This document shows, piece after piece, positions 1 through 64,000 of a stretch of 64,000 nucleotides of DNA. The notes beneath the pieces are model-generated. The model worked only from the letters and a program-made list of their open reading frames with translations. It made no database searches and was not told the DNA's origin. The translations under genes were made by a program, and so were the position numbers. The first letter of the stretch is position 1, and every line of letters begins with the position of its first letter. Source of the DNA: Actinomadura graeca (GTDB lineage: Bacteria; Actinomycetota; Actinomycetes; Streptosporangiales; Streptosporangiaceae); the NCBI RefSeq assembly GCF_019175365.1, contig NZ_CP059572.1:1736001-1800000 (forward strand). The letters are read 5' to 3'.

Positions 1-2
1 CG

Positions 3-581
3 AGCCTGCTCGGCTGGGCGCTGGCCTCGGCGGGGGTGTTCGGGGCCTCGCAGACGCTCGTGACGTGGCGGACCAAGGGCATCCTGCGGCGCCTCCAGCT
101 CTCCCCCGCGCCGATCCCCACGGTGTTCGGGGCCCGTGTCGCGGTCAGCCTGGCCGTCGCGCTCGTTCAGTTCGCGCTGTTCGTCGCGGTGGCCCAGCTC
201 CCGATGTTCGGGCTGAGGCTCGGGCACGCGTGGTGGATGGCGGTCCCGATGGTGATGTCCGGCTGCCTCGCATTCCTGTCGATCGGGATGCTGATCGGCG
301 CGTGGGCCAAGACGCAGGAGACGGCCCAGGCGGTGACGCAGCTCGTGGTCCTGCCGATGGCCTTCCTGGGCGGCTCGTTCTTCCCTCTGGACGACGCGCC
401 CGCCTGGCTGAAGGCCGTCTCGTACGTCTTCCCACTGCGGTATCTCAACGAGGGGATGCTGAACGTGATGGGACGCGGGCTCGGCCCCATGTCCGCGTTG
501 CCGCAGATCGGGATACTGCTGGGCGTGGCGGTCGTCGGGGCCCTGATCGCCAGGCGTCTGTTCCGCTGGGACACCGCCTGA
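3..581 (+). CDS. ABC-2 type transporter permease, 5' end outside the window
   Basis: The reading frame is open from the left edge and ends with TGA, so the N-terminus is missing. The visible part is a hydrophobic membrane protein with about four to five transmembrane stretches and the C-terminal pattern of ABC-2 permeases: a hydrophobic run ending in PMAFLGGSFFPLDDAPAWL, a YVFPLRYLNEGML segment and a last transmembrane helix before RRLFRWD. The family forms the membrane channel of exporters for drugs, lipids or polysaccharides, working with an ATPase normally encoded just upstream, which is not visible here. The substrate cannot be told. No gene follows closely on this strand, so it is probably the last gene of its operon. 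Confidence 0.85.
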   Translation, partial: SLLGWALASAGVFGASQTLVTWRTKGILRRLQLSPAPIPTVFGARVAVSLAVALVQFALFVAVAQLPMFGLRLGHAWWMAVPMVMSGCLAFLSIGMLIGAWAKTQETAQAVTQLVVLPMAFLGGSFFPLDDAPAWLKAVSYVFPLRYLNEGMLNVMGRGLGPMSALPQIGILLGVAVVGALIARRLFRWDTA

Positions 582-700
582 TGTGACCTCGGTCACTAAT
601 TGGACCATTCTGCTGTGGGCGTACGAAGAAACAGGTTGGGAACGTCCACGTCGGGTTAGATGTTCTCCTAAGTACCGACCCCGAGCATGAGGAAGGTGCC

Positions 701-931
701 GTGACTGGAGCCCTTGCCCCAACCAAGCCGTTGACCGTCGCCGACCGTTGCGACCGCTGCGGCGCCCAGGCCTACGTCCGTGCAGTCCTTGTAGGCGGCG
801 GCGACCTTCTGTTCTGCGCCCACCACGGACGCAGGTACGCGGAGGCCCTGCGCGCCAACGGGGCCGACATTCAGGACGAGACCGACAGGCTCAACGAAAC
901 CCCGGCAACCGCTTCGGACGACGAGCGGTAG
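701..931 (+). CDS. Small actinobacterial zinc-ribbon-like protein (DUF7455 type)
   Basis: 76 residues starting at GTG, with AGGAAGG four bases upstream. The sequence has CDRCGAQAYV near residue 17 and FCAHHGRRY near residue 38; the two cysteines of CxxC and the later C-x-H-H could bind one metal ion. After that it is short, charged and probably helical. I recognise it as the conserved actinobacterial small protein commonly found near the principal sigma factor gene, which is also the case here (1 kb away). No function is known to me. A strong hairpin follows directly, so the transcript is probably monocistronic. Confidence 0.75.
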   Translation: MTGALAPTKPLTVADRCDRCGAQAYVRAVLVGGGDLLFCAHHGRRYAEALRANGADIQDETDRLNETPATASDDER

Positions 932-955
932 GCGTCGAAATAGAAGCACCCCCGC

Positions 956-983
956 ACGGCGGTCACCCGACGGTGACCGCCGT
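956..983 (+). terminator. Intrinsic terminator hairpin
   Basis: A perfect 12-bp inverted repeat, ACGGCGGTCACC at 956-967 and its complement at 972-983, with a 4-base loop CGAC, lies 25 bases after the stop of the small zinc-ribbon gene. There is no long T run, as is usual in GC-rich actinomycetes. Confidence 0.75.
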
Positions 984-1171
984 TCGCATTCCACTCCGGG
1001 CCCCCTCTTCAAGGAGCCAATTGACCGCCACTTCACACTGTAATAAAAGGATCACAGAATGTAGCGGATGATATCCGCCCCGGTGACCGGGATCACGTGA
1101 CATCCTGCGTTCGCGCCGGGTGGTGACGGTCTTCACCCCCCGGTCACCCACCAGCGCGTCTGAGAGGGACT

Positions 1172-1915
1172 GTGCACATCCTGCTTCCGCCGTCGGAGAA
1201 GAAGGCGGCCACCGGGGACGGGCCTCCCCTCGACCTGGCGTCGCTGAGCTTCCCCGGGCTGACCCCCGTCCGCAAGCGCGTCCTGGCGGCCCTGCGCAAG
1301 GTGTGCAGGCGCACCGACGCGCCGGAACTGCTCGGGCTCCCCGCCGGTCAGGCGGACGAGACCCTGGCCCGCAACAGGGCGCTGCATGAGGCGCCGACCC
1401 TGCCCGCCGCGCGCCTCTACACGGGCGTGCTGTACGACAACCTGGACCTGCCGGACCTGGACGCCCGGGCCGCCGCCGAGCAGATCATCGTCTTCTCCGG
1501 CCTGTGGGGGGCGCTGAGGCTCACCGACCGCATTCCGCCGTACCGGCTGGCCATGGCGGTGTCACTTCCCCGCCAGGGCCGCCTGGGCGCCCTCTGGCGC
1601 CCCGTGATGCGGGACGCCCTGCGGCTGGACGGGGGGCTGGTCGTCGACATGCGTTCGGGGCCGTACGCGTCGGTCTGGAAGGCTCCGGAGCCCGCCGTGG
1701 CGGTGCGGGTGTTCCGTGAGCAGATCGTCGCCGGCGTGGCCAAGCGGACCGTGGTCAGCCACATGGCCAAGGCGACGCGCGGCCGGATCGCGCACGACCT
1801 GATCAAGTCCGGTGCCGAGCCGCGCACCCCCGACGAGCTGCTCAAGACCGTCGCGGGCCTCGGTCACACGGTCGAGTTGAACGGCACGAACCTGGACGTC
1901 GTCCTGCACACCTGA
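1172..1915 (+). CDS. yaaA: YaaA family peroxide stress protein
   Basis: 247 residues starting at GTG. It begins with the family signature HILLPPSEKK and contains FSGLWGALRLTDRIPPYRLAM near residue 110 and WRPVMRDAL near residue 142, the conserved core of the YaaA/DUF328 family. In E. coli YaaA lowers free intracellular iron during hydrogen peroxide stress and has DNA-binding activity; that role is family knowledge, not shown here. Length matches the family. It is transcribed alone and converges on the principal sigma factor gene, separated by a GC-rich palindrome. No OxyR or Fur site was recognised upstream. Confidence 0.85.
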   Translation: MHILLPPSEKKAATGDGPPLDLASLSFPGLTPVRKRVLAALRKVCRRTDAPELLGLPAGQADETLARNRALHEAPTLPAARLYTGVLYDNLDLPDLDARAAAEQIIVFSGLWGALRLTDRIPPYRLAMAVSLPRQGRLGALWRPVMRDALRLDGGLVVDMRSGPYASVWKAPEPAVAVRVFREQIVAGVAKRTVVSHMAKATRGRIAHDLIKSGAEPRTPDELLKTVAGLGHTVELNGTNLDVVLHT

Positions 1916-1917
1916 GA

Positions 1918-1931
1918 CCCCCGCGCGGGGG
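1918..1931. terminator. GC-rich palindrome between convergent genes
   Basis: CCCCCGCGCGGGGG is a perfect palindrome placed three bases after the yaaA stop and 65 bases after the sigma factor stop. It can form a stem on either transcript and probably serves as a shared terminator. Confidence 0.4.
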
Positions 1932-1995
1932 CGACGAATCGGGCCCCCGCCCTCGACGGACGGGGACCCGGATCGACGTACCGCTTGACGGCGGC

Positions 1996-3684
1996 TCAGT
2001 CGAGGTAGTCGCGCAGCACCTGCGACCGCGACGGGTGCCGTAGCTTCGACATCGTCTTGGACTCGATCTGCCGGATGCGCTCCCGGGTCACCCCGTACAC
2101 CTTGCCGATCTCGTCCAGGGTCTTCGGCTGGCCGTCGGTGAGGCCGAACCTCATCGACACCACGCCCGCCTCGCGCTCGCTGAGCGTGTCCAGCACGGAG
2201 TGGAGCTGCTCCTGCAGCAGCGTGAAGCTGACCGCGTCGGCGGGGACGATGGCCTCGGAGTCCTCGATGAGGTCGCCGAACTCGCTGTCGCCGTCCTCAC
2301 CGAGCGGGGTGTGCAGGGAGATCGGCTCACGGCCGTACTTCTGCACCTCGACGACCTTCTCCGGGGTCATGTCGAGTTCCTTGGCCAGCTCCTCCGGGGT
2401 GGGCTCGCGGCCCAGGTCCTGGAGCATCTGCCGCTGCACGCGCGCGAGCTTGTTGATGACCTCGACCATGTGCACCGGGATGCGGATCGTGCGGGCCTGG
2501 TCGGCCATCGCCCGGGTGATCGCCTGCCGGATCCACCAGGTGGCGTACGTGGAGAACTTGTAGCCCTTGGTGTAGTCGAACTTCTCGACCGCGCGGATGA
2601 GACCGAGGTTGCCCTCCTGGATCAGGTCCAGGAACAGCATGCCGCGGCCGGTGTAGCGCTTGGCCAGGGACACCACGAGCCGGAGGTTGGCCTCCAGCAG
2701 GTGGTTCTTGGCGCGGCGCCCGTCCTCGGCGATCCACTCGAAGTCCTCGGTGTCCTCCTCGGACATCGCGGGGCCGTCGGCGGCGAGGCGCTCCTCGGCG
2801 AACAGTCCGGCCTCGATGCGCTTGGCGAGCTCCACCTCCTGCTCGGCGTTGAGCAGCGGGACCTTGCCGATCTGCTTGAGGTAGTCCTTGACCGGGTCGG
2901 CGGTGGCACCGGCGGCCGCGATCTGCTGGGCGGGCGCGTCCTCGTCGTCGTCGCCGAGGGTGAACGCCTCCTCCTCGCTGGTGGGGGCGGCGCCGTCGGC
3001 GCCCGGCCTGCCGGGCGGGGCCTTGGCGGCGGGCGCGGCCACGGGGGCCTCGTCCTCCTCGGCCTCGGCCGGCTCCTCGGCCTCGTCGACCGCCTCGTCG
3101 GCGCTCTCGACCTCGAGGTCCACCTCAAGGTCGGTCAGGTCCTCGTCGAGGTCGACGTCGACCTCGTCGTCGATCTCGGGGTCCTCGCCCGCCTTCTTGG
3201 CCGGTGCCGCCGCCTTCGGAGCGGCCTGCACCGCGCCCTTCTTGGCGGGGGCCGCCTTCTTCTGCTTGGCGCCCTTGGCGGGCGCGCCCTTCCGGACGGC
3301 GGGCTTGCCGGCGGTCTTGGCCGCCGGACGGGGCCCGGCGGCGATCTCCTCGGCGGCCTCGTCGTCGCTGACGACGGCGGTCACCGTGTCGGGCTGCTCC
3401 TTGGCCGCGGCAGCGGTCTTGGGCCTGCGCGCCGGCGGCGCCGCGCGCTTGCGCGGACGCTTGGGCGCCGCTGAGTCGGCAGCGCTCACCATGACGGTCA
3501 CACCCTCCTTGCTAAGGCTCCGCAAAATGCTGGAGGCCTTCGACACGGGGATGTCGGCCTCCTCGAACGTACGTCGTACGTCGTCGGCTTCGAGGTAACC
3601 CTGGGACCGTCCACGCTCGATCAGTTGCGCGATGACGTGATCGTGCAGATCTGACGCTTTCGAGGTCGAGCTAGCAGGCGACAC
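1996..3684 (-). CDS. hrdB: Principal RNA polymerase sigma factor (HrdB/SigA type)
   Basis: Group 1 sigma-70 protein. From the GTG at 3684 it is 562 residues; GAGAGG lies five bases upstream and the protein then starts [21 protein letters not shown], so I prefer this to the longer frame that begins at 3762. Order of parts: region 1.1 (about 10-80), a long acidic and Lys/Ala-rich linker (about 80-265), region 1.2 ([16 protein letters not shown]), region 2 with the core-binding and -10 reading segment ([19 protein letters not shown] to [16 protein letters not shown]), region 3, and region 4 with the -35 helix-turn-helix [20 protein letters not shown]. It directs transcription of housekeeping genes. 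The linker, rich in KKAAPAKK and DDE/EE blocks, is typical of Streptomyces-like HrdB. Confidence 0.97.
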
Positions 3685-3939
3685 AAATACCTCTCGAACG
3701 AACGTGTGGCTGGGTTGACCCAAGTGCCCTGACGGGCCCGGCCTCACACTGGGTGGGACCACACACTGGGCGGGACCTCCCGGTGCGGGACCGCAGCGTA
3801 CCCGCTCCTACTAGGGTCAAGCATTCTGGCACTGCTGCGCATTCCACTCTGAAGTCCTGCCCGGTAACTCTCCACCTTAGAGGGCGCGGAGCGGTCCTTC
3901 GTACGTACTAGACCGTCTTCGCGCCGCCTTCGGCGGGCA

Positions 3940-6096
3940 TCACGCGGGCTTGGGCGGGACGTGCAGGGCGAGCACGGTCACATCGTCTACCTGCTCATAC
4001 CCGGCAAGCATCCGATCGACCAGGAAGTCGACGAGTCTTTCTGGATCTCCTACCACCTCGGGCGGGGCGTCCGCCGCCACGGCGACGAGCTCCTCCAGCC
4101 CGGCGTCCACCCCGCGTCTACGGTTCTCCACAAGTCCATCGGAATAGAACACCACAGTGTTGCCGGTCTCGATGGAAAAACTTGTCTGCTGTCTCTGGCT
4201 GGGCCAGCCGAGCGGGGTCCCCGGCTCCCGCGTGCTGACGCGCGCGGGCGTGTCGGGGGAGATCAGCAGGGGTGGTGGATGGCCCGCGTTGCTGAAGGCG
4301 CCGTGGCCGGTCTCGGGGTCGATGACCGCGTACGCGACCGTGGTGAACTGCTCCTCGTCCTCGGTCGCGCTGAAGAGCCGGTCGAGCCCGGCGAGGACCG
4401 CCGCGGGCCGCGGATCGTTCAGCGCGAGGGCCCGCAGGGCGTTGCGGACGCGTCCCATTCCGGCCGCGGCGAGGACGCCCTTGCCCATGACGTCGCCGAC
4501 GGCTACGGCGAGCCGGTCGTCCGGGAGGCGGAACACGTCGTACCAGTCGCCGCCCACCTGGACGTGGCGCGTCGCCGGGTTGTACCGGGCGGCCAGCACC
4601 ATGCCGGGCAGCTGCGGGAGATCGCTGGGCAGCAGGCTGCGCTGGAGCTCCTCGGCGGTCTTGTGCTCGCGTTCGAACAGCAGGGCCCGCTCCACGGCCA
4701 GGGCGCACTGGCCGGCGAGGGCCTCCAGGAAGACCCGCTCCTCCTCGGTGATCTCCCGGGGGCGGGTGAAGGAGAACCGCAGCGCGCCGATGGGGGCGCC
4801 CGCGGCCAGAAGCGGCAATCCGACCCAGGCGCGTTCCTCGGTGTGCTGGACGAACAGGCCCTTCTCGTCGCGTCCGAGCTGGACGCGGAGGCTGTCGGGG
4901 TGCTCGGCCAGGAACGGCCGGCTCTCGCGCACCGCCACCGACATCACGGTCTGGTCACTGACCTTGATCGCGTCGGGGGAGATCGGCCTGATGTCGTCCT
5001 CGGCGCCCGGCTGGGAGGGCGCCACGATGCTCAGCCGCAGCTTGTCGTCGTCCAGCAGCGCCACGGCGGAGTAGTCGGCGCCGATCGCCGACCGCCCGAC
5101 CTCCGTGATCACCTGGACGACCTGGGAGACGGTCAGGGCCTCGGCCAGCATCGAGGTGGCCTGCTGGAGCCGCGCCGTGCGCAGCGCCGCCGCCGACAGC
5201 TGCTCGGTCAGCCTGCCGCGCATCTCCTCGGCCTCGCGCTGCCCGGTGACGTCGGTGTTGGCGCCGACCCACTCGATGACCGAGCCGCCCTGCCAGATGG
5301 GCACGGCCCGTACGTCGAAGTGGCGATAGGTGCCGCTCTTGGTGCGCACCCTGTAGTTGGTCTCGAAGACCCGGTTCTCCTCCACGCACTCGCGCCAGGT
5401 GGCCTCGATGCGGGGGCGGTCCTCGGGGTGCACGACCGAGAGCCACCCGCCGACCGCGTAGTCGTCGGGCGTCTGTCCGGTGATCGCGCGCCATTCGGGC
5501 GCGTCGTCGATCACGCCGCCGCCCGGAGCGGCGACCCACACCACCTGGGCGCTGGCCTCGACGAGCGAGCGGTAGCGCTGCTCCTTCCGGCGGATGACCT
5601 CCTCGGCCCGGCGCCGCTCGGTGACGTCCAGGGCGGTCAGGACGACGCCCAGGGCCTCGCCCTCGGAGCTCCGGGCCGGAAGCCACGTGCAGGCCAGGAT
5701 CCGCTCCTCGACCGCCGTGGCGATCGAGGCGGCGTCGCCCGGCGGGCCGGGGGGCTCGGCGGCGGGGATGACCTCGGCGGCGGGGATGACGAGGTCCAGG
5801 TCGCTGAGCGGCCGGTCCTCGTCGAGGACCTTGCGCAGCGCGGTCTCGAACGCGGCGGCCACGTCACCGGGCAGCACCTCGGCGGGCCGCCGCTGCTGGA
5901 GGTCGCGCGCGGAGACGCGCAGCAGCGCCGCCAGCGCGTCGTTCGCCCTGCGGCAGCGGAGCTCGCCGTCGAAGAAGGCGAGCCCGCCGGGGGCCTCCCT
6001 GAGCAAGGTCGCGTACAGCGCGGCGTCGGACGCATCCATGGGCTGGCCCTCCACCCCTGAGACGCGGGGATGCGGAACGGACGTCTCGGTGCTCAT
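3940..6096 (-). CDS. PAS-PAS-GAF-SpoIIE serine/threonine phosphatase
   Basis: 718 residues from the ATG at 6096, chosen because GGAGG lies eight bases upstream. Domains in order: a PAS domain (about 20-150), a second PAS/PAC domain (about 180-300, WVGANTDVTGQREAEEM), a GAF domain (about 310-475) and a PP2C-like SpoIIE phosphatase domain (about 490-715). The phosphatase has the metal-binding aspartate motifs GGDWYDVFRLPDDR, VAVGDVMGKG and FYSDGLVE. Such proteins sense a ligand or redox state and dephosphorylate anti-anti-sigma factors in RsbU-like switches; the partner is not encoded nearby. A short duplication, IPAAEV/IPAAE, sits in the first PAS domain. It follows the sigma factor gene head to tail but the 255-bp gap suggests a separate promoter. 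Confidence 0.9.
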   Translation of the reverse strand: MSTETSVPHPRVSGVEGQPMDASDAALYATLLREAPGGLAFFDGELRCRRANDALAALLRVSARDLQQRRPAEVLPGDVAAAFETALRKVLDEDRPLSDLDLVIPAAEVIPAAEPPGPPGDAASIATAVEERILACTWLPARSSEGEALGVVLTALDVTERRRAEEVIRRKEQRYRSLVEASAQVVWVAAPGGGVIDDAPEWRAITGQTPDDYAVGGWLSVVHPEDRPRIEATWRECVEENRVFETNYRVRTKSGTYRHFDVRAVPIWQGGSVIEWVGANTDVTGQREAEEMRGRLTEQLSAAALRTARLQQATSMLAEALTVSQVVQVITEVGRSAIGADYSAVALLDDDKLRLSIVAPSQPGAEDDIRPISPDAIKVSDQTVMSVAVRESRPFLAEHPDSLRVQLGRDEKGLFVQHTEERAWVGLPLLAAGAPIGALRFSFTRPREITEEERVFLEALAGQCALAVERALLFEREHKTAEELQRSLLPSDLPQLPGMVLAARYNPATRHVQVGGDWYDVFRLPDDRLAVAVGDVMGKGVLAAAGMGRVRNALRALALNDPRPAAVLAGLDRLFSATEDEEQFTTVAYAVIDPETGHGAFSNAGHPPPLLISPDTPARVSTREPGTPLGWPSQRQQTSFSIETGNTVVFYSDGLVENRRRGVDAGLEELVAVAADAPPEVVGDPERLVDFLVDRMLAGYEQVDDVTVLALHVPPKPA

Positions 6097-6519
6097 GGAC
6101 AACACCTCCGCCCCAGAAGGTCCCGTACCGCGCGGCAATTTTTCATCACTATGAGTGAATGGGAGCAGGCTAGCGCTCCCGCCTCCATCACAACACCGGT
6201 CGGAGTCAGGTTTTCATCATCCCGATGGTTCGCCCCCGGCGGAACCCCTGATGGACAACCTTGTCCATGCGGCCCCCTGCGACGACCTCGGATTCGGACG
6301 CCGTCGCCCCCGGGGCGCCAGGGCGGACCGGATCGGACGGCAAGTAGGAGATGTTACGGCGCCGGGGAGCCACGGGCAGTGAACTCGGTGCGTTCGGCGA
6401 GTTCCGGCCAGCGGCGAAACCCGCCGTCCCGGACCCGGTTCCCCTGGCAAAAAGATGGCAAAAATCGCCGACCGGAATGCCTGGTCGCGGGGTCCGCGCC
6501 TGCCGCCGGTGCTGCGGCT
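6097..6519. other. Intergenic, no gene seen
   Basis: Contains the upstream region of the SpoIIE phosphatase gene, with its Shine-Dalgarno close to 6096. The remainder shows no plausible coding frame, RNA gene or repeat that I could recognise. Confidence 0.5.
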
Positions 6520-7101
6520 TCACTTTCCGGCCTTGGCCGCCGCCTTCATCTGCGCCTTGAACTCCCGCACCTTCGCGAGGGACTCCGGGCCGGTGATGTC
6601 GGCGACGGAGCGGTGCGAGCCCTCCTCGCCGTAGGCGCCCGCCGCCTCCCGCCACCCCTCGGGCCGCACGCCGTACTGCTTGCCGAGAAGAGCGAGGAAG
6701 ATCTGCGCCTTCTGCTTGCCGAACCCGGGCAGGCCGTTCAGGCGCTTGAACAACTCCTTGCCGCTGTCCACGTCCTTCCAGACTTTCTCGGCGTCGCCTT
6801 CGTAGTTGTCCACGAGGTACTGGCACAGCTGCTGGATCCGCTTTGCCATGGATCCGGGATACCGGTGCACGGCCGGTTTCTCCGACAGGACCGCTGCGAA
6901 CCGCTCCGGGTCGTAGGCCGCGATCTCGTGCGCGTCCAGATCGTCCGTCCCGAGCCTCTGGGTGATGGTGTACGGCCCGGAGAACGCCCACTCCATCGAC
7001 ACCTGCTGGTCGAGCAGCATGCCGACCAGGGCGGCGAGCGGGCTGCGCCCGAGCAGTTCGTCGGCGTCCGGCCGCTGCGCTAGTTGAACCTTCGTGGCCA
7101 T
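6520..7101 (-). CDS. HhH-GPD family base-excision-repair-like protein
   Basis: 193 residues. A helix-hairpin-helix, LNGLPGFGKQKAQIFLALLG, covers about 121-140 and marks the HhH-GPD fold of endonuclease III and related DNA glycosylases. Actinobacterial homologues form a distinct, uncharacterised subfamily of this length. By eye alignment with endonuclease III (LPGVGRKTA) the catalytic lysine position holds Gln130, flanked by Lys129 and Lys131, and I see no clear counterpart of the catalytic aspartate in GVRPEGWREA. There is no FeS cysteine cluster at the C-terminus. It may therefore bind damaged DNA without being a classical bifunctional glycosylase. It diverges from the molybdopterin oxidoreductase gene. 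Confidence 0.8.
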   Translation of the reverse strand: MATKVQLAQRPDADELLGRSPLAALVGMLLDQQVSMEWAFSGPYTITQRLGTDDLDAHEIAAYDPERFAAVLSEKPAVHRYPGSMAKRIQQLCQYLVDNYEGDAEKVWKDVDSGKELFKRLNGLPGFGKQKAQIFLALLGKQYGVRPEGWREAAGAYGEEGSHRSVADITGPESLAKVREFKAQMKAAAKAGK

Positions 7102-7207
7102 GCGCCCAGCTTAGATCCGCATAGTCCGCGGCCGGTGCCGGGCAGGGCCGGTACCCCTGCCGGACCGGTCCCGGATCTGTCGGAAGTCTTACGGGTCTGC
7201 CCGGAAC

Positions 7208-7948
7208 GTGGCGGGACGGGCGTCACGGTGCTCGAATGGAACGGTGGACGAGGAGGAACGGGCGGAAGGCAGTCCCGTCGGCCGGCGGCTGGTGCTCGGG
7301 ATGCTCGGCCTCGGTGTGGCGGGGGTCGCCGTGGGAGCGTCCGTGCAGCAGAAGCTGAGCAGCGCTCTGGCGCCGGCAGGGCCGATCGGGGACGTCCTGC
7401 CTGCGGCCGGCGGCTTCCGCTACTACACGGTGACGGGCAGCGTGAAGAAGCGTACGCCCGCCACTTGGCGGATGGACGTGAACGGCCTGGTGAACGCTCC
7501 CCGGACGTTCACGATGGCTGACCTGGCCCGGTTGCCGCAGACGGTGCTCGACAAGGACTTCCAGTGCGTGACGGGCTGGCGGGTGCCGGATGTGCGCTGG
7601 GTCGGCGTGGCGCTGCCCGACCTGCTCCAGGCGGTCGGCGTCTCGCCCGCCGCGAAGGCCGTCCGGTTCAGCTCGTTCGACGGCACCTACACCGAGTCGC
7701 TGACGCTCGATCAGGCGCGGCGCCGGGACGTCCTGGTGGCGACGCAGATGGAGGGCGGACCCGTGTCCCACGACCACGGCGGGCCGGTGCGGCTGTACGT
7801 GGCGCCCATGTACGGCTACAAGTCCCTCAAGTGGCTCGGCGGCATCGAGCTGACCGACAAGGTCCGGCCCGGCTACTGGGAACACCGCGGTTACGACGTG
7901 GACGCCTGGGTCGGGCGGTCGAACGGACGTGACGATGCCCCCACGTGA
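7208..7948 (+). CDS. Molybdopterin-dependent oxidoreductase (sulfite oxidase / MsrP fold)
   Basis: 246 residues from GTG 7208; GTG 7244 is an alternative start. Residues about 25-45 (GRRLVLGMLGLGVAGVAVGA) have an arginine pair before a hydrophobic stretch, fitting a Tat-type signal or membrane anchor. The rest is the oxidoreductase molybdopterin-binding domain: DFQCVTGWRVPDVRW holds the likely molybdenum-coordinating Cys120, and HDHGGPVRLYVAPMYGYKSLKWLGGIEL is the conserved C-terminal segment. The family includes the sulfite oxidase core and periplasmic MsrP, which repairs oxidised methionine. The following gene overlaps it and encodes a membrane cytochrome b, which is the usual electron donor arrangement. 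The substrate is unknown. Confidence 0.88.
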   Translation: MAGRASRCSNGTVDEEERAEGSPVGRRLVLGMLGLGVAGVAVGASVQQKLSSALAPAGPIGDVLPAAGGFRYYTVTGSVKKRTPATWRMDVNGLVNAPRTFTMADLARLPQTVLDKDFQCVTGWRVPDVRWVGVALPDLLQAVGVSPAAKAVRFSSFDGTYTESLTLDQARRRDVLVATQMEGGPVSHDHGGPVRLYVAPMYGYKSLKWLGGIELTDKVRPGYWEHRGYDVDAWVGRSNGRDDAPT

Positions 7949-8738
7949 CCCGGCACATGAGCCGGCCCCCGACGCAGCCACCGACCCGGCCGCGTCCGAC
8001 CGGCCCGCCAAGGACGCCGGTGGCCGCGGGTCACTGTGGCTGGCGCGGTTCACGCGCGCGGAGCGGTCGATCCACCATGTGACGGCGGCGTTGATGCTGG
8101 TGTGCATCGTGACGGCGGCGTTCCTGTACTTCCCGCCGCTTTCCACGGTGATGGGACGCCGTGAGCTGCTCAAGACCGTGCACGTGTGGTGCGGGTTCGC
8201 GCTGCCCGTGCCGATCGTGCTCGGCCTGGCGTCGCGAGCCTTCAGAAGCGACCTACGGCGGCTGAACAGGTTCGCTCCGCACGACTGGGAGTGGCTCAGG
8301 CGCAGTGACCGCAGGGCCGTGCGGAAGGGGCGCGGGGTACTGCCTGTAGGCAAGTTCAACGCGGGGCAGAAGCTGAACGCGGCGTTCACCGCCGGGGCCA
8401 TCCTGGTGATGCTCGGGACGGGCGAGGTGCTGACCTTCCCCGGCCCCTGGCCGGACCGGTGGCGGACGGGTGCCACGTTCGTCCATGACTGGCTCTTCCT
8501 GACGATCCTGGTGGTGACGGCCGGTCATCTCTGGGAGGCGTTCCGCGACCGGGGCGCGCTCACCGGGATGTTCACCGGGCGCGTCGACCGGGAGTGGGCC
8601 GCGCGGCACCACGCGGGTTGGGTGGACGCCCGGGAGGCGCACGGCAAGGCACAGGTCAGGCCGCAGGAGGCGGAAGCGGACGGATCGTCCGGTGAGGAAG
8701 ACCCAGAATTTGCGAAACGGCGCCCTGGCATGTCTTGA
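7935..8738 (+). CDS. Membrane cytochrome b (cytochrome b561/FDH-gamma type)
   Basis: 267 residues from ATG 7935 (GTG 7929 also possible); the start lies inside the end of the molybdopterin oxidoreductase gene, so the two are translationally coupled. Four transmembrane helices are visible between about residues 45 and 205, with histidines suitable for haem b ligation in SIHHVTAAL, LLKTVHVWCGF, FVHDWLFLTI and TAGHLWEAF. The N- and C-terminal tails are polar. It should pass electrons from the quinone pool or another membrane donor to the exported molybdoenzyme, as MsrQ does for MsrP; that pairing is inferred from adjacency and from the family. Confidence 0.85.
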   Translation: MPPRDPAHEPAPDAATDPAASDRPAKDAGGRGSLWLARFTRAERSIHHVTAALMLVCIVTAAFLYFPPLSTVMGRRELLKTVHVWCGFALPVPIVLGLASRAFRSDLRRLNRFAPHDWEWLRRSDRRAVRKGRGVLPVGKFNAGQKLNAAFTAGAILVMLGTGEVLTFPGPWPDRWRTGATFVHDWLFLTILVVTAGHLWEAFRDRGALTGMFTGRVDREWAARHHAGWVDAREAHGKAQVRPQEAEADGSSGEEDPEFAKRRPGMS

Positions 8739-8881
8739 CTCTCGCGACAAAACCGCTGGAATGAGACATCGAGGCGGGGTTTGGGCGGAAGCTCCCGACG
8801 AGGACGGTCCGCGCGCGCTCTGCCTCGGCCCGGCGGCTCGGCCCCCGTCCGCCGGAAGACCGTGCGCGGAGGTGTGCGCAG

Positions 8882-9148
8882 ATGCCTGCACAGACGCCTA
8901 CAGTGACCGACCACCGCAACGAGACCCGCGACGCGCTGACGCGCCGCCTTTCCGACGAGTTCGAAACCTTCTCCCCTGACGCGGTCTACCGCTGCGTCAG
9001 CGACGTCCATGCGCGTATGACACATCTGGGGCTCGACGCCACGCCGGACAGCGTCGAGCGAATGGCGCGCGAACATTTGCTGGGGATGCTCAAATCGGAG
9101 CCGCCCTCTGGGCGGGCGCACGGTTCCGGCGGCGATGGGGACGGCTGA
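8882..9148 (+). CDS. Small three-helix-bundle dimerization domain protein
   Basis: 88 residues from ATG, with GGAGG about nine bases upstream. The core RLSDEFETFSPDAVYRCVSDVHARMTHLGLDATPDSVERMAREHLLGML (about 20-70) forms three predicted helices and matches a small actinobacterial family annotated as a three-helix bundle dimerization domain. The tail is short and Gly/Asp-rich. Function is unknown to me. It stands alone between the cytochrome b gene and an unrecognised gene, about 100 bp from the latter. Confidence 0.6.
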   Translation: MPAQTPTVTDHRNETRDALTRRLSDEFETFSPDAVYRCVSDVHARMTHLGLDATPDSVERMAREHLLGMLKSEPPSGRAHGSGGDGDG

Positions 9149-9247
9149 GCGGCACGTCGGCGTTCGCCGTCCTCCCAGGCACGTCCCAAAGCGGCCTTCG
9201 CCGGTGTCGTGGGCAACGCCCCCCGGCGGATCTGAGAAACTGGGAGG

Positions 9248-10876
9248 GTGAGTCCCCGCAGCCGCCACCGCCCCTCCGGGGATCCGGCGGGGGACGGCCC
9301 GCCTCCCCCGGACGAAGTCTCCGCGATCTTCGACGGCATGCTGCAGCACGCCAGGGAGCTGCTGGCCGTGCGCAGCCCGCTGGACGCCGAGCTCATCGTC
9401 AGCGAGATCCTCGGGTCCTGGTGGGGCCATCACGTGCCTGGCGGGGACGTGGAGGAGGTCATCGGCGAGGCCCTGGTCGACTACGCCGGACGCGCCGGGA
9501 CCCCCGCCGCCCTCGCGCTGCTCACCGGCATGGCCTATCTCGGCACCTCACGGCAGGCGGCCAAGGCGGAGCGGGCCGCGCTGGAGCTGATGGAGCGCGG
9601 CGTGGCCAGGCCGGGGTGGGCCGACCGCGTCGGGATGGTCGCACCCGAGGAGTGCTACGTCTCCAGGGACGTCTACGGCGACCAGGACTCCATCGTCTGC
9701 ACCTACACCTACGGCGGCACCGAACGGCACGCCCTCGTCGTCCTGGTCGACCGCAACCGGGCCGGGGCCGTCCAGCACGCCGTCGCGCCGTTCGTGCCCG
9801 CCGCGCGCGGCGGGCGGCCGCCGACGAGCGGCATGGTCCGGGACGCGTGGGTCTCGTCCCAGGTCGGCAAGCTCCTCGACCACTGCCGGCGTGAGGGACG
9901 CGACAACCCGCTGATGCGGTTCGAGCAGCTCGACCCGCGCGACACCAAGGCGCTCCTGCAAAGCGCCTTGGGCCTCACCGACGACACCGACGATCCGCCG
10001 GTGAACGAGAACTTCGGTTCGTATCACGCCTTCGTCCGGGCGCGGATGAGCATCCTCCCTCCGGGCGGGCGCCTCCCCCAGCCCCCGGTGTACGGGCGCG
10101 ACCGCCGGGCCACGATCGCGGCCAGGTTCCTGGCGTCGGACGAGGCGGAGGGCCTGTCGGACCGGTCGGCCGCGAGCCGCTGCGTCGACCGCATCATCGA
10201 CTACGGCTGCACCCACGACTTCGGGCGCCCGCTCCGGGTGAGCCCGATCAAGTGCGAGATGTTCCTGCTCGACTGGCTGCCCCGCAAGGTGCTGCTGTCC
10301 CCCACCGAGCAGGAGGCCGTTCCGCACGTGCTGGCCTCCTGGGTGCGCTGGGCGGGCAAGCGCACGGGGCTGCCCGAGGAGGGCATCAGGGCGACACTGG
10401 ACGCCGTGTGGGACGCCACCGGGAAGTTCGCCGAGGCCTACCGTGACCCGTCGGCGTTCGGCCTCGACCGCGATCTCGTCGACCGGCTCCTGCCCGACGG
10501 CGAGCTCGACGCGCTGCCGCGCCGCGCGTTCGCGCTGCCGTTCCTGTCCGGCACCCACCGCCAGACCGGGCGGCACGGAGCCATCGACCTGTCCACCCTC
10601 GATCCCGCCGACCCCGACGACCGGCGCATCATCCTGGAGTTCGAGCACCCCGGCGCGGACGCCGGGCACCTCGACGCCCACGAGCGCCTCGCCGAACGGC
10701 TGTGGAACGGAGACCCGCCGCAACTGTGGGAGACGGCCCAGGCACTGCTCGACGTGGGCTACGAACGCCACGAGATCCTGCACCGGCTCATCGACGTCCT
10801 GGACCGCCACGAAGCCGACCCCGAAGCGCTGCGGGAGGCGCTGCGTGTACTGCGTCACGAACCCCCGCCCGAGTGA
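9248..10876 (+). CDS. Unrecognised actinobacterial protein
   Basis: 542 residues, no signal peptide and no transmembrane segment. The GTG start directly abuts GGAGG with no spacer, so the true start may lie further in, for example near residue 31 (MLQHARELL). Residues about 30-110 are helical; a middle part holds CTYTYGGTERHALVVLVD; the C-terminus WETAQALLDVGYERHEILHRLIDVLDRH resembles the end of DUF1841-like proteins, where the same spacing of W, G, RHE and LH is seen. No catalytic motif is recognised. It is followed 90 bp later by the SseB-like genes in the same direction and may belong with them. Confidence 0.7.
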   Translation: MSPRSRHRPSGDPAGDGPPPPDEVSAIFDGMLQHARELLAVRSPLDAELIVSEILGSWWGHHVPGGDVEEVIGEALVDYAGRAGTPAALALLTGMAYLGTSRQAAKAERAALELMERGVARPGWADRVGMVAPEECYVSRDVYGDQDSIVCTYTYGGTERHALVVLVDRNRAGAVQHAVAPFVPAARGGRPPTSGMVRDAWVSSQVGKLLDHCRREGRDNPLMRFEQLDPRDTKALLQSALGLTDDTDDPPVNENFGSYHAFVRARMSILPPGGRLPQPPVYGRDRRATIAARFLASDEAEGLSDRSAASRCVDRIIDYGCTHDFGRPLRVSPIKCEMFLLDWLPRKVLLSPTEQEAVPHVLASWVRWAGKRTGLPEEGIRATLDAVWDATGKFAEAYRDPSAFGLDRDLVDRLLPDGELDALPRRAFALPFLSGTHRQTGRHGAIDLSTLDPADPDDRRIILEFEHPGADAGHLDAHERLAERLWNGDPPQLWETAQALLDVGYERHEILHRLIDVLDRHEADPEALREALRVLRHEPPPE

Positions 10877-10975
10877 AGTCCCGGTTTGCGCGCGGCGTCC
10901 GCGGCGACAATCATCGGGTGCCGGGCAGATCTCGCGGGGGCCCGGGGGCGGCCCCGGTCGTAGGGAGTGATCTTG

Positions 10976-12463
10976 TTGGAGTGGTCCGAGTTCGCCCGAC
11001 GGCTGGGTCGCGAGCTGGCGGGTCTCGAACGGGACACCATCCTCATCGTTCGCGAACGCGAGGAGAGCCGGCACTACGTCCAGGCCATGCGCGAGCCGGA
11101 CCGTCTCTACGCCGAGGCCGTGAGCAACAACTTCCTCGACGGGGCGCTTCTGCTCACCCTGGCCGACGAGGAGGTCATGAGCGACGCGGGATGGCGTCCG
11201 CCGGCCGACCCCTCCCCCCGCAACTGGTGGACCGAGCTGCCGGAGTCCGGTGCGGCCGGCGGCATGCAGACCGTCGGCACCGGTGACTACTCCCGGCTCG
11301 CCGAGGTGATGGTCACCGCGCTCCGCGACGTCCAGGGCGTCCGGCGTCCCTCCGACCTCGTGTACGAGTCGTTCCACCGCCACGGCACCGGGCTGATCGA
11401 GCTGCTCGACTTCGGCATCGACACCGCCGACCCGTCACGCGTCGGCAGGAGCCGCTCGTCGGCCGAGGCCCTCGGCACCGGCCCCCTCCCCGCCGGGACG
11501 CCGCCCGGGGGCACGCCGCTGCCGCTGCCTCCCGAGGGCATGCCGGCCACGGAGGCCGACCTGCTCGAACCCCGCCTCGCCGAGGCGAAGGAGCACGGCG
11601 ACCACACCACGTACTTCGACCTCCTGGTGAACGCCGACCTCGTCCTCCCGGCGACCGGCTCCGCCGTGGAGGACCCCGACCGCGCGGAGTTGCCGACCAT
11701 TACCCTCGGGTCCGTCACGTACGTCACCGTGTTCACCTCGCCCGGAGCACTGGCTCGCACCCCGAACCCCGGGCTCTACCGGCGCACCACGTTCGCGATG
11801 CTGGCCTCCGGCTGGCCCGACCCGTCCTGGCAGCTCGCCGTGAACCCGGGGTTGCCGAGTGAGGTCCTCTTGGACGCCACCACGCTCGTCCGTTTGAGCA
11901 ACACACCGCGTACGGAACCAGAGGCGCCCAACCCTTACGGCAGCGTCGACCCACATGCGTTGTCCGGGCCCCACCCGGTCGCGGGGGGTTCCGTACCCAT
12001 CACGAACGGTTCCGCCCACGCCGCCAATGGGACGACCTGCGCCGACGACCACACCGCTGTGGACTCCTACACCGTGGCCGAGCTGAAAGCCGTGATCGAA
12101 TCCGGCGGAGTCCGGAGGACGCCGAGCCCGGAGAGCACGACGGCCGACGGGACCGCGGTGGAGGACGCGGGCATCGACAGCGCCCGGCTGCCGGACGAGC
12201 CGCAGGCGAGCGAGTCTCCGCCGGGCGACCTGCGACCGGTAGAGCCGGAGCCCATGCCGTTGGTCGCGCCTCTCAGCGCCCCGACCGGCGACGGGCCCGT
12301 CCCGGAACGGCTCCCCGCCGTCCCGCTCCGCCCACCGCACGGCACCCGCCTATGGCAGACGAGCGACGAGGACGACGAGTCCCCGCTGGCGGTCTACGAC
12401 GCCATCGGCGGCGCCTGGACACCCTTGCGAACCGACCCCGTTCCCGCTCCCCGCGTCGACTGA
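10976..12463 (+). CDS. SseB / type III secretion chaperone-like protein, copy 1
   Basis: 495 residues from TTG 10976; GGGAG lies about nine bases upstream and the start MEWSEFARRL aligns with MDWNDFAQRL of the next gene, so I prefer it to GTG 10967. Residues 1-150 form a secretion-chaperone-like N-domain (LIVRERE..YVQAMREPD, RNWWTELP, VMVTALRDVQGV). Residues about 190-310 form an SseB-like domain (LAEAKEHGDHTTYFDLLVNADLVLP, YVTVFTSPGAL, WQLAVNPGLPSE). The last 180 residues are low complexity, rich in Pro, Ser and acidic residues. SseB-like domains occur widely in actinobacteria without type III secretion; the role is unknown. Confidence 0.8.
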   Translation: MEWSEFARRLGRELAGLERDTILIVREREESRHYVQAMREPDRLYAEAVSNNFLDGALLLTLADEEVMSDAGWRPPADPSPRNWWTELPESGAAGGMQTVGTGDYSRLAEVMVTALRDVQGVRRPSDLVYESFHRHGTGLIELLDFGIDTADPSRVGRSRSSAEALGTGPLPAGTPPGGTPLPLPPEGMPATEADLLEPRLAEAKEHGDHTTYFDLLVNADLVLPATGSAVEDPDRAELPTITLGSVTYVTVFTSPGALARTPNPGLYRRTTFAMLASGWPDPSWQLAVNPGLPSEVLLDATTLVRLSNTPRTEPEAPNPYGSVDPHALSGPHPVAGGSVPITNGSAHAANGTTCADDHTAVDSYTVAELKAVIESGGVRRTPSPESTTADGTAVEDAGIDSARLPDEPQASESPPGDLRPVEPEPMPLVAPLSAPTGDGPVPERLPAVPLRPPHGTRLWQTSDEDDESPLAVYDAIGGAWTPLRTDPVPAPRVD

Positions 12464-12527
12464 CCGTGCGTTCGGCTACCGTCGGGGACGCCCGGCCCCG
12501 CACGACGCACGCGGAAGTGGATCCCGA

Positions 12528-14162
12528 GTGGACTGGAACGACTTCGCCCAGCGCCTGACCCTGGAACTTTCGCGGCTGCCGGTCACGTCGTTCATCATCC
12601 TGCAGAGGCCGGGCGGGCTGCCCTACGTCCAGGCGATGCGCTCGGAGAACGCGCTGGACGCGGAGGCGGTCGGGAACGCTTTCCTGCCCCGGCCGCTGGC
12701 ACCACACCAGGAGCGCCGTCTGAAAGCGCTGGGATGGGAGGAGCCCGACGAGGATCGGCGGCGGAACTGGTGGGCCCACTTCGGACTCCGTACCCGTGGG
12801 TCCCGCGCCCCCGCCGAGAACTTGGAGACCTGTGCCCTCTTGGCAGGTCTCATGGTCGGCACCTTCCGCGACGTCTACGAGGCCGACTCGCCGATCGAGC
12901 TGGTCTACCACGCCAGCCGACCCGGCCCCGGCGGCGGGCCCCTCGCACTGCCCGGCCTGGGAATCGCCCCGGCGGGTTCGGAGAACGAGGGCGAGCAGAC
13001 CCCCGCCGTCCGCGAGCGCAGCACGTCGCACCCGCCCGGCTCCAGCCTGGAGGCGGCGCTCGCCGAGGCGCGCGAACACGGCGACCACCAGGCGTACCTG
13101 CGGCTCCTCACCCGCGCCGTGCTGTACTTGCCGGCTTCGGGCGAACCCTCGGGAGCCCACCAGTTCGCAACGGCCCGGTTCGGCGACGGAACGTTCGTCC
13201 TCGCGTTCACCTCGCCCGAGGCCATGGACCGCTCCCTGCAAGGCCAGGCGTCCCACTACCGGCAGGCATCCCTTCCCGACCTGTCGCGGCACTGGCCGCA
13301 CCCGGAATGGCAGCTCGCCATCAACCCCGGCCTTCCCAGCGCCTCCTACCTGAACGCCAACGCCCTCTTCGAGTCCGGCGAGGACCATCCGCCCGCGCCC
13401 GTGGCGCCGTCCAGGACGACCGACGACCGGGTACCCGCCCCCACCGCTCCCCCGCGCCAACCTGCGGAGGAGAGCGGCCGTCCAGCGCCGTCCGACAGGG
13501 AGGGCGAATCGCCCGTTCCGGCCACGTCCGGGGCGGTTTGGACAGCCGAGGGTGGCTCGTCGCCGGGGCCCCGGCCGACCCCGCCGACGGCGGTCCCGCC
13601 CCGACAGCCGTCAGACGACCTCAGAGAGGCGCGTGACGGACGAGACGCATCGAGGGACCCGCGAGGCTTCCCGGCACCCTCACTGCCCGCTGAACGGCTC
13701 GCGGCCGACCCGGGGGACGCGGGAGTGATCATGCAGAAGGTCCTGCGACCCGAGCACGTCCGCTATTACCTGGAGGACGGTTACGACCTGGTCGCCGGAT
13801 ATGTTCACCGGCTGCAGGACGTGCGGGGCCTCGACACCCCGGCGGCCGTCATCCGTGGGCTGGCGCTGGACTACGAGGGGTCGCCTTTCACACTCACGGA
13901 CGAACGCGTCTTCGTGGTCCGGTGGCAGGCGCCCAAGCCGACGCTCTTCCGGCGCTCGCCCGGCGACGTCGGTGAGCGGGGCACCGGCAAGGTCGCGGAC
14001 GTGCAGGAGTTCGCGATCGAGAGCCAGCGGCTTCCCCACGGCGCCGAGCTGATCCGGATCGACGCGTCCGGACCGGAGTCATCCGGGACCACGGAACGGG
14101 TGGCCACGTACGACGCCGACCTACGCCGATGGCTGGTGCGGCTGCCAGGAGGGCGCGGGTGA
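12528..14162 (+). CDS. SseB / type III secretion chaperone-like protein, copy 2, with extra C-terminal domain
   Basis: 544 residues, GTG start. It is a paralogue of the preceding gene: N-domain 1-145 (YVQAMRSENALDAEAVGN, RRNWWAHFG, LMVGTFRDVYE) and SseB-like domain about 165-290 (LAEAREHGDHQAYLRLLTRAVLYLP, FVLAFTSPEAM, WQLAINPGLPSASYL). A Pro-rich linker of roughly 110 residues follows, then a third globular segment from about 400 to 544 (VRYYLEDGYDLVAGYVHRLQDVRGL...ERVFVVRWQAPKPTLF) which the first copy lacks. Its stop overlaps the next start by four bases. The duplication with divergent C-termini suggests subunits of one assembly; function unknown. Confidence 0.8.
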   Translation: MDWNDFAQRLTLELSRLPVTSFIILQRPGGLPYVQAMRSENALDAEAVGNAFLPRPLAPHQERRLKALGWEEPDEDRRRNWWAHFGLRTRGSRAPAENLETCALLAGLMVGTFRDVYEADSPIELVYHASRPGPGGGPLALPGLGIAPAGSENEGEQTPAVRERSTSHPPGSSLEAALAEAREHGDHQAYLRLLTRAVLYLPASGEPSGAHQFATARFGDGTFVLAFTSPEAMDRSLQGQASHYRQASLPDLSRHWPHPEWQLAINPGLPSASYLNANALFESGEDHPPAPVAPSRTTDDRVPAPTAPPRQPAEESGRPAPSDREGESPVPATSGAVWTAEGGSSPGPRPTPPTAVPPRQPSDDLREARDGRDASRDPRGFPAPSLPAERLAADPGDAGVIMQKVLRPEHVRYYLEDGYDLVAGYVHRLQDVRGLDTPAAVIRGLALDYEGSPFTLTDERVFVVRWQAPKPTLFRRSPGDVGERGTGKVADVQEFAIESQRLPHGAELIRIDASGPESSGTTERVATYDADLRRWLVRLPGGRG

Positions 14163-14527
14163 GCATCAGACACGGCTACTACGCGGGCCGAGATGGCGCC
14201 GAGTACGAGGCGAGCCCGGACGGCGATAGCGTGCGGCTGTACACGGCGCAGCACGCCGAAGGGTTCCGGCAGATAGGCCCGGACCGGTTCGTCCAGGTGG
14301 TGCCGCTGTCGGAAGTGGACCGGCTGTCGTACGTCAGCACCTACTGCACATGGCGCGGCGAGCCGTTCCTCGTGCTCAGCGAACACGAGGAGTGGGTGCG
14401 GGTCGAGTACACCGGCGGCAAGGCAGGCGTGGCCGAGCGGCTCGCCCTCGAACTGTTCGACCGGGATGTGCACCAAACGTGGGCACCGCGCAGCGAGATC
14501 GGGGATCTGCGCGAGGAGTCGGTCTGA
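14159..14527 (+). CDS. Unrecognised 122-residue protein coupled to the SseB-like genes
   Basis: GTG at 14159 is part of GTGA overlapping the previous stop, with AGGAGGG about seven bases upstream, so translation is coupled. The protein starts SIRHGYYAGRDGAEYEAS, is compact and probably alpha/beta, and carries paired aromatic strands (YVSTYCTWRGEPFLVLSEHEEWVRVEYTGG) with a C-terminal ELFDRDVHQTW segment. The strand pattern FLVLSEHEEWVRVEY is reminiscent of VFVVRWQAPKPTLF in the last domain of the preceding protein, so it may be a single-domain relative; that is inference by eye. It likely acts together with the two SseB-like proteins. Confidence 0.65.
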   Translation: MSIRHGYYAGRDGAEYEASPDGDSVRLYTAQHAEGFRQIGPDRFVQVVPLSEVDRLSYVSTYCTWRGEPFLVLSEHEEWVRVEYTGGKAGVAERLALELFDRDVHQTWAPRSEIGDLREESV

Positions 14528-14591
14528 GACGGCGCGGCGGGCGGCGTGGCCCGGCCACGGCGCGTGCGGCGGCCGATGGTAGTTCTTGGGC

Positions 14592-15344
14592 ATGGCGGTC
14601 ATCGACATCAACGCCGACCTGGGCGAGGGCTTCGGCATCTGGGAGCTGGGCGACGACCTCGCGCTGCTCGACGTGATCACCAGTGCGAACGTGGCGTGCG
14701 GGTTCCACGCCGGCGATCCGCTCATCATGCGGCGGGTGTGCGCCGCGGCGGCCGGGCGCGGGGTGACGATCGGCGCGCAGGTGTCCTACCGCGACCTGGT
14801 CGGCTTCGGGCGCCGGGAGATGGACGTCGCCCCGCCCGAGCTGACCGCCGAGATCCTCTACCAGCTCGCGGCATTGGACGGCATAGCGCGCGCGGAGGGC
14901 GGCCGGGTGGCGTACGTGAAACCGCACGGCGCCCTCTACAACAGGGTCGCGCGCGACCCCGTCCAGGCGATGGCCGTCGCCGAGGCAGTGCGCGCCTACG
15001 ACCCCTCTTTGCCATTGCTGACCTTGCCGGGCTCGGCTGTCTACGAGATCGCCGGCGAACTGACCGTCATCGCCGAATGCTTCGCCGACCGCGCCTACAC
15101 GCCGTCCGGTGCGCTCGTGTCCAGGCGCGAACCCGGGGCCGTGTTGCACGATCCGGAGACCGTGGCGCGCAGGGCCGTGCGGATGGCGGTGGACGGCACC
15201 GTCGTGGCGGTGGACGACACCGAGGTCGCCTTGCGGGCGCGCTCGATGTGCGTGCACGGTGACACGCCGGGCGCGGTGGCGCTCGCACGGTCCGTCCGTT
15301 CGGCGCTGTCCGATGCGGGTGTCGCGTTGGAGCCGTTCGCGTGA
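14592..15344 (+). CDS. pxpA: 5-oxoprolinase subunit A (LamB/YcsF family)
   Basis: 250 residues from ATG 14592. It opens with the family signature IDINADLGEGFG and carries NVACGFHAGDP, GAQVSYRDLVGFGRREM and VKPHGALYNR, all conserved in PxpA. With PxpB and PxpC it forms the ATP-dependent enzyme that opens 5-oxoproline (pyroglutamate) to glutamate in the cytoplasm. The stop overlaps the pxpB start by four bases. No regulator is adjacent. Confidence 0.95.
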   Translation: MAVIDINADLGEGFGIWELGDDLALLDVITSANVACGFHAGDPLIMRRVCAAAAGRGVTIGAQVSYRDLVGFGRREMDVAPPELTAEILYQLAALDGIARAEGGRVAYVKPHGALYNRVARDPVQAMAVAEAVRAYDPSLPLLTLPGSAVYEIAGELTVIAECFADRAYTPSGALVSRREPGAVLHDPETVARRAVRMAVDGTVVAVDDTEVALRARSMCVHGDTPGAVALARSVRSALSDAGVALEPFA

Positions 15345-15955
15345 GGATCCGGCGGGCCGGGGACGCGGCGCTGCTCGTCGAGACGGACGGGCTGGACGCC
15401 GCGCACCGGCTGGACGCCGCGCTGCGGGAGGCGGACCTGCCCGGTGTCGTGGACGTCGTGCCGGGCGAACGGACCGTCCTGGTGGTCGCCGACCCGTCCG
15501 CCGACCTCGACCGGCTGGCCGCCCAGTTGCCGGGACTGCCGCTGCCGGAGGACGCCGGCGGGGGCGCCCCACCGGCGGAGATCCCCGTCGTCTATGACGG
15601 TGCGGACCTGGATGAGGTCGCGCGGCTCACCGGCCTGTCCCGGGAGGAGGTCGTCGTGAAGCACTCCGCGGCGACCTACACGGTCGCCTACCTGGGTTTC
15701 TCTCCAGGTTTCGGCTATCTCACCGGTCTCGACCCCGCCCTGCACGTGGCGCGCCGCGAGTCACCCCGCACGGCGGTCCCGGAGGGGTCGGTGGCGATAG
15801 CGGGACCGTACACGGCGGTCTATCCGTCGCGCTCTCCGGGAGGCTGGCGGCTGCTCGGGCGCAGCGGGCTGGCGCTGTGGGACGTGACCCGCGACCCGCC
15901 GTCGCTGCTGCGCCCCGGGATGCGGGTCCGGTTCCTCCGGGAGGAGTCCCTTTGA
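15341..15955 (+). CDS. pxpB: 5-oxoprolinase subunit B (allophanate hydrolase subunit 1 / KipI family)
   Basis: 204 residues starting at the GTG of a GTGA overlap with pxpA. Conserved segments are IPVVYDGADLDEVARLTGLS, VVKHSAATYTVAYLGFSPGFGYL and VPEGSVAIAGPYTAVYPSRSPGGWRLLGR, the hallmark of the carboxyltransferase domain C/D family. It pairs with PxpC to form the ATP-using half of 5-oxoprolinase. In Bacillus a relative, KipI, inhibits a sporulation kinase, but the operon context here points to 5-oxoproline metabolism. Confidence 0.95.
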   Translation: MRIRRAGDAALLVETDGLDAAHRLDAALREADLPGVVDVVPGERTVLVVADPSADLDRLAAQLPGLPLPEDAGGGAPPAEIPVVYDGADLDEVARLTGLSREEVVVKHSAATYTVAYLGFSPGFGYLTGLDPALHVARRESPRTAVPEGSVAIAGPYTAVYPSRSPGGWRLLGRSGLALWDVTRDPPSLLRPGMRVRFLREESL

Positions 15956-16800
15956 TCGAGGTCGTGCGGACCGGGCCACTGGCGACCGTGCAGGACCTCG
16001 GCAGACCAGGGCACGCCCACCTGGGGGTGCCGCGTTCCGGAGCCGCGGACGAGAAGGCCCTGCGGCTGGCGAACCGGCTCGTCGCCAATCCGGAAGACGC
16101 AGCGGGCGTGGAGTTCACCCTCGGTGGGAGCGTGCTGCGCTTCCACGCGCGCGCTTGGATCGCCGTCACGGGCGCACCGGTGCCTCTTCGCATCGATGGC
16201 CGCGCGTTCGCGACGAACGCTCCATGCCATGTCCGCTCCGGCGCGGTGGTCGAGCTGGGCACGCCTCCTGCTGGACTGCGCACCTACCTGGCCGTCCGCG
16301 GCGGCATCGCGGTCGGTGAAGTCCTTGGCAGCCGCTCCACCGACCTGCTGTCGGGCCTGGGGCCCGCGCCTCTCACGCCCGGAGACCGGCTGCCCGTCGG
16401 CCCCGTCCAGGATCTGGGTGACATGACCGTGGACATCGCCCCCGCACCACCCCTCCCTGAGACACCTGTGCTGCGCGTCCTGCCCGGCCCACGCGACGAC
16501 TGGTTCCGTCCAGATGCGCTGACCGTGCTCACCTCCAACCCGTACACGGTCACACAGGACAGCAACCGCGTTGGCGTCCGCCTGGACGGGCCGCCTCTCG
16601 CCCGCAGGCGTGAAGGTGAGCTCAGCAGCGAGGGCATGGTCATCGGCTCCCTGCAGGTGCCACCGAGCGGGCTGCCCATCATCTTCCTGGCCGACCATCC
16701 GACGACCGGCGGCTATCCCGTCATCGCGGTGCTCACCACCGCTTCCCTGTCCGACGCGGCACAGTTGCGTCCCGGCCAGGAGATCCGATTTCTTCTGTAA
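15952..16800 (+). CDS. pxpC: 5-oxoprolinase subunit C (biotin-dependent carboxyltransferase family)
   Basis: 282 residues. The start is TTG 15952, overlapping the pxpB stop as TTGA, with GGAGGAG about six bases upstream; it gives the expected N-terminus IEVVRTGPLATVQDLGRPGHAHLGVPRSGAAD. Further family motifs are TYLAVRGGIAV near residue 115, VTQDSNRVGVRLDG near 200 and HPTTGGYPVIAVL near 248. It completes the PxpABC enzyme. An 11-bp perfect hairpin follows 13 bases after the stop, closing a three-gene operon held together by two 4-base overlaps. Confidence 0.95.
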   Translation: MIEVVRTGPLATVQDLGRPGHAHLGVPRSGAADEKALRLANRLVANPEDAAGVEFTLGGSVLRFHARAWIAVTGAPVPLRIDGRAFATNAPCHVRSGAVVELGTPPAGLRTYLAVRGGIAVGEVLGSRSTDLLSGLGPAPLTPGDRLPVGPVQDLGDMTVDIAPAPPLPETPVLRVLPGPRDDWFRPDALTVLTSNPYTVTQDSNRVGVRLDGPPLARRREGELSSEGMVIGSLQVPPSGLPIIFLADHPTTGGYPVIAVLTTASLSDAAQLRPGQEIRFLL

Positions 16801-16813
16801 CGCCACGGCCTGG

Positions 16814-16841
16814 CCGGGACGGCGCGGACACGCCGTCCCGG
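16814..16841 (+). terminator. Terminator of the pxpABC operon
   Basis: Perfect 11-bp stem, CCGGGACGGCG at 16814-16824 with its complement at 16831-16841, and a 6-base loop, placed 13 bases after the pxpC stop. Confidence 0.75.
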
Positions 16842-16944
16842 ATCAGCAGCAGTTCGGTCACCGGGGGCGCCGCACATGGCTTCTGCCGGTGCTCGACCGG
16901 CCGTTCCCGCTCGTGCACGGACGGCGCCCTAGGCGATGGCGGGT

Positions 16945-17700
16945 TCAGGCTAGATAGCCGCCGTCGATGTCGAGGACGGCGCCGGTCACGAAGGAGGCAC
17001 TGGGTCCCGCCAGGAAGACCACTCCGGCCGCGATCTCCTCGGGGCGGCCGAACCGTCCCATCGCGTTCGCCGCCCGCTGCGCGTCCGCGGACGGCCCGTC
17101 CTCGGGGTTCATGTCCGTCGCCACAGAGCCCGACCTGATGACGTTCACGGTGATGCCCCGCGGTGCGAGGTCACGTGCGGCACCCTTGCTGTATCCGATG
17201 ACGGCCGCCTTGGTGGCCGCGTAGTCGGCCATGCCGGGGAAGCCCGTCCGCGCCGACAGGTTCGATCCGATCGTGATGATCCTTCCTCCCTGCGCGAGGA
17301 CAGGCGCCGCCGACCGGACCGCCGCCACCACACCGCCCAGGTTCACGTCGTACATGCGCTCCAGTGCGCCCGTGCCTGTCCCGTCCTCTCCGAGGACCTC
17401 GTGCGTGATGACCCCTGCGTTGTTCACCAGCACGTCAAGCCGCCCGAAGTCCTCCACGACCCTGGCCACCAGTTTCGCCACCTGTGCGGGATCGGCCTGG
17501 TCGGCCTGATAGGCGGCCGCTCTGCGCCCGGTGTCCTCGATGTCTCGGACGACCTCCTCCGCCTTGCCGGCGGACGCGGTGTATCCGATCGCCACGTCCG
17601 CACCGCGTTCGGCGAGCGCGCGCGCCGTCGCCGCTCCGATCCCCCGCGATCCACCGGTCACCAGCGCGACCCTGCCTTCGAGCTCCACCGTCGCCTCCAT
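16945..17700 (-). CDS. SDR family oxidoreductase (FabG-like)
   Basis: 251 residues, the classical SDR length. It has the nucleotide-binding TGGSRGIG (15-22), NNAG (93-96), catalytic Ser146 region, Tyr160 and Lys164 in YAATK, and a C-terminal GAVLDIDGGYLA typical of 3-oxoacyl-ACP-reductase-like enzymes. It should reduce a carbonyl or oxidise an alcohol with NAD(P)(H); the substrate is not evident and a role in fatty acid synthesis is not implied since it is not near fab genes. It diverges from a TetR regulator with only 68 bp between, and an operator-like palindrome sits just upstream of its start. Confidence 0.92.
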   Translation of the reverse strand: MEATVELEGRVALVTGGSRGIGAATARALAERGADVAIGYTASAGKAEEVVRDIEDTGRRAAAYQADQADPAQVAKLVARVVEDFGRLDVLVNNAGVITHEVLGEDGTGTGALERMYDVNLGGVVAAVRSAAPVLAQGGRIITIGSNLSARTGFPGMADYAATKAAVIGYSKGAARDLAPRGITVNVIRSGSVATDMNPEDGPSADAQRAANAMGRFGRPEEIAAGVVFLAGPSASFVTGAVLDIDGGYLA

Positions 17701-17704
17701 TTTG

Positions 17705-17748
17705 TACCGAACGGTATTGAAGTCGGCAGCGTACTATACCGATCGATA
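17705..17748. promoter_or_regulatory. Two TetR-type operator-like palindromes in a divergent promoter
   Basis: TACCGAACGGTA at 17705-17716 (arms TACCG/CGGTA perfect) and TACCGATCGATA at 17737-17748 (one mismatch) share the half-site TACCGA. They lie between the SDR and tetR starts. TATAGT/TACTAT hexamers around 17732-17737 could be -10 elements for opposite directions. The adjacent TetR protein is the natural candidate to bind both and to repress both genes. Confidence 0.5.
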
Positions 17749-17768
17749 CACAAGAAGGAGGTCGGCAC

Positions 17769-18383
17769 ATGACCGGACGGCCCCGCGGGTTCGACGTGGA
17801 CGAGCGCCTCGACCGCGCCCTTGAGGTCTTCTGGCGGCAGGGCTACGAGGGGACCGCGATGTCGGACCTGACCGAGGCGATGGGCATCAACCGGCCGAGC
17901 CTGTACGCCGCCTACGGCAATAAGGAGTCCCTCTTCCGCAAGTCACTGGACCGCTACCTGGAGGGCCCCGCAGCCTACGTCACCACCGCCCTCGCGGAGC
18001 CCACCTCCCGCGCCGTGGTCGAAGCACTCCTTTACGGCGCGATCAGGGTCGTCACCGGCGGGCCGAACGGTTGCCTCGTAGTCCAGGGCGCGCTCGCGAC
18101 CGGCGCGCAGAACGCCCACGTGCAGGAGGAGATCGCCGCCCGCCGCCGCTCGGGCGAAGCCGAGCTGGCCGCGCGCTTCGAACGTGCCCGCGCCGAAGGG
18201 GACCTGCCCCCGGACGCCGACTGCGCCGCCCTGGCCCGCTACGTCTGGTCGATCTCCTACGGTCTCTCCGTCCAGGCCGCCGGAGGCGTCTCCCGCGGCG
18301 ACCTGAACCGGGTGGCGGCCCTCGCCCTCTCCACCTGGCCCCCGACGGAGACATACGCCCACGCACCTGGGCGGGCCGAGTAG
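17769..18383 (+). CDS. TetR/AcrR family transcriptional regulator
   Basis: 204 residues, ATG with AAGGAGG seven bases upstream. The N-terminal helix-turn-helix covers about 15-60 (ALEVFWRQGYEGTAMSDLTEAMGINRPSLYAAYGNKESLF); the C-terminal ligand domain carries VVTGGPNGCLVVQGALA near residue 100, as in the TetR_C_16-like group that often senses electrophiles or small lipophilic ligands. It diverges from the SDR gene and most likely represses it and itself through the TACCGA palindromes between them. Ligand unknown. Confidence 0.92.
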   Translation: MTGRPRGFDVDERLDRALEVFWRQGYEGTAMSDLTEAMGINRPSLYAAYGNKESLFRKSLDRYLEGPAAYVTTALAEPTSRAVVEALLYGAIRVVTGGPNGCLVVQGALATGAQNAHVQEEIAARRRSGEAELAARFERARAEGDLPPDADCAALARYVWSISYGLSVQAAGGVSRGDLNRVAALALSTWPPTETYAHAPGRAE

Positions 18384-18392
18384 ATGCACACC

Positions 18393-19478
18393 TCAGGGCA
18401 AGAGCGGCCTGATACGTGCCTTCGCCTCCTCAAGCGGCTCGGCGGGAATGTCCTCGAACGCCGTCACGGTCACATCACCGTCCTTCGCGTCCCAGACACC
18501 GGCGACGCGCCCTCCATACAGGACGACCGGGGAGATCCACCCGGCCGCGCGGCTCACCTCGCCCCGGCGTCCGGGCGGGACGAGGTAGGCGGCGCTCGTG
18601 CCCGCCCCCAGGACGTACTGGTCGAAGGCTCCGAGCAGCCGGACCGATGAGGTCGGCTCCGTATCGAGCAGTTCGTCCCTGTGCCCTTCCAACACGTACA
18701 TGGGTTCGCCCTCGACATCGAGGGTCGCCAGGCCGTCCGTGGCTGCGGCGAACCATGCTTTGACGTCCTTCTTCCGGTTGCCCTTGCGCATCAGCCAGTT
18801 GTCGAACATGTCGGGCGTCGCGGGCCCGTGCGCGCCGAGATAGGCGTGGACGACCGTCCGGGCGGCCTCGTCCACCGGGGGAAGCCCCTTCCAGCCGGGA
18901 AGCCACGTCTCTGGGGCGGTGAAGGTGACATTGGTGCCCCGGGGCGGCCCGTAGCAGAGCACGCCCCACCAGGCCAGCGGCTTGAGGAGGACCCCCCAGC
19001 CGGAACCGAGCACCTCGGCGAGGTGTCCCGAGCCCGTCTCGTCCACTACGGCGGCGGTGAGCTCCCCACGTGTGAGCGCGGTGCCCTTCGCCAAGGCACC
19101 GGCGGCGGCCCCGGCGATCGCCTCCAGGTCGGACGGCGTGGCACCGAAGTTCTTCTGCCAGCTGCCCTTCTCCCAGTTGCGGACCGCCGAGCAGAGGACG
19201 AGGTAGGCGCCGAGCTCGTCCGCGGGCATCAAGTGGAGGGTGCCACGCATCGTCCAGGTCTTGACCAGCGTCCGATCGTCGAAGAGGGCTCGCGGCACAT
19301 CACCTGGATCAGGTGCGGCCTGCCGTACCGCGACGGCGAGTTCCGCCGAAGACGCCACCTGTGCCTGCACACCGGCCAGGCGCCGCGTGATGTCCAGCGC
19401 GGAGGCGTCCCCCAGCGGTTCCACGTACTGACGCCGCATCCTCCAGGCCAGCACCTGCGGCCATGTCACCGAAGCCAT
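18393..19478 (-). CDS. Winged-helix DNA-binding protein, AlkZ/YcaQ (HTH_42) family
   Basis: 361 residues from ATG 19478. The family has tandem winged helices and includes the Streptomyces glycosylase AlkZ, which unhooks azinomycin interstrand crosslinks, and E. coli YcaQ/AlkX. AGVQAQVASSAELAV near residue 37 contains Gln-Ala-Gln, matching the QxQ catalytic motif of the AlkZ-like branch rather than QxD of AlkX. TWTMRGTLHLMPADEL near 85 and FDQYVLGAG near 295 are further conserved blocks. No biosynthetic cluster for a crosslinking agent is visible, so it is probably general alkylation or crosslink repair. It converges on the TetR gene with 9 bp between. Confidence 0.85.
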   Translation of the reverse strand: MASVTWPQVLAWRMRRQYVEPLGDASALDITRRLAGVQAQVASSAELAVAVRQAAPDPGDVPRALFDDRTLVKTWTMRGTLHLMPADELGAYLVLCSAVRNWEKGSWQKNFGATPSDLEAIAGAAAGALAKGTALTRGELTAAVVDETGSGHLAEVLGSGWGVLLKPLAWWGVLCYGPPRGTNVTFTAPETWLPGWKGLPPVDEAARTVVHAYLGAHGPATPDMFDNWLMRKGNRKKDVKAWFAAATDGLATLDVEGEPMYVLEGHRDELLDTEPTSSVRLLGAFDQYVLGAGTSAAYLVPPGRRGEVSRAAGWISPVVLYGGRVAGVWDAKDGDVTVTAFEDIPAEPLEEAKARIRPLLP

Positions 19479-19561
19479 ACGCCGATTACACCGCAGGCCA
19501 CCGACAGCGCACAGCATCGAGGGCGGGCGGCGCCGCGCGTTCGCCCCGAGAACCAAACGCC

Positions 19562-22123
19562 CTACGCGAGGCGGTGCGCCAGTTCGGCGAAGGCGTCCCG
19601 GACGTCGTCCGTGGTGAGCAGAGTAAGGTCCGCGGCGGTCGCGGCGGAGCCGAGCTCGGCTGCCCGTAGCGCACGGCACGCGCACGCCTTCTCGTAGATG
19701 GATCGGGCGAAGCGCCCGTTACCGAGTTCATCGATCCGGCCCGTTCCGCATGCGCGCTGGAACACCAGCGCGAGGTCGTCGAGGGCGCGTTCCTCCCACT
19801 GGTCGCCGCCCTGCTCGGCGATGAGCTGCGCGATGCGGAGCAGCTCGTCCGGCCCGTAAGAGGGGAAATCCACGCGCACGTCGAAGCGGGAGGCCAGCCC
19901 AGGGTTGGACGAAAGGAAACGGTCCATGTCGGCCTCGTACCCGGCCAGCACGACGACGAGGCGGTCGCGGTCGTCCTCCGCGCGTTTGAGCAGGGTCTGC
20001 ACCGCCTCCGCGCCGAACGGGTCGCCACCCGAGTAGCCCGGGTTGCTCAGCGCGTACGCCTCGTCCACGAACAGGACGCCGCCGAGCGCCGAGTCGATCA
20101 CCTTGTTCGTCTTCAGCGCGGTCGCCCCGAGGTGCTCGCCGACGAGGTCGGCGCGCTGGGCCTCGACCACCTCGGGGCGGGCGAGGAGCCCGAACGCGGC
20201 GAAGATGCGGCCGAGCACCCGCGCGACCGTGGTCTTGCCTGTGCCCGGTGGCCCGGCGAACACGAAGTGCCGGGTCGGGGGGCGTGTCACCAGCCCCTGG
20301 TCCTGGCGCATCCGGGCGACCTGGACCTGGGCGGCGATCTCACGGACCTGCCGCTTCACCGGCTCCAGGCCGATCATCGCGTCAAGGGAGCTGAGCGCCT
20401 CGTCCAGGGTGGGGGTCTCGACGTAGCCGCGGTAGCGCTCGGTGACCTCGGCGAAGGCGGCCTCGACGTCCTCGGCGCGCAAGGTGACGAGATCGTCGGC
20501 GGTAGGCGGGGCCGGTTCACCGGACGACGCGACGGCTTCCACAACCCGCACGTCCCGCGCGCGCGCCGCGGCCTCGGTCAAAGCCCGGACGAACCTGCCG
20601 TTTCCCAGCTCGTCGACGATCCCCCGCCGTTCCACCTCCTCGAAACGGGCCGCAAGCCGTTCGCGGGCACCGGCGTCCAGCCGGTCCTCACGCAGCCCGG
20701 TGTGGTACTCGGCGATCTGCAAGAGCTCGGCAGGCTGATAGGACGGAAAGTGCACGCGCGTGCCGAACCGTGAGGCCAGCCCGGGGTTGGAGCCCAGGAA
20801 CTCCTCCATCTGCGTGTCGTATCCGGCGAGGATCACCACAAGGTTGTCCCGGTCGTCTTCGGCGCGCTTGAGCAGCGTCTGCACCGCCTCGTCACCGAAG
20901 CGGTCGGGCTGTCCTTCCGCGGAGTTCACCAACCCGTACGCCTCGTCGATGAACAGCATCCCGCCGAGGGCGGAGTCGATGAGCCGGTTGGTCTTGATGG
21001 CGGTGGCACCGAGGAACTCGCCGACCAGGTCGGCCCGCTGGGCCTCCACCACCGCCGGCTCCGGCAGCAGGCCGAACGCGTAGAAGATCTTCGCCAGGAC
21101 GCGCGCGACGGTGGTCTTGCCCGTCCCGGGCGGCCCGACGAACACGAAGTGCCGCATGGGCTTCTCGGTCGGCACCCCCGCAGCGGCACGCATGTGCGCG
21201 GCCTCGATCGACGCGGCGATGGACCGCACCTGGCGCTTGACGGGCTCCAGCCCGATCATGCCCTCCAGCTCGTCCAGGGCTTCGGCGACCGAGAGGGACG
21301 GCATGTCCTCGGACGACCCCGCGGGCTCGGGCACCTGGGCCGCATCAGCGGCCTGCGCGGTGGTGCGCTGCTCCGGGATGGGCGCGGGAATGGCCGCGTC
21401 GGTGTACTGCGCAGAGCCGGGCCTGTCGGCGGAGCCGCCGCCCCCACTCCGCCGGTCGGGCCGATCGCTCTTGTCCACTCCAGGGGGGTTCTTGCGTGGA
21501 GCCGGCACGCCGTCCCCTTTGGGGCTGGCCTGCTCCTGCACCCAGCCCGTCTCGTATGCCTCGGCGGGCACCGAACGCCGGGCCTGGTCCCACCGGTAGG
21601 TGAGGACGGCAAGCGCCGCAGCCCACCCCGGCGCGACGTTCCCATCGGGCCAGGGATGCACGACGGCGGCCGTGGCGACACCGGCCGCGCCTAGCGCGAG
21701 CACAGCGGTGCGCCATGGAACGTACCCGCGCAGGCGAAAGGCAATGAACGCGACGGGCAGAGCGAGCAGCGCCAGAAGCAGCGCGGGACTCAGATAGGAG
21801 GGGTGACCTTGGTCCGGGTAGAGCCGACCCAGCGGGACCGACACCACCAGCCAGGACGTCACCACCGCGATGACCGCCATGCCGCTCGGCGACCGCAGCG
21901 TCAGGTGCACGACGATGAGCAGGATGACCGCGAAGGCCGCGCTGCCGAGGATCGGGCCGTTCACCACGGTCATCGCCGCGATCACCAGGGCGACGAGCAA
22001 CAGGCCCCCCAGGAAACGCAGTCCCGGGGGTACCTGGAAGTAGCGCCACCGCAGGCGCTCGAATAGATCCCGTGCCGCGGCGCCCTTCGCCCGGCGGGAG
22101 CGGAACCTGCCAAACAGAGCCAT
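19562..22123 (-). CDS. Membrane-anchored double AAA+ ATPase (CbxX/CfqX-SpoVK type)
   Basis: 853 residues from ATG 22123; a GTG at 22168 would add 15 residues and no clear Shine-Dalgarno decides. Residues about 35-190 hold five to six hydrophobic segments, then a Pro/Ser-rich linker, then two AAA+ modules of the CbxX/CfqX family. Each starts with LDEL/LSSLDAMIGLEPVKRQVR, followed by Walker A GPPGTGKTT (about residues 328 and 621), Walker B LFIDEAY and LFVDEAY, and an arginine-rich sensor segment. EccA of type VII secretion and rubisco activase CbbX are relatives, but those are soluble with one AAA module. No secretion genes are adjacent; it may remodel a membrane complex. Confidence 0.85.
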   Translation of the reverse strand: MALFGRFRSRRAKGAAARDLFERLRWRYFQVPPGLRFLGGLLLVALVIAAMTVVNGPILGSAAFAVILLIVVHLTLRSPSGMAVIAVVTSWLVVSVPLGRLYPDQGHPSYLSPALLLALLALPVAFIAFRLRGYVPWRTAVLALGAAGVATAAVVHPWPDGNVAPGWAAALAVLTYRWDQARRSVPAEAYETGWVQEQASPKGDGVPAPRKNPPGVDKSDRPDRRSGGGGSADRPGSAQYTDAAIPAPIPEQRTTAQAADAAQVPEPAGSSEDMPSLSVAEALDELEGMIGLEPVKRQVRSIAASIEAAHMRAAAGVPTEKPMRHFVFVGPPGTGKTTVARVLAKIFYAFGLLPEPAVVEAQRADLVGEFLGATAIKTNRLIDSALGGMLFIDEAYGLVNSAEGQPDRFGDEAVQTLLKRAEDDRDNLVVILAGYDTQMEEFLGSNPGLASRFGTRVHFPSYQPAELLQIAEYHTGLREDRLDAGARERLAARFEEVERRGIVDELGNGRFVRALTEAAARARDVRVVEAVASSGEPAPPTADDLVTLRAEDVEAAFAEVTERYRGYVETPTLDEALSSLDAMIGLEPVKRQVREIAAQVQVARMRQDQGLVTRPPTRHFVFAGPPGTGKTTVARVLGRIFAAFGLLARPEVVEAQRADLVGEHLGATALKTNKVIDSALGGVLFVDEAYALSNPGYSGGDPFGAEAVQTLLKRAEDDRDRLVVVLAGYEADMDRFLSSNPGLASRFDVRVDFPSYGPDELLRIAQLIAEQGGDQWEERALDDLALVFQRACGTGRIDELGNGRFARSIYEKACACRALRAAELGSAATAADLTLLTTDDVRDAFAELAHRLA

Positions 22124-22382
22124 CAAAACCGAGTAAAGCGCAGGACGTGCCAGAACGGGACTCCTCACACGCGGTTCGTCGACTCCTGACAGTCACGGCG
22201 GGCGCCCGCGCACGTCCGCCAGGCGCCCCCGCACCAGGACTTATGTACTGTCCAGAAGTAGATGTCGGCCTTACGGAACCGACACCACGAATCTGCGGAC
22301 GTCTCGTTCTGGGCACGCGGGGTGCCGAGCCCCCTACGATCGGAGGCGCCCGACACCGGGCTCGCCCTGAGGAGTTGACCGC

Positions 22383-23240
22383 TTGCAGAGTCGTCCTCGT
22401 AGGGCCCGCCCAGTGGACGTGGATCGCGCTACGGCCGCGAAACCTTCTGAGGGGGATTCCTTGTCCGACCCGACCGGCGCCCTACCCGGTGTGGAGCCCG
22501 CCTCAGCCACGTCCAAGAGGCTCCCCCGCATCGCCGGTTACGAGATCGAGGACGAACTACGCGCCGCACTCGCCGCGGATGGCGCCCCTGTGCGTATCGC
22601 GGGTGTCGACGAGGTCGGCCGCGGCGCCTGGGCGGGGCCCGTCGTCGTCTGCGCTGCGGTGACCGATCTGAGCCCGCCGCCCGTCCTGGAGGGCCGCGGC
22701 AAAAGGACCATCGGGCTGACGGACTCCAAACTGCTCACCGAGGCGCACCGCGAGTCGTTCGCCGAGATGCTGTCCGGATGGCTCGCCGCGCACGCCGTCG
22801 GCGCGTCCTCCCCCGAGGAGATCGACGAGCTGGGCATGACCGAGGCTCTGCGCCGGGCCACGGTGCGCGCGCTGGAGGCGCTGCCCGTCCCGCCCGACAT
22901 CGTGATCCTGGACGGCAAGCACGACTTCCTGCGCAGCCCCTGGCGGGTGCGCTGCGAGATCAAGGCCGACCAGCGGTCGGTCACCGTCGCGGCCGCGTCG
23001 GTCTTGGCGAAGGTCCACCGCGACCGGCTCATGGCCTCCCTGGACGGGGAGTGCCCGGGATACGGGTTCGCCGAGAGCGCCGGGTACCCGTCGCCCGTCC
23101 ATCAGCGGGCCCTTGAGGAGTCCGGCCCCACACCCCACCACAGGCTGTCCTGGTCCTACCTGGACGACCTGCCACGCTGGCGCCACTTGAAGAAGCACCG
23201 CGACCCCCTCGCCGGAGAAGGTCAGCTCAGCCTCCTGTGA
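22383..23240 (+). CDS. rnhB: Ribonuclease HII
   Basis: 285 residues from TTG 22383, which has AGGAG eight bases upstream; TTG 22461 with GAGGGGG upstream would give 259 residues and is equally possible. The catalytic core is clear: [16 protein letters not shown] with the Asp-Glu pair, [11 protein letters not shown], an Asp in [10 protein letters not shown] and KVHRDRLM. RNase HII cuts RNA in RNA/DNA hybrids, including single ribonucleotides in genomic DNA. It diverges from the AAA+ gene and is followed by a HhH endonuclease-like gene 73 bp on. The N-terminal 55 residues before the core are not part of the fold. Confidence 0.95.
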
Positions 23241-23313
23241 CAGCTCCTCCCGTCGTCGCATGAGTCATCCGCAGGACCCCGGGTAGGGCGGCGGTCAACG
23301 GGAGGTACATGAC

Positions 23314-23946
23314 ATGGACGCCGTTGTGAAGAAGCTGCTGCGGGAGTCGGGCAAGACGGTCGCCGAGGAGGCCGGCGTGCCGCTCAAGGACCAGCCCGCC
23401 GCACTGTTCAAGCTCCTCGTCGTGGCCAACCTGCTGAGCGCCCGCATCTCCTCGGAGATCGCCCTGTCCGCCGCACGGGAACTGTTCGATGCCGGTGGCG
23501 GGACACCACGCGGCATGCGGGGGCTGACATGGCAGGAACGGGTCGACGCCCTGGGTAGGGGCCACTACGTCCGCTACGACGAGAGCACCGCGACACGGCT
23601 CGGCGAGACCGCGGAACTGGTCCAGGACAAGTACCAAGGCGATCTGCGCAAGCTGGCCACCGCGGCGGGCCACGACCCGAAGAAGGCCGCCGGGCTGCTC
23701 CGGGAGTTCCCCGGGATCGGCCCCACAGGCGTGGACATCTTCTGCCGGGAGGCGCAGGCCGTGTGGCCCTGGCTGCGGCCCTACATCGACTCCCAGGCCA
23801 AGAAGGGCGCCGAGAAACTCGGCCTCCCCCAGGACCCCGACAAGCTGGCCGCGCAAGTCCCGGGCAAGGATCTGGCCCGCCTGACAGCCGCCCTGGTCCG
23901 GGTGGCCCGCGACAAGGAACTGGCCGCCACAGTCAAGGCCGCCTGA
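23314..23946 (+). CDS. Endonuclease III-like HhH protein
   Basis: 210 residues, ATG with GGAGG eight bases upstream. The helix-hairpin-helix LREFPGIGPTGVDIFCREAQ lies at about 129-148 and Asp159 in YIDSQ sits where endonuclease III has its catalytic aspartate; the catalytic lysine is replaced by a threonine, as in monofunctional glycosylases. There is no FeS cluster. The family is broadly found in actinobacteria as a putative endonuclease. Its position after rnhB suggests a shared genome-maintenance role. Confidence 0.75.
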   Translation: MDAVVKKLLRESGKTVAEEAGVPLKDQPAALFKLLVVANLLSARISSEIALSAARELFDAGGGTPRGMRGLTWQERVDALGRGHYVRYDESTATRLGETAELVQDKYQGDLRKLATAAGHDPKKAAGLLREFPGIGPTGVDIFCREAQAVWPWLRPYIDSQAKKGAEKLGLPQDPDKLAAQVPGKDLARLTAALVRVARDKELAATVKAA

Positions 23947-23950
23947 CGTT

Positions 23951-24005
23951 TCGGCTACGTGACCGTCCCGGCCGCCGGGACAAAGCACGGCGGCCGGACT
24001 GCGGT
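23951..24005. terminator. Inverted repeats between convergent genes
   Basis: Nested complementary blocks (GTCCCGG/CCGGGAC and CGGCCGCCG/CGGCGGCCG) fill the gap between the HhH endonuclease-like gene and the convergent flavoprotein gene and can form a stable stem on either transcript. Confidence 0.55.
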
Positions 24006-24667
24006 CACATCCTGACGACGACCTCGTCGATCGGCTTGCGGGTGATGTCGGGCACCATCGCGTCGTCCGCCGGATAGCCGACGGGGATCACGACGTAGGC
24101 ACGCTCCTCAGGGGGCCGCTCACAGACCTCGTTCAAGAAGCGCATGGGGCTCGGAGTGTGCGTCAAGGTGGCCAAACCCGCCTGGTGCAACCCGGCCAAG
24201 AGGAACCCGACGGCGATGCCAACGGACTCCTTCACGTAGTACGGCCGTGGAGTCTCCGGTCCCTTGTGCACCTCGAAGACGACGATGACAGCCGGTGCAT
24301 CCTCCAGGAACGGCTTGCGCCAGTCGGTTCCCAAGGGCGCCAGAGCCTCCAGCCATTCCTGCGAGGCGCGCCGCTCGTAGAACTCTCGCTCCTCCTGTTC
24401 GGCGGCCTCGCGCAACCGCCGCTTACGCTCAGGGTCGGCCACGACGACGAACCGCCACGGCTGCAGGTTCGCGCCGCTGGGCGCGGTCGCCGCCGCGCGG
24501 ATCGCATGGTCCAGGACCTCCTGCGGCACCGGCCGGCGTGAGAAGTCACGCACGGTGCGGCGCAACGTCATCGAGTCGGCGAACGCCTGCGCACGCTCGA
24601 TCGCCATGTCGCCCGGCACGTCGAAATGGGGAGCGGGCACGACGGGATACTGCCGCTGAGTGGTCAT
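24005..24667 (-). CDS. Nitroreductase-fold flavoprotein, iodotyrosine deiodinase type
   Basis: 220 residues from ATG 24667. The nitroreductase FMN-binding elements are present: RRTVRDFS (36-43), APSGANLQPWRFVVV (62-76) and PVGYPADDAMVPDITRKPIDEVVVRM at the C-terminus. The whole sequence follows the iodotyrosine deiodinase branch. The three residues of human IYD that grip the amino acid part of iodotyrosine (Glu157, Tyr161, Lys182) are matched in identity and spacing by Glu93, Tyr97 and Lys118. The family uses reduced FMN for reductive dehalogenation of halotyrosines or halophenols. No transporter or reductase partner is adjacent. An NADPH-nitroreductase activity cannot be excluded. Confidence 0.85.
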   Translation of the reverse strand: MTTQRQYPVVPAPHFDVPGDMAIERAQAFADSMTLRRTVRDFSRRPVPQEVLDHAIRAAATAPSGANLQPWRFVVVADPERKRRLREAAEQEEREFYERRASQEWLEALAPLGTDWRKPFLEDAPAVIVVFEVHKGPETPRPYYVKESVGIAVGFLLAGLHQAGLATLTHTPSPMRFLNEVCERPPEERAYVVIPVGYPADDAMVPDITRKPIDEVVVRM

Positions 24668-24755
24668 GGCACCGTTCCTACCGTGCGCCTCCGGCCCCGG
24701 ACAATCGGCAAGACCAGCCAAGATTCCGGGGCCGTCCCGGCACACGCCGGAGCGT

Positions 24756-26264
24756 TCAGTCCTTGCCGCGTGAGGCCACCCAGTCGAGGTTCCAGCCGTA
24801 CGCCTGGTCCACCGTCATCTTGCCCCAGCGCGGACGGCCTGGCGGCGGCAGGACGTATCGGCCCTCCCTGCGCACGACCAGTTCCCCTCCGACGTTCTCG
24901 ATGAGCGCGAGGACGGCGTCACGGGAGGCGTCCATGCAGTCGTTCATGTGCATCTCGATGGGCGGCGAACCCAGCGGGTACAGCGTGGCAACGGCGTCCA
25001 GGCCGCGGAAGTCGTCCGCACCGTCGTAGATCTCCGCGAACACCAGGATCCGCTTGAAATCGCCGGTGTGGTCGAGGTTGATCGTGAGGTTCTCGCCCGC
25101 CTCCACCGCGCCGGTGCGGTCGTCCTTGTCGAGCTTGATGAAGGGCGGCCTATCGAGAGCGCCCATGTCTCCTAGCGCGTGGATGATGCCCTTGCGGCCG
25201 TCCATCAACTCCCAGAGGCAGCACAGGTCCAGGTCGAGATCGACGCCGCGGCGGCGCTTGCCCAGGCGTCCCTTGGCGACGCCCTCCCGCGCGCTCCAGT
25301 TGAGGTTGACCCGCATGTGACCCGAGGTCGCGCCGTGCTTGGTGAGCGACACCGACGGCGAGTTCTTCGTAAGGGAGATCTTCCCGCCCTGTGGCTGCGG
25401 CTGCTGCGGGGGCGGGCCCTGCGGCGGCTGACCGTACGCGGGGGCAGGCGGAGGCGGAACGTACTGGCCGGGCTGAGGCGGGTACTGCCCACCGGGAGGA
25501 GGCGGGCTGTACTGACCGCCAGGAGGTGGCGGAGGCGGAGCGTACTGGCCCGGCGCGGGCGGAGGCGGCGGCGCGTACTGACCAGGAGGCGGCGTGTACT
25601 GCCCTGGCGGTGGCGGCATGTACTGGCCGCCCGGAGGAGGCGGGGGCGCCTGGGGCTGCGGGGGCGCTTGCGGTTGCGGGGGCTGAGGGGGCGCCGCCTG
25701 GGGCTGGGGAGCCGGGGGCGGCGGAGCGGCAGCCTGACCGGGCTCGTCGACCGAGATCCCGAAATCGGTGGCCAGCCCCGCGAGCCCGGAGTCGTATCCC
25801 TGCCCGATGGCGCGGAACTTCCACGCGCCCTGGCGCCGGTACAGCTCACCCAGCACGAAGGCGGTCTCCGTGGTGGCGCCCTGGCTGTCGAACCGGGCGA
25901 CCTCCGTACCACCCGCCGCGTCCACCACGCGCACGTACAAACCCTGGAACTGGCCGAACGTCCCGCCATCCGCGGAGGCCGCGATCACGATCTTCTCGAT
26001 GTCGGGTTCCACCCGGCCCAGGTCGACCGCCAGAACGTCCAAGACGGTCGGCCCCTGCTGCTTGCCCTCGTGCCGGACTGCGCCGGAGCCATGAGCGGGC
26101 TGGTTGTAGAAGACGAAGTCATCGTCCGAGCGCACCCGGCCCGAACCGGCGAGCAGCAGGGCGGACGCATCCGCGTCCGGAACGCCCGGGCCGCCCTGCC
26201 AGCCGAGCTCGACCCGGACCGAGGGAACCGGCACCGCGGTGTTGGCGCCCTTCTGCATGGACAT
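24756..26264 (-). CDS. TerD-family stress protein with two Ter domains and a Pro-rich linker
   Basis: 502 residues, ATG with GAGGAG five bases upstream. Residues 1-185 are a TerD domain ([51 protein letters not shown]). About 185-310 is a linker of repeated PPPPPGQY/PPPGGQY units. Residues about 310-502 form a TerA-like second domain ([42 protein letters not shown]). TerD domains bind calcium and the ter genes are linked to tellurite, phage and oxidative stress resistance; what they do biochemically is unsettled. No other ter gene is adjacent. A TerB-like protein lies 24 kb away. Confidence 0.9.
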
Positions 26265-26464
26265 GAACGCTCCTCATCATCAGCCGACGTCAACCAAACC
26301 TACGGGCAGCCGCGCGGCCCCCGCGACCTGCCACGAGGGGAGGACGGACAACGCGACCACGGAGTTCCGGTGTAACGCTCCACCACATCGCAGGGCCCCT
26401 GAAAGGTCCGGCCTGATGATGCCCCTGCTCACCGGACCGCGCCAGGGCGGCCCATCGGCGAACG

Positions 26465-27106
26465 TCACGCGGAGGCGGTGGTGTCGATGGGCGGTGTCCC
26501 GGGGAGGGCCGCCGGCTGGGGCGTGCGCAGGCCGTCCAAGACGACTTGGAGGTTCCGGTCCCACTGCTCTTGGCCCGCCCGCAGCCCCAGGGTGTGGTCA
26601 CTGGTGGAAACCGAGACCAGCAGGAACGCGACGTCCTGCCAGGTGACGTCGGCGCGCATGATCCCGGCTTCCTGCGCCCGCGCGACGAGCAGGCGGATGC
26701 GGTCACGCAGTTCGGACCTCGCGTGGTCGAGCGGCCCGCCGAGGGCCTCGTTGATGTCGCACAACTCGTTGCGCAGGCGGATGTAGGCCGAGGCGAAGCC
26801 GGTGAAGCCGCCCCACGGGTCGGGATCGGCCAGCCCTTCGTCGCCCTTGGCGACGATCTCACCGAGCACCTCGGCCAGGACGGCCTCCAGCAACAGCTCA
26901 AGGGTGCTGACCCGCCGGTAGAACGTCCCGACGCCCACCCCCGCCCGGCGGGCGATCTCGTGCGCGGTGATCTCGCCGCCGATCTCCCCCGCAGCCTCAC
27001 GCGCCGCGCGGACCAGACGTTCCACGTTGCGCCTGGCATCGGCACGCGGACGGCGGCCCGAGCCGTCGTCCAGCAGCCGGTCGACGGCGCTCGGAATCGT
27101 GGTCAT
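26465..27106 (-). CDS. TetR/AcrR family transcriptional regulator
   Basis: 213 residues. Helix-turn-helix at about 30-75: AAREAAGEIGGEITAHEIARRAGVGVGTFYRRVSTLELLLEAVL. The C-terminal domain resembles the SbtR-like group. It diverges from a Gfo/Idh/MocA oxidoreductase gene across 121 bp that carries three copies of a 23-bp inverted repeat, described separately, which are the likely binding sites for repression of both genes. An N-terminal extension of about 25 Arg-rich residues precedes the HTH. Confidence 0.93.
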   Translation of the reverse strand: MTTIPSAVDRLLDDGSGRRPRADARRNVERLVRAAREAAGEIGGEITAHEIARRAGVGVGTFYRRVSTLELLLEAVLAEVLGEIVAKGDEGLADPDPWGGFTGFASAYIRLRNELCDINEALGGPLDHARSELRDRIRLLVARAQEAGIMRADVTWQDVAFLLVSVSTSDHTLGLRAGQEQWDRNLQVVLDGLRTPQPAALPGTPPIDTTASA

Positions 27107-27123
27107 GATCCCATGCTAGCGAT

Positions 27124-27209
27124 AAGCGGACGGTTACTCTCCGTTTCAAGTGGACGACTAGCGTCCGCTTCGGCTATCGTCGATCGAAACGGACTGATCA
27201 CGTCCGCTT
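27124..27209. promoter_or_regulatory. Three 23-bp operators, AAGCGGAC-N7-GTCCGCTT
   Basis: Three inverted repeats share an 8-7-8 layout: 27124-27146 (AAGCGGAC-N7-CTCCGTTT), 27148-27170 (AAGTGGAC-N7-GTCCGCTT) and 27187-27209 (AAACGGAC-N7-GTCCGCTT). In addition GATAAGCGGACG at 27121-27132 is the exact reverse complement of CGTCCGCTTATC at 27201-27212, so the whole region is symmetric. They fill the divergent promoter between tetR and the Gfo/Idh/MocA gene. Confidence 0.75.
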
Positions 27210-27227
27210 ATCCACCAGGGGGCTCCC

Positions 27228-28343
27228 ATGACCAGCGACAAGATCCGGGTGGGCATCGTCGGCGCCAGCCCCGACCGGGGTTGGGCGATGCGGGCGCACA
27301 TCCCGGCGCTCCAGGCCCTGCCGGGCTACGAGATCACCGCCGTCGGCACCAGCAGGCGTGCCTCCGCCGATGAGGCCGCCCGCCGCTTCGGTGTCAGGCA
27401 CGCGTTCACTGATGCCGGGGAGCTCGCGTCCCACCCTGACGTCGACCTCGTGGCCATCACTGTGAAAGTGCCCATGCACTTCGCTCTCGCCAAGGCGGCA
27501 CTGGACGCGGGCAAGCACGTGTACTGCGAATGGCCCCTCACCCGGACCACCGCCGAAGCCGAACGACTTGCGCGGCTGGCACAGCGCGCCGGTGTCCGCC
27601 ACGCGGTAGGGCTCCAGGCCCGCTTCTCCCCCGCCGTCCAGTACGCACGCGATTTGGTGGCCGACGGCTTCGTGGGACGAGTGACCTCCGTGAACGTCTA
27701 TTCGGCACGAGGCAAGGGCGCCGCCGCGGAGATCCCCGAATGGATCGCCTACACGTTCGACCAGGCCAACGCAGCGGGACCACTGGAGGTAGGCGCCGGC
27801 CACACCCTCGATGCCTTGGAGTATCTGGCCGGGCCCGTCACCGAGCTCTCCTCGACGGTCGCCGTCCAGCGCACCGAGTACACCGTGGTCCCCCGTCGGG
27901 AGACGATCAAGGTCACCACTCCCGACCAGATCGTGGTCAACGCCGTCCTGGCCGACGGCGCGACCGCCGCCGTCCACGTCCACGACGCGAAGATCTCCGG
28001 CGCCCGCACCCGGGTCGAGATCGCGGGCACCGAGGGCGATCTTGTGATCCGATCCAGCGGCCCCGCCGCCGCGGAAGGTATTCAGATCGGGACGCTGGCC
28101 GTCCACGGTACCCAGGGCCCCGGCACAGCACACAAGGAACTGCCCATACCTCAGCACTACCTGGGGCCACCAGCCGACGCGGAGGTCGTCAACATCGCAC
28201 GCTTCTACGCCGGCCTCGCCGACGACATCGCCACCGGAACCCACAGCACCCCGGACTTCCACGCGGGCCTGCGCGTCCACCGTCTGCTCGACGCCGTCCG
28301 CCTCTCGGCGGAGACAGGAAGGCGGCAGACATTGGACCCGTGA
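27228..28343 (+). CDS. Gfo/Idh/MocA family NAD(P)-dependent oxidoreductase
   Basis: 371 residues, ATG with AGGGGG five bases upstream. The Rossmann start is VGIVGASPDRGWAMRAHIPAL, followed by the conserved CEWPLTRTTAEAERL (about 103-117) where the usual EKP lysine is replaced by a tryptophan-proline pair. The C-terminal substrate domain includes EVGAGHTLDALEYLAGPV. The sequence is close to the Gal80-like branch, some members of which are regulators or poor catalysts. Function as a sugar or cyclitol dehydrogenase is a family guess. The triple operator upstream implies control by the divergent TetR protein. Confidence 0.88.
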   Translation: MTSDKIRVGIVGASPDRGWAMRAHIPALQALPGYEITAVGTSRRASADEAARRFGVRHAFTDAGELASHPDVDLVAITVKVPMHFALAKAALDAGKHVYCEWPLTRTTAEAERLARLAQRAGVRHAVGLQARFSPAVQYARDLVADGFVGRVTSVNVYSARGKGAAAEIPEWIAYTFDQANAAGPLEVGAGHTLDALEYLAGPVTELSSTVAVQRTEYTVVPRRETIKVTTPDQIVVNAVLADGATAAVHVHDAKISGARTRVEIAGTEGDLVIRSSGPAAAEGIQIGTLAVHGTQGPGTAHKELPIPQHYLGPPADAEVVNIARFYAGLADDIATGTHSTPDFHAGLRVHRLLDAVRLSAETGRRQTLDP

Positions 28344-28344
28344 T

Positions 28345-29394
28345 TCACGGCACGCGAGCCGTCCATTCCTGCGTACCGAACTTGTCCGTCACGTACTTGC
28401 CGGCGAGACGCAGTTCATCCTCGCTGATCTTGTCGCCGACCAGCCCGTAACGGCCCCGGAAGTGCCCGATCATCCGCTCGATGATCTCCTCCCGGGGAAG
28501 GCCGGTCTGCCGACGCAGCGGATCGACCCGCTTGTTCGCGCTGGCGATGCCCTTGTCGGACACCTTCTCCCTGCCGATGCGCAGCACCTGCAGCATCTTC
28601 GCGGCGTCGATGTCGTACGCCATGGTCACGTGATGCAGGACGGCCCCCGCGGCCAGCCGCTTCTGCGCCGCCCCCGCGATCTTCCCGTTATCCGAGGTGA
28701 TGTCGTTCAGTGGCTGATACCAGGCCCTGATACCCACCTCGCCGAGCGCCCCCAGAACCCAGTCGTCGAGGAACGCATAGCTCTCCGCGAACGACATGCC
28801 CGCCACCAGCGTCTCCGGCGCGTACAGCGAATAGGTGATCGTATTGCCCGGCTCGATGAACATCGCACCGCCCCCGCTGATCCGCCGGACGACCTCCACC
28901 CCGTACCGCGCCGCGGCCTCGGCGTCCACCTCGTTGCGCAGGGACTGGAAGCTGCCGATGACCACTGCGGGCGAGGCCCACTCCCACACCCGCAGCGTCG
29001 GCGGCCGCCGACCGGCTCCCACCTCCTCCGCGAGCACCTGGTCGAGCGCCATGTGCAGAGCCGGTCCTTGCGGCCCTTCATGAATCAGCCGCCACTCGTG
29101 ATCCCGCCAGTCCGAAGCCCGCGCGACCGCACGCCGGACCGCGATCCCCACGGCCTCCGCGGTGATCCCCAACATCACCGTTCCGCGCGGCAACCCGGCC
29201 TGGACGCGAGCCCCGATCTCCTTGCCTTCAAGTCCGGCCGGCAGACCGTCCAGGACGGCGTTGATGGCATCAAGCGCCTCGTCCGGCTCCAGGAAGAAGT
29301 CGCCACTGACCCTAGGACCGCGCAGCAGACCGTCCACGACATCCACATCGACGACCACAAGCTTGCCGCCGGGCACCTTGTACTCACCATGCAT
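28345..29394 (-). CDS. lplA: Lipoate--protein ligase with N-terminal accessory domain
   Basis: 349 residues from ATG 29394 (GTG 29397 possible). Residues about 1-95 (KLVVVDVDVVDGLLRGPRVSGDFFLEPDEALDAI) match the small accessory domain that in E. coli LplA sits at the C-terminus. The biotin/lipoate ligase catalytic domain follows at about 100-330, with VIGSFQSLRNEVD, VVRRISGGGAMFIEPGNTITYSL and the lipoyl-AMP motif GKIAGAAQKRLAAGAVLHH. It activates lipoate with ATP and attaches it to E2 and GcvH lipoyl domains. The domain order is thus reversed relative to E. coli. It ends one base from the convergent Gfo/Idh/MocA stop. Confidence 0.9.
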   Translation of the reverse strand: MHGEYKVPGGKLVVVDVDVVDGLLRGPRVSGDFFLEPDEALDAINAVLDGLPAGLEGKEIGARVQAGLPRGTVMLGITAEAVGIAVRRAVARASDWRDHEWRLIHEGPQGPALHMALDQVLAEEVGAGRRPPTLRVWEWASPAVVIGSFQSLRNEVDAEAAARYGVEVVRRISGGGAMFIEPGNTITYSLYAPETLVAGMSFAESYAFLDDWVLGALGEVGIRAWYQPLNDITSDNGKIAGAAQKRLAAGAVLHHVTMAYDIDAAKMLQVLRIGREKVSDKGIASANKRVDPLRRQTGLPREEIIERMIGHFRGRYGLVGDKISEDELRLAGKYVTDKFGTQEWTARVP

Positions 29395-30283
29395 CACTTA
29401 CACCCCAACCCCGCCCGACCAACCCCGATTCCACTCACCAGCGGGGAGGACGCCACCGCCCTAGCCCACGTGCCGAGGGCAAACGGTCACACGACCGCCC
29501 TCGCCGCCCACAACCAGCCCGGACCCCTATCCCGTCACCGCCAAGCGACCACCCATGACCAACAGTCACCACCACGCACTCCCACGCACCAACCTGCCCT
29601 CAGCCGGACCCCACCCTCCAGATCCACCACGTGGCGAAGACACGGCCCTGACCTCCACAAGGCGAACCACAACCATGCGCCGACCGCGCAACCGCCACCG
29701 CGCACCCGACCAGCCAGCAGGAGACAACGCCGAAGTACGCCCCACCGAGCTACTCCGGAGTGGCGTCGCCCAAGCGTCTCCCTCGGCCTGGCTCACCCCC
29801 CAGCGTTCCCGCCATGGCTCCAGCGCCCTTCACCACTACCTCGATCGCCATAGCAGTCGTCCTCCGATCAAAGTGACCGACTCCGCACAGACCCTGACGG
29901 CCCACCGCGAACGCGCAACCGGCGAGCCTCGACCTAGCTGCATTTGGCCATGATCTTGATGACACCTGGAGATGATCTCGGCGCGCAGCATTTTCGGAGC
30001 GCGGACCTTCGGCGTGCGGGCAACCCAACACGCAAGCGACTCCAGCACATAGAGGATCCCGGCACTCGGACAACCCCAGCGCGCGGCAACCCCCAGCATG
30101 CGGACAACCCCGACGCCCAAGCACCCATGACGCGGGGACAACCTCGACACTCAAGCGACCCCTAGAGCACAGCAACCCGAGGCATGAACAATCACGACAC
30201 TCGGGCGACGCGGCGCGCGGCAACCCCAGCGCGCGGTCCGCCTCGGCACCCGGGCACCCCAGTCCTCGGACATCCTCGGTCTT
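29395..30283. other. Gene-poor region, C/A-rich on the + strand, grading into degenerate repeats
   Basis: About 29400-29940 is strikingly poor in G on the + strand, with many CACC and CCACC runs, and no convincing gene; a 33-codon frame on the minus strand (29750-29851, start MAIEVVVKGAG) has GGAGG upstream and is the only candidate. From about 29990 to 30280 the sequence breaks into loosely repeated blocks of 14-20 bp around CAACCCC/GCGGAC, which look like decayed copies of the 17-bp array that follows. Confidence 0.5.
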
Positions 30284-30817
30284 GGGCGATCCCTATGGTC
30301 GGGCGATCTCTATGGGTGGGCGATCTCTATGGGTGGGCGATCCCTGTGGGCGGACGAATCCCATGCCAGACGAGCTCCATCGCCGGGCAATCCCTATCGC
30401 CGGACGATGCCCGTGGTCGGGCAATCCCTGTGGTCGAACAATCTCGGTGGGCGGACGAACCCTGTCGTCGGACGAACCCCGTGGGCGGACGAACCCCGTG
30501 GACGGACGAACCCCGTGGACGGACGAACCCCGTGGACGGACGAACCCCGTGGACGGACGAACCCCGTGGACGGACGAACCCCGTGGACGGACGAACCCCG
30601 TGGACGGATGATCCCTGTCGTCGGACGATCCCCGTGGCGGACGAACCCTGTGGGCGGTCGAACCCTGTCGTCGGGCAAACGCCGTGGTCGGGCAAACCCC
30701 GCCTTGTCCAGGCAGTCCCATCGCCGGGTAATCCCCATCGGGAGGCAATCCCCAGCGCTGGACAATTCCCGTGATCGAACGATCGTGGTGAGCGGACGAT
30801 CTCGATCCACTGGATGG
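30284..30817. repeat. Tandem array of about 32 degenerate 17-bp units
   Basis: Units begin with GGNCGA or a variant, and 26 of 31 successive spacings measured by eye are exactly 17 bp (the others 16, 18 or 20). The centre, 30492-30610, holds seven identical copies of AACCCCGTGGACGGACG; copies drift outward on both sides, for example GGGCGATCTCTATGGGT near 30301. Because 17 is not a multiple of three, every frame stays open and gives a 17-residue protein repeat, but none has a start or Shine-Dalgarno, so I treat the array as non-coding. Confidence 0.9.
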
Positions 30818-30993
30818 GCGGTGCCCTGGGGTGGGGCGGTGTCCGGAGTGTGTGCGGGGCACGTGAAGGGGACGATCCGCGTTGCTTGTCGGTCGTGGTC
30901 GTCGGGTTCGCCTAACGGAAAGTGGGGCGGAGATCCCGACGGGACACCCCTCTGGCCTCGACGATGTTTCAGGAGGGGGGTCGAACCCGGAAG

Positions 30994-31335
30994 ATGAGAG
31001 GCATGGTGATCCCTGGAAGGTCCGCCCCCGGCTCGTCCACCGGCCGGCCGCTCATGGCGGCACTCGATCTCTTTGGTCGGCGCTGGACGTTGCGCATCAT
31101 CTGGGAACTACACGAGGAACCGCTGGGCTTTCGCCCGCTCCAGCAGCGCTGCGACGGCATGTCCTCCAGTGTGCTGCGCCAGCGGCTCCTCGAACTGATC
31201 GAGGCGGGGCTCGTCCAGCAGACGCCGGATGGCCGTCACACGTTAACGGAACTCGGTCAGGACGCGCGGGAGGCTTTCGGCCCCCTCTCCACCTGGTCGG
31301 ACCGATGGGCTGCGACGATGCGACCTGGCATCTGA
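30994..31335 (+). CDS. HxlR-family winged-helix transcriptional regulator
   Basis: 113 residues from ATG 30994; a longer frame begins at 30922 and ATG 31003 is also possible. The HxlR core is clear: RPLMAALDLFGRRWTLRIIWELHEEPLGFRPLQQRCDGMSSSVLRQRLLELIEAGLVQQTPDGRHTLTELGQD, spanning about 17-90. The family often senses aldehydes or redox change and acts on a divergent or adjacent gene; here no gene lies close on either side (the 17-bp array upstream, an empty region downstream), so no target is suggested. Confidence 0.85.
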   Translation: MRGMVIPGRSAPGSSTGRPLMAALDLFGRRWTLRIIWELHEEPLGFRPLQQRCDGMSSSVLRQRLLELIEAGLVQQTPDGRHTLTELGQDAREAFGPLSTWSDRWAATMRPGI

Positions 31336-32214
31336 ACCGCTCGTGCACCTGGTTCCCCCCGATCTGCCCCGGGGAAGGGGAGGTCTTCCACGACGCGGCC
31401 AACCTCGGCGCTGTCATTTAGCTGGTCGGCGCCTCGGGCCCCCGGGGTGCGCTCCTAGGGGCCCGAGGACGGCAGCCGGGCTGATTTACGAGGATGGCGT
31501 TCACTTCGTGTCGGCCGCGTCGTGTAGGGAGGGCAAGTCTTTCCTGATGAGCTTGTTCAGGCGATGAAGTGCGTTCAGGGCGCGGGGCATGCCGTGCAAG
31601 AGAGCGGCATGCCCACATCGCCTCCGCGACGTGGACCCGTGCCGAGGCTGGGGGTGTGCCCGCTAGTCCGGAATGGCGAACAGGATGCGTCCACAACGTT
31701 CCCGGCTTCGCTGGTAAGGGACGTCGTTCCGTCTTCGTCGAATCGGTCGCCGCTGGTTGTGGGTCCGTCACAAGAGGGCGGTATGCCTACGTCGCCTCCG
31801 AGACGTGGACTCGTGCAGAAGCTCGCGGCGTTTTAGCTACCCCGAGAAGGCGTGAATGCGTTCGTGGCCTTCCCGCCTTCTGGCGAGGGACGCCGTTCTG
31901 TTTTCCGATCGGTCTCCGCTGGTAGTGGTTCCGTCAGTGGCTCCTGTCCTGCTTGAGGGCTCCGCGTTGGTCGTGGAGATGCGGATGCGGCGAGCCTGCG
32001 GAGGAGTGTCGGCGTTCGGTATAGCGCCTCAGCTGAGGTGGTCTCCGCGAACGGCCTGGGCCTGCCCGCGTGCGCGTCCGGACTCCAGGTGGAGTGGTCG
32101 ATCGCCTGCGGGCCAAAGGCGAGGTTGCGACTCAGCGTGGGCCTCGCTGGGCCCGGCGCCGCTCCGCTCTGTGTAGATCAGTTGCAGATGAGGACGAGTT
32201 CGGACCGACTGACG
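31336..32214. other. Gene-poor region containing a diverged tandem duplication
   Basis: No convincing gene. It contains the two-copy repeat at 31597-31938 listed separately. The remainder to 32214 shows no coding frame with a ribosome site, and its lower GC than the neighbours suggests decayed or recently arrived DNA. Confidence 0.45.
31597..31938. repeat. Diverged tandem duplication, about 170 bp per copy
   Basis: Copy 1 at about 31597-31770 and copy 2 at about 31771-31938 both run from CAAGAG-GGCATGCC..CGCCTCCGAGACGTGGAC to CCGCTGGTTGTGGGTCCGTCA with many substitutions and an 8-bp net length change. The similarity is seen by eye along the whole length. Neither copy keeps an open frame shared with the other. 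Confidence 0.7.
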
Positions 32215-32682
32215 TCATTCGACAAACGCCGGTTCGTGGCGGACCGGGAAGTTCACCGAGTTCGCGATGAAGCAGAGCTTGTGGGCGCGCTCATGCAGAG
32301 CGGCGAGCTGATCGGCCATTCCGGTGACGGCGCATTCAACCCGGGGCCGCAGTACTACCTCATCGAACCGCCCACCCCCGTCCGGTGTTTCGATCATGGT
32401 TCCGCAGGCTTCGTCGGTGTAGGCGGTGACGACGATCTTCTCCGTGGCGCACAGGTGGAGGAACCACAGCATGTGGCACTGGGAGAGGGAGGCGACGAGA
32501 AGTTCCTCCGGGTTCCAGCGATGCGCGTCGCCGCGAAAGCCGGGGTCCGAACTGCCCGGGATCGGTGGCTTGCCCGGCACCGCCACCTCGTGGGAGCGCT
32601 CGTAGGCGCGGTAGGAACTCGTCCCCGTCCCGAGGTCGCCGGTCCACGTCACAGACACCTCGTAGCGGTGACTCTTGGCCAT
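32215..32682 (-). CDS. OsmC/Ohr family peroxidase-like protein
   Basis: 155 residues, ATG with AAGGAGG six bases upstream. The two redox cysteines of the OsmC fold are visible: SLSQCHMLWFLHLC near residue 75 and HKLCFIANSVNFPV near 135; the RWNPEELLVASLSQCHM block is typical of the OsmC-like group. Such enzymes reduce organic hydroperoxides with lipoyl or thiol donors. The gene begins 14 bp after the GntR regulator stop, so the two are probably co-transcribed. No OhrR is present. Confidence 0.92.
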   Translation of the reverse strand: MAKSHRYEVSVTWTGDLGTGTSSYRAYERSHEVAVPGKPPIPGSSDPGFRGDAHRWNPEELLVASLSQCHMLWFLHLCATEKIVVTAYTDEACGTMIETPDGGGRFDEVVLRPRVECAVTGMADQLAALHERAHKLCFIANSVNFPVRHEPAFVE

Positions 32683-32696
32683 TACGGTCCTCCTTG

Positions 32697-33323
32697 TCAG
32701 GTCAGCGTCGCTCTGGTGGCGCGCACATGGTCACCCGCGATCCGTCCCGCCTGAGCCTCGTCGCCATGGAGGATCGCCCGCACGAGATCCCGGTGCTCTG
32801 CCGAGACCACCGGCCCGCGCTCTGGACGGACGAGCGACTCCCGCGTCGAGACGATGATCTGGTCCCAGAGCCGTTCGAGGGCGTCCAGCGCGATGGGGTT
32901 GCCCGCCAATTCGGCCACAGTCCGGTGGAACTGCCGGTTCAGGGCGACGGCGCGAGCCAGATCACCCGAGGCGGTCACCTCTTCCAGCAGCAGCGCATCC
33001 CGTTCCAGGCCGGTCAAGGACGCGGGCGCGATGCGTCCCGCGCGCTGCCGTCCGGCGGCGAGTTGTGCGGTGAGCGACTCCAGCGCCGCCCTGACCTCGT
33101 AAGCATGGTCCAGATACTCGGGGGTGAGGCGGTTCACGACGACGCCCCGGCCCGCGCCGAGGACCAGGCCGTCGCCTTCCAGCCTGCGAAGCGCCTCCCG
33201 GACCGGCGTCCGGCTCACCGCAAGCGTCTCGCTCAATGCCGCCTCCGTGAGCCGTTCGCCGGGCGGGTACTCACCCGCGACGATCAGTTCCCTCAGCCGC
33301 TTGTAAACCGTGTCGACCTGCAC
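32697..33323 (-). CDS. GntR family transcriptional regulator with FCD domain
   Basis: 208 residues from GTG 33323, which has AAGGAGG five bases upstream; ATG 33341 is an upstream alternative. Winged helix at about 1-65 (LRELIVAGEYPPGERLTEAALSETLAVSRTPVREALRRLEGDGLV) and an all-helical FCD effector domain (about 75-205) with metal-ligand-like residues in NRQFHRTVAELAGN and EHRDLVRAI. It shares an operon with osmC and diverges from a serine hydrolase gene. Repeated TGTATGC elements just upstream suggest autoregulation. FCD regulators usually sense small organic acids. Confidence 0.92.
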   Translation of the reverse strand: MQVDTVYKRLRELIVAGEYPPGERLTEAALSETLAVSRTPVREALRRLEGDGLVLGAGRGVVVNRLTPEYLDHAYEVRAALESLTAQLAAGRQRAGRIAPASLTGLERDALLLEEVTASGDLARAVALNRQFHRTVAELAGNPIALDALERLWDQIIVSTRESLVRPERGPVVSAEHRDLVRAILHGDEAQAGRIAGDHVRATRATLT

Positions 33324-33335
33324 GCACTCCTCCTT

Positions 33336-33365
33336 CTGCATGCAAAGCATACATTGCATACAAAT
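33336..33365. promoter_or_regulatory. Repeated TGTATGC / ATGCAA elements upstream of gntR
   Basis: Read on the minus strand, the sequence TTGTATGCAATGTATGC holds TGTATGC twice, nine bases apart, followed by TTTGCATGCA, giving an inverted pair ATGCAA..TTTGCAT. AT-rich and symmetric, it stands out in this GC-rich DNA and lies 15-40 bp before the GntR start, as expected for an operator of this family. Confidence 0.5.
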
Positions 33366-33407
33366 GGGTTAACGGAGGAGCAACACCGAGATCACAACAC
33401 TGCCTTC

Positions 33408-34310
33408 ATGGGGCGACGGTCGCGTACGGCACTAGTGGGCGCGACTGCCATCATCGTGCTGTCCGTGACCGGGTCATCGCGGCTCCCGGACGGTCCTCGT
33501 CCAGTATCGGCACCGGCCACGGCGACACCACCGACCATGGAACCAGCACGCCCACCGGCCTCCTTCACCCGCTCCGAACGCGCTGCGCTGACGCGGGCCC
33601 TCGACCGCTACCTGAAGCGACGTCCAGGAACTGTGGCGATATCAGTCCGGACCGACAGCCTGTCCTACACCTACCGCCGAAGGCTGCGGACGGCGACCGC
33701 GAGCATCGTCAAGCTCGACATCGTCCTCGCACTCCTCCTGAAAGCGCAGCGCGAAGGACGGCGGCTCACGGCGAGAGAGAAGACGCTCGCCGAACGGGCG
33801 ATCACGGTCAGCGACAACGACGCGGCGACCGCTCTCTGGTACATGATCGGCGGCTCGGACGGGCTGGCCGCCGCGAACCGCCTGCTCGGACTCCGCGCGA
33901 CGGAACCCGGGCCCGGCGGCGCCTGGGGCTCCACGACCACCACGGTCACCGACCAGATACGCCTGCTCACCGCCCTCACGTCCGGCCATAGCCGAATCCG
34001 GCCCGCGAACCGCCGTTACGTCCGCGGTCTGATGGCGGACGTGGTGCCGGAGCAAGCCTGGGGGGTGAGCGCGTCGGCCGATTCTGACTTCGGCGTCGCC
34101 CTCAAGAACGGCTGGCTGCCCCGCGACGCGCACGGCGGCCTTTGGACGATCAACAGCGTCGGCCTGGTCCGCGCCCACGGCCGCACCTACATGATCGCCG
34201 CCATCTCTGAACGCCACCCCAGCATGCGGGACGGCATCACCACCTTGGAGCACGTCACCAGGATGGTCACCAGTGCGCTCGCTCCGTCCCGACACGACCT
34301 CGACGTGTGA
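33408..34310 (+). CDS. Exported class A beta-lactamase-fold serine hydrolase
   Basis: 300 residues from ATG 33408, no good Shine-Dalgarno. A signal-like segment occupies residues 7-23, followed by a Pro/Thr-rich stretch. The penicillin-recognising motifs are present: Ser99-Ile-Val-Lys102, Ser135-Asp-Asn137 and Lys233-Asn-Gly235 (KNG in place of KTG). The omega loop is short (RATEPGPGGAWGSTT); a Glu-Pro is there but the usual Asn170 equivalent is not obvious, so it may act on cell-wall peptides rather than hydrolyse beta-lactams efficiently. It diverges from the gntR-osmC operon. Confidence 0.82.
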   Translation: MGRRSRTALVGATAIIVLSVTGSSRLPDGPRPVSAPATATPPTMEPARPPASFTRSERAALTRALDRYLKRRPGTVAISVRTDSLSYTYRRRLRTATASIVKLDIVLALLLKAQREGRRLTAREKTLAERAITVSDNDAATALWYMIGGSDGLAAANRLLGLRATEPGPGGAWGSTTTTVTDQIRLLTALTSGHSRIRPANRRYVRGLMADVVPEQAWGVSASADSDFGVALKNGWLPRDAHGGLWTINSVGLVRAHGRTYMIAAISERHPSMRDGITTLEHVTRMVTSALAPSRHDLDV

Positions 34311-34848
34311 TATGCCGCGTTCATCGAACAGGCACGGTTGCAATGTCGGGCATCCATGGGATCCGAAGCGCCTCCTCGGGCGGGCGTAGTCCCAACGACC
34401 CGAGCCCAGAGGAGTGGTCGGTCAGCTCTGCCGTCCGTACAGCAGCGCGGCCGACATGCCGACGCGGACCCGAACGGTGCATCGTCAGTGACGCGTCACT
34501 CGCTGGCTCGGGCGGCTCGCGTCGCCGGGCACCTCGGTCCGCGTTTCTCTACGTGCCTCGTGTCCTGGCCCGCGCCGCTCCGCCCCCTCCGCTGATTGAC
34601 CTGAACTAGGCAGTACCTCCGTACTTCGAGGCCCCTCCCACGGAACTTGCCCGGCGGCTCGCACTCGGGCCGCTCTTGGGCGGGCGCGACATCGCTCCGC
34701 CAGATGCCCGGTAGGGCCCATGGGTGCGGCGAACCGGGTTGTCGCGGGGCGGGTGGGAGGCCCGGCAGCCTCCGGTGGCGCGCCTCCGGGTATCGCACCG
34801 CCAATCAGGTAGCGCGCTCGCTGCTGGCTGAAGCCACTTGAGAAGGAC

Positions 34849-34886
34849 CCCTGGGTGGGCGGACGATCCGTCCCACCCACCCAGGG
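34849..34886. repeat. Long imperfect hairpin
   Basis: CCCTGGGTGGG at 34849-34859 pairs perfectly with 34876-34886; inside, GGACG at 34861-34865 pairs with CGTCC at 34869-34873 across a 3-base loop. Either a terminator for something lost or the end of a decayed element. Confidence 0.5.
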
Positions 34887-36544
34887 CGACTGCGCACCAG
34901 GTGACGTGGATCTTGCCGACTCCACACAGGCTCTGTGGCGTCGCCGACGCTGGGTTGGCGAACCGTCTGCAAGCGGCAGGGTGGTCGCATCGCTGCGGCG
35001 CCCATCACCGCCACAGCGCGAACGACCACCACGCGATCGGGTCACAGCCCTTTGCATACTGCGATCGGCAATCGCTGCTACTTCGCCTACACCGAGCCGC
35101 GTGCGGATCAGTTCCCCGGCCAGCACCGCCTCGCGCACCCGTCCAGCGAACCGCGATACGGCGCCGCCGCAGTCTGGACCTGCGCCCGCGCGTACTTCAC
35201 CACGCGACGTCCATCAGGAAATTGAAGCGCTTGCCACCGCCCCACAGCACCGGCACGACGTCCCGGCCGCGGTGGACGTCAGACATCACCGACGAAGGGC
35301 CATCACCCCGAGACGAACGTCCGTCCTCTCAATCCGAGGCCGAGCGCGGGGTATCGCGCGCTACCCGGTTGCACACCTTCGTTCCCACCGTGCCCGTCCT
35401 GGCCAGGGCGGGCTCCCGCGAGGATGCCGTGTTGCCAGGCGCACAGGCGGAACACACCGCAAGCCGTGACGCAGCCGGGAGCCTCTTGCAGTGTCTTCTG
35501 GCGGTCCCGATGACCCAGACGGTTCGCATGGACGGAGAGCTCCCCCGCCGACCGACGCTGCGGCGGCCAGAGTCGCTCAAGCTGGCGACGAGCCCCGCCA
35601 GTTGATCCGGGTCAACGAACGCGCCAGGACGAGGAACCGGGCAGAGGGCCCGGGAAACCCCGGGACCCTCTCGCGAAGAAGCAGGACTGGCCTCGCCGAC
35701 CACCATGGGCACCAACTCGCCTATTGAGGAAGGCACCTACTGCAAGTGCGCGCGCTTTTCTCCGATCGGAAAGGTGAGCGTCCAGCAGCTGCGAGTCGAC
35801 GGTCGTATCCTCGCGAGCTTGGGTGCGCTGGAGCAGATGCACTCGACTTCGTGAAGCGCTGAAGTTGTCGGAGCCCAGCTCGCGGTCGTCATCAACCCCG
35901 GAATAGTCAGCAACCCGGGAAGATCGATGTCGGCGCCGCATTCTCAGGCTCGGGATTCATACGATGTGCCCATCTCACCGGCTCAGCGAGCGGCAACCAC
36001 TTCGTACCGGCGCGGAAATCCTTCCCTTGTCGCCGCCGCCTCTAGTTCTACTGCCCGGACCTGGCCTGCTCTTCTCAAAGGCCCTCTACGCCCGTGACCG
36101 CCCAACCCGGCCCGGTTGCACGACAGCACCGGGGTTGCCAGGGAGGGCCATGAGTGAATCGCGCGGGGGGGTGCCGACCACGCGGCGGTCTGGACGCGTG
36201 GACGCGGACCCGAGGAGGCCAGTGCAGGAGGAACGTCATCAGCTTGGGAAGGCTGACGCGGACGGCCTGCCGAAGTCTCCAGTGACAACGGCACAGGATG
36301 ATCAGCGCGTACGGCCCAGCCGTTGTGCGGACGATGATCTCGTGTCGATGCGCTCTGGCTTGGTGTGAGCGGCGGGCCTGCGAGGCGCTCAACACTGAAG
36401 GTGTCGCGCGAGACGTAGGGACGAGCGGCGAGTACTCGTCGGGCGACCAACCGCGATGCGATGTCCTTGGGTTCTGCGATCGAGCATCGAGCGAGCGGAC
36501 GGCCGTGCGAGCGTTCGCCTTCGTCTTCGCCTCACGCTGACCGC

Positions 36545-36566
36545 GCTCCTCGACTCATCGAGGAGC
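36545..36566. terminator. Terminator-like hairpin in an otherwise empty region
   Basis: Perfect 9-bp stem GCTCCTCGA / TCGAGGAGC with loop CTCA. It marks the possible end of a transcript although no gene is recognised beside it. Confidence 0.35.
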
Positions 36567-36705
36567 CCTATCGAGCACCACCGAAGCCGCCCGGCAGGAT
36601 CGAGTTGAGTCAGCCGCTGTAGGCGGTGAAGGAACACGTAGGTGCCTGCGACCACGAACCGTGTCTTCCAATATAGTCAGCGAGCCTCAGCGGCGATTGA
36701 TCTAC

Positions 36706-37020
36706 TCAAGGTGGGTGCTCGCTTTCAGTAACTGCACACTCGTGAGCCTCAAGCTCATCTTCGATGAATGAGTGAAGCTCCGTGGCAACTCGCCCGCGAT
36801 TGCCAACAGCGTCAGAACGCGCGAGCCATGAGCACGAATTCAAGATCGGCAGGCTGCTCCAGATCTCCGCGAGCCCAAAACGCGCTTCAATCCACTGAAC
36901 GACCTCGTGAAGCGGACCGCGTCTGAGCTGATCCCTTCGGGCATTCTGCGATTTGCGCCTGGCATGCATGCGTGCATTGCACAGATCTTCACGGCCGAAG
37001 CCGGGAAACTGGCTGATCAC
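36706..37020 (-). CDS. Doubtful 104-codon frame of lower GC
   Basis: Starts at GTG 37020 without a clear ribosome site. The sequence includes LHEVVQWIEARFGLAEIWSSLP and ELHSFIEDELEAHECAV, which look protein-like, and its GC is lower than the surroundings, which argues for foreign origin. I do not recognise the family. It may be a gene remnant. Confidence 0.2.
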   Translation of the reverse strand: MISQFPGFGREDLCNARMHARRKSQNARRDQLRRGPLHEVVQWIEARFGLAEIWSSLPILNSCSWLARSDAVGNRGRVATELHSFIEDELEAHECAVTESEHPP

Positions 37021-37274
37021 CTGACAAGGATCGTTCTGGCAAGGCTCAGATCAAGTAGCAGATTCCACTTGTGACGGCCCTGAACCGTCGAAGCTCGCCT
37101 CAGCCCCACCCAGCTTCCGCGCTCGTTTCAGGCTTAGGGCACGCGCGTCGACGCGCCCCCACGCCCCCGGCTACGAAGACGCAGGTGGTGAGGCGGACGG
37201 TCGCTGGTCGTCCGCCCTCCCCCGTCCGTCATTTGCGGCCGTTGACCGTCACATGTCTTCTACGTTCGTCACTA

Positions 37275-37303
37275 TTGACACACCAAGGGACGGCACCTAC
37301 GGT
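37275..37303 (+). promoter_or_regulatory. SigHrdB-type promoter of the FCD regulator gene
   Basis: TTGACA at 37275-37280, a 17-bp spacer, and TACGGT at 37298-37303. It is followed by GAGGAGG and the GTG start at 37337. Confidence 0.65.
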
Positions 37304-37336
37304 TCCGGCAACGGACCTGGCCGCGAGGAGGCAACC

Positions 37337-38083
37337 GTGCGGCACACGTCGGCAATGGAGTCCGATCTCCTGGCGTTCATGAGCGCTCAGGAAGGCCCGG
37401 TGGAGGCGCGAGCTGCTGCTCGCCACCTGCGGGATCGCGGCTTCGATGTCAGCGAGTCGACCGTCAGCCGCCTCCTCACCGGCCTCGACGAGCGGGGGCT
37501 CACCCAGTCGCTGGGGAAGAAGGGGCGAATTCTCACCGAGGAGGGCGACCGTGTCGCGGCCAACCAGCAGCTGGACAGTCAGCGGGCGTCCCACTTCGCC
37601 GACGCGCTCGCCATGCGCGACGTGCACGACCTGACCGATCATCTGATCAGCCGCAGAGGGATCGAGCGGGAGGCCGCGCGGGCCGCCGCGCTCAGGGCAG
37701 ATCCGGAGGAGCTCACGCGACTTCGGGAGATGGTCAAGACGGGAGGCGAGGCGCGCTGGCGGGAACGGCTCGCCTTCCACAAGACGATCGGCGACGCCTC
37801 GCACAACAAGCAGATCCAGGCGATCACCACGACGCTGTTCGACGAGCGTCTGGATCTCCTGGAACGCCTGCTCATCATGATCGGGATCAAGCAGGATGCA
37901 CTGATCCGGTGGGACCAGGAGCACCGCGACATCGTCGCCAGCATCTCCGACCGGGACGCGGACGGCGCCGAGCGGCTCATGGTCGTGCATCTGGACGGAA
38001 TGATCCGTGAGACGGAGCACTTCGCCAACAGCGGGAACGCTCACGTCATCCACACGCTGCTCGCGGAAATCGATCTCGCGTAG
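37337..38083 (+). CDS. Winged-helix regulator with FCD effector domain
   Basis: 248 residues from GTG 37337, five bases after GAGGAGG. The N-terminal winged helix (about 1-75; ARHLRDRGFDVSESTVSRLLTGLDERGLTQSLGKKGRILTEEG) is of the NrpR/RNase R-like HTH type rather than classical GntR, and is joined to an FCD domain (about 95-235; RRGIEREAARAAAL, FHKTIGDASHNKQI, DQEHRDIVASI). It is followed 58 bp later by a substrate-binding protein gene, so it probably controls uptake of that ligand. Confidence 0.88.
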   Translation: MRHTSAMESDLLAFMSAQEGPVEARAAARHLRDRGFDVSESTVSRLLTGLDERGLTQSLGKKGRILTEEGDRVAANQQLDSQRASHFADALAMRDVHDLTDHLISRRGIEREAARAAALRADPEELTRLREMVKTGGEARWRERLAFHKTIGDASHNKQIQAITTTLFDERLDLLERLLIMIGIKQDALIRWDQEHRDIVASISDRDADGAERLMVVHLDGMIRETEHFANSGNAHVIHTLLAEIDLA

Positions 38084-38141
38084 AGCGCTAGCCCCTTTTT
38101 TCACCACAGCGATCACGACGACGACTCTTTCGGGAGCACGA

Positions 38142-39197
38142 ATGAACCACATCTCCACGCCGCCCGGTCTGGGCCGGCGCTCCTTCCTGCGGTACGCCGG
38201 CACGGGCGCGGCCGTGGTGGCCGCAGGCTCGGCCGTCCCCCTGCTGACCGGATGCGGCACCAACGACGGCACCGCCAAGGTCGGTACGGGCTCCAACGGC
38301 GGCAAGTTCGCGCTGAAGATCGCGTGGATCCCGAACTCGGAATACGCGGGCATCTTCCTCGGGGCCGAGGACGGCTTCTATGCCAAGCAGGGACTGACCG
38401 TCGAGGTCCAGCCGGGCGGGCCGAACAGCACGGTCATCCCCCTGGTGACGACGGACCGCGTCAACATGGGCATCGAGGCGATCCCGGAGAACGTCGCCAC
38501 CGCCGTCGCCCGCGGCGCGAAGCTGAAGATCGTCGGCGCCGGGCTGCAGAAGAGCCCCGAATGCTGGGTCTCGCTCGCCAGCAACCCGGTCAAGAGCCCG
38601 AAGGACATCGAGGGCAAGAAGCTCGGCATCACGCTGGCAGGGAAGAACACCGCGCTGGTGTTCATGAAGCGCAACGGCGTCGACGTCAGCAAGGTCAAGC
38701 TGGTGCCGATCCAGTTCGACCCCGCGCCGCTCGCCGCCCGGGAGGTGGACGCGATCTGGGGATTCGCGTCCAGCCAGCCCGTATCGCTGGCGCTGCGCGG
38801 GATCAAGACCCACGTCATGCCACTGGCCGACTTCGGCTTCAACCGGATGCAGAATGTCTTCTTCGTCTCGCAGAAGACCCTGGACGACTCCGCGGCCCGC
38901 GAGAACGCCCGCAAGTTCATGACGGCCAGCCGCCAGGGCTGGGAGGCGGCACTCCGCGATCACAAGCACTCCGCCGACGTGATCATGAAGAAGTACGGCG
39001 CCAAGCTCGGCCTGAAGCACGAGGAAGAGATCAAGACGCTCGCCGCCTTCGCGCCGTACGTCACCGGTCCGGACACGGAGTCCAAGGGCCTGTTCTGGAT
39101 GTCCGACGCGCTCATCGAGCAGACGATCACGGGGCTGTCCAGCATCGGGATCAAGGCCGACAAGTCGCTGTTCACCAACGAACTTCTCGGAGGATGA
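38142..39197 (+). CDS. NMT1/THI5-like ABC transporter substrate-binding lipoprotein
   Basis: 351 residues. The N-terminus has a twin-arginine signal, GRRSFLRYAGTGAAVV, ending in the lipobox LLTGC, so it is a Tat-exported lipoprotein. The mature part is an NMT1/THI5-like periplasmic-type fold: LKIAWIPNSEYAGIFLGAEDGFYAKQGLTVEVQPGG near the start, then VNMGIEAIPENVATAVARGAKLKIVG and WGFASSQPVSLALRG. Relatives bind pyrimidine precursors of thiamine, nitrate/sulfonate-like ligands or nucleobases. No intact permease or ATPase follows; only a short fragment, then adenosine deaminase. Confidence 0.9.
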   Translation: MNHISTPPGLGRRSFLRYAGTGAAVVAAGSAVPLLTGCGTNDGTAKVGTGSNGGKFALKIAWIPNSEYAGIFLGAEDGFYAKQGLTVEVQPGGPNSTVIPLVTTDRVNMGIEAIPENVATAVARGAKLKIVGAGLQKSPECWVSLASNPVKSPKDIEGKKLGITLAGKNTALVFMKRNGVDVSKVKLVPIQFDPAPLAAREVDAIWGFASSQPVSLALRGIKTHVMPLADFGFNRMQNVFFVSQKTLDDSAARENARKFMTASRQGWEAALRDHKHSADVIMKKYGAKLGLKHEEEIKTLAAFAPYVTGPDTESKGLFWMSDALIEQTITGLSSIGIKADKSLFTNELLGG

Positions 39198-39307
39198 GCC
39201 GCGCGATGGCCCGGGAAGGGACCGAGGAGAGAGGATCACCGCAGACTGCGGCGAGGGCCTGCGCCCCCGTCGGCGTGAGCGCAGGGGTCGTCTCTAGAAG
39301 GATCCGC

Positions 39308-39532
39308 ATGACCGACCTGAAGGAGACCCTCGCGGGCAGGGGGGCATCGGTCGAGGCGCTGCGCGAGTACTCGTTCGCGTCCCGACGCGGCGAGCTCGTC
39401 GGGCCGCTCGCCCTCTCCAGGCGCGCGAACCCGAACGGGCCGCGTGAGAGCGACGGTGTCGGCGGCCCGCAGGTCATCGTCGCCGACGGTCCCGGCCCAC
39501 TCCGAGCGCGGTGCCGGGCCGGGGGTGAGTGA
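39308..39532 (+). pseudogene. Probable truncated ABC permease fragment
   Basis: 74 codons from ATG 39308, with AAGGA five bases upstream. The first 37 residues (MTDLKETLAGRGASVEALRE, then YSFASRRGELVGPLALS) look like the cytoplasmic N-terminus that precedes the first membrane helix in permeases of the SsuC/TauC type; after that the sequence becomes Arg/Pro/Gly-rich and no membrane helix follows. This fits a permease gene cut off at its first helix, probably by deletion. It directly abuts the adenosine deaminase start. That identification is by pattern only. Confidence 0.45.
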
Positions 39533-40657
39533 GTGACGAGGATGCGGGCGGAAAGGCCCGGTAGGTTCAACACCCGCCCGACTCTTGAGGACATCCGGCG
39601 GGCGCCGAAGGTGCTGCTGCACGACCACCTGGACGGCGGCGTGCGGCCTGGGACCGTTGTGGACCTGGCGCGAGAATCCGGGTACGGGGACTTGCCGACC
39701 ACGGACCCCGACGCCCTGCGGGCATGGTTCGCGGAGTCGGCCGACTCGGGATCGCTGGAACGGTACTTGAAGCCGTTCTCCCACACCGGCGGCGTGATGC
39801 AGTCCGTCGAGGCCCTGACGCGGGTCGCGTACGAGTGCGCCGAGGACCTCGCGAACGACGGGATCGTCTATGCGGAGGTCCGTTATGCACCCGCGCTGCA
39901 TCTGCGTGCCGGGTTGTCGCTGGAGCAGGTGGTCGAGGCCGTCCTGGACGGGTTCGCGCGGGGAAGGCGGGAGTTCGGGATCCGCGTCGGGACGCTCCTC
40001 ACCGCGAACCGGAACCAGGCCCGGAGCATGGAGATCGCAAAACTGGCCGTCCGGTACCGGGACGACGGCGTCGTCGGATTCGACATCGCGGGCACCGAGG
40101 CCGGGTACCCGCCGATCAAGCATCTGGACGCGTTCGAGTACCTGCGGCGCGAGAACGCGCACTTCACCATCCACGCGGGTGAGGGATTCGGACTCCCGTC
40201 GATCTGGCAGGCGATCCAGTGGTGCGGGGCCGACCGGCTCGGCCACGGCGTCCGGATCATCGACGACATCGAAGTGGACGGCGACGAGACCAGACTCGGG
40301 CGCCTGGCCGACTATGTGCGCGACAAACGGATCCCGCTGGAAATGTGCCCCTCGTCCAACGTCCAGACGGGCGCGGCGACGTCGATCGCCGAGCATCCGA
40401 TCGGGCTGTTGCACGACCTGGGCTTCCGCGTCACGGTGAACACCGACAACCGGCTGATGAGCAAGACGACGCTGTCGGAGGAGTTCGCCAAGCTCATCGA
40501 GGTGTTCGACTACGACTGGGACGACCTCCAGTGGTTCACGGTCAACGCGATGAAGTCGGCGTTCCTGCCTTTCACCGAGCGGCTCGAACTGATCAACGGG
40601 GTGATCAAGCCCGGTTTCGCCCAGCTCAAGTGGAACCGCGCCCACCCCTCGGCGTGA
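39533..40657 (+). CDS. add: Adenosine deaminase
   Basis: 374 residues from the GTG that immediately follows the preceding stop. Zinc and substrate residues are in place: [12 protein letters not shown] (His30, His32), [10 protein letters not shown] near 215, [19 protein letters not shown] and VNTDNRLMS near 302. The enzyme converts adenosine to inosine in the cytoplasm. Placed behind an FCD regulator and a binding protein, it suggests that the cluster dealt with uptake and use of a nucleoside or base; the loss of the permease fragment may have left it as scavenging only. Confidence 0.95.
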
Positions 40658-41653
40658 TCGGGCCCTAGCCATTCGTCCTGCCCAACAGGCGTGACACGGC
40701 GTCCGCACGACAACCATTCGTCGCACATGGCATCGTCGGCGACGCGATCGCGATGCCGGAATTCGCTGCGAGACGTGCGGACGCCGTGGAACGCCCTCCG
40801 GCAGATCGAGGGCACTGAACACCCTGGGGGCGGACGGGCGGCATGAATCGGATCGGAGTCGTCGCTTGACCCCCTAAGGCACGAACACGCGGAGGAATTC
40901 AGGGATCTGAGGATGGGCGGCTTTGCTCCGAGCCGGGCGACAGGCCAGGAGCGGGAAGGCAGCCCAGGTCAGGTGAGCTTCGACGTGCTGGGGCAGCCTT
41001 CGTAGGCAGAAAACTTGACGAGCTGCGTCCACGATCCAGCGGATGCGCTGGCCCGAGCCTGGTACAGCAGAGCTCGCCCACGTCTCTGTCGGCCCTGCCC
41101 CTGGCCTTGTCAGCAAGTCGAACGCTTCGCTGCACCCGGCCCGTCGACCATTACATTGGCCGGAGCCCGGCTCGGCAACGCGGGCGGCTAAGCGTGCAGA
41201 TCGAGCCCGAAGTTGCTCGCCTCTCCTGGGATTGGTTCTCCGCAGAGGCTACGGTCTGTCCGAGGCTGTCCCATTAACCTCGCGACGCCGAACTCGAACC
41301 GTTCTTCGCAGCGCCAACGCGGCCAGCAGCGCGTCCACCACCGAAGCGGGAATCGCACGGCCGGACGGGCGCCTCGCACGACGTTCCAGGTGAGACCTGG
41401 TCACACCGGCGGCAACCTCAGCCAAACGAGTCGTTTCCTGGCTCATGCACTCTCGCCACCTCCTTCTCGGCGAGGGTGCTCCGCTTGCCGTGTGATCAGT
41501 GTCGATGTCGGCGTGCCACACGACCGTTGTCTTACGGCGAGCCAACAACCAGTCGAGGGGGGATCCGAAGTGCTTCGGATCCCCCCTCGTCACCGGCCAT
41601 CGTGGCCGTGGCCGTTCAGGCGAACGTCGCCTCCGCTACGACGTGGCCCGTTC
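40658..41653. other. About 1 kb without a convincing gene
   Basis: Short frames only; minus-strand frames near 40874-41116 and 41249-41455 (MSQETTRLAEVAAGVTRSHL) are the longest protein-like pieces but lack ribosome sites. The terminator of nrdJ lies at 41555-41588. Confidence 0.45.
41555..41588 (-). terminator. Perfect 34-bp palindrome after nrdJ
   Basis: GAGGGGGGATCCGAAG at 41555-41570 is the exact complement of 41573-41588, with only TG between. It lies 65 bp after the nrdJ stop and would form a very stable 16-bp stem, a terminator for either direction. Confidence 0.75.
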
Positions 41654-44455
41654 TTAGCTGCAGCCGCTGGTGGAGCCGCAGCCTTCGCAGACGTAGCAGC
41701 TGCCCGCCGGGCGCATCTTGGTGCCGCAGGTGAGGCAGAGCGGCGCGTCGGCGGTGCGGCCCTGGCGGCTTTCGATGACCTCCATGGAGGAGTGCGCCTC
41801 GTGGGACGGGGCGGCGGGCCTGGTGATCTCGGCGGACTGGGCGAGGGTCTCGTGGTCCACCTCCTCCTCGGCGTGGAGGGCGGCCGGGTCCTCGCCGTTG
41901 GCCTGCATGGCGCGCTCGTCCGCGGTGAAGATGCCGAGCGCGGCCCGCTCGTCGTAGGGCAGGTGGTCCAAGGCGAGGCGGCGGAAGATGTAGTCCATCA
42001 CCGAGGTGGCCATGCGGATGTCGGGGTCGTCGGTCATGCCGGCGGGCTCGAACCGCATGTTGGTGAACTTCTCCACCCAGGTCTCCAGCGGGACGCCGTA
42101 CTGGAGGCTGATGGAGATCGCCATGGAGAAGGCGTCCATCACGCCGGCGAGGGTGGAGCCCTGCTTGCCGAGCTTGAGGAAGACCTCGCCGAGACCGTCG
42201 TCCGGGTAGGACGAGGCGGTCATGTAGCCCTCGGCGCCCGCGACGGAGAAGCGGGTGACGGTGGCCGGGCGCTGCTTGGGGAGCCTCCTGCGGACGGGAC
42301 GGACCTCCGTCGGCGCCGCCTCGGCCTTCGGCTCCTCCTTCTTGCCCGCGGCGGACAGCGGCTGGCCGACCTTGCAGTTGTCGCGGTAGATCGCCAGGGC
42401 CTTCAGGCCGAGCTTCCAGCCCTCGTAGTACACCTTCTCGATGTCCTCGATGGTGGCCTGCTCGGGCATGTTGACCGTCTTGGAGATCGCCCCGGACAGG
42501 AACGGCTGGGTGGCCGCCATCATCCGGACGTGGCCCATCGGGCTGATCGCCCGCTCGCCCATGGCGCAGTCGAACACCTCGTAGTGCTCGTGGCGCAGGC
42601 CGGGGGCGTCGACGACGTGGCCGTGCTCGGAGATGAACTCGACGATCGCCTCGATCTGCTCCTGCTGGTAGCCGAGCTTCCTCAGGGCGCGCGGCACCGT
42701 CTGGTTGACGATCTGCATGGAGCCGCCGCCGACGAGCTTCTTGAACTTCATCAGCGCGAGGTCGGGCTCGATGCCGGTGGTGTCGCAGTCCATCATCAGG
42801 CCGATGGTGCCGGTCGGCGCGAGCAGCGACGCCTGGGCGTTGCGGTAGCCGTGCTTCTCGCCGAGCTTCAGGCACTCCTGCCACTGCTTGGTCGCGGCGA
42901 CGTGCAGGGCCTTGTCCATCTCGTCGAGGGTGCGGACGTCGTCGTTGGCGGCGGCGTGCTTGCGCATGACCCGCTTGTGGCCCTCGGCGTTGCGCGCGTA
43001 TCCGGCGTACGGGCCGACGACGGCGGCGATCTCGGCGGAGCGGCGGTAGGCGACGCCCGTCATCAGCGAGGTGACCGCCGCGGCGAGGGACCGGCCGCCT
43101 TCGGAGTCGTAGGCGTGCCCGGTCGCCATCAGCAGGGCGCCCAGGTTGGCGTACCCGATACCGAGCTGCCGGTAGTCGCGGGTCGTCTCGGCGATCTTCT
43201 CGGTGGGGAAGTCGGCGAAGGTGATGGAGACGTCCATCGCCGTGATGATCAGCTCGGTGAGCTTGACGAACTTGGCGACGTCGAACGTCCCGGCGTCGGT
43301 GAGGAACTTCAGCAGGTTGATGCTCGCGAGGTTGCAGGACGAGTTGTCCAGCGACATGTACTCCGAGCAGGGGTTGGACGCGGTGATCCGCCCGGTCTCG
43401 GGGTTGGTGTGCCAGGCGTTGATCGTGTCGTCGTACTGGATGCCGGGGTCGGCGCACTCCCACGCCGCCTTGGCCATCAGCCGGAACAGTTCCTTGGCCT
43501 TGACGGTCTCGACGACCTCGCCGGTCATCCGGGCGCGCAGGCCGAACGAGCCGTCCGCCTCGACGGCGTGCATGAACTCGTCCGACACGCGGACCGAGTT
43601 GTTGGCGTTCTGGTACTGGACGCTGCCGATGTCCTTGCCGCCGAGGTCCATGTCGAACCCGGCGTCCCGCAGCGCGCGGATCTTGTCCTCCTCGCGCGCC
43701 TTGGTCTGGATGAACTCGGCCACGTCGGGGTGGTCGACGTCCAGGACGACCATCTTCGCGGCCCGCCGCGTCGCGCCGCCCGACTTGATCGTCCCGGCGG
43801 ACGCGTCCGCGCCGCGCATGAACGAGACGGGGCCGCTCGCCGTGCCACCGGAGGACAGCAGTTCCTTGCTGGAGCGGATACGGGAGAGGTTGAGGCCGGC
43901 GCCGGAGCCGCCCTTGAAGATGACGCCCTCTTCCTTGTACCACTCCAGGATCGACTCCATCGTGTCGTCGACCGACAGGATGAAACACGCCGAGACCTGC
44001 TGCGGGGACTTGGTGCCGACGTTGAACCAGACCGGGGAGTTGAAGCTGAACAGCTGGTGGACCAGCGCGTACTTCAGCTCGTGGTCGAAGATCTCCGCGT
44101 CCTCGGGAGAGGCGAAATAGCCCTGCCGCAGTCCCGTCTCGGTGTACTTCTGGACGACGCGGTCGACCAGCTGCTTGAGGCTCCACTCGCGCCGCGGCGT
44201 GCCGACCGCGCCGCGGAAGTACTTGGACGTGACGATGTTGACGGCGTTCAGGGACCAGAAGTCGGGGAACTCCACTCCGCGCTGCTCGAAGTTCACCGAG
44301 CCGTCGCGCCAGTTGGTCATGACGACGTCACGACGTTCCCAGCGCAGTTCGTCGTACGGATGCACGCCGGGTGTGGTGAAGATGCGCTCGACCTTCAGCC
44401 CTTTGCGGCCCCCCTTGCCGCGCCGCGCCGCCGAGCCGCTCACCGTCTCCGTCAT
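41654..44455 (-). CDS. nrdJ: Adenosylcobalamin-dependent (class II) ribonucleotide reductase
   Basis: 933 residues from ATG 44455, with GGGGGAAGG upstream; a longer frame starts at 44524. The catalytic barrel carries FNSPVWFNVG and ACFILSVDDTMESI (active-site and redox cysteines), SSCNLASINLLKF, NPCSEYMSLDN and PTGTIGLMMDCDTTGIEPDLAL. The C-terminus ends with a zinc-ribbon-like CLTCGTKMRPAGSCYVCEGCGST. It reduces ribonucleotides to deoxyribonucleotides using cobalamin, without oxygen requirement. It follows nrdR by 123 bp and is probably co-transcribed under NrdR. No cobalamin riboswitch is seen in the gap. Confidence 0.97.
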   Translation of the reverse strand: MTETVSGSAARRGKGGRKGLKVERIFTTPGVHPYDELRWERRDVVMTNWRDGSVNFEQRGVEFPDFWSLNAVNIVTSKYFRGAVGTPRREWSLKQLVDRVVQKYTETGLRQGYFASPEDAEIFDHELKYALVHQLFSFNSPVWFNVGTKSPQQVSACFILSVDDTMESILEWYKEEGVIFKGGSGAGLNLSRIRSSKELLSSGGTASGPVSFMRGADASAGTIKSGGATRRAAKMVVLDVDHPDVAEFIQTKAREEDKIRALRDAGFDMDLGGKDIGSVQYQNANNSVRVSDEFMHAVEADGSFGLRARMTGEVVETVKAKELFRLMAKAAWECADPGIQYDDTINAWHTNPETGRITASNPCSEYMSLDNSSCNLASINLLKFLTDAGTFDVAKFVKLTELIITAMDVSITFADFPTEKIAETTRDYRQLGIGYANLGALLMATGHAYDSEGGRSLAAAVTSLMTGVAYRRSAEIAAVVGPYAGYARNAEGHKRVMRKHAAANDDVRTLDEMDKALHVAATKQWQECLKLGEKHGYRNAQASLLAPTGTIGLMMDCDTTGIEPDLALMKFKKLVGGGSMQIVNQTVPRALRKLGYQQEQIEAIVEFISEHGHVVDAPGLRHEHYEVFDCAMGERAISPMGHVRMMAATQPFLSGAISKTVNMPEQATIEDIEKVYYEGWKLGLKALAIYRDNCKVGQPLSAAGKKEEPKAEAAPTEVRPVRRRLPKQRPATVTRFSVAGAEGYMTASSYPDDGLGEVFLKLGKQGSTLAGVMDAFSMAISISLQYGVPLETWVEKFTNMRFEPAGMTDDPDIRMATSVMDYIFRRLALDHLPYDERAALGIFTADERAMQANGEDPAALHAEEEVDHETLAQSAEITRPAAPSHEAHSSMEVIESRQGRTADAPLCLTCGTKMRPAGSCYVCEGCGSTSGCS

Positions 44456-44578
44456 GACCTTCCCCCTCTCGGGCCCGCCCGACCGGGCCCTGTTCAGGAA
44501 CAACTCCGCCGCCGCGCGGGGCATGCCCAGCGCGGTGGCGCTTTCACATGTGCTGCTGTGTGCTGCCGGAACCGCCCC

Positions 44579-45052
44579 CTAACCGGGCGGGCCGGACTCC
44601 CCCGAAGAAGCGGACCTGCGTAGTGTTTCGATCTCCTTGGCGAAGTCGTCCAGCGACTCGAAGCCCCGGTACACCGAGGCGAATCGCAGATAGGCGACCT
44701 CATCGAGTTCGCCGAGCGGCCCCAGGATCGCGAGGCCGATCTCGTGCGAGGGGATTTCCGCGGATCCGGACGATCTGATCGCCTCTTCGACCCGCTGACC
44801 CAGCTTCGCGAGCGCATCCTCGTCGACCGGGCGGCCCTGGCAGGCCCTGCGCACCCCGGCGATGATCTTTTCCCGGGAGAACGGCTCGGTGACCCCGCTT
44901 CGCTTGGCCACCATCACGAGCACATTCTCCTGCGTCGTGAATCGCTTGCCGCATTCCGCGCACGACCGGCGGCGCCGAATGGCGCCCCCGTCATCGGTCG
45001 AACGACTGTCGATCACTTTGGTGTCAGGGTTGCGGCAGAACGGGCAGTGCAC
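44579..45052 (-). CDS. nrdR: Transcriptional repressor NrdR
   Basis: 157 residues. N-terminal zinc ribbon with MHCPFCRN and [13 protein letters not shown] (four cysteines), then an ATP-cone ([31 protein letters not shown], about 47-137). NrdR binds ATP/dATP and represses ribonucleotide reductase genes through paired NrdR boxes, two of which lie just upstream. The nrdR-nrdJ order is the standard one in Streptomyces and relatives. Confidence 0.97.
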
Positions 45053-45095
45053 GCGTAATCCCCTCCCTGACCGTAATCACGTCCACCGATGAACA

Positions 45096-45140
45096 GCGCC
45101 ATATATAGGTGAAGTACATCGGTGTCACTACTAGATGTTG
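45096..45140 (-). promoter_or_regulatory. Two NrdR boxes upstream of nrdR-nrdJ
   Basis: GCGCCATATATAGGTG at 45096-45111 and TCACTACTAGATGTTG at 45125-45140 both follow the palindromic NrdR-box pattern (consensus acaCwAtATaTwGtgt) with different mismatches, and start 29 bp apart. They lie 45-90 bp before the nrdR start, in an AT-rich patch. Confidence 0.7.
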
Positions 45141-45503
45141 TGGTCAACCGTACGGGGACGCGCAGGCGTACGCAACCTGCCGGGGGACCTCGGACGTTGA
45201 CCCGCGTCACATCGCCCACGTCCGTCCCGCCCGCACGGGCATCTCAATGATCTTGCTCCGGGCGTGTCGCGGCCTCGTGAGCGGACCCGCGCCCGGCCTG
45301 GACACCCCAGGTCCGCGGCAGCCGACGAGACGGGCGGGACTGGGCGTAACTCGCGGCCTCCACAAAACCCGGAAGCCGCGGCGGGTGGTATCAGACGGCA
45401 CCGCACAAGGCGCAAGGCCCGGCGGAGGCGCGCTGCCCCAGGCGGGGGGACGAGGCCCGGCGGAGATGCGCGGGCCTCATGCGGACGGGCGCAGGCCCCG
45501 GCG
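45141..45503. other. Intergenic, no gene seen
   Basis: Region upstream of the NrdR boxes. No coding frame with a ribosome site, RNA gene or recognised signal; it leads into the 21-bp repeat field. Confidence 0.4.
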
Positions 45504-46060
45504 GAGGCGCGCGGCCCCCCGGGCGGGGGGCGCCAGGCCCGGCGGAGGCGCGGGGCCCTCAGACGGAGGCGCGCAGTCCCCAGGCAGAGACGCAAGATCC
45601 TCAGGCAGAGACGCGGGAGCCTCAGGCAGAGACGCGGGGCCCTCAGATGGAGACGCGCGGCCCCAAGCGGGGGCGCGAGGCTCGGCGGCTGCGCGCCTCT
45701 CCCGCGAAGGCGCGCGGGCCCCGAGCGGGGGGACGCAAGGCCCGGCGGCGGCGCGCGGCCCTCAGGCGGAGACGCGCAGCACCCATGCAGAAGACGCAAG
45801 ACCCTCAGGCAGAGGCGCACGGTCATCAGGCGGAAGCGCGGGAGCCTCAGGCAGAGGCGCGCAACCCCCGACGGGGGGGAACGAGGCCCGGCGGCGGCGC
45901 GCGGCCCTCAGGCGGAGACGCGCAGTCCCCATGCAGAAGACGCAAGACTCTCAGGCAGAGGCGCGCGGCCCTTACGCGGAGGCGCGCGGCCCCCGGGCGG
46001 GGGGCGCAAGGCCCGGCGGCGGCGCGGGGCCTCGGGCGGAGGCGCGGGAGCCTTGGGCAG
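45504..46060. repeat. Field of 21-bp repeats
   Basis: The unit is close to CCTCAGGCAGAGACGCGGGAG; GAGACG or GAGGCG recurs exactly every 21 bp from 45545 to 45650 and again from 45791 to 45854, with irregular units between. A larger cassette of about 90 bp (CCCGGCGGCGGCGCGCGGCC to GCAGAGGCGC) occurs twice, at about 45741 and 45887. As 21 is seven codons, frames on both strands encode seven-residue repeats (PQAETRE-like), but no start or ribosome site supports a gene. Confidence 0.75.
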
Positions 46061-46147
46061 AGGCGTGTGGTGTTGGGTGGCGTAGCGGTGACGTCTGGCG
46101 TGGGATGGGCGGCGGTATGAGGCTCGGAGTGGGGCGGTCCGGGCGGG

Positions 46148-46480
46148 TCAGCGCGCGGGGAGGCGTAGCCGTTGGCCGGGTTGGACGGTGGGGTCGCCAC
46201 CGAGGCCGTTGAGGTCGATGATGCGCTGGACGACGAGGCGGGGGTCGGCGTCGGGGTCGGAGGCGGAGGCGATCTCCCAGAGCGTCTCGCCGGGGCCCAC
46301 GACGACCGTCTCCCCCGGTCCCGAAGGGCCGGGACGGGCGTCCCGTCCGCCGGCCAGGGCCCCGGGGCCGACCGTGAGCCAGAGGAGCGGCAGGATGATG
46401 GCGGCGGCGAGGCAGACGACGACCGCGCGACCACGCCGCGTCAACCGCAGCGGCGCGTGTTCATGGGCCGAACCGGACAT
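46148..46480 (-). CDS. Small membrane-anchored LysM protein
   Basis: 110 residues. A single transmembrane helix (about 18-42, RAVVVCLAAAIILPLLWLTVG) is followed by a Gly/Pro spacer and a LysM domain (VVVGPGETLWEIASASDPDADPRLVVQRIIDLNGLGG..VQPGQRLRLP, about 60-108), which binds peptidoglycan. This gene is conserved between lexA and nrdR in actinobacteria. It starts 32 bp from an SOS-box-like sequence and diverges from lexA, so it is probably part of the LexA regulon, perhaps linking DNA damage to septation as small SOS membrane proteins do; that is inference. Confidence 0.88.
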   Translation of the reverse strand: MSGSAHEHAPLRLTRRGRAVVVCLAAAIILPLLWLTVGPGALAGGRDARPGPSGPGETVVVGPGETLWEIASASDPDADPRLVVQRIIDLNGLGGDPTVQPGQRLRLPAR

Positions 46481-46511
46481 CTCGCCCTCCCGACGTCGAA
46501 TGGATTTTCGA

Positions 46512-46527
46512 TCGAACGCCTGTACGA
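46512..46527. promoter_or_regulatory. LexA (SOS) box 1, next to the LysM gene
   Basis: TCGAACGCCTGTACGA fits the actinobacterial/Gram-positive SOS box TCGAAC-N4-GTTCGA with one mismatch. It lies 32 bp before the LysM gene start. Confidence 0.6.
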
Positions 46528-46566
46528 AGTTCTACCGCAGACCGACGACAAAACGCGAGTACATCT

Positions 46567-46582
46567 TCGAACAATTGTTTGA
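46567..46582. promoter_or_regulatory. LexA (SOS) box 2, upstream of lexA
   Basis: TCGAACAATTGTTTGA matches TCGAAC-N4-GTTCGA with one mismatch and lies 72 bp before the lexA start, as expected for LexA autorepression. Confidence 0.8.
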
Positions 46583-46654
46583 TCATCCCGTCCGGACGCG
46601 ATAACGTCACATGACGAGGAGTGACGGATCGAGGCGCCCGGGAGGCGACGAGCG

Positions 46655-47353
46655 ATGAGCAAGGTCCGGGAGCTGCCCGACGGGCCCATGGACGAGACGG
46701 GGCTGACGCAGCGGCAGCGCATGGTGCTGGAGGTGATCCGCGACTCGGTCCAGCGCCGCGGATACCCGCCCTCGATGCGCGAGATCGGCGAGGCGGTGGG
46801 TCTGACCAGCACCTCCAGCGTGTCGCACCAGCTCCGGGCGCTCCAGCGCAAGGGTTTCCTGCGGCGCGACCCCAACCGCCCGCGGGCGGTCGAGGTGCGG
46901 GTGCCCGGGGCGACCCCCGTGCGCACGGAGCCCGACTCCTTCGACGCGGTCGGCGGCCAGCGGTCCCCGACGCAGCCCGCGCCCGCCTACGTGCCGCTCG
47001 TCGGCCGGATCGCCGCCGGTGGGCCGATCCTGGCCGAGGAGGCCGTCGAGGACGTGTTCACGCTGCCCAAGCAGCTCGTGGGCGAGGGCACGCACTTCCT
47101 GCTGAAGGTCACCGGGGACTCGATGATCGAGGCCGCGATCGCCGACGGCGACTGGGTCGTCGTCCGGCAGCAGCCGGTGGCCGAGCAGGGCGACATCGTC
47201 GCCGCCATGATCGACGGCGAGGCGACGGTCAAGACCTTCAAGCGCAAGGACGGCCACATCTGGCTGATGCCGCAGAACCCCGCCTACGAGCCGATCCCCG
47301 GCGACGAGGCGTCGGTGCTCGGCCGGGTCGTGGCGGTGCTCCGCAAGATGTGA
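46655..47353 (+). CDS. lexA: SOS repressor LexA
   Basis: 232 residues. N-terminal winged helix about 15-80 ([51 protein letters not shown]). The self-cleavage site is Ala121-Gly122 in GRIAAGGP; catalytic Ser156 is in TGDSMIE and Lys193 in TVKTFK. LexA represses DNA-repair genes and cleaves itself when RecA filaments form. Two SOS boxes lie upstream between it and the LysM gene. Confidence 0.97.
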
Positions 47354-47368
47354 CGCACGCGCCGCGGA

Positions 47369-47396
47369 GGCGGCCGCCGGTGGACCGGCGGCCGCC
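47369..47396. terminator. Shared terminator of lexA and leuS
   Basis: Perfect 12-bp stem GGCGGCCGCCGG (47369-47380) and its complement (47385-47396) with loop TGGA, in the 49-bp gap between the convergent genes. Confidence 0.8.
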
Positions 47397-47402
47397 CCGG
47401 CG

Positions 47403-49871
47403 CTAGCGCTTGGGCACGATGTTGACGATCTTGGGCGCACGCACGATGATCTTGGCGATCTCGGCGCCGCCCAGGGCCTCCTGGACCCTGGCGGAGGCCA
47501 GGGCCAGCCGTTCCAGCTCCTCGCCGGCGATGCCGGGCGCGACGTCGAGCCGGTCGCGGACCTTGCCCGCGACCTGGACGACGCAGGTGACCGACTCCTC
47601 CACCAGCAGCGCGGGGTCGGCCGACGGCCAGCCCGCGCGGATCACCGGCGCGGTGCGTCCCAGCAGCTCCCACGTCTCGTCGGCGGTGTAGGGGGCGAAC
47701 AGCGACAGCAGCACCGCCATCGCCTCGGCGGCCTCGCGGACGGCGGGGTCGGCGGCGCCGGGCCCGGAGTCGATGGCCTTGCGGGTCGCGGTGACCAGCT
47801 CCATGATCCGCGCGATGGCGACGTTGAAGCGCTGCGCCTCGACCAGCTTGGTGGCCTCGTCGACGGCGCGGGCGGTGGCGCGCCGCAGCGTGGTGGAGCC
47901 GGACGCGGGGTCGGTTCCGGGCGGCGAGGCGACCTCGGCGGCGATCCGGTGGACGCGGGCCAGGAACTTGGACATGCCGTGCGGGGACACGTCCGCCCAG
48001 TCGATGTCGTCCTCCGGCGGCCCGGAGAACAGCATCGCCAGCCGGACGACGTCCACGCCGAACTCGCCGATCTGCTCGCCCAGGTCGACCAGGTTCCCGG
48101 TGGACTTGGACATACCGCTGCCGTTCAGGATCACCTGCCCCTGGTTCAGCAGCCGGTTGAACGGCTCGGTGAAGCCGACCAGGCCCATGTCGTACAGGAC
48201 CTTGGTGAAGAACCGGCTGTACAGCAGGTGCAGGATGGCGTGCTCGACGCCGCCGGTGTACTGGTCGACCGGCATCCACTTGCGGACCTGCTCGGTGTCG
48301 AACGGGCCGTCCTCGTAGCCCGGGGAGCAGTAGCGGTAGTAGTACCAGGACGAGTCGACGAAGGTGTCCATGGTGTCGGTGTCGCGCCTGGCGGCGCCGC
48401 CGCACTTGGGGCACTCGACGTCCGCCCAGGCCGACGCGGCGGCCAGCGGCGAGGTGCCCTTGGGCGCCAGGTCGGCGCCGCGCAGCCCCTCGGGCAGCGT
48501 CACCGGCAGCTGCTCGTCGGGGACGGGGACCTCCCCGCACGCCTCACAGTGGACGATCGGGATCGGGCAGCCCCAGAACCGCTGGCGGGAGACCAGCCAG
48601 TCGCGCAGGCGGAAGTTGACGGAGGCGCGGCCGGTGCCGTGCTCCTCCAGGATCTCGACGATCCGGGCGATGGCGTCGGCCTTCACCAGCCCGTCGATGG
48701 GGCCGGAGTTGACGATCGCGCCGTCGCCGGGGGTGGCGACGCCGGTCTCGGCCGGGTCGGCCTGCCCGGTCTCGACCACGACCCGGACGGGCAGGCCGAA
48801 CTTCAGCGCGAAGTCCAGGTCGCGCTGGTCGTGCGCGGGCACCGCCATGATCGCGCCGTGCCCGTACTCGGCCAGGACGTAGTCGGACGCCCAGACCGGC
48901 AGCCGCTCCCCGTTCACCGGGTTGACCGCGTACCGGCCCAGGAACACGCCGGTCTTCTCACGCTCGGCGGACAGCCGCTCGATCTCGCTCTCGCGGGAGA
49001 CCTCCTCGCGGTAGGCCTCGAACGCGGCGCGCTGGTCGGGGGCGCAGACCTCCTCCGCCAGGGCGGCGTCGGCGGCGACGACCATGAACGTCGCGCCGTA
49101 CAGGGTGTCGGGGCGGGTGGTGTAGACGGTGACGGGCTCGTCCCGCCCCTCGATCACGAAGTCGACGTCGGCGCCGGTGGAGCGGCCGATCCAGTTGCGC
49201 TGCATCAGCAGGACGCGCTCGGGCCACTTGCCCTCCAGCTGCTCCATGTCGTCCAGCAGCCGGTCGGCGTAGTCGGTGATCTTGAAGTACCACTGGGTCA
49301 GGACGCGCTTCTCGACCAGCGTGCCGCAGCGCTCGCAGTGCCCGCCGACGACCTGCTCGTTGGCCAGGACGGTCTGGTCCTTGGGGCACCAGTTGACGTG
49401 GCCGCCCTTGCGGTAGGCCAGGCCCCGGTCGTACAGGCGCAGGAACAGCCACTGCGTCCACTTGTAGTACTCGGGGTCGGAGGTGTGCAGCCGCCGCGAC
49501 CAGTCGAAGGACGGCGCGTACCGGCGGAACGACGCCGCCTGCGTGTCGATGTTGGCGTACGTCCACTCGGCGGGGTGGGAGTCGCGCTTGATCGCGGCGT
49601 TCTCGGCGGGCAGGCCGAAGGAGTCCCAGCCGATGGGGTGCAGGACGTTGTACCCGCGCTGGAACCAGTAGCGCGCGACGACGTCGCCGATCGCGAACGC
49701 CTCGGCGTGACCCATGTGCAGGTCACCGCTGGGGTAGGGGAACATGTCCAGCGCGTAGCGCCGCTCCCGGCCGTCGTCGTCCTCCACGGCCTTGAACGGG
49801 TCGAGCTCCGCCCAGCGGGCCTGCCACTTGTCCTGAACCGCCCGTGGGTCGTAATGCTCGTCGCTGCTCAC
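47403..49871 (-). CDS. leuS: Leucyl-tRNA synthetase
   Basis: 822 residues from GTG 49871, which gives the N-terminus [19 protein letters not shown]; the frame is open further upstream to 49988 but that part overlaps the leader and its hairpins. Class I synthetase signature [16 protein letters not shown] (HMGH, about 50-65), the CP1 editing domain in the middle, and the KMSKS-like SGMSKSTGN at about 580. It charges tRNA-Leu. Expression is probably attenuated by the leucine-codon leader just upstream. Confidence 0.97.
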
Positions 49872-49929
49872 GCTTCCAGGCTCCGCATTCTGCTCAAGAG
49901 GGTCGCCAGACCGCCCGCCGACATGAAAC

Positions 49930-49981
49930 GGCCCCTCGCACAGGAGGGGCCACCACGCTGACGTCAGTTCGTCAACGTGGT
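49930..49981 (-). promoter_or_regulatory. Candidate leuS attenuator: two adjacent hairpins
   Basis: On the minus strand, stem 1 pairs ACCACGTTGAC (49981-49971) with GTCAGCGTGGT (49962-49952), 11 bp with one G-U pair; stem 2 directly follows, GGCCCCTC (49951-49944) with GAGGGGCC (49937-49930), a perfect 8-bp stem and 6-base loop, then CGTTTC, which is terminator-like. The stop codon of the leucine leader lies inside the 5' arm of stem 1. I did not find a clear alternative (antiterminator) pairing, so the switching mechanism is open. Confidence 0.55.
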
Positions 49982-50007
49982 CGTTCAAGGAGCAGCCTGG
50001 CTGGCAT
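49972..50007 (-). CDS. Leucine leader peptide upstream of leuS
   Basis: 11 codons, [11 protein letters not shown], with Leu codons CTG-CTC-CTT in a row at codons 5-7 and TGA as stop. No Shine-Dalgarno is present; a TACGCT hexamer ends six bases before the ATG, so the transcript could be leaderless, as is seen for several actinobacterial attenuator peptides. The run of three leucines directly ahead of leuS, and the stop within a hairpin arm, are what ribosome-mediated attenuation would need. Confidence 0.55.
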
Positions 50008-50114
50008 ACAGCAAGCGTAGCGCAACCGCAAGCCCTCCCGCCGCGCCTTTGCCGGTCGGTACCCGGACGGCTGCGGCCCGGACGGCCGGTCCCCCGGACG
50101 TCGATCCAGGACGA

Positions 50115-50774
50115 TCAGTGCCCGGACGACTGGCGGGCGAGGGAGACGACGCCGGTCACCTGGACGTGGGTGAGGCCGAGGTCGGAGCCCACGGCCGACA
50201 GGGTCTCCTCCTCCGAGACGCTGAGGGGGCCGTCGATCAGGGCGATCTCGGCGGCGGCGCGCAGGATGCTCTCCCTCGCCTCGGGGGCCAGCGCGGAGGA
50301 CGCCCGTCCCATCTCGGCGCGGACCTCGTCGAAGGGGCGGCCGAGGTCGGCGTTCAGCGCGCCCTCGTCGTAGGAGGTGTCACCGGCCTGGCGCACGACG
50401 GTGACGGCGCGGGCGCGGGCGCCCACGTGGGTGTAGTCCCCGGAGCGCAGCACCTGGGCGATGGCCATGCGCAGCAGCATCGCGGGCATGCGGGCGAGCT
50501 GCGCCGTCGTCGGTATCTCCAGGATCCCGGGATTCCATCGGCCATGGCAGGTGTCGCACTCGACGAACTCGCCGCCCGCCTTCGTCAGCGGGATGACCGG
50601 GATGAAGAACAGGGTGAAGAAGTTGCGTCCCTGGCGCCGGCGGTAGTCACGGTCCCCGCCGCAGTCGGGACAGTGGAAGATTCCCCTGGTCAGGGTGAAG
50701 AAGACCACCCGCCAGCCGAAGATGATCAAGATCGCGCGCCCTTTCTCGGTGAGGCGGCACATCGTAACGGGCAT
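50115..50774 (-). CDS. Zinc-ribbon membrane-associated protein with TerB-like C-terminal domain
   Basis: 219 residues from ATG 50774; TTG 50729 (start LIIFGWR) is an alternative. One hydrophobic segment LIIFGWRVVFFTL is followed by a zinc ribbon, FHCPDCGGDRDYRRRQ and FVECDTCHGRWNP, with FFTLFFIPVIPL between. The C-terminal half (about 95-219) is helical: DEVRAEMGRASSALAPEARESILRAAAEIALIDGPLSVSEEETLSAVGSDLGL, the TerB signature. TerB proteins are linked to tellurite and stress responses. The gene lies upstream of leuS in the same direction with a separate leader region between. Confidence 0.78.
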   Translation of the reverse strand: MPVTMCRLTEKGRAILIIFGWRVVFFTLTRGIFHCPDCGGDRDYRRRQGRNFFTLFFIPVIPLTKAGGEFVECDTCHGRWNPGILEIPTTAQLARMPAMLLRMAIAQVLRSGDYTHVGARARAVTVVRQAGDTSYDEGALNADLGRPFDEVRAEMGRASSALAPEARESILRAAAEIALIDGPLSVSEEETLSAVGSDLGLTHVQVTGVVSLARQSSGH

Positions 50775-50995
50775 GCCGGGCCCCCAGCGGCGCGGGCCGG
50801 GAGCCCGGTCCGCGGGGCCGGATCCGGTCAGAAAAGTGAAGTCTTGACGTAGGGTCGGACATGCTCGAAGCTCTTGGTAAATAGGAAGGTTTCCTATCAA
50901 TACTGGAGGTCGTCCTTCCCGAGACGCTCCCGCCCCGGCGGCGCCGACTCCGATCCGGTCGTCCCGCCAGATTCCCGCCCCCAGGAGGATCGCGT

Positions 50996-51604
50996 ATGCC
51001 CGGCACATTCCGTCTACCCCGCAAGAGGAGCCTGGCCCTCGCCACCGCCGCGTCGGCCGGCCTCACGGTGGTCGTCGCCACCCCCGCCCTCTCGCACGGC
51101 TTCGCCACCGCGCCCGTCAGCCGCGCCCTGAACTGCAAGCAGGGCACGGTGAAGGACTGCGGCGAGGTCCAGTTCGAGCCGCAGAGCGTCGAGGGCCCGC
51201 AGGGGTTCCCGAAGTCGGGTCCCGCGGACGGCAAGATCTGCGCCGCCGGTGACTCCCGCTGGGCCCCGCTGGACGACCAGCGCGACGGCGCGTGGCCCGC
51301 CACGTCCCTGACCAGCGGCCAGAGCTTCACGTTCTCGTGGACGCTGACCGCGCCGCACTCCACCTCGTCCTTCCGGTACTTCATCACCAAGGACGGCTGG
51401 GACTCCAAGCGGCCCGTCACCCGCGCGGCCCTGGACCTGAAGCCGTTCCTGACCGTCGACGGCGGCAACAAGCAGCCGCCCCGCACGGTGTCCCACCCCG
51501 GCACGCTGCCCACCCGGCACGGCCGGCACCTGATCGTCGCCGTCTGGGACATCGCCGACACCGGCAACGCCTTCTACCAGTGCTCGGACGTCGACTTCGG
51601 CTGA
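50996..51604 (+). CDS. AA10 lytic polysaccharide monooxygenase (chitin/cellulose-binding)
   Basis: 202 residues, ATG with AGGAGG about eight bases upstream. Signal peptide about 1-33, cleaved after ATPALS so that the mature protein begins with His34 (HGFATAPVSR). His34 and His121 (APHSTSSF) form the copper histidine brace; FYQCSDVDF at the C-terminus holds the aromatic axial residue. It is a single-domain AA10 enzyme that oxidatively cuts crystalline chitin or cellulose outside the cell. No carbohydrate-binding module or chitinase gene is adjacent. Confidence 0.95.
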   Translation: MPGTFRLPRKRSLALATAASAGLTVVVATPALSHGFATAPVSRALNCKQGTVKDCGEVQFEPQSVEGPQGFPKSGPADGKICAAGDSRWAPLDDQRDGAWPATSLTSGQSFTFSWTLTAPHSTSSFRYFITKDGWDSKRPVTRAALDLKPFLTVDGGNKQPPRTVSHPGTLPTRHGRHLIVAVWDIADTGNAFYQCSDVDFG

Positions 51605-51899
51605 GCCATCTCCCCCGCGGGCACCGCTCTCCGCCCGCGGCCGGTGACCGGGCGGGGCCGCGCCCCCGCCCGGTCGCCGGCGCCCCCCGGCGCGCCGGTG
51701 CTCCCGGCCCTTCCCGGCCCGGTTGAGCGACTGACCGGTCACCCCTCGCGTCCGCCCCTCGGGAGTCCCACGCGGAATCGCACGTCACAGGCCCCCCGCG
51801 GGGCTGGCGCGCGCGTATCCCATACAGCAGGATGTGCGGAACGGTACATACACTCGCCGGTAACAACCGGCGGGCGAACCACCCCGCGCGAGGAGTGCC

Positions 51900-53447
51900 A
51901 TGCTCAACCTGTCCGTGCTGCTCGAGGACGCGGCCCGGGAGACGCCGGACCGGGACGCCGTGGTGTTCGGCGACATCCGGCTCTCCTACGCCTTCATCGA
52001 CTCGATCGCGAACCAGGTCGCGAACCTGCTGGTGTCGCGGGGCATCGGACCGGGCGACAAGGTGGCGCTGTCGAGCCCGAACCTTCCGTACTTCCCGATG
52101 GTCTACTTCGGGGCGCTGAAGGCGGGCGCGGTGGTCGTCCCGCTGAACGTCCTGCTCAAGCCCCGGGAGATCGCCTACCACCTGGCGGACTCCGGCGCGA
52201 AGGCGCTGTTCTGCTTCGAGGGGACGCCGGAGCTGCCGCTCGGCGAGATGGGTCACGCGGGCTTCGAGCAGGCCGAGGGGTGCGAGCACTTCTTCCTGCT
52301 GCCGGCGAGCCTCACGGCGGCCGAGTCCCCGATCGAGGGGGCCGAGCTGTTCTGGGCGGCGCTGTCCGGGCAGCCGGGCGCCTTCGCGACGGCGCGGACC
52401 GAGGCCACCGACACCGCGGTGATCATCTACACCAGCGGGACGACCGGGCAGCCGAAGGGCGCCGAGCTGAGCCACGGCAACCTGCTGATGAACGCGATGG
52501 TCGACGACACGCTCTTCTACCGGACGCTGCACGACACCTCGCTGGTCACGCTTCCGCTGTTCCACATCTTCGGGCAGACGTGCGTGATGAACGTCGGCCT
52601 CTACCGGCGCGCGACGCTCGTCCTGCAACCGCGGTTCGACGCCCGGCAGGCCGTCGAGCTGATGGTCCGGGAGAAGGTGAACATCTTCGCGGGCGTGCCG
52701 ACGATGTACTGGGCGCTGCTCAACGACGACACCTCGCCGGAGGAGGTCGAGACGATCCGCGCGAACCTGCGGGTCGCGGTGTCGGGCGGCGCGGCGCTGC
52801 CGATGGAGGTCATCAAGGGCGTCGAGGCCAAGTTCGGCGTGAACATCCTGGAGGGCTACGGCCTGTCCGAGACGTCCCCTGTCGCCTCGTTCAACCGTCC
52901 CGACCGCCCGACCAAGGCGGGGTCGATCGGCCTTCCCATCTGGGGCGTCGAGATGAAGCTCATCGACGACGACTGGAAGGAGATCGAGGGAGAGGGGCCC
53001 GGGGAGATCGCCATCCGCGGGCACAACATCATGAAGGGCTACCACGGCAGGCCCGAGGCGACCGCGGACGCGGTCCGGGACGGCTGGTTCCGCACCGGCG
53101 ACGTGGCCCGCCGCGACGAGGACGGCTACTACTACATCATCGACCGCTCCAAGGACATGATCATCAGGGGCGGTTACAACGTGTACCCGCGGGAGCTGGA
53201 AGAGGTCCTGATGACCCACCCGCAGGTGTCGCTGGCGGCCGTCGTGGGCGTCGCCCACCCGTCGCACGGCGAGGAGGTCAAGGCGTACGTGATCCGCACG
53301 CCGGACGCGACCGTCACCGAGGACGAGCTGGTCGCCTGGGGCAGGGAGCAGTTCGCGAACTACAAGTACCCGCGGATCGTGGAGTTCCGGGACGAGCTGC
53401 CCATGACCGCCACCGGCAAGATCCTCAAGCGTGAGCTGCGCGGCTAG
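51900..53447 (+). CDS. Long-chain fatty acid--CoA ligase (AMP-binding enzyme)
   Basis: 515 residues, ATG four bases after GAGGAG. The ATP/AMP motif YTSGTTGQPKGAELSHGN is at about 177-194; further motifs are GYGLSETSP near 320, GWFRTGDVARRDEDGYYYIIDRSKDMIIRGGYNVYPRELEEVL near 395-437 and the catalytic lysine in TATGKILKREL at the end. It makes acyl-CoA from a free acid with ATP. Chain length is not deducible. The final 4 bp overlap the stop of the convergent regulator (CTAG). Confidence 0.93.
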   Translation: MLNLSVLLEDAARETPDRDAVVFGDIRLSYAFIDSIANQVANLLVSRGIGPGDKVALSSPNLPYFPMVYFGALKAGAVVVPLNVLLKPREIAYHLADSGAKALFCFEGTPELPLGEMGHAGFEQAEGCEHFFLLPASLTAAESPIEGAELFWAALSGQPGAFATARTEATDTAVIIYTSGTTGQPKGAELSHGNLLMNAMVDDTLFYRTLHDTSLVTLPLFHIFGQTCVMNVGLYRRATLVLQPRFDARQAVELMVREKVNIFAGVPTMYWALLNDDTSPEEVETIRANLRVAVSGGAALPMEVIKGVEAKFGVNILEGYGLSETSPVASFNRPDRPTKAGSIGLPIWGVEMKLIDDDWKEIEGEGPGEIAIRGHNIMKGYHGRPEATADAVRDGWFRTGDVARRDEDGYYYIIDRSKDMIIRGGYNVYPRELEEVLMTHPQVSLAAVVGVAHPSHGEEVKAYVIRTPDATVTEDELVAWGREQFANYKYPRIVEFRDELPMTATGKILKRELRG

Positions 53448-54286
53448 CGCGGGCTGAGATCCTGGGTGCCGACGACGCGCAGCAGCTTCAGGGCCTCGTG
53501 GGACGGGGTGCCGGGCACCGCCGTGTAGAGCACGACCCGCTGGTCGCGTTCTGGGACGTACAGGACGTCGCAGTGCAGTTCGAGCGGGCCGACGACCGGG
53601 TGCGTCATGCGCTTGCGGTTGCCGCGCTTGACGCCCACCGCCCCCTCGTCCCACAGCCGGGCGAACAGGGCGCTCCGTGCGGCGGTCTCGCTGACCAGCG
53701 CGGCGATGCCGGGGTCGCCCGGGTAGCGCCCGGCGGCCGCGCGCAGGTCGGCGACGAAGTCGTGGGCCATGCCGGTCACGTACTCGTCGACGCCGTACAG
53801 CTCGGGGGCGGGCCCGGCGAAGAGCCAGCGGACCACATTGCGGTCCTGCGGCCGCATGGCCGAGAAGTCGGTCATCAGGGCCGCCGCGAGGGCGTTCCAC
53901 GCGAGGATCCCCTGGCGGGCGTCCAGGACGTAGGCGGGGATGTCGTCGAGCCGGTCCAGCAGGTGCAGGATGCCCTGCGGCACGTCCTGGGAGGGGCCGG
54001 GGGGCGTCTCCGGGGTCTCCCCCGCCAAGTGGTACAGGTGGGCTCGCTCGTCATCGGTGAGCCTCAGCGCGCGCGCCAGCGCACCGAGGATCTGCTTTGA
54101 CGGACGAGGGCCGCGCCCCTGCTCCAGCCGGATGTAGTAGTCCACCGACATCCCGGCCAGGCGCGCGACCTCCTCCCTGCGCAGGCCCGGTGTGCGGCGG
54201 CGCGTGCCCGCCTCCAGCCCGACGTCCGTCGGCTGGATGCGGTGCCGGCGCGAACGCAGGAACGCGGCCATCTCCCGCCTGTCCAT
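53444..54286 (-). CDS. XRE-family regulator with MmyB-like C-terminal domain
   Basis: 280 residues from ATG 54286, five bases after AGGAGG. Helix-turn-helix at about 10-75 (LRSRRHRIQPTDVGL..RRTPGLRREEVARLAGMSVDYYIRLEQGRGPRPSKQILGALARAL), then the MmyB-like ligand domain (LDDIPAYVLDARQGILAWNALAAAL, VVRWLF, THPVVGPLELHCDVLYVPERDQRVVLYTA). Such regulators are abundant in actinomycetes and normally repress a divergent SDR or oxidoreductase gene, exactly the neighbour found here 133 bp away. Confidence 0.95.
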   Translation of the reverse strand: MDRREMAAFLRSRRHRIQPTDVGLEAGTRRRTPGLRREEVARLAGMSVDYYIRLEQGRGPRPSKQILGALARALRLTDDERAHLYHLAGETPETPPGPSQDVPQGILHLLDRLDDIPAYVLDARQGILAWNALAAALMTDFSAMRPQDRNVVRWLFAGPAPELYGVDEYVTGMAHDFVADLRAAAGRYPGDPGIAALVSETAARSALFARLWDEGAVGVKRGNRKRMTHPVVGPLELHCDVLYVPERDQRVVLYTAVPGTPSHEALKLLRVVGTQDLSPR

Positions 54287-54419
54287 CGCACCCTCCTGGT
54301 CGTCTCGATACTCAGCATGGCCGATCGGGCCGGCGACCGGGACGCGCAGGGTGGTATCGCCGATCCCAGCCTCGGACGGTCTCTCCTCACCCGGCGCGGG
54401 CGCCGGAAGCCTGACGGGC

Positions 54420-55163
54420 ATGACGAAGAAGATCGCCCTCATCACGGGGGCCAACAAGGGCATCGGGTTCGAGACCGCGCGGCTCCTGGGCGAGGCCGGA
54501 ATGACCGTCCTCGTCGGCGCCCGTTCGGCGGCGCTCGGCGAACGGGCTGCCGCGGCCCTCGCCGGGGATGGGATCGACGCGCGGTTCGTCCACATCGACG
54601 TCACCGACCACGGCACCGTCGACGCCGCCGCCGCGTGGATCGAGAAGGAGCACGGGCGCCTGGACATCCTGGTCAACAACGCCGCCATCGCGGCGGCCGA
54701 CGCGTCCGGCCCCGGGGCGTACACGCTGCCGAGCGACACCTCGGCCGCCTCCGTCCGGGCCGCCTTCGAGACGAACGTGATCGGCGTCGTCGCTGTCACC
54801 GCCGCGATGCTGCCGCTGCTGCGCCGCTCCCCCGCCGGGCGGATCGTCAACGTCTCCAGCGAGCTGGGGTCGCTGGAGCGGCTGAGCGACCCGTCCTCGC
54901 CCGCCCACCGGGTGAACCTCCTCCCCTACAACGCCTCCAAGTCGGCGCTGAACGCGGTGACCCTCGCCTATGCCAAGGAGCTGGCGGACGGTCCCATCAA
55001 GGTGAACGCGGCGACGCCCGGGCACTGCGCGACGGACCTGAACGGGCACACCGGGCCGCGCCCGGCGGCGGTGGGCGCCGCGGTGATCGCGGGCGCCGCC
55101 ACGCTCGGCGCGGACGGCCCGACCGGGGTGTTCATCACCGACGCCGGGCCCGAGCCGTGGTGA
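54420..55163 (+). CDS. SDR family oxidoreductase (carbonyl reductase-like)
   Basis: 247 residues from ATG 54420. TGANKGIG at 9-16, NNAA at 86-89, Ser146/147 in VNVSSELGS, Tyr170 and Lys174 in YNASK. The TGANKGIGFE start is characteristic of the carbonyl-reductase-like branch. It reduces an unknown carbonyl with NADPH. Divergent from the MmyB-like regulator, which probably controls it. Confidence 0.92.
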   Translation: MTKKIALITGANKGIGFETARLLGEAGMTVLVGARSAALGERAAAALAGDGIDARFVHIDVTDHGTVDAAAAWIEKEHGRLDILVNNAAIAAADASGPGAYTLPSDTSAASVRAAFETNVIGVVAVTAAMLPLLRRSPAGRIVNVSSELGSLERLSDPSSPAHRVNLLPYNASKSALNAVTLAYAKELADGPIKVNAATPGHCATDLNGHTGPRPAAVGAAVIAGAATLGADGPTGVFITDAGPEPW

Positions 55164-55211
55164 CGCCACCGGCCCGGCCGCCCGCGGGCGGCGGGGCCGG
55201 AGACGGCGGGC

Positions 55212-57224
55212 TCAGAAGAGGATGTGCTCCTTGGCGAGCCCGTAGAACGCGACGCGGCTGTCGGCGAGGAGCTCCAGGTCGCTGGGCCGCCACGTGTGGC
55301 GTTCCGCCTCCGCGTGGCGGATCGTGATGAAGGAGTACCGGTCGGCGGCGTAGACGCGGACGCCGTCGGAGCGCAGGCGGCGGAACAGGTCGGTGTCCTC
55401 GCCCCGGCCCACGTCGGCGAACCGGTAGGAGCGCATCAGCCCGCCCTCGCCGAGGAGCGCGCCGCCGCGGAGCACGTCCACGTAGCGGTGTTCCAGGTCG
55501 GGGTAGCGCAGAAGCGTCGCGTCGATGGAGGCCAGGTGCGCGTAGTGGGCGAGCTTCCCGACGACGCCCGCGTCGGTGTAGGAGAACGCGGGGAGCAGGT
55601 CGGACAGGTAGTGCGGCCCGTACAGCTCGTCGTCGTCCATCTTGCCGATGTAGTCGCCGCCGGCCGCGTCGATCGCCATGTTCAGGCAGCCGCCGAGCGT
55701 GCGCGACGGGTCCGCCGCGAGGACGACCACGTCGTCGATCCCCGCGGTCATGGCCCGCTTCTGCACGTCCAGCGGGTCGAGGTCGAGCCCGTGCAGGACG
55801 ATCACGAGTTGCAGGGGCCGCCATTCCTGCCGGGCCGCCATCTCGACCGCGGGGGCGATCTGCTCGGCCCGGCAGGTGGACATCACGAGCGACACCGCGG
55901 GGCGGCCGGTCCGCGGAGCGTGGGCCGAATCCACTCCGAGATGCTCCAGAAGGGTGTCGACCCTGTGCCTGTAGGTGTGCGCTGCGTGGACCTCGCGCAA
56001 GGCGAGGTGTGCCTGCCGATCGCGCAGCTCGGGTCCGTGCAGAAGCGCGCGCAGGACGCGCGAGGCGTTCTTACCGTCTTCCACGGCGGGACCGAAGGCG
56101 GGCTCGGTGTCCGCCCGGTGGTGGACGATGGGCACACCCGCCGCGGCCGTCTCGTAGGCGAGGCGCTCACACGGGGCGATCATCACCTTGTAGCGCTTGC
56201 GCGCGGCGGCGGCCTGCTCGTACGGCCACGGCGGCACGACCCGCTGCCGGTACAGGTGGGGGAAGCCGGTCGCGGCGAAGTGGCCGCCGAGACGGGGCGC
56301 GGGGGCGATCAGCGCCTCCGCGGCCTCGTCGTACTCGCCCTCGTACAGCAGCGGGTACCGCCCCTGGTCGTGGACGCGGACGGGGTTGTGCAGGCGCGGC
56401 TGCGCGGCGAACGGCAGGTGCGCGACACGGTCGTGCCCGAGCGTGCGGCGGTACCCGGGCACGGCGGACGGGTCGACGGTGAACACGCGGTCGAAGGACC
56501 CGGCGGCGTCGCCGAGCCCCGCGCCGGTGTCCCAGTACGCGGTCGGGACACCGCGCTCGCGGCACCAGGCGGTGACCTCCCGCAGCGGCAGCCCGGTCGG
56601 GACGGACTCGACGAGCAGCAGGTCGGGGCGCCGGGCGCCGAGGACCTCCCACCAGTCGCCGGGTCTGAGGCCGCCCAGCCGGGTCCACTCATAGCGCAGC
56701 GCCGCGTCCAGGACGGGCCCCAGCACGACCGCCGCGACGAGGTCCGGGCGGTTCACCGGCCCGTCCGGCGGACGCGGCGCGCGCACGTCGACGGGGTCGG
56801 TGTCGGCGACGCGGACGTCCGGGCGGCGGGTCTTGCGGGGCTCCGCGGCGGGCTCGGGCGGCGGCGGGCGGTCGCGCAGGGCGTCCGCGACACCGCGCAA
56901 TGAGCCGGGCGTGAACGGCCGCCGCCGGAACCTCGCCAGCGCCGGTCCCAGCCGCGACCAGCGCCGCAGCCGCAGCGCCTCGTACCGCCACCCGGCCCGC
57001 TCCGCCCGGTGCGCCTCGGCCGCGCGGTCGCGGTCGAGGTCGCCGATGCGGCGCGCCGCCTCGTGCAGCGAGCCGATCAGCCGCGCGATCTGCTCGTCGC
57101 GGTCGTCGCGCTCGCGTTCCAGCTCGGCGAGCCGCAGCCGGAAGGCCGTGTTGTCGGCGGCGAGCCGGTCGCCCCGTTCCCGCAGGCCGGCGAGCTCGGC
57201 GGCCGTCGGGTCGGTTTCGGGCAC
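55212..57224 (-). CDS. Large glycosyltransferase with coiled coil, CgeB-like and GT2 domains
   Basis: 670 residues. Residues about 8-90 form an Arg/Glu-rich coiled coil (LRLAELERERDDRDEQIARLIGSLHEAARR). About 160-430 resembles the CgeB/YkvP spore-coat glycosyltransferase-like domain (PDLLLVESVP, CERLAYETAAAGVPIVHHRADTEPAFG). About 440-660 is a GT2-like domain with DxD-type GGDYIGKMDDDELYGPHYLSDLLPAF and a GRGEDTDLFRRL acceptor/catalytic segment. It transfers sugars from nucleotide donors to an unknown surface polymer or protein. No other glycan genes adjoin it, and it stands alone. Confidence 0.85.
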   Translation of the reverse strand: MPETDPTAAELAGLRERGDRLAADNTAFRLRLAELERERDDRDEQIARLIGSLHEAARRIGDLDRDRAAEAHRAERAGWRYEALRLRRWSRLGPALARFRRRPFTPGSLRGVADALRDRPPPPEPAAEPRKTRRPDVRVADTDPVDVRAPRPPDGPVNRPDLVAAVVLGPVLDAALRYEWTRLGGLRPGDWWEVLGARRPDLLLVESVPTGLPLREVTAWCRERGVPTAYWDTGAGLGDAAGSFDRVFTVDPSAVPGYRRTLGHDRVAHLPFAAQPRLHNPVRVHDQGRYPLLYEGEYDEAAEALIAPAPRLGGHFAATGFPHLYRQRVVPPWPYEQAAAARKRYKVMIAPCERLAYETAAAGVPIVHHRADTEPAFGPAVEDGKNASRVLRALLHGPELRDRQAHLALREVHAAHTYRHRVDTLLEHLGVDSAHAPRTGRPAVSLVMSTCRAEQIAPAVEMAARQEWRPLQLVIVLHGLDLDPLDVQKRAMTAGIDDVVVLAADPSRTLGGCLNMAIDAAGGDYIGKMDDDELYGPHYLSDLLPAFSYTDAGVVGKLAHYAHLASIDATLLRYPDLEHRYVDVLRGGALLGEGGLMRSYRFADVGRGEDTDLFRRLRSDGVRVYAADRYSFITIRHAEAERHTWRPSDLELLADSRVAFYGLAKEHILF

Positions 57225-57392
57225 GGGAACCCCCGGGAGCGTGGGATCGGCGACAGTCGTCCGCGTTCACGCTAGGGGCGCCGCCCGCGTCCGCCCGCCG
57301 ATCCGTGTGGTTCGCCACGCAACGTTCACCGGCGCTCCACCTTCCGCGGGTCGCGCCCCGCCACCCGGCAGGTGGACCGACGAGCGGGCCGG

Positions 57393-58640
57393 TCAGAACG
57401 TGTAGGGCAGGCGTTTGATCCCGTTGATGAAGCTGGACTCCAGCCGGTCGGGCTCACCGGCGGCGCGCAGGCCGGGCAGGCGGCTCAGCAGCTCACGGAA
57501 CATCACGGTGATCTCGCGCCTGGCCAGGTGCGCGCCGAGGCAGAAGTGAGGTCCGGGCCCACCGAAACCGACGTGCGGGTTGGGGTCGCGCAGGATGTCG
57601 AACCGTTCGGGAGAGGTGAAGACGGACTCGTCCCGGTTCGCGGAGTAGTAGTAGAGGACGAGCTTGTCGCCCTTCTGGAACTCGTGGCCGTTGAGCGTGG
57701 TCTCGCGGGTCGCGGTGCGGCGCATCCACGTCACCGGCGACACGTACCGGACGATCTCCTCCACCGCGCCGGGCACGCGCGCCTCGAAGTCATCGGTGAG
57801 CAGTCTCCGCTGGTCGGGATGGCGGGTGAACAGGTCGAGCCCGTGGGCGATGGCGTTGCGGGTCGTCTCGTTGCCGGCCACCACCAGCAGGATGAAGAAC
57901 GATCCCAGCTCCTGGTCGGTGAGCGACTCCCCGTCGATGTTGGCGTTCACCAGCGCGGACGTCAGGTCGTCGGCGGGGTCGGCGCGGCGTTTGCGGCCGA
58001 GCTCCTCCACCAGTCCCTTGAGCGTCTCACCGGCCGACAGCAGCGCCAGCGCGATCTGCTCGGGGTCGCCGGACGGCAGGAACTCGGCGTCGTTGCCCGC
58101 GAGGATGACGTTCGTGGCGTCGAAGACCGTCGCGTACCGGTCCTCGGCGATCCCCATCATGTCGCAGATGATCTTCAGGGGGAGGCGGGCGGCGATGTCC
58201 CGGACGAAGTCGCCCGAGCCCCGCCCGGCGGCCACGTCCCGGGCGAGCTCGGCGGCGACCTCCTCGACCCGGTCCTCGAACCGGCGGATCATGCGGGGCG
58301 CGAAGGCGCGCGAGACGATCCGCCGGATCTTGGCGTGCCGCGGGTCGTCCATGTTGATCATCGAGCCGAAGTACTCGTGCAGGTCGCCCGGCATGTCGGG
58401 GATGCTGGTGGCGCCCTTTCCCGAGCAGAAGTCCTGCGGCCTGCGGGACGCCTCGACGACGTCCGCGTGCCGGGTCACCGCGTAGTACCCGGGGCCCTGC
58501 GGGACGATGACGACGTCCGGCTCCTCGAAGCGGACGAGGTCGGCGTGCCACCGCAGCGCCTTGAACGCCTCGTGCCGGTACTCGTGCGCGCGACGCCAGA
58601 ACTCCCAGTCGGTCAGGTTGATGTCCTCGACCTTGAGCAC
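57393..58640 (-). CDS. Cytochrome P450
   Basis: 415 residues from GTG 58640 with GGAGG three bases upstream. I-helix VVAGNETTRN near residue 262, K-helix ExxR in EEIVRYV near 300, haem loop FGGPGPHFCLGAHLARRE with Cys367 as haem ligand. MINMDDPRHAKIRRIVSRAF near residue 93 is like the CYP124/125/142 group of actinobacterial P450s that oxidise steroid side chains or branched lipids. No ferredoxin gene is adjacent. A near-perfect inverted repeat lies upstream of its start. Confidence 0.95.
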   Translation of the reverse strand: MLKVEDINLTDWEFWRRAHEYRHEAFKALRWHADLVRFEEPDVVIVPQGPGYYAVTRHADVVEASRRPQDFCSGKGATSIPDMPGDLHEYFGSMINMDDPRHAKIRRIVSRAFAPRMIRRFEDRVEEVAAELARDVAAGRGSGDFVRDIAARLPLKIICDMMGIAEDRYATVFDATNVILAGNDAEFLPSGDPEQIALALLSAGETLKGLVEELGRKRRADPADDLTSALVNANIDGESLTDQELGSFFILLVVAGNETTRNAIAHGLDLFTRHPDQRRLLTDDFEARVPGAVEEIVRYVSPVTWMRRTATRETTLNGHEFQKGDKLVLYYYSANRDESVFTSPERFDILRDPNPHVGFGGPGPHFCLGAHLARREITVMFRELLSRLPGLRAAGEPDRLESSFINGIKRLPYTF

Positions 58641-58668
58641 GTGCCTCCACCTCGCCGTCCGAAACTGA

Positions 58669-58704
58669 TTCGGTTTACATGCACCCTCTCAAAGTAAAAC
58701 CGAA
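58669..58704. promoter_or_regulatory. Inverted repeat upstream of the P450 gene
   Basis: TTCGGTTTAC at 58669-58678 and GTAAAACCGAA at 58694-58704 form arms that differ by one base insertion, 15 bp apart, 30-65 bp before the P450 start. AT-rich symmetry in GC-rich DNA suggests an operator; the regulator is not in the window. Confidence 0.45.
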
Positions 58705-58884
58705 CACGGAAGCCGCGCGCGACCCCGACGCGCGGGCCGATCCGGCCACCCGGCGGGCATCCGGGAGCGGGCGCGCGACCGAGGACATCCGGGAGCGGGC
58801 AAGCGGGCCGGTGCGCGCTCGGCACGGAATCGGCTGCGAATAAGAGACCAAGCTCCGATATTCGAAGAATTCAAGGAATCTCCG

Positions 58885-60468
58885 TCAGGTCCGGCCGGTG
58901 CTCTCCGGCCCTCGCGGCGCCCGGCCCCGGATCAGGTCCGCGGCCCGCTCGCCGATCATGATGGCGGGGGCGTTGGTGTGGCCCCGGGTGATCTGCGGCA
59001 GGACGGAGACGTCCGCGACGCGCAGGCCGTCGATCCCGCGCACCCGGAGCGAGGCGTCCACGACCGATCCCGCGTCGGTGCCCATCCGGCAGGTGCCGGT
59101 CGGGTGGTAGAGGGTCTCGGAGTGCCCGCGGACATAACGGGCCAGCGCCTCGTCGTCCTCGGCGCCCTCGTAGGGCGCCATGCAGCCGCCCACGTACGCC
59201 TTCAGGGGCTCGGTGGCGAGGAGTTCCTCCGCGTACCGGACGCCGAACATCAGGCGGCCCAGGTCGTCCTCGTGCGTGAGGTAGCCCGGGTCGATCGCCG
59301 GTGGTTCCGCGGGGTCGGCGGACGCGAGCGTGATGCGCCCGGCGGATCCCGGCCGCAGCAGGACGACGCCGAGCGTCACGCCGTGCTCGGTCGGCGGGGT
59401 CAGGCCGTGCGCGACGAACGGCGCGGGCGCGAAGATCAGCTCGATGTCCGGGGCGGCGAGCGCCGGGTCCGTCCGGGTGAAGATGACCGCCTCGCCCAGA
59501 TTCGAGGTGAACGGGCCGCGCCGCAGGAGCAGGTAGCGGACGATGTTCGGCAGCGACTCCGCCCCGGTGAGGGTGATCTTTCGCGGGCAGCGCCGGATGA
59601 CGGAGACCGCCAGGTGGTCCTGAAGGTGACGGCCCACCTCGGGGAGGTCCACGACGGGCTCGACGCCAGCCTCCCGCAGATGGTCCGGGTCGCCGATGCC
59701 CGAGAGCATCAGCAGATGCGGCGACCCGACCGCGCCCGCCGACAGCACCACCTCGCGGCGGGCGGTGACGCGCTCGCCGCCGTAGTCCACCCCGACCGCG
59801 CGGCCGTCCTCGACCAGGACCCGGGACACGTGCGCGCCGGTCACGACGGCCAGATTCGGCCGCTTGCCCGCCGGGTGCAGGTAGGCGTCCGCGCTGCTCC
59901 ACCGACGGCCCCGCTTCTGGCTGACCGGCGACTGCGCGTAGCCCTCGTTGGACGGCCCGTTCAGCTCGGGCAGCCGCGTCAGCCCGCGCGCCGCGCACGC
60001 GGCCAGGAACGCGCGGGTCGTCTCGTTCGGGCTGCGCTGCTCGGAGATCGTCACCGGCCCGGACGTGCCGTACACGCCCCCCTCGTTGCGGCCCACGCGC
60101 CCTTCGAGCCGCCGGAAGTACGGCTCCACGTCGTCGTACGCCCAGCCTGGGACGTCCCAGCCGTCGTAGTCATCGCGGTGGCCGCGCGTCCACATCATGG
60201 CGTTCAGCGAGGACGAGCCGCCGAGGACCTTGCCGCGCGGCCAGTACAGCTCCCGCCCGCCGAGCTCCGGCTGCTTGACGGTCGTGTAGTCCCAGTCGAA
60301 CTCGGTCTTGAAGAGCTTGGAGAACGCCGCGGGGACGCGGATCTCGTTCCTGTCGTCCCGTCCTCCCGCCTCCAGCAGCGCGACCCGGACGGAGGCGTCC
60401 TCCGACAACCGGGCGGCCAGCGCGCACCCCGCGGACCCGGCCCCGACGATCACGTAGTCGTACTCCAT
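58885..60468 (-). CDS. GMC family FAD-dependent oxidoreductase
   Basis: 527 residues. FAD-binding YDYVIVGAGSAGCALAARLSE at the N-terminus, GKVLGGSSSLNAMMWTRGHRDDYD near 80-103, LSAGAVGSPHLLMLSGIG near 245-262 and the active-site HPTGTCRMG near 465 are the two GMC signatures and the catalytic histidine block. Choline, glucose and long-chain alcohol dehydrogenases belong here; the substrate is open. It lies upstream of the P450 gene in the same direction, 240 bp away, and the two may act on the same lipid or terpenoid. Confidence 0.95.
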   Translation of the reverse strand: MEYDYVIVGAGSAGCALAARLSEDASVRVALLEAGGRDDRNEIRVPAAFSKLFKTEFDWDYTTVKQPELGGRELYWPRGKVLGGSSSLNAMMWTRGHRDDYDGWDVPGWAYDDVEPYFRRLEGRVGRNEGGVYGTSGPVTISEQRSPNETTRAFLAACAARGLTRLPELNGPSNEGYAQSPVSQKRGRRWSSADAYLHPAGKRPNLAVVTGAHVSRVLVEDGRAVGVDYGGERVTARREVVLSAGAVGSPHLLMLSGIGDPDHLREAGVEPVVDLPEVGRHLQDHLAVSVIRRCPRKITLTGAESLPNIVRYLLLRRGPFTSNLGEAVIFTRTDPALAAPDIELIFAPAPFVAHGLTPPTEHGVTLGVVLLRPGSAGRITLASADPAEPPAIDPGYLTHEDDLGRLMFGVRYAEELLATEPLKAYVGGCMAPYEGAEDDEALARYVRGHSETLYHPTGTCRMGTDAGSVVDASLRVRGIDGLRVADVSVLPQITRGHTNAPAIMIGERAADLIRGRAPRGPESTGRT

Positions 60469-60651
60469 GGAGGCTCCTGACGCCAGGGGGCCGCCATGCG
60501 CGAACCCACCATTTCGGGAATATCACCGCCGTCGCAGAACGTCCATGACCGGACGGGAAGGGATGTGACGCAGGTCATATTCGCGGAGGCGAACCATGGC
60601 GACGGCCAGAGCATCTCTTTTCCACACACTGTGGCGCGAAAGGAAACCAAC

Positions 60652-61365
60652 ATGCTCCGCCGGGTGATCGCCTGCGCTATGGCGGGCACGGCCGCCGCCT
60701 TCTCCCTCACCGGCTGCCTGGGTGAGGAGAACACCGCGACTCCGCAGTCCGCCGCGCCCGCCGGCACCACGCCCGCCGGCACCACGCCGGCGGGGGTCGC
60801 CCCGGCCCAGACCCCTTCCGCGACCACCGGTGGCGGCGCGCCCGCCGGCTGGACGACGATCGGCGGGCCCGAGAACGGCGTCCGCATGTCCATCCCCGCG
60901 GGCTGGATGGAGATCGACCTGACCAGCGGCGAGGCCGAGGACGGCCTCAAGCGCCTCGGCCTCCAGGGCGCCAACGAGAACCTCCTCCGGCAGAGCTTCG
61001 CGCTCCTGGAGCAGCAGAAGGCCGTGTACGCCGTCGAGACCGGATCGGCGCAGCGCGGTTACGCCACCAACGTCAACGCCCTCTGCACGCCGTCGCCGGC
61101 CTCGTCCGTCGAGGCCCTGGAGATGGGGACCCGGCAGGGCATGAGCCAGCTCGGCGCGCAGGACGTGGAGATCACCCGCACCACCGTCGCCGGGCGGCCG
61201 GGGATCCGCACCACCTACGTGCTGCGCTCCGCCGCCGGGGTCCTCACCGGGCGGCAGGTCCAGGTCACCGACGGCGGCCGCGCCTGCTCGCTGACCGTCA
61301 CCGCCAAGGAAGGCGAGATGCCCGGCGACGCCGACCAGATCACCAACACCCTCGAACTGCTCTGA
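60652..61365 (+). CDS. Secreted lipoprotein of unknown function
   Basis: 237 residues from ATG 60652, six bases after AAAGGAA. A lipoprotein signal ends in LTGC with Cys22 as the lipidated residue. A Thr/Pro/Ala-rich stretch with AGTTPAGTTPAGV repeats follows, then a domain about 75-237 starting NGVRMSIPAGWMEIDL and ending NTLELL, of the type seen in actinobacterial LpqN-like surface proteins. Function unknown. It converges on tmsB with a hairpin between. Confidence 0.85.
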   Translation: MLRRVIACAMAGTAAAFSLTGCLGEENTATPQSAAPAGTTPAGTTPAGVAPAQTPSATTGGGAPAGWTTIGGPENGVRMSIPAGWMEIDLTSGEAEDGLKRLGLQGANENLLRQSFALLEQQKAVYAVETGSAQRGYATNVNALCTPSPASSVEALEMGTRQGMSQLGAQDVEITRTTVAGRPGIRTTYVLRSAAGVLTGRQVQVTDGGRACSLTVTAKEGEMPGDADQITNTLELL

Positions 61366-61378
61366 GCGCGGGGAGGCG

Positions 61379-61417
61379 GGCGGCGGGCCGGCCGGAGCCA
61401 CCGGCAGGCCCGCCGCC
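61379..61417. terminator. Hairpin between convergent genes
   Basis: GGCGGCGGGCC at 61379-61389 is the exact complement of 61407-61417, with a 17-base loop, in the gap between the lipoprotein and tmsB stops. Confidence 0.6.
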
Positions 61418-61485
61418 TGTCCGCGCAGAAGGCGCTCCGTCCACGCGGGCGGCACGCCGGGAATGTCGTGTCAGCGGCGCGGTGC

Positions 61486-62751
61486 TCACACGCCCCAGTC
61501 GGGCCGCAGCGGCATGTGGGCGCCGCCCTTGTCGTCCAGCTTGACGCCCAGCGTCTGGTGCAGCTGGATCCAGTTCTGCTGGAAGCCCAGCACGCAGCCC
61601 GCCATGTAGACGCGCCACACGCGGGCCGTGCCCTGGCCCACCTCGGCGACGGCCTCGTCCCAGTGGGCGTCGAGGTTGTCGCACCAGCCGGTGAGCGTCC
61701 GCGCGTAGTGCTCGCGCAGGTTCTCCTGGTGCCGGATCTCGAAACCGGCGTCGTTCATCTGCATCTGGACGTAGCCGGGGCCCTCCAGCTCGCCGTCAGG
61801 GAAGACGTACCGGTTGATGAACCCGCTGTGCTTCATGGCGGGCGCCAGGTTGTCCGGGCGGGTGATCGTGTGGTTCAGCATCCGCCCGCCCGGCTTGAGC
61901 TTGCCGTACAGGAACGCGAAGTACGACGGAAGGTTCTTCTTGCCGATGTGCTCGGTCAGGCCGATCGAGCTGACCGCGTCGAACCCCGTCTCGTTCACGT
62001 CCCGGTAGTCCAGGTGCCGGACCTCCGCCAGGTCGGACAGGCCCCGGTCGGCGATGGCCTTCTGCGCCCACTCCGCCTGCTGCTTGGACAGCGTCACGCC
62101 GAGCGCCCGCACGCCGTACTCCTTGGCGGCGTGCATCACCATGCCGCCCCACCCGCATCCCACGTCCAGCAGCCGCATCCCCGGCTTGAGGCCGAGCTTC
62201 TTGGCCACCAGGTCGTGCTTGTGGAACTGCGCCTCCTCCAGCGTCGCGTCCTCGGACGGGTAACAGGCGCAGGTGTAGGCCATCGACGGGCCGAGCACCC
62301 ACTCGTAGAAGGTGTTGGACACGTCGTAGTGATGCGAGATCGCCTTCGCGTCACGACGCTTGGAATGCCGCAGCCACGCCGGGATGCGGCTGAAGGGAGC
62401 CTCCTGCGGCGGCGGGTCCAGCCGCCGGGACATCGCGGCGCGCAGCAGCGGGTCGCCCAGGACGCCACGGACGATCCGCGCCTTGTCGCGGGGCGTCACG
62501 TCCCCGAGGACCTGCTGCATCGTCGTCAGCGCGGTGACCATGTCCCCGCTGACGTCGATCATGCCGCTGACGTAGGCGCGGGCCAGTCCCAGCGCCCCCG
62601 GCGAGTGCACCAGGTACGACACCGCGTACGGCGAGCGGACGTCGAACCGGATGTCGGCGCCGGGCACTCCCGCCCGGGACCCGTCGTACGCCGTGAACTC
62701 CACTGGCGCCTCAGCCCCGGCGAGCTGCTCGAAGACCCTGGCCAGCGTCAT
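61486..62751 (-). CDS. tmsB: Fatty-acid C-10 methyltransferase, cyclopropane synthase family
   Basis: 421 residues from ATG 62751, seven bases after AGGAGG. It has the cyclopropane-fatty-acid synthase fold: KAISHHYDVSNTFYEWVLGPSMAYTCACY (136-164), SAM-binding LLDVGCGWGG (194-203), VTLSKQQAEWAQ and GFDAVSSIGLTEHIGKKN, with the active-site region TGWCDNLDAHWD near the C-terminus. The preceding gene encodes the FAD oxidoreductase partner, and this pairing is that of TmsB/TmsA, which turn oleoyl chains of phospholipids into 10-methylene and then 10-methyl stearate (tuberculostearate). The assignment rests on fold and pairing, not on a direct alignment. Confidence 0.85.
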   Translation of the reverse strand: MTLARVFEQLAGAEAPVEFTAYDGSRAGVPGADIRFDVRSPYAVSYLVHSPGALGLARAYVSGMIDVSGDMVTALTTMQQVLGDVTPRDKARIVRGVLGDPLLRAAMSRRLDPPPQEAPFSRIPAWLRHSKRRDAKAISHHYDVSNTFYEWVLGPSMAYTCACYPSEDATLEEAQFHKHDLVAKKLGLKPGMRLLDVGCGWGGMVMHAAKEYGVRALGVTLSKQQAEWAQKAIADRGLSDLAEVRHLDYRDVNETGFDAVSSIGLTEHIGKKNLPSYFAFLYGKLKPGGRMLNHTITRPDNLAPAMKHSGFINRYVFPDGELEGPGYVQMQMNDAGFEIRHQENLREHYARTLTGWCDNLDAHWDEAVAEVGQGTARVWRVYMAGCVLGFQQNWIQLHQTLGVKLDDKGGAHMPLRPDWGV

Positions 62752-62839
62752 CTTGATCCCTCCTGTCTCTCCGCCCAGGACGGACGGTGACGGATGGCCA
62801 CCAGCCCCTCCGGGCCTCCCCCGATCGGCGGACGCCTGG

Positions 62840-64000
62840 TCAGCGTCCGCGCACGCACTTGTCGTAGAGGTCCAGCAGCCGCCCCCCGGGATCGTAGGCC
62901 CCCTTGAGCCGCCGGTAGGTCTCCCCGTCGTAATACCGCCAGAACTCGTCTCGACTGTAAAAAGCAGTCGAGTAGAGGGATTTGTGCCCGTCAAGGGCCG
63001 CGACCTTACGTTCGATGAGCCGGTTGTGGTATTCGGGAATCTGGCCGGGAGGAAGCCGGACCGTCCCCCAGAAACCGGCGTTCACGTACGGGCGGCCCAC
63101 CTCCAGCGGGTACAGCGGCCACCGTTCCTTCGCACGCAGCGGGCACAGCCAGATGGGGCTCATGCCGACCTTGTCGTGGAAGAACTCCAGGAATTCCGCC
63201 AGCCGCTCGACGGGCACCTCGATGTCCTGGATGACGTCCTCGCGCGGGCGCAGCCCACGCCACCGGTCGGCCCGCGCGATGACGTGGTACCGCCGGTCGT
63301 AGGCGACGAGCCTGCGGTACACGTCCGAGCGCTTGTACTTGTCGGGCCACAGCCGCCGGACGGCCGGGTTCTGCACGCCGAAGGCGCCCGAGCACCAGAA
63401 CCAGTCGGTGTCCCACCGCCAGATGTAGTCGCGGATCGTCAGAAAGTCGACGGAGCGTTCCTGGATCGACCGGTAATAGATCTTCTGCCGGGTGTAGTCG
63501 GACGTGTACGGCGCCTCGTCGGCGAAGAAGCCGAGCGTGATGTACTGCTCGTCCGCGCCGAAGACCGTCCCGTCGAGGAAGTCGACGTCCTCGTCCTCGA
63601 ACCGGCCCGACTCGGTGATCTCCCCCATCACCCGCGCCAGCTCGGCCGCGTCCCCGAACCGCAGGTGCCGCAGCCGCACGTACGGCTTCACCCGCCTCAG
63701 CTCGATCTTCAGCCGCAGGCTGTAGCCGAGCGTCCCGTAGGAGTTCGGGAAGCCGTAGAACAGGTCGGCGTGCTCGTTGTCGCGCGTCGCCGTGACGATC
63801 TGGCCGTCACCGGTCAGCACCTCCATCTCCAGCACCGACTCGTGCGGCAGCCCGTCCCGGAAGGACGTCGACTCGATGCCGAGCCCGGTCACCGCGCCGC
63901 CCAGCGTGATCGTCTTCAGCTGCGGGACGACCGTCGGCATCAGGCCGTGCGGCAGCGTGGCGTCGACCAGCGCCTCGTAGGTCGTCATGCCCTGTACCTG
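62840..64000 (-). CDS. tmsA: FAD-binding oxidoreductase (10-methylene fatty-acid reductase), start outside the window
   Basis: The frame is open through the right edge, so the N-terminus is missing; at least 386 residues are visible. The segment LPHGLMPTVVPQLKTITLGGAVTGLGIESTSFRDGLPHESVLEMEVLTGDG is the FAD-binding (PCMH) fold of the DHCR24/sterol-reductase-like family, followed by the C-terminal substrate domain. Placed 88 bp before tmsB in the same direction, it is expected to be TmsA, which reduces the 10-methylene intermediate to the methyl branch with NADPH and FAD. A third gene, tmsC, is not in the window. Confidence 0.85.
   Translation of the reverse strand, partial: QVQGMTTYEALVDATLPHGLMPTVVPQLKTITLGGAVTGLGIESTSFRDGLPHESVLEMEVLTGDGQIVTATRDNEHADLFYGFPNSYGTLGYSLRLKIELRRVKPYVRLRHLRFGDAAELARVMGEITESGRFEDEDVDFLDGTVFGADEQYITLGFFADEAPYTSDYTRQKIYYRSIQERSVDFLTIRDYIWRWDTDWFWCSGAFGVQNPAVRRLWPDKYKRSDVYRRLVAYDRRYHVIARADRWRGLRPREDVIQDIEVPVERLAEFLEFFHDKVGMSPIWLCPLRAKERWPLYPLEVGRPYVNAGFWGTVRLPPGQIPEYHNRLIERKVAALDGHKSLYSTAFYSRDEFWRYYDGETYRRLKGAYDPGGRLLDLYDKCVRGR

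Follow-up and report, generated by a model that had tools for sequence, protein, structure and literature searches.

A candidate leaderless leader-peptide attenuator ahead of leuS in Actinomadura graeca and its distribution among related genomes

Candidate attenuators ahead of leuS, the gene for leucyl-tRNA synthetase, were published in 2005 for Streptomyces avermitilis and S. coelicolor (PMC1262725; all articles given here by PMC number are cited from partial text), and these two are the only species that the available part of that article names for leuS. Later on, the leader peptide LeuL2 (MRAVRLLLSEPR) of S. lividans TK24 was listed in 2021 as leaderless and accompanied by a hairpin and a U-run, RNA-seq being at hand for S. 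lividans (PMC8079986). Two further systems come close. The LEU element (leuL1) of actinobacterial leuA is a leaderless Leu-run leader for which a base stem with the start region has been described (PMC1262725), and the ilvB-II motif of Corynebacterium places a leader ORF over a hairpin P1 that is followed by a terminator hairpin P2 with a U-run (PMC10272879). The available parts of PMC8269248, PMC10272879 and PMC4833913 cite a survey that Lopatovskaya and others published in 2010. A literature search, with most subscription papers outside its reach, recognised no description of leuS leaders beyond PMC1262725 and PMC8079986; the accessible text of PMC3896937, PMC9413887 and PMC11995493 held no leuS leader, "leuS" there being part of an author's name (in two of them) or a neighbouring gene (in the third).

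The locus analysed here lies in a stretch of 64,000 nucleotides of Actinomadura graeca (contig NZ_CP059572.1, positions 1,736,001 to 1,800,000; the window), a genome whose closest named relatives are Actinomadura, and its features are collected in Table 1. On the minus strand the leader reads ATG CCA GCC AGG CTG CTC CTT GAA CGA CCA CGT TGA, which bears out a preliminary description of an 11-codon frame with three Leu codons in tandem ahead of leuS. In the same description the stop codon had been placed inside the 5' arm of an 11-bp stem; the stop codon does lie there and the stem exists, and only its length has to be corrected, to 12 bp in the minimum-energy fold with one G-U pair. The CCAC base of this hairpin 1 starts 6 nt past the last Leu codon. 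The second hairpin (49951-49944 with 49937-49930) abuts the first and consists, as had been seen, of 8 perfect base pairs, GC in composition, followed by GTTTC, the U-run in the window being as short as TTT. A gap of 58 nt separates the leader elements from the leuS start codon. The minus-strand fold of 49870-50050 reaches -90.7 kcal/mol (z = -3.06 against shuffles), and a strict terminator scan and a sigma-70 scan of 49700-50300 gave no match. By eye, no conserved -35 box was seen in 39 printed upstream stretches of leuS leaders. In many of these the motif TGCG(C/G) recurs right before the TANNNT box (50020-50024 in the window). Further upstream, a gene at 50115-51008 on the minus strand shows weak zinc-ribbon and TerB-like matches, both just below the Pfam cut-offs.

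Table 1. Features of the leuS leader region in the window
Feature	Position	Strand	Basis or remark
-10-like box TACGCT	50014..50019	-	6 nt before leader ATG, leaderless layout
Leader ORF, 11 codons, to TGA	50007-49972	-	Sequence read; kept in relatives
Three Leu codons CTG-CTC-CTT	49995-49987	-	Last codon, CTT 49989-49987, is the register codon
Hairpin 1	49952..49981	-	Arms 49981-49970 / 49963-49952, loop 49969-49964; fold and covariation
Terminator-type hairpin GGCCCCTC-CTGTGC-GAGGGGCC with GTTTC tail	49925..49951	-	Fold; weak in the window
leuS, leucyl-tRNA synthetase, short (about 820 aa) type, GTG start 49871	47403..49871	-	Pfam; TIGR00396 936.6 bits (cut-off 548.4)

The window element belongs to the kind already known from Streptomyces. 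Like the Streptomyces leuS attenuators it combines a Leu-codon leader ORF with a terminator ahead of leuS, whereas the available text of PMC1262725 marks antiterminator hairpins and no conserved one was found here. Like LeuL2 it is a short Leu-run ORF directly before leuS, and it shares with it the core RLLL..PR and the hairpin with a U-run; the leaderless arrangement reported for LeuL2 (PMC8079986) is suggested for the window by the spacing of the -10-like box. The window leader differs from LeuL2 in peptide sequence, in having the shorter U-run and in the type of its leuS: Streptomyces-type leaders in our set precede the long LeuS type and the window leader precedes the short one. A covariance model (R1) was built from 43 leaders, all from loci with a LeuS sharing 65% identity or more with that of the window, after nine atypical leaders had been left out and 43 of the 46 non-redundant ones had been aligned (alignment A1). 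Built without Streptomyces-type leaders, R1 nevertheless matches leaders with the exact S. lividans peptide, which occurs in L126, L139, L143 and L144, at 74-79 bits. In sequence and structure, the window leader is thus the same RNA as the Streptomyces leaders. The preliminary description had held such a leader peptide to be less usual in front of an aminoacyl-tRNA synthetase gene; the attenuator reading is supported, and the kind had been predicted before for Streptomyces leuS (PMC1262725, PMC8079986). New here are the 6-nt register, the last-codon rule, the spread over families and the pattern of two LeuS types.

Ahead of leuS, the leader was read at 26 of the 30 loci of a first search (window included), all 26 with LLL, and at 61 of 80 named loci, 51 of them with LLL and ten without; the 80 include L058, which has no upstream DNA, and some genomes are common to the two sets. 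At L001-L110 a leader was taken to be a small ORF that contains Leu pairs and is accompanied by a TANNNT box. The named holders are Actinomadura, Streptosporangium, Nonomuraea, Sphaerisporangium, Planobispora, Actinocorallia, Allonocardiopsis, Trebonia, Arthrobacter, Paenarthrobacter and Nocardioides. No leader was recognised at 12 Nocardiopsidaceae-type loci (Nocardiopsis, Thermobifida, Streptomonospora and L064, labelled Glycomyces), two of Kocuria, two of Microbispora and one of Arthrobacter (L097), and leuS can therefore do without it. When R1 was run on 29 sources (loci without a read leader plus L182-L188), seven matches were obtained at E <= 1, namely L182, L187, L188, L086, L029, a weak one at L183 (34.9 bits) and an insignificant one at L055 (E 0.24); L086 and L029, the latter cut by a contig end, add two to the 61 of 80. 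In the genome of the window the leader is the sole strong match (91.1 bits), the next one, ahead of another gene, scoring 23.3 bits. Across 393 genomes of the class, R1 finds 220 with a match at E <= 0.01 and 141 at E <= 1e-7, the latter under 20 family labels among the matches listed; the other 79 match only above 1e-7 and may hold ilv or citramalate leaders, like L175 and L178. By tblastn, leuS lies downstream in 68 of the 71 matches that were fetched (the window's own included), and the remaining three precede citramalate synthase (L112, L178) or acetolactate synthase (L175). On comparative grounds, the leader pattern is not due to chance. Judged by these matches, leuS would carry a leader for leucine supply, a role usually credited to T-boxes, in a third or more of the genomes sampled from the class.

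Both hairpins are conserved as structures. In an alignment of 100 chosen loci (A2), which was fitted to the model and so leans towards the model structure, 96.2% of the cells are paired and 13 of 16 pairs have changed on both sides, a number that none of 500 shuffles attained (shuffled mean 6.6). Sliding the pairing partner abolishes the covariation signal. The structure-free MAFFT alignment A1 shows double changes in 11 of 16 pairs. The upper part of hairpin 1 varies freely with covariation, and its base, CCGC:GCGG, is nearly invariant. The comparison with related genomes that the preliminary description had proposed has thus shown most relatives retaining both the Leu run and the stems, with covariation in the latter, and not the loss that would have spoken against an attenuator.

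The anatomy of the leader was followed in 154 leaders (146 distinct), 138 of which contain LLL. Among the distinct ones the start codon is ATG in 115 and GTG in 31, the stop codon TGA in 97 and TAG in 49, and the TANNNT box, which partly guided the choice of leaders, precedes the start codon by 6 nt in 123 and by 7 nt in 21. The spacing between the last Leu codon and the CCRC base of hairpin 1 is 6 nt in 135 of 154 leaders, 3 nt in 11, and other or indeterminate in 8. The 6-nt register is present in 129 of the 146 distinct leaders, and in these the last Leu codon is CTT in 116, CTC in 13 and CTG in none, as against 83% CTG and 1.2% CTT in 74 named leuS genes. The codon two places before it is nonetheless CTG in 81 of the 129, and the constraint therefore falls on the codon nearest the hairpin and not on the whole run. 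A sensor of tRNA-Leu(GAG) was the first reading of this rule; a more general rare-codon rule fits as well, because ATT closes several of the Ile leaders that precede citramalate synthase, which isoacceptor choice leaves unexplained. Downstream of the second hairpin, 140 of 154 leaders have TTT within 12 nt and 144 of 146 have at least four T among the following 8 nt, T counts that lean upward in that the terminator finder rewards T. As in a classical attenuator, the regulatory codons are so placed that a stalled ribosome would cover one arm of hairpin 1, and an intrinsic terminator, weak in the window itself, lies between leader and gene. The leader, its register, the rare last codon, hairpin 1, the terminator and the linkage to leuS are drawn from sequence and comparison, and both the register and the codon rule are open to mutational testing.

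Because the layout is leaderless, hairpin 1 covaries and a terminator follows, the element is very probably a ribosome-mediated attenuator, and the candidate attenuator of the preliminary description gains support from the kept leader, the covarying stems and the terminator. We consider it likely that the element is a leaderless leader-peptide attenuator through which leuS responds to leucine, and that it represents in Actinomadura what the leuS attenuator LeuL2 is in Streptomyces. For its operation we infer the transcription start, the stalling of the ribosome, the direction of control and the step from stall to readthrough. Transcription would start at or next to the leader ATG, as suggested by the spacing of the -10-like box, and a ribosome would initiate at once. 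When charged tRNA-Leu is ample, this ribosome would pass the Leu codons and be released at the stop codon, hairpin 1 would close, the adjoining terminator hairpin would form and most transcripts would end near 49925. Under a shortage of charged tRNA-Leu the ribosome would wait on the Leu codons. A ribosome shields about 12 nt beyond the first base of the A site. Halted with the last Leu codon in that site, it would just reach over the CCRC base and hold hairpin 1 open, whereas a halt at the first Leu codon would leave that base uncovered. An open hairpin 1 would let RNA polymerase run through into leuS more often. Two candidates may be named for the link between hairpin 1 and the terminator: the 3' arm, once freed, may form a short-lived, unconserved antiterminator, or efficient termination may depend on hairpin 1 in its end-to-end stack with the terminator.

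The switch pairing that had escaped the preliminary description did not emerge here either, since neither the tested pairings nor an alignment-wide helix search nor ribosome-masked folding yielded a conserved antiterminator. The 3' base of hairpin 1 pairs with the terminator apex no better than with permuted apices (-4.99 vs -5.58, with the place of the base corrected and 95 of 154 sequences usable), the median rank being 0.675 with 3 of 95 under 0.1 (0.63 before the base was corrected in Actinomadura). Pairing of the P2 3' arm with the P1 loop is the antiterminator proposed for the ilvB-II motif in the available text of PMC10272879, whereas its counterpart here, the interior of hairpin 1 with the terminator 3' arm, was no better than shuffled in 143 sequences (median rank about 0.60-0.62). 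The leader codons show a slight excess of pairing with the terminator 3' arm (-10.3 vs -9.5; median rank 0.32, with 19 of 145 under 0.1), for which a pyrimidine run may be responsible. Beyond hairpin 1 (11 pairs) and the terminator (7), the helix search of the 100-sequence alignment left helices too short to build on: runs of 4-5 columns, mostly of a G-rich arm with the U-tail, together with the hairpin-1 foot AGCC with the terminator end GGTT (94%) and the leader start TGCG with CGCG (90%). The near-invariant base of hairpin 1 would be in keeping with a further partner of its 3' arm, and the search found none. The missing antiterminator poses a concrete question for attenuation in high-GC bacteria.

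The leuA element offers another way in which such a leader could act, with the Leu codons pairing with the leuS start and the leader ribosome freeing it, instead of or besides termination. In the window the Leu codons do pair with the leuS start region in the minimum-energy fold, leuA has been described with such a base stem (PMC1262725), and both genes have a Leu-run leader of leaderless layout. The pairing was examined at 57 of 87 loci, using the nearest start codon. In 22 Actinomadura loci its mean of -17.2 surpasses that of shuffled leaders (-15.2, sd 0.66; 0 of 200 sets as good), but these genomes are close kin, the leuS start encodes conserved residues, and swapping the pairing between species gave values as good in 190 of 1000 swaps. 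In the other genera (35 loci), 185 of the 200 shuffled sets and 970 of 1000 swaps were as good, so that a base stem with the start region is unsupported for leuS leaders outside Actinomadura. Moreover, a terminator-type hairpin sits between leader and leuS start, whereas leuA is without a typical terminator according to the available part of PMC8079986. Translational control of this type is unlikely, but the pairing is the one with partial support among those tested, and in Actinomadura the Leu codons may also act through the leuS start region. A plain constitutive pair of terminator or processing hairpins beside an unrelated small ORF, with leuS served by a downstream promoter or by partial readthrough and without leucine sensing, would agree with the failure to find an antiterminator and with equilibrium folding of 129 sequences, in which the median terminator probability is 0.97 both without a ribosome and with one on the last Leu codon. 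The Leu codons, the register and the rare last codon are, however, kept over some 20 family labels while other residues and the stop codon shift, which makes such an arrangement improbable. A T-box or another metabolite riboswitch would suit a synthetase gene, given that T-boxes control many of these elsewhere and that translational ones precede ileS in Actinobacteria (PMC1262725), but it is very unlikely here: in accordance with the T-box motif having been judged absent, Rfam showed no family at its gathering score in the whole window and none in 49800-50150 at E up to 1, and the conserved element is a short ORF with two small hairpins. A programmed +1 frameshift at CTT that fuses leader to leuS is scarcely credible and is refuted as a general mechanism, for, despite a stem 6 nt past CTT that recalls frameshift sites and a leuS frame open back to the leader in the window (ORF to 49988), that frame stays open at no more than 21 of 87 loci and its register relative to the leader is variable.

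The attenuator-type leader is found before two deeply separated LeuS types. A tree of 60 LeuS rows divides short (42) from long (18) with 100/100 support, and long-type rows are 57-80% and short-type rows 59-79% identical to the reference of their own type, against mostly 34-44% between types (highest 47.8%). The 68 leuS loci with an R1 match comprise 29 of the long type and 39 of the short (L121 typed on 62 residues). At L182 (genome G024, of the window's order), a single leader (85.8 bits) stands before a long leuS of 991 aa, and 14 nt past the last sense codon of that gene homology to a short leuS sets in, giving a tandem that is a possible intermediate of leuS replacement. Genome G215 carries two leuS genes, one per type, each with its own leader (L125 and L149, the latter typed by tblastn identity alone). 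Standing before both types, in tandem and separately, the leader has therefore persisted through a change of the gene that follows it, which may have come about either by displacement of leuS or by an old duplication with differing loss. In either case a regulatory RNA has been kept while its enzyme gene exists in two deeply divergent versions.

Leaders of similar layout also precede other genes. The leuS model matched branched-chain leaders before acetolactate synthase (ilvB) at L175, L194, L196-L199, L201, L203, L206 and L208, where the gene was identified from its sequence without a family scan; this kind of leader is already known. An Ile-rich leader precedes citramalate synthase in 30 of 30 Actinomadura loci examined, 29 of them with the terminator motif searched for. 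Tentatively, and with more doubt than confidence, the leuS, ilvB and citramalate-synthase leaders might be placed in one antiterminator-free, leaderless class in which the ribosome opens a hairpin 1 that is itself required for termination, with a fixed register ending on a rare codon in U or C, and which in the case of leuS outlived the replacement of the synthetase gene. Codon changes in the S. coelicolor ilvB leader left regulation unaltered (Craster 1999, as reported in the available part of PMC1262725), a result that was counted against the attenuator reading. The Actinomadura citramalate-synthase leader typically reads MRxSLVIIGWRAG..., followed by two close hairpins and a T-run, a layout similar to that of the leuS leader. 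By eye, Ile-rich leaders (IIIS, IIIP, IIIR, LIIT and similar) stand in other families before a gene of the same sequence type. A literature search combining citramalate synthase, leader peptide and attenuation found no description in the text available, the terms being unconnected where both occur. Besides L178, such leaders were located at L200, L202, L205, L207, L209-L211 and L213-L241. In the genome of the window the citramalate leader lies at G000:C1:7041120-7041231 (L112, L212), and the gene at L112, the one among L112, L178 and L175 that was family-scanned, is citramalate synthase (TIGR00977, 599 bits).
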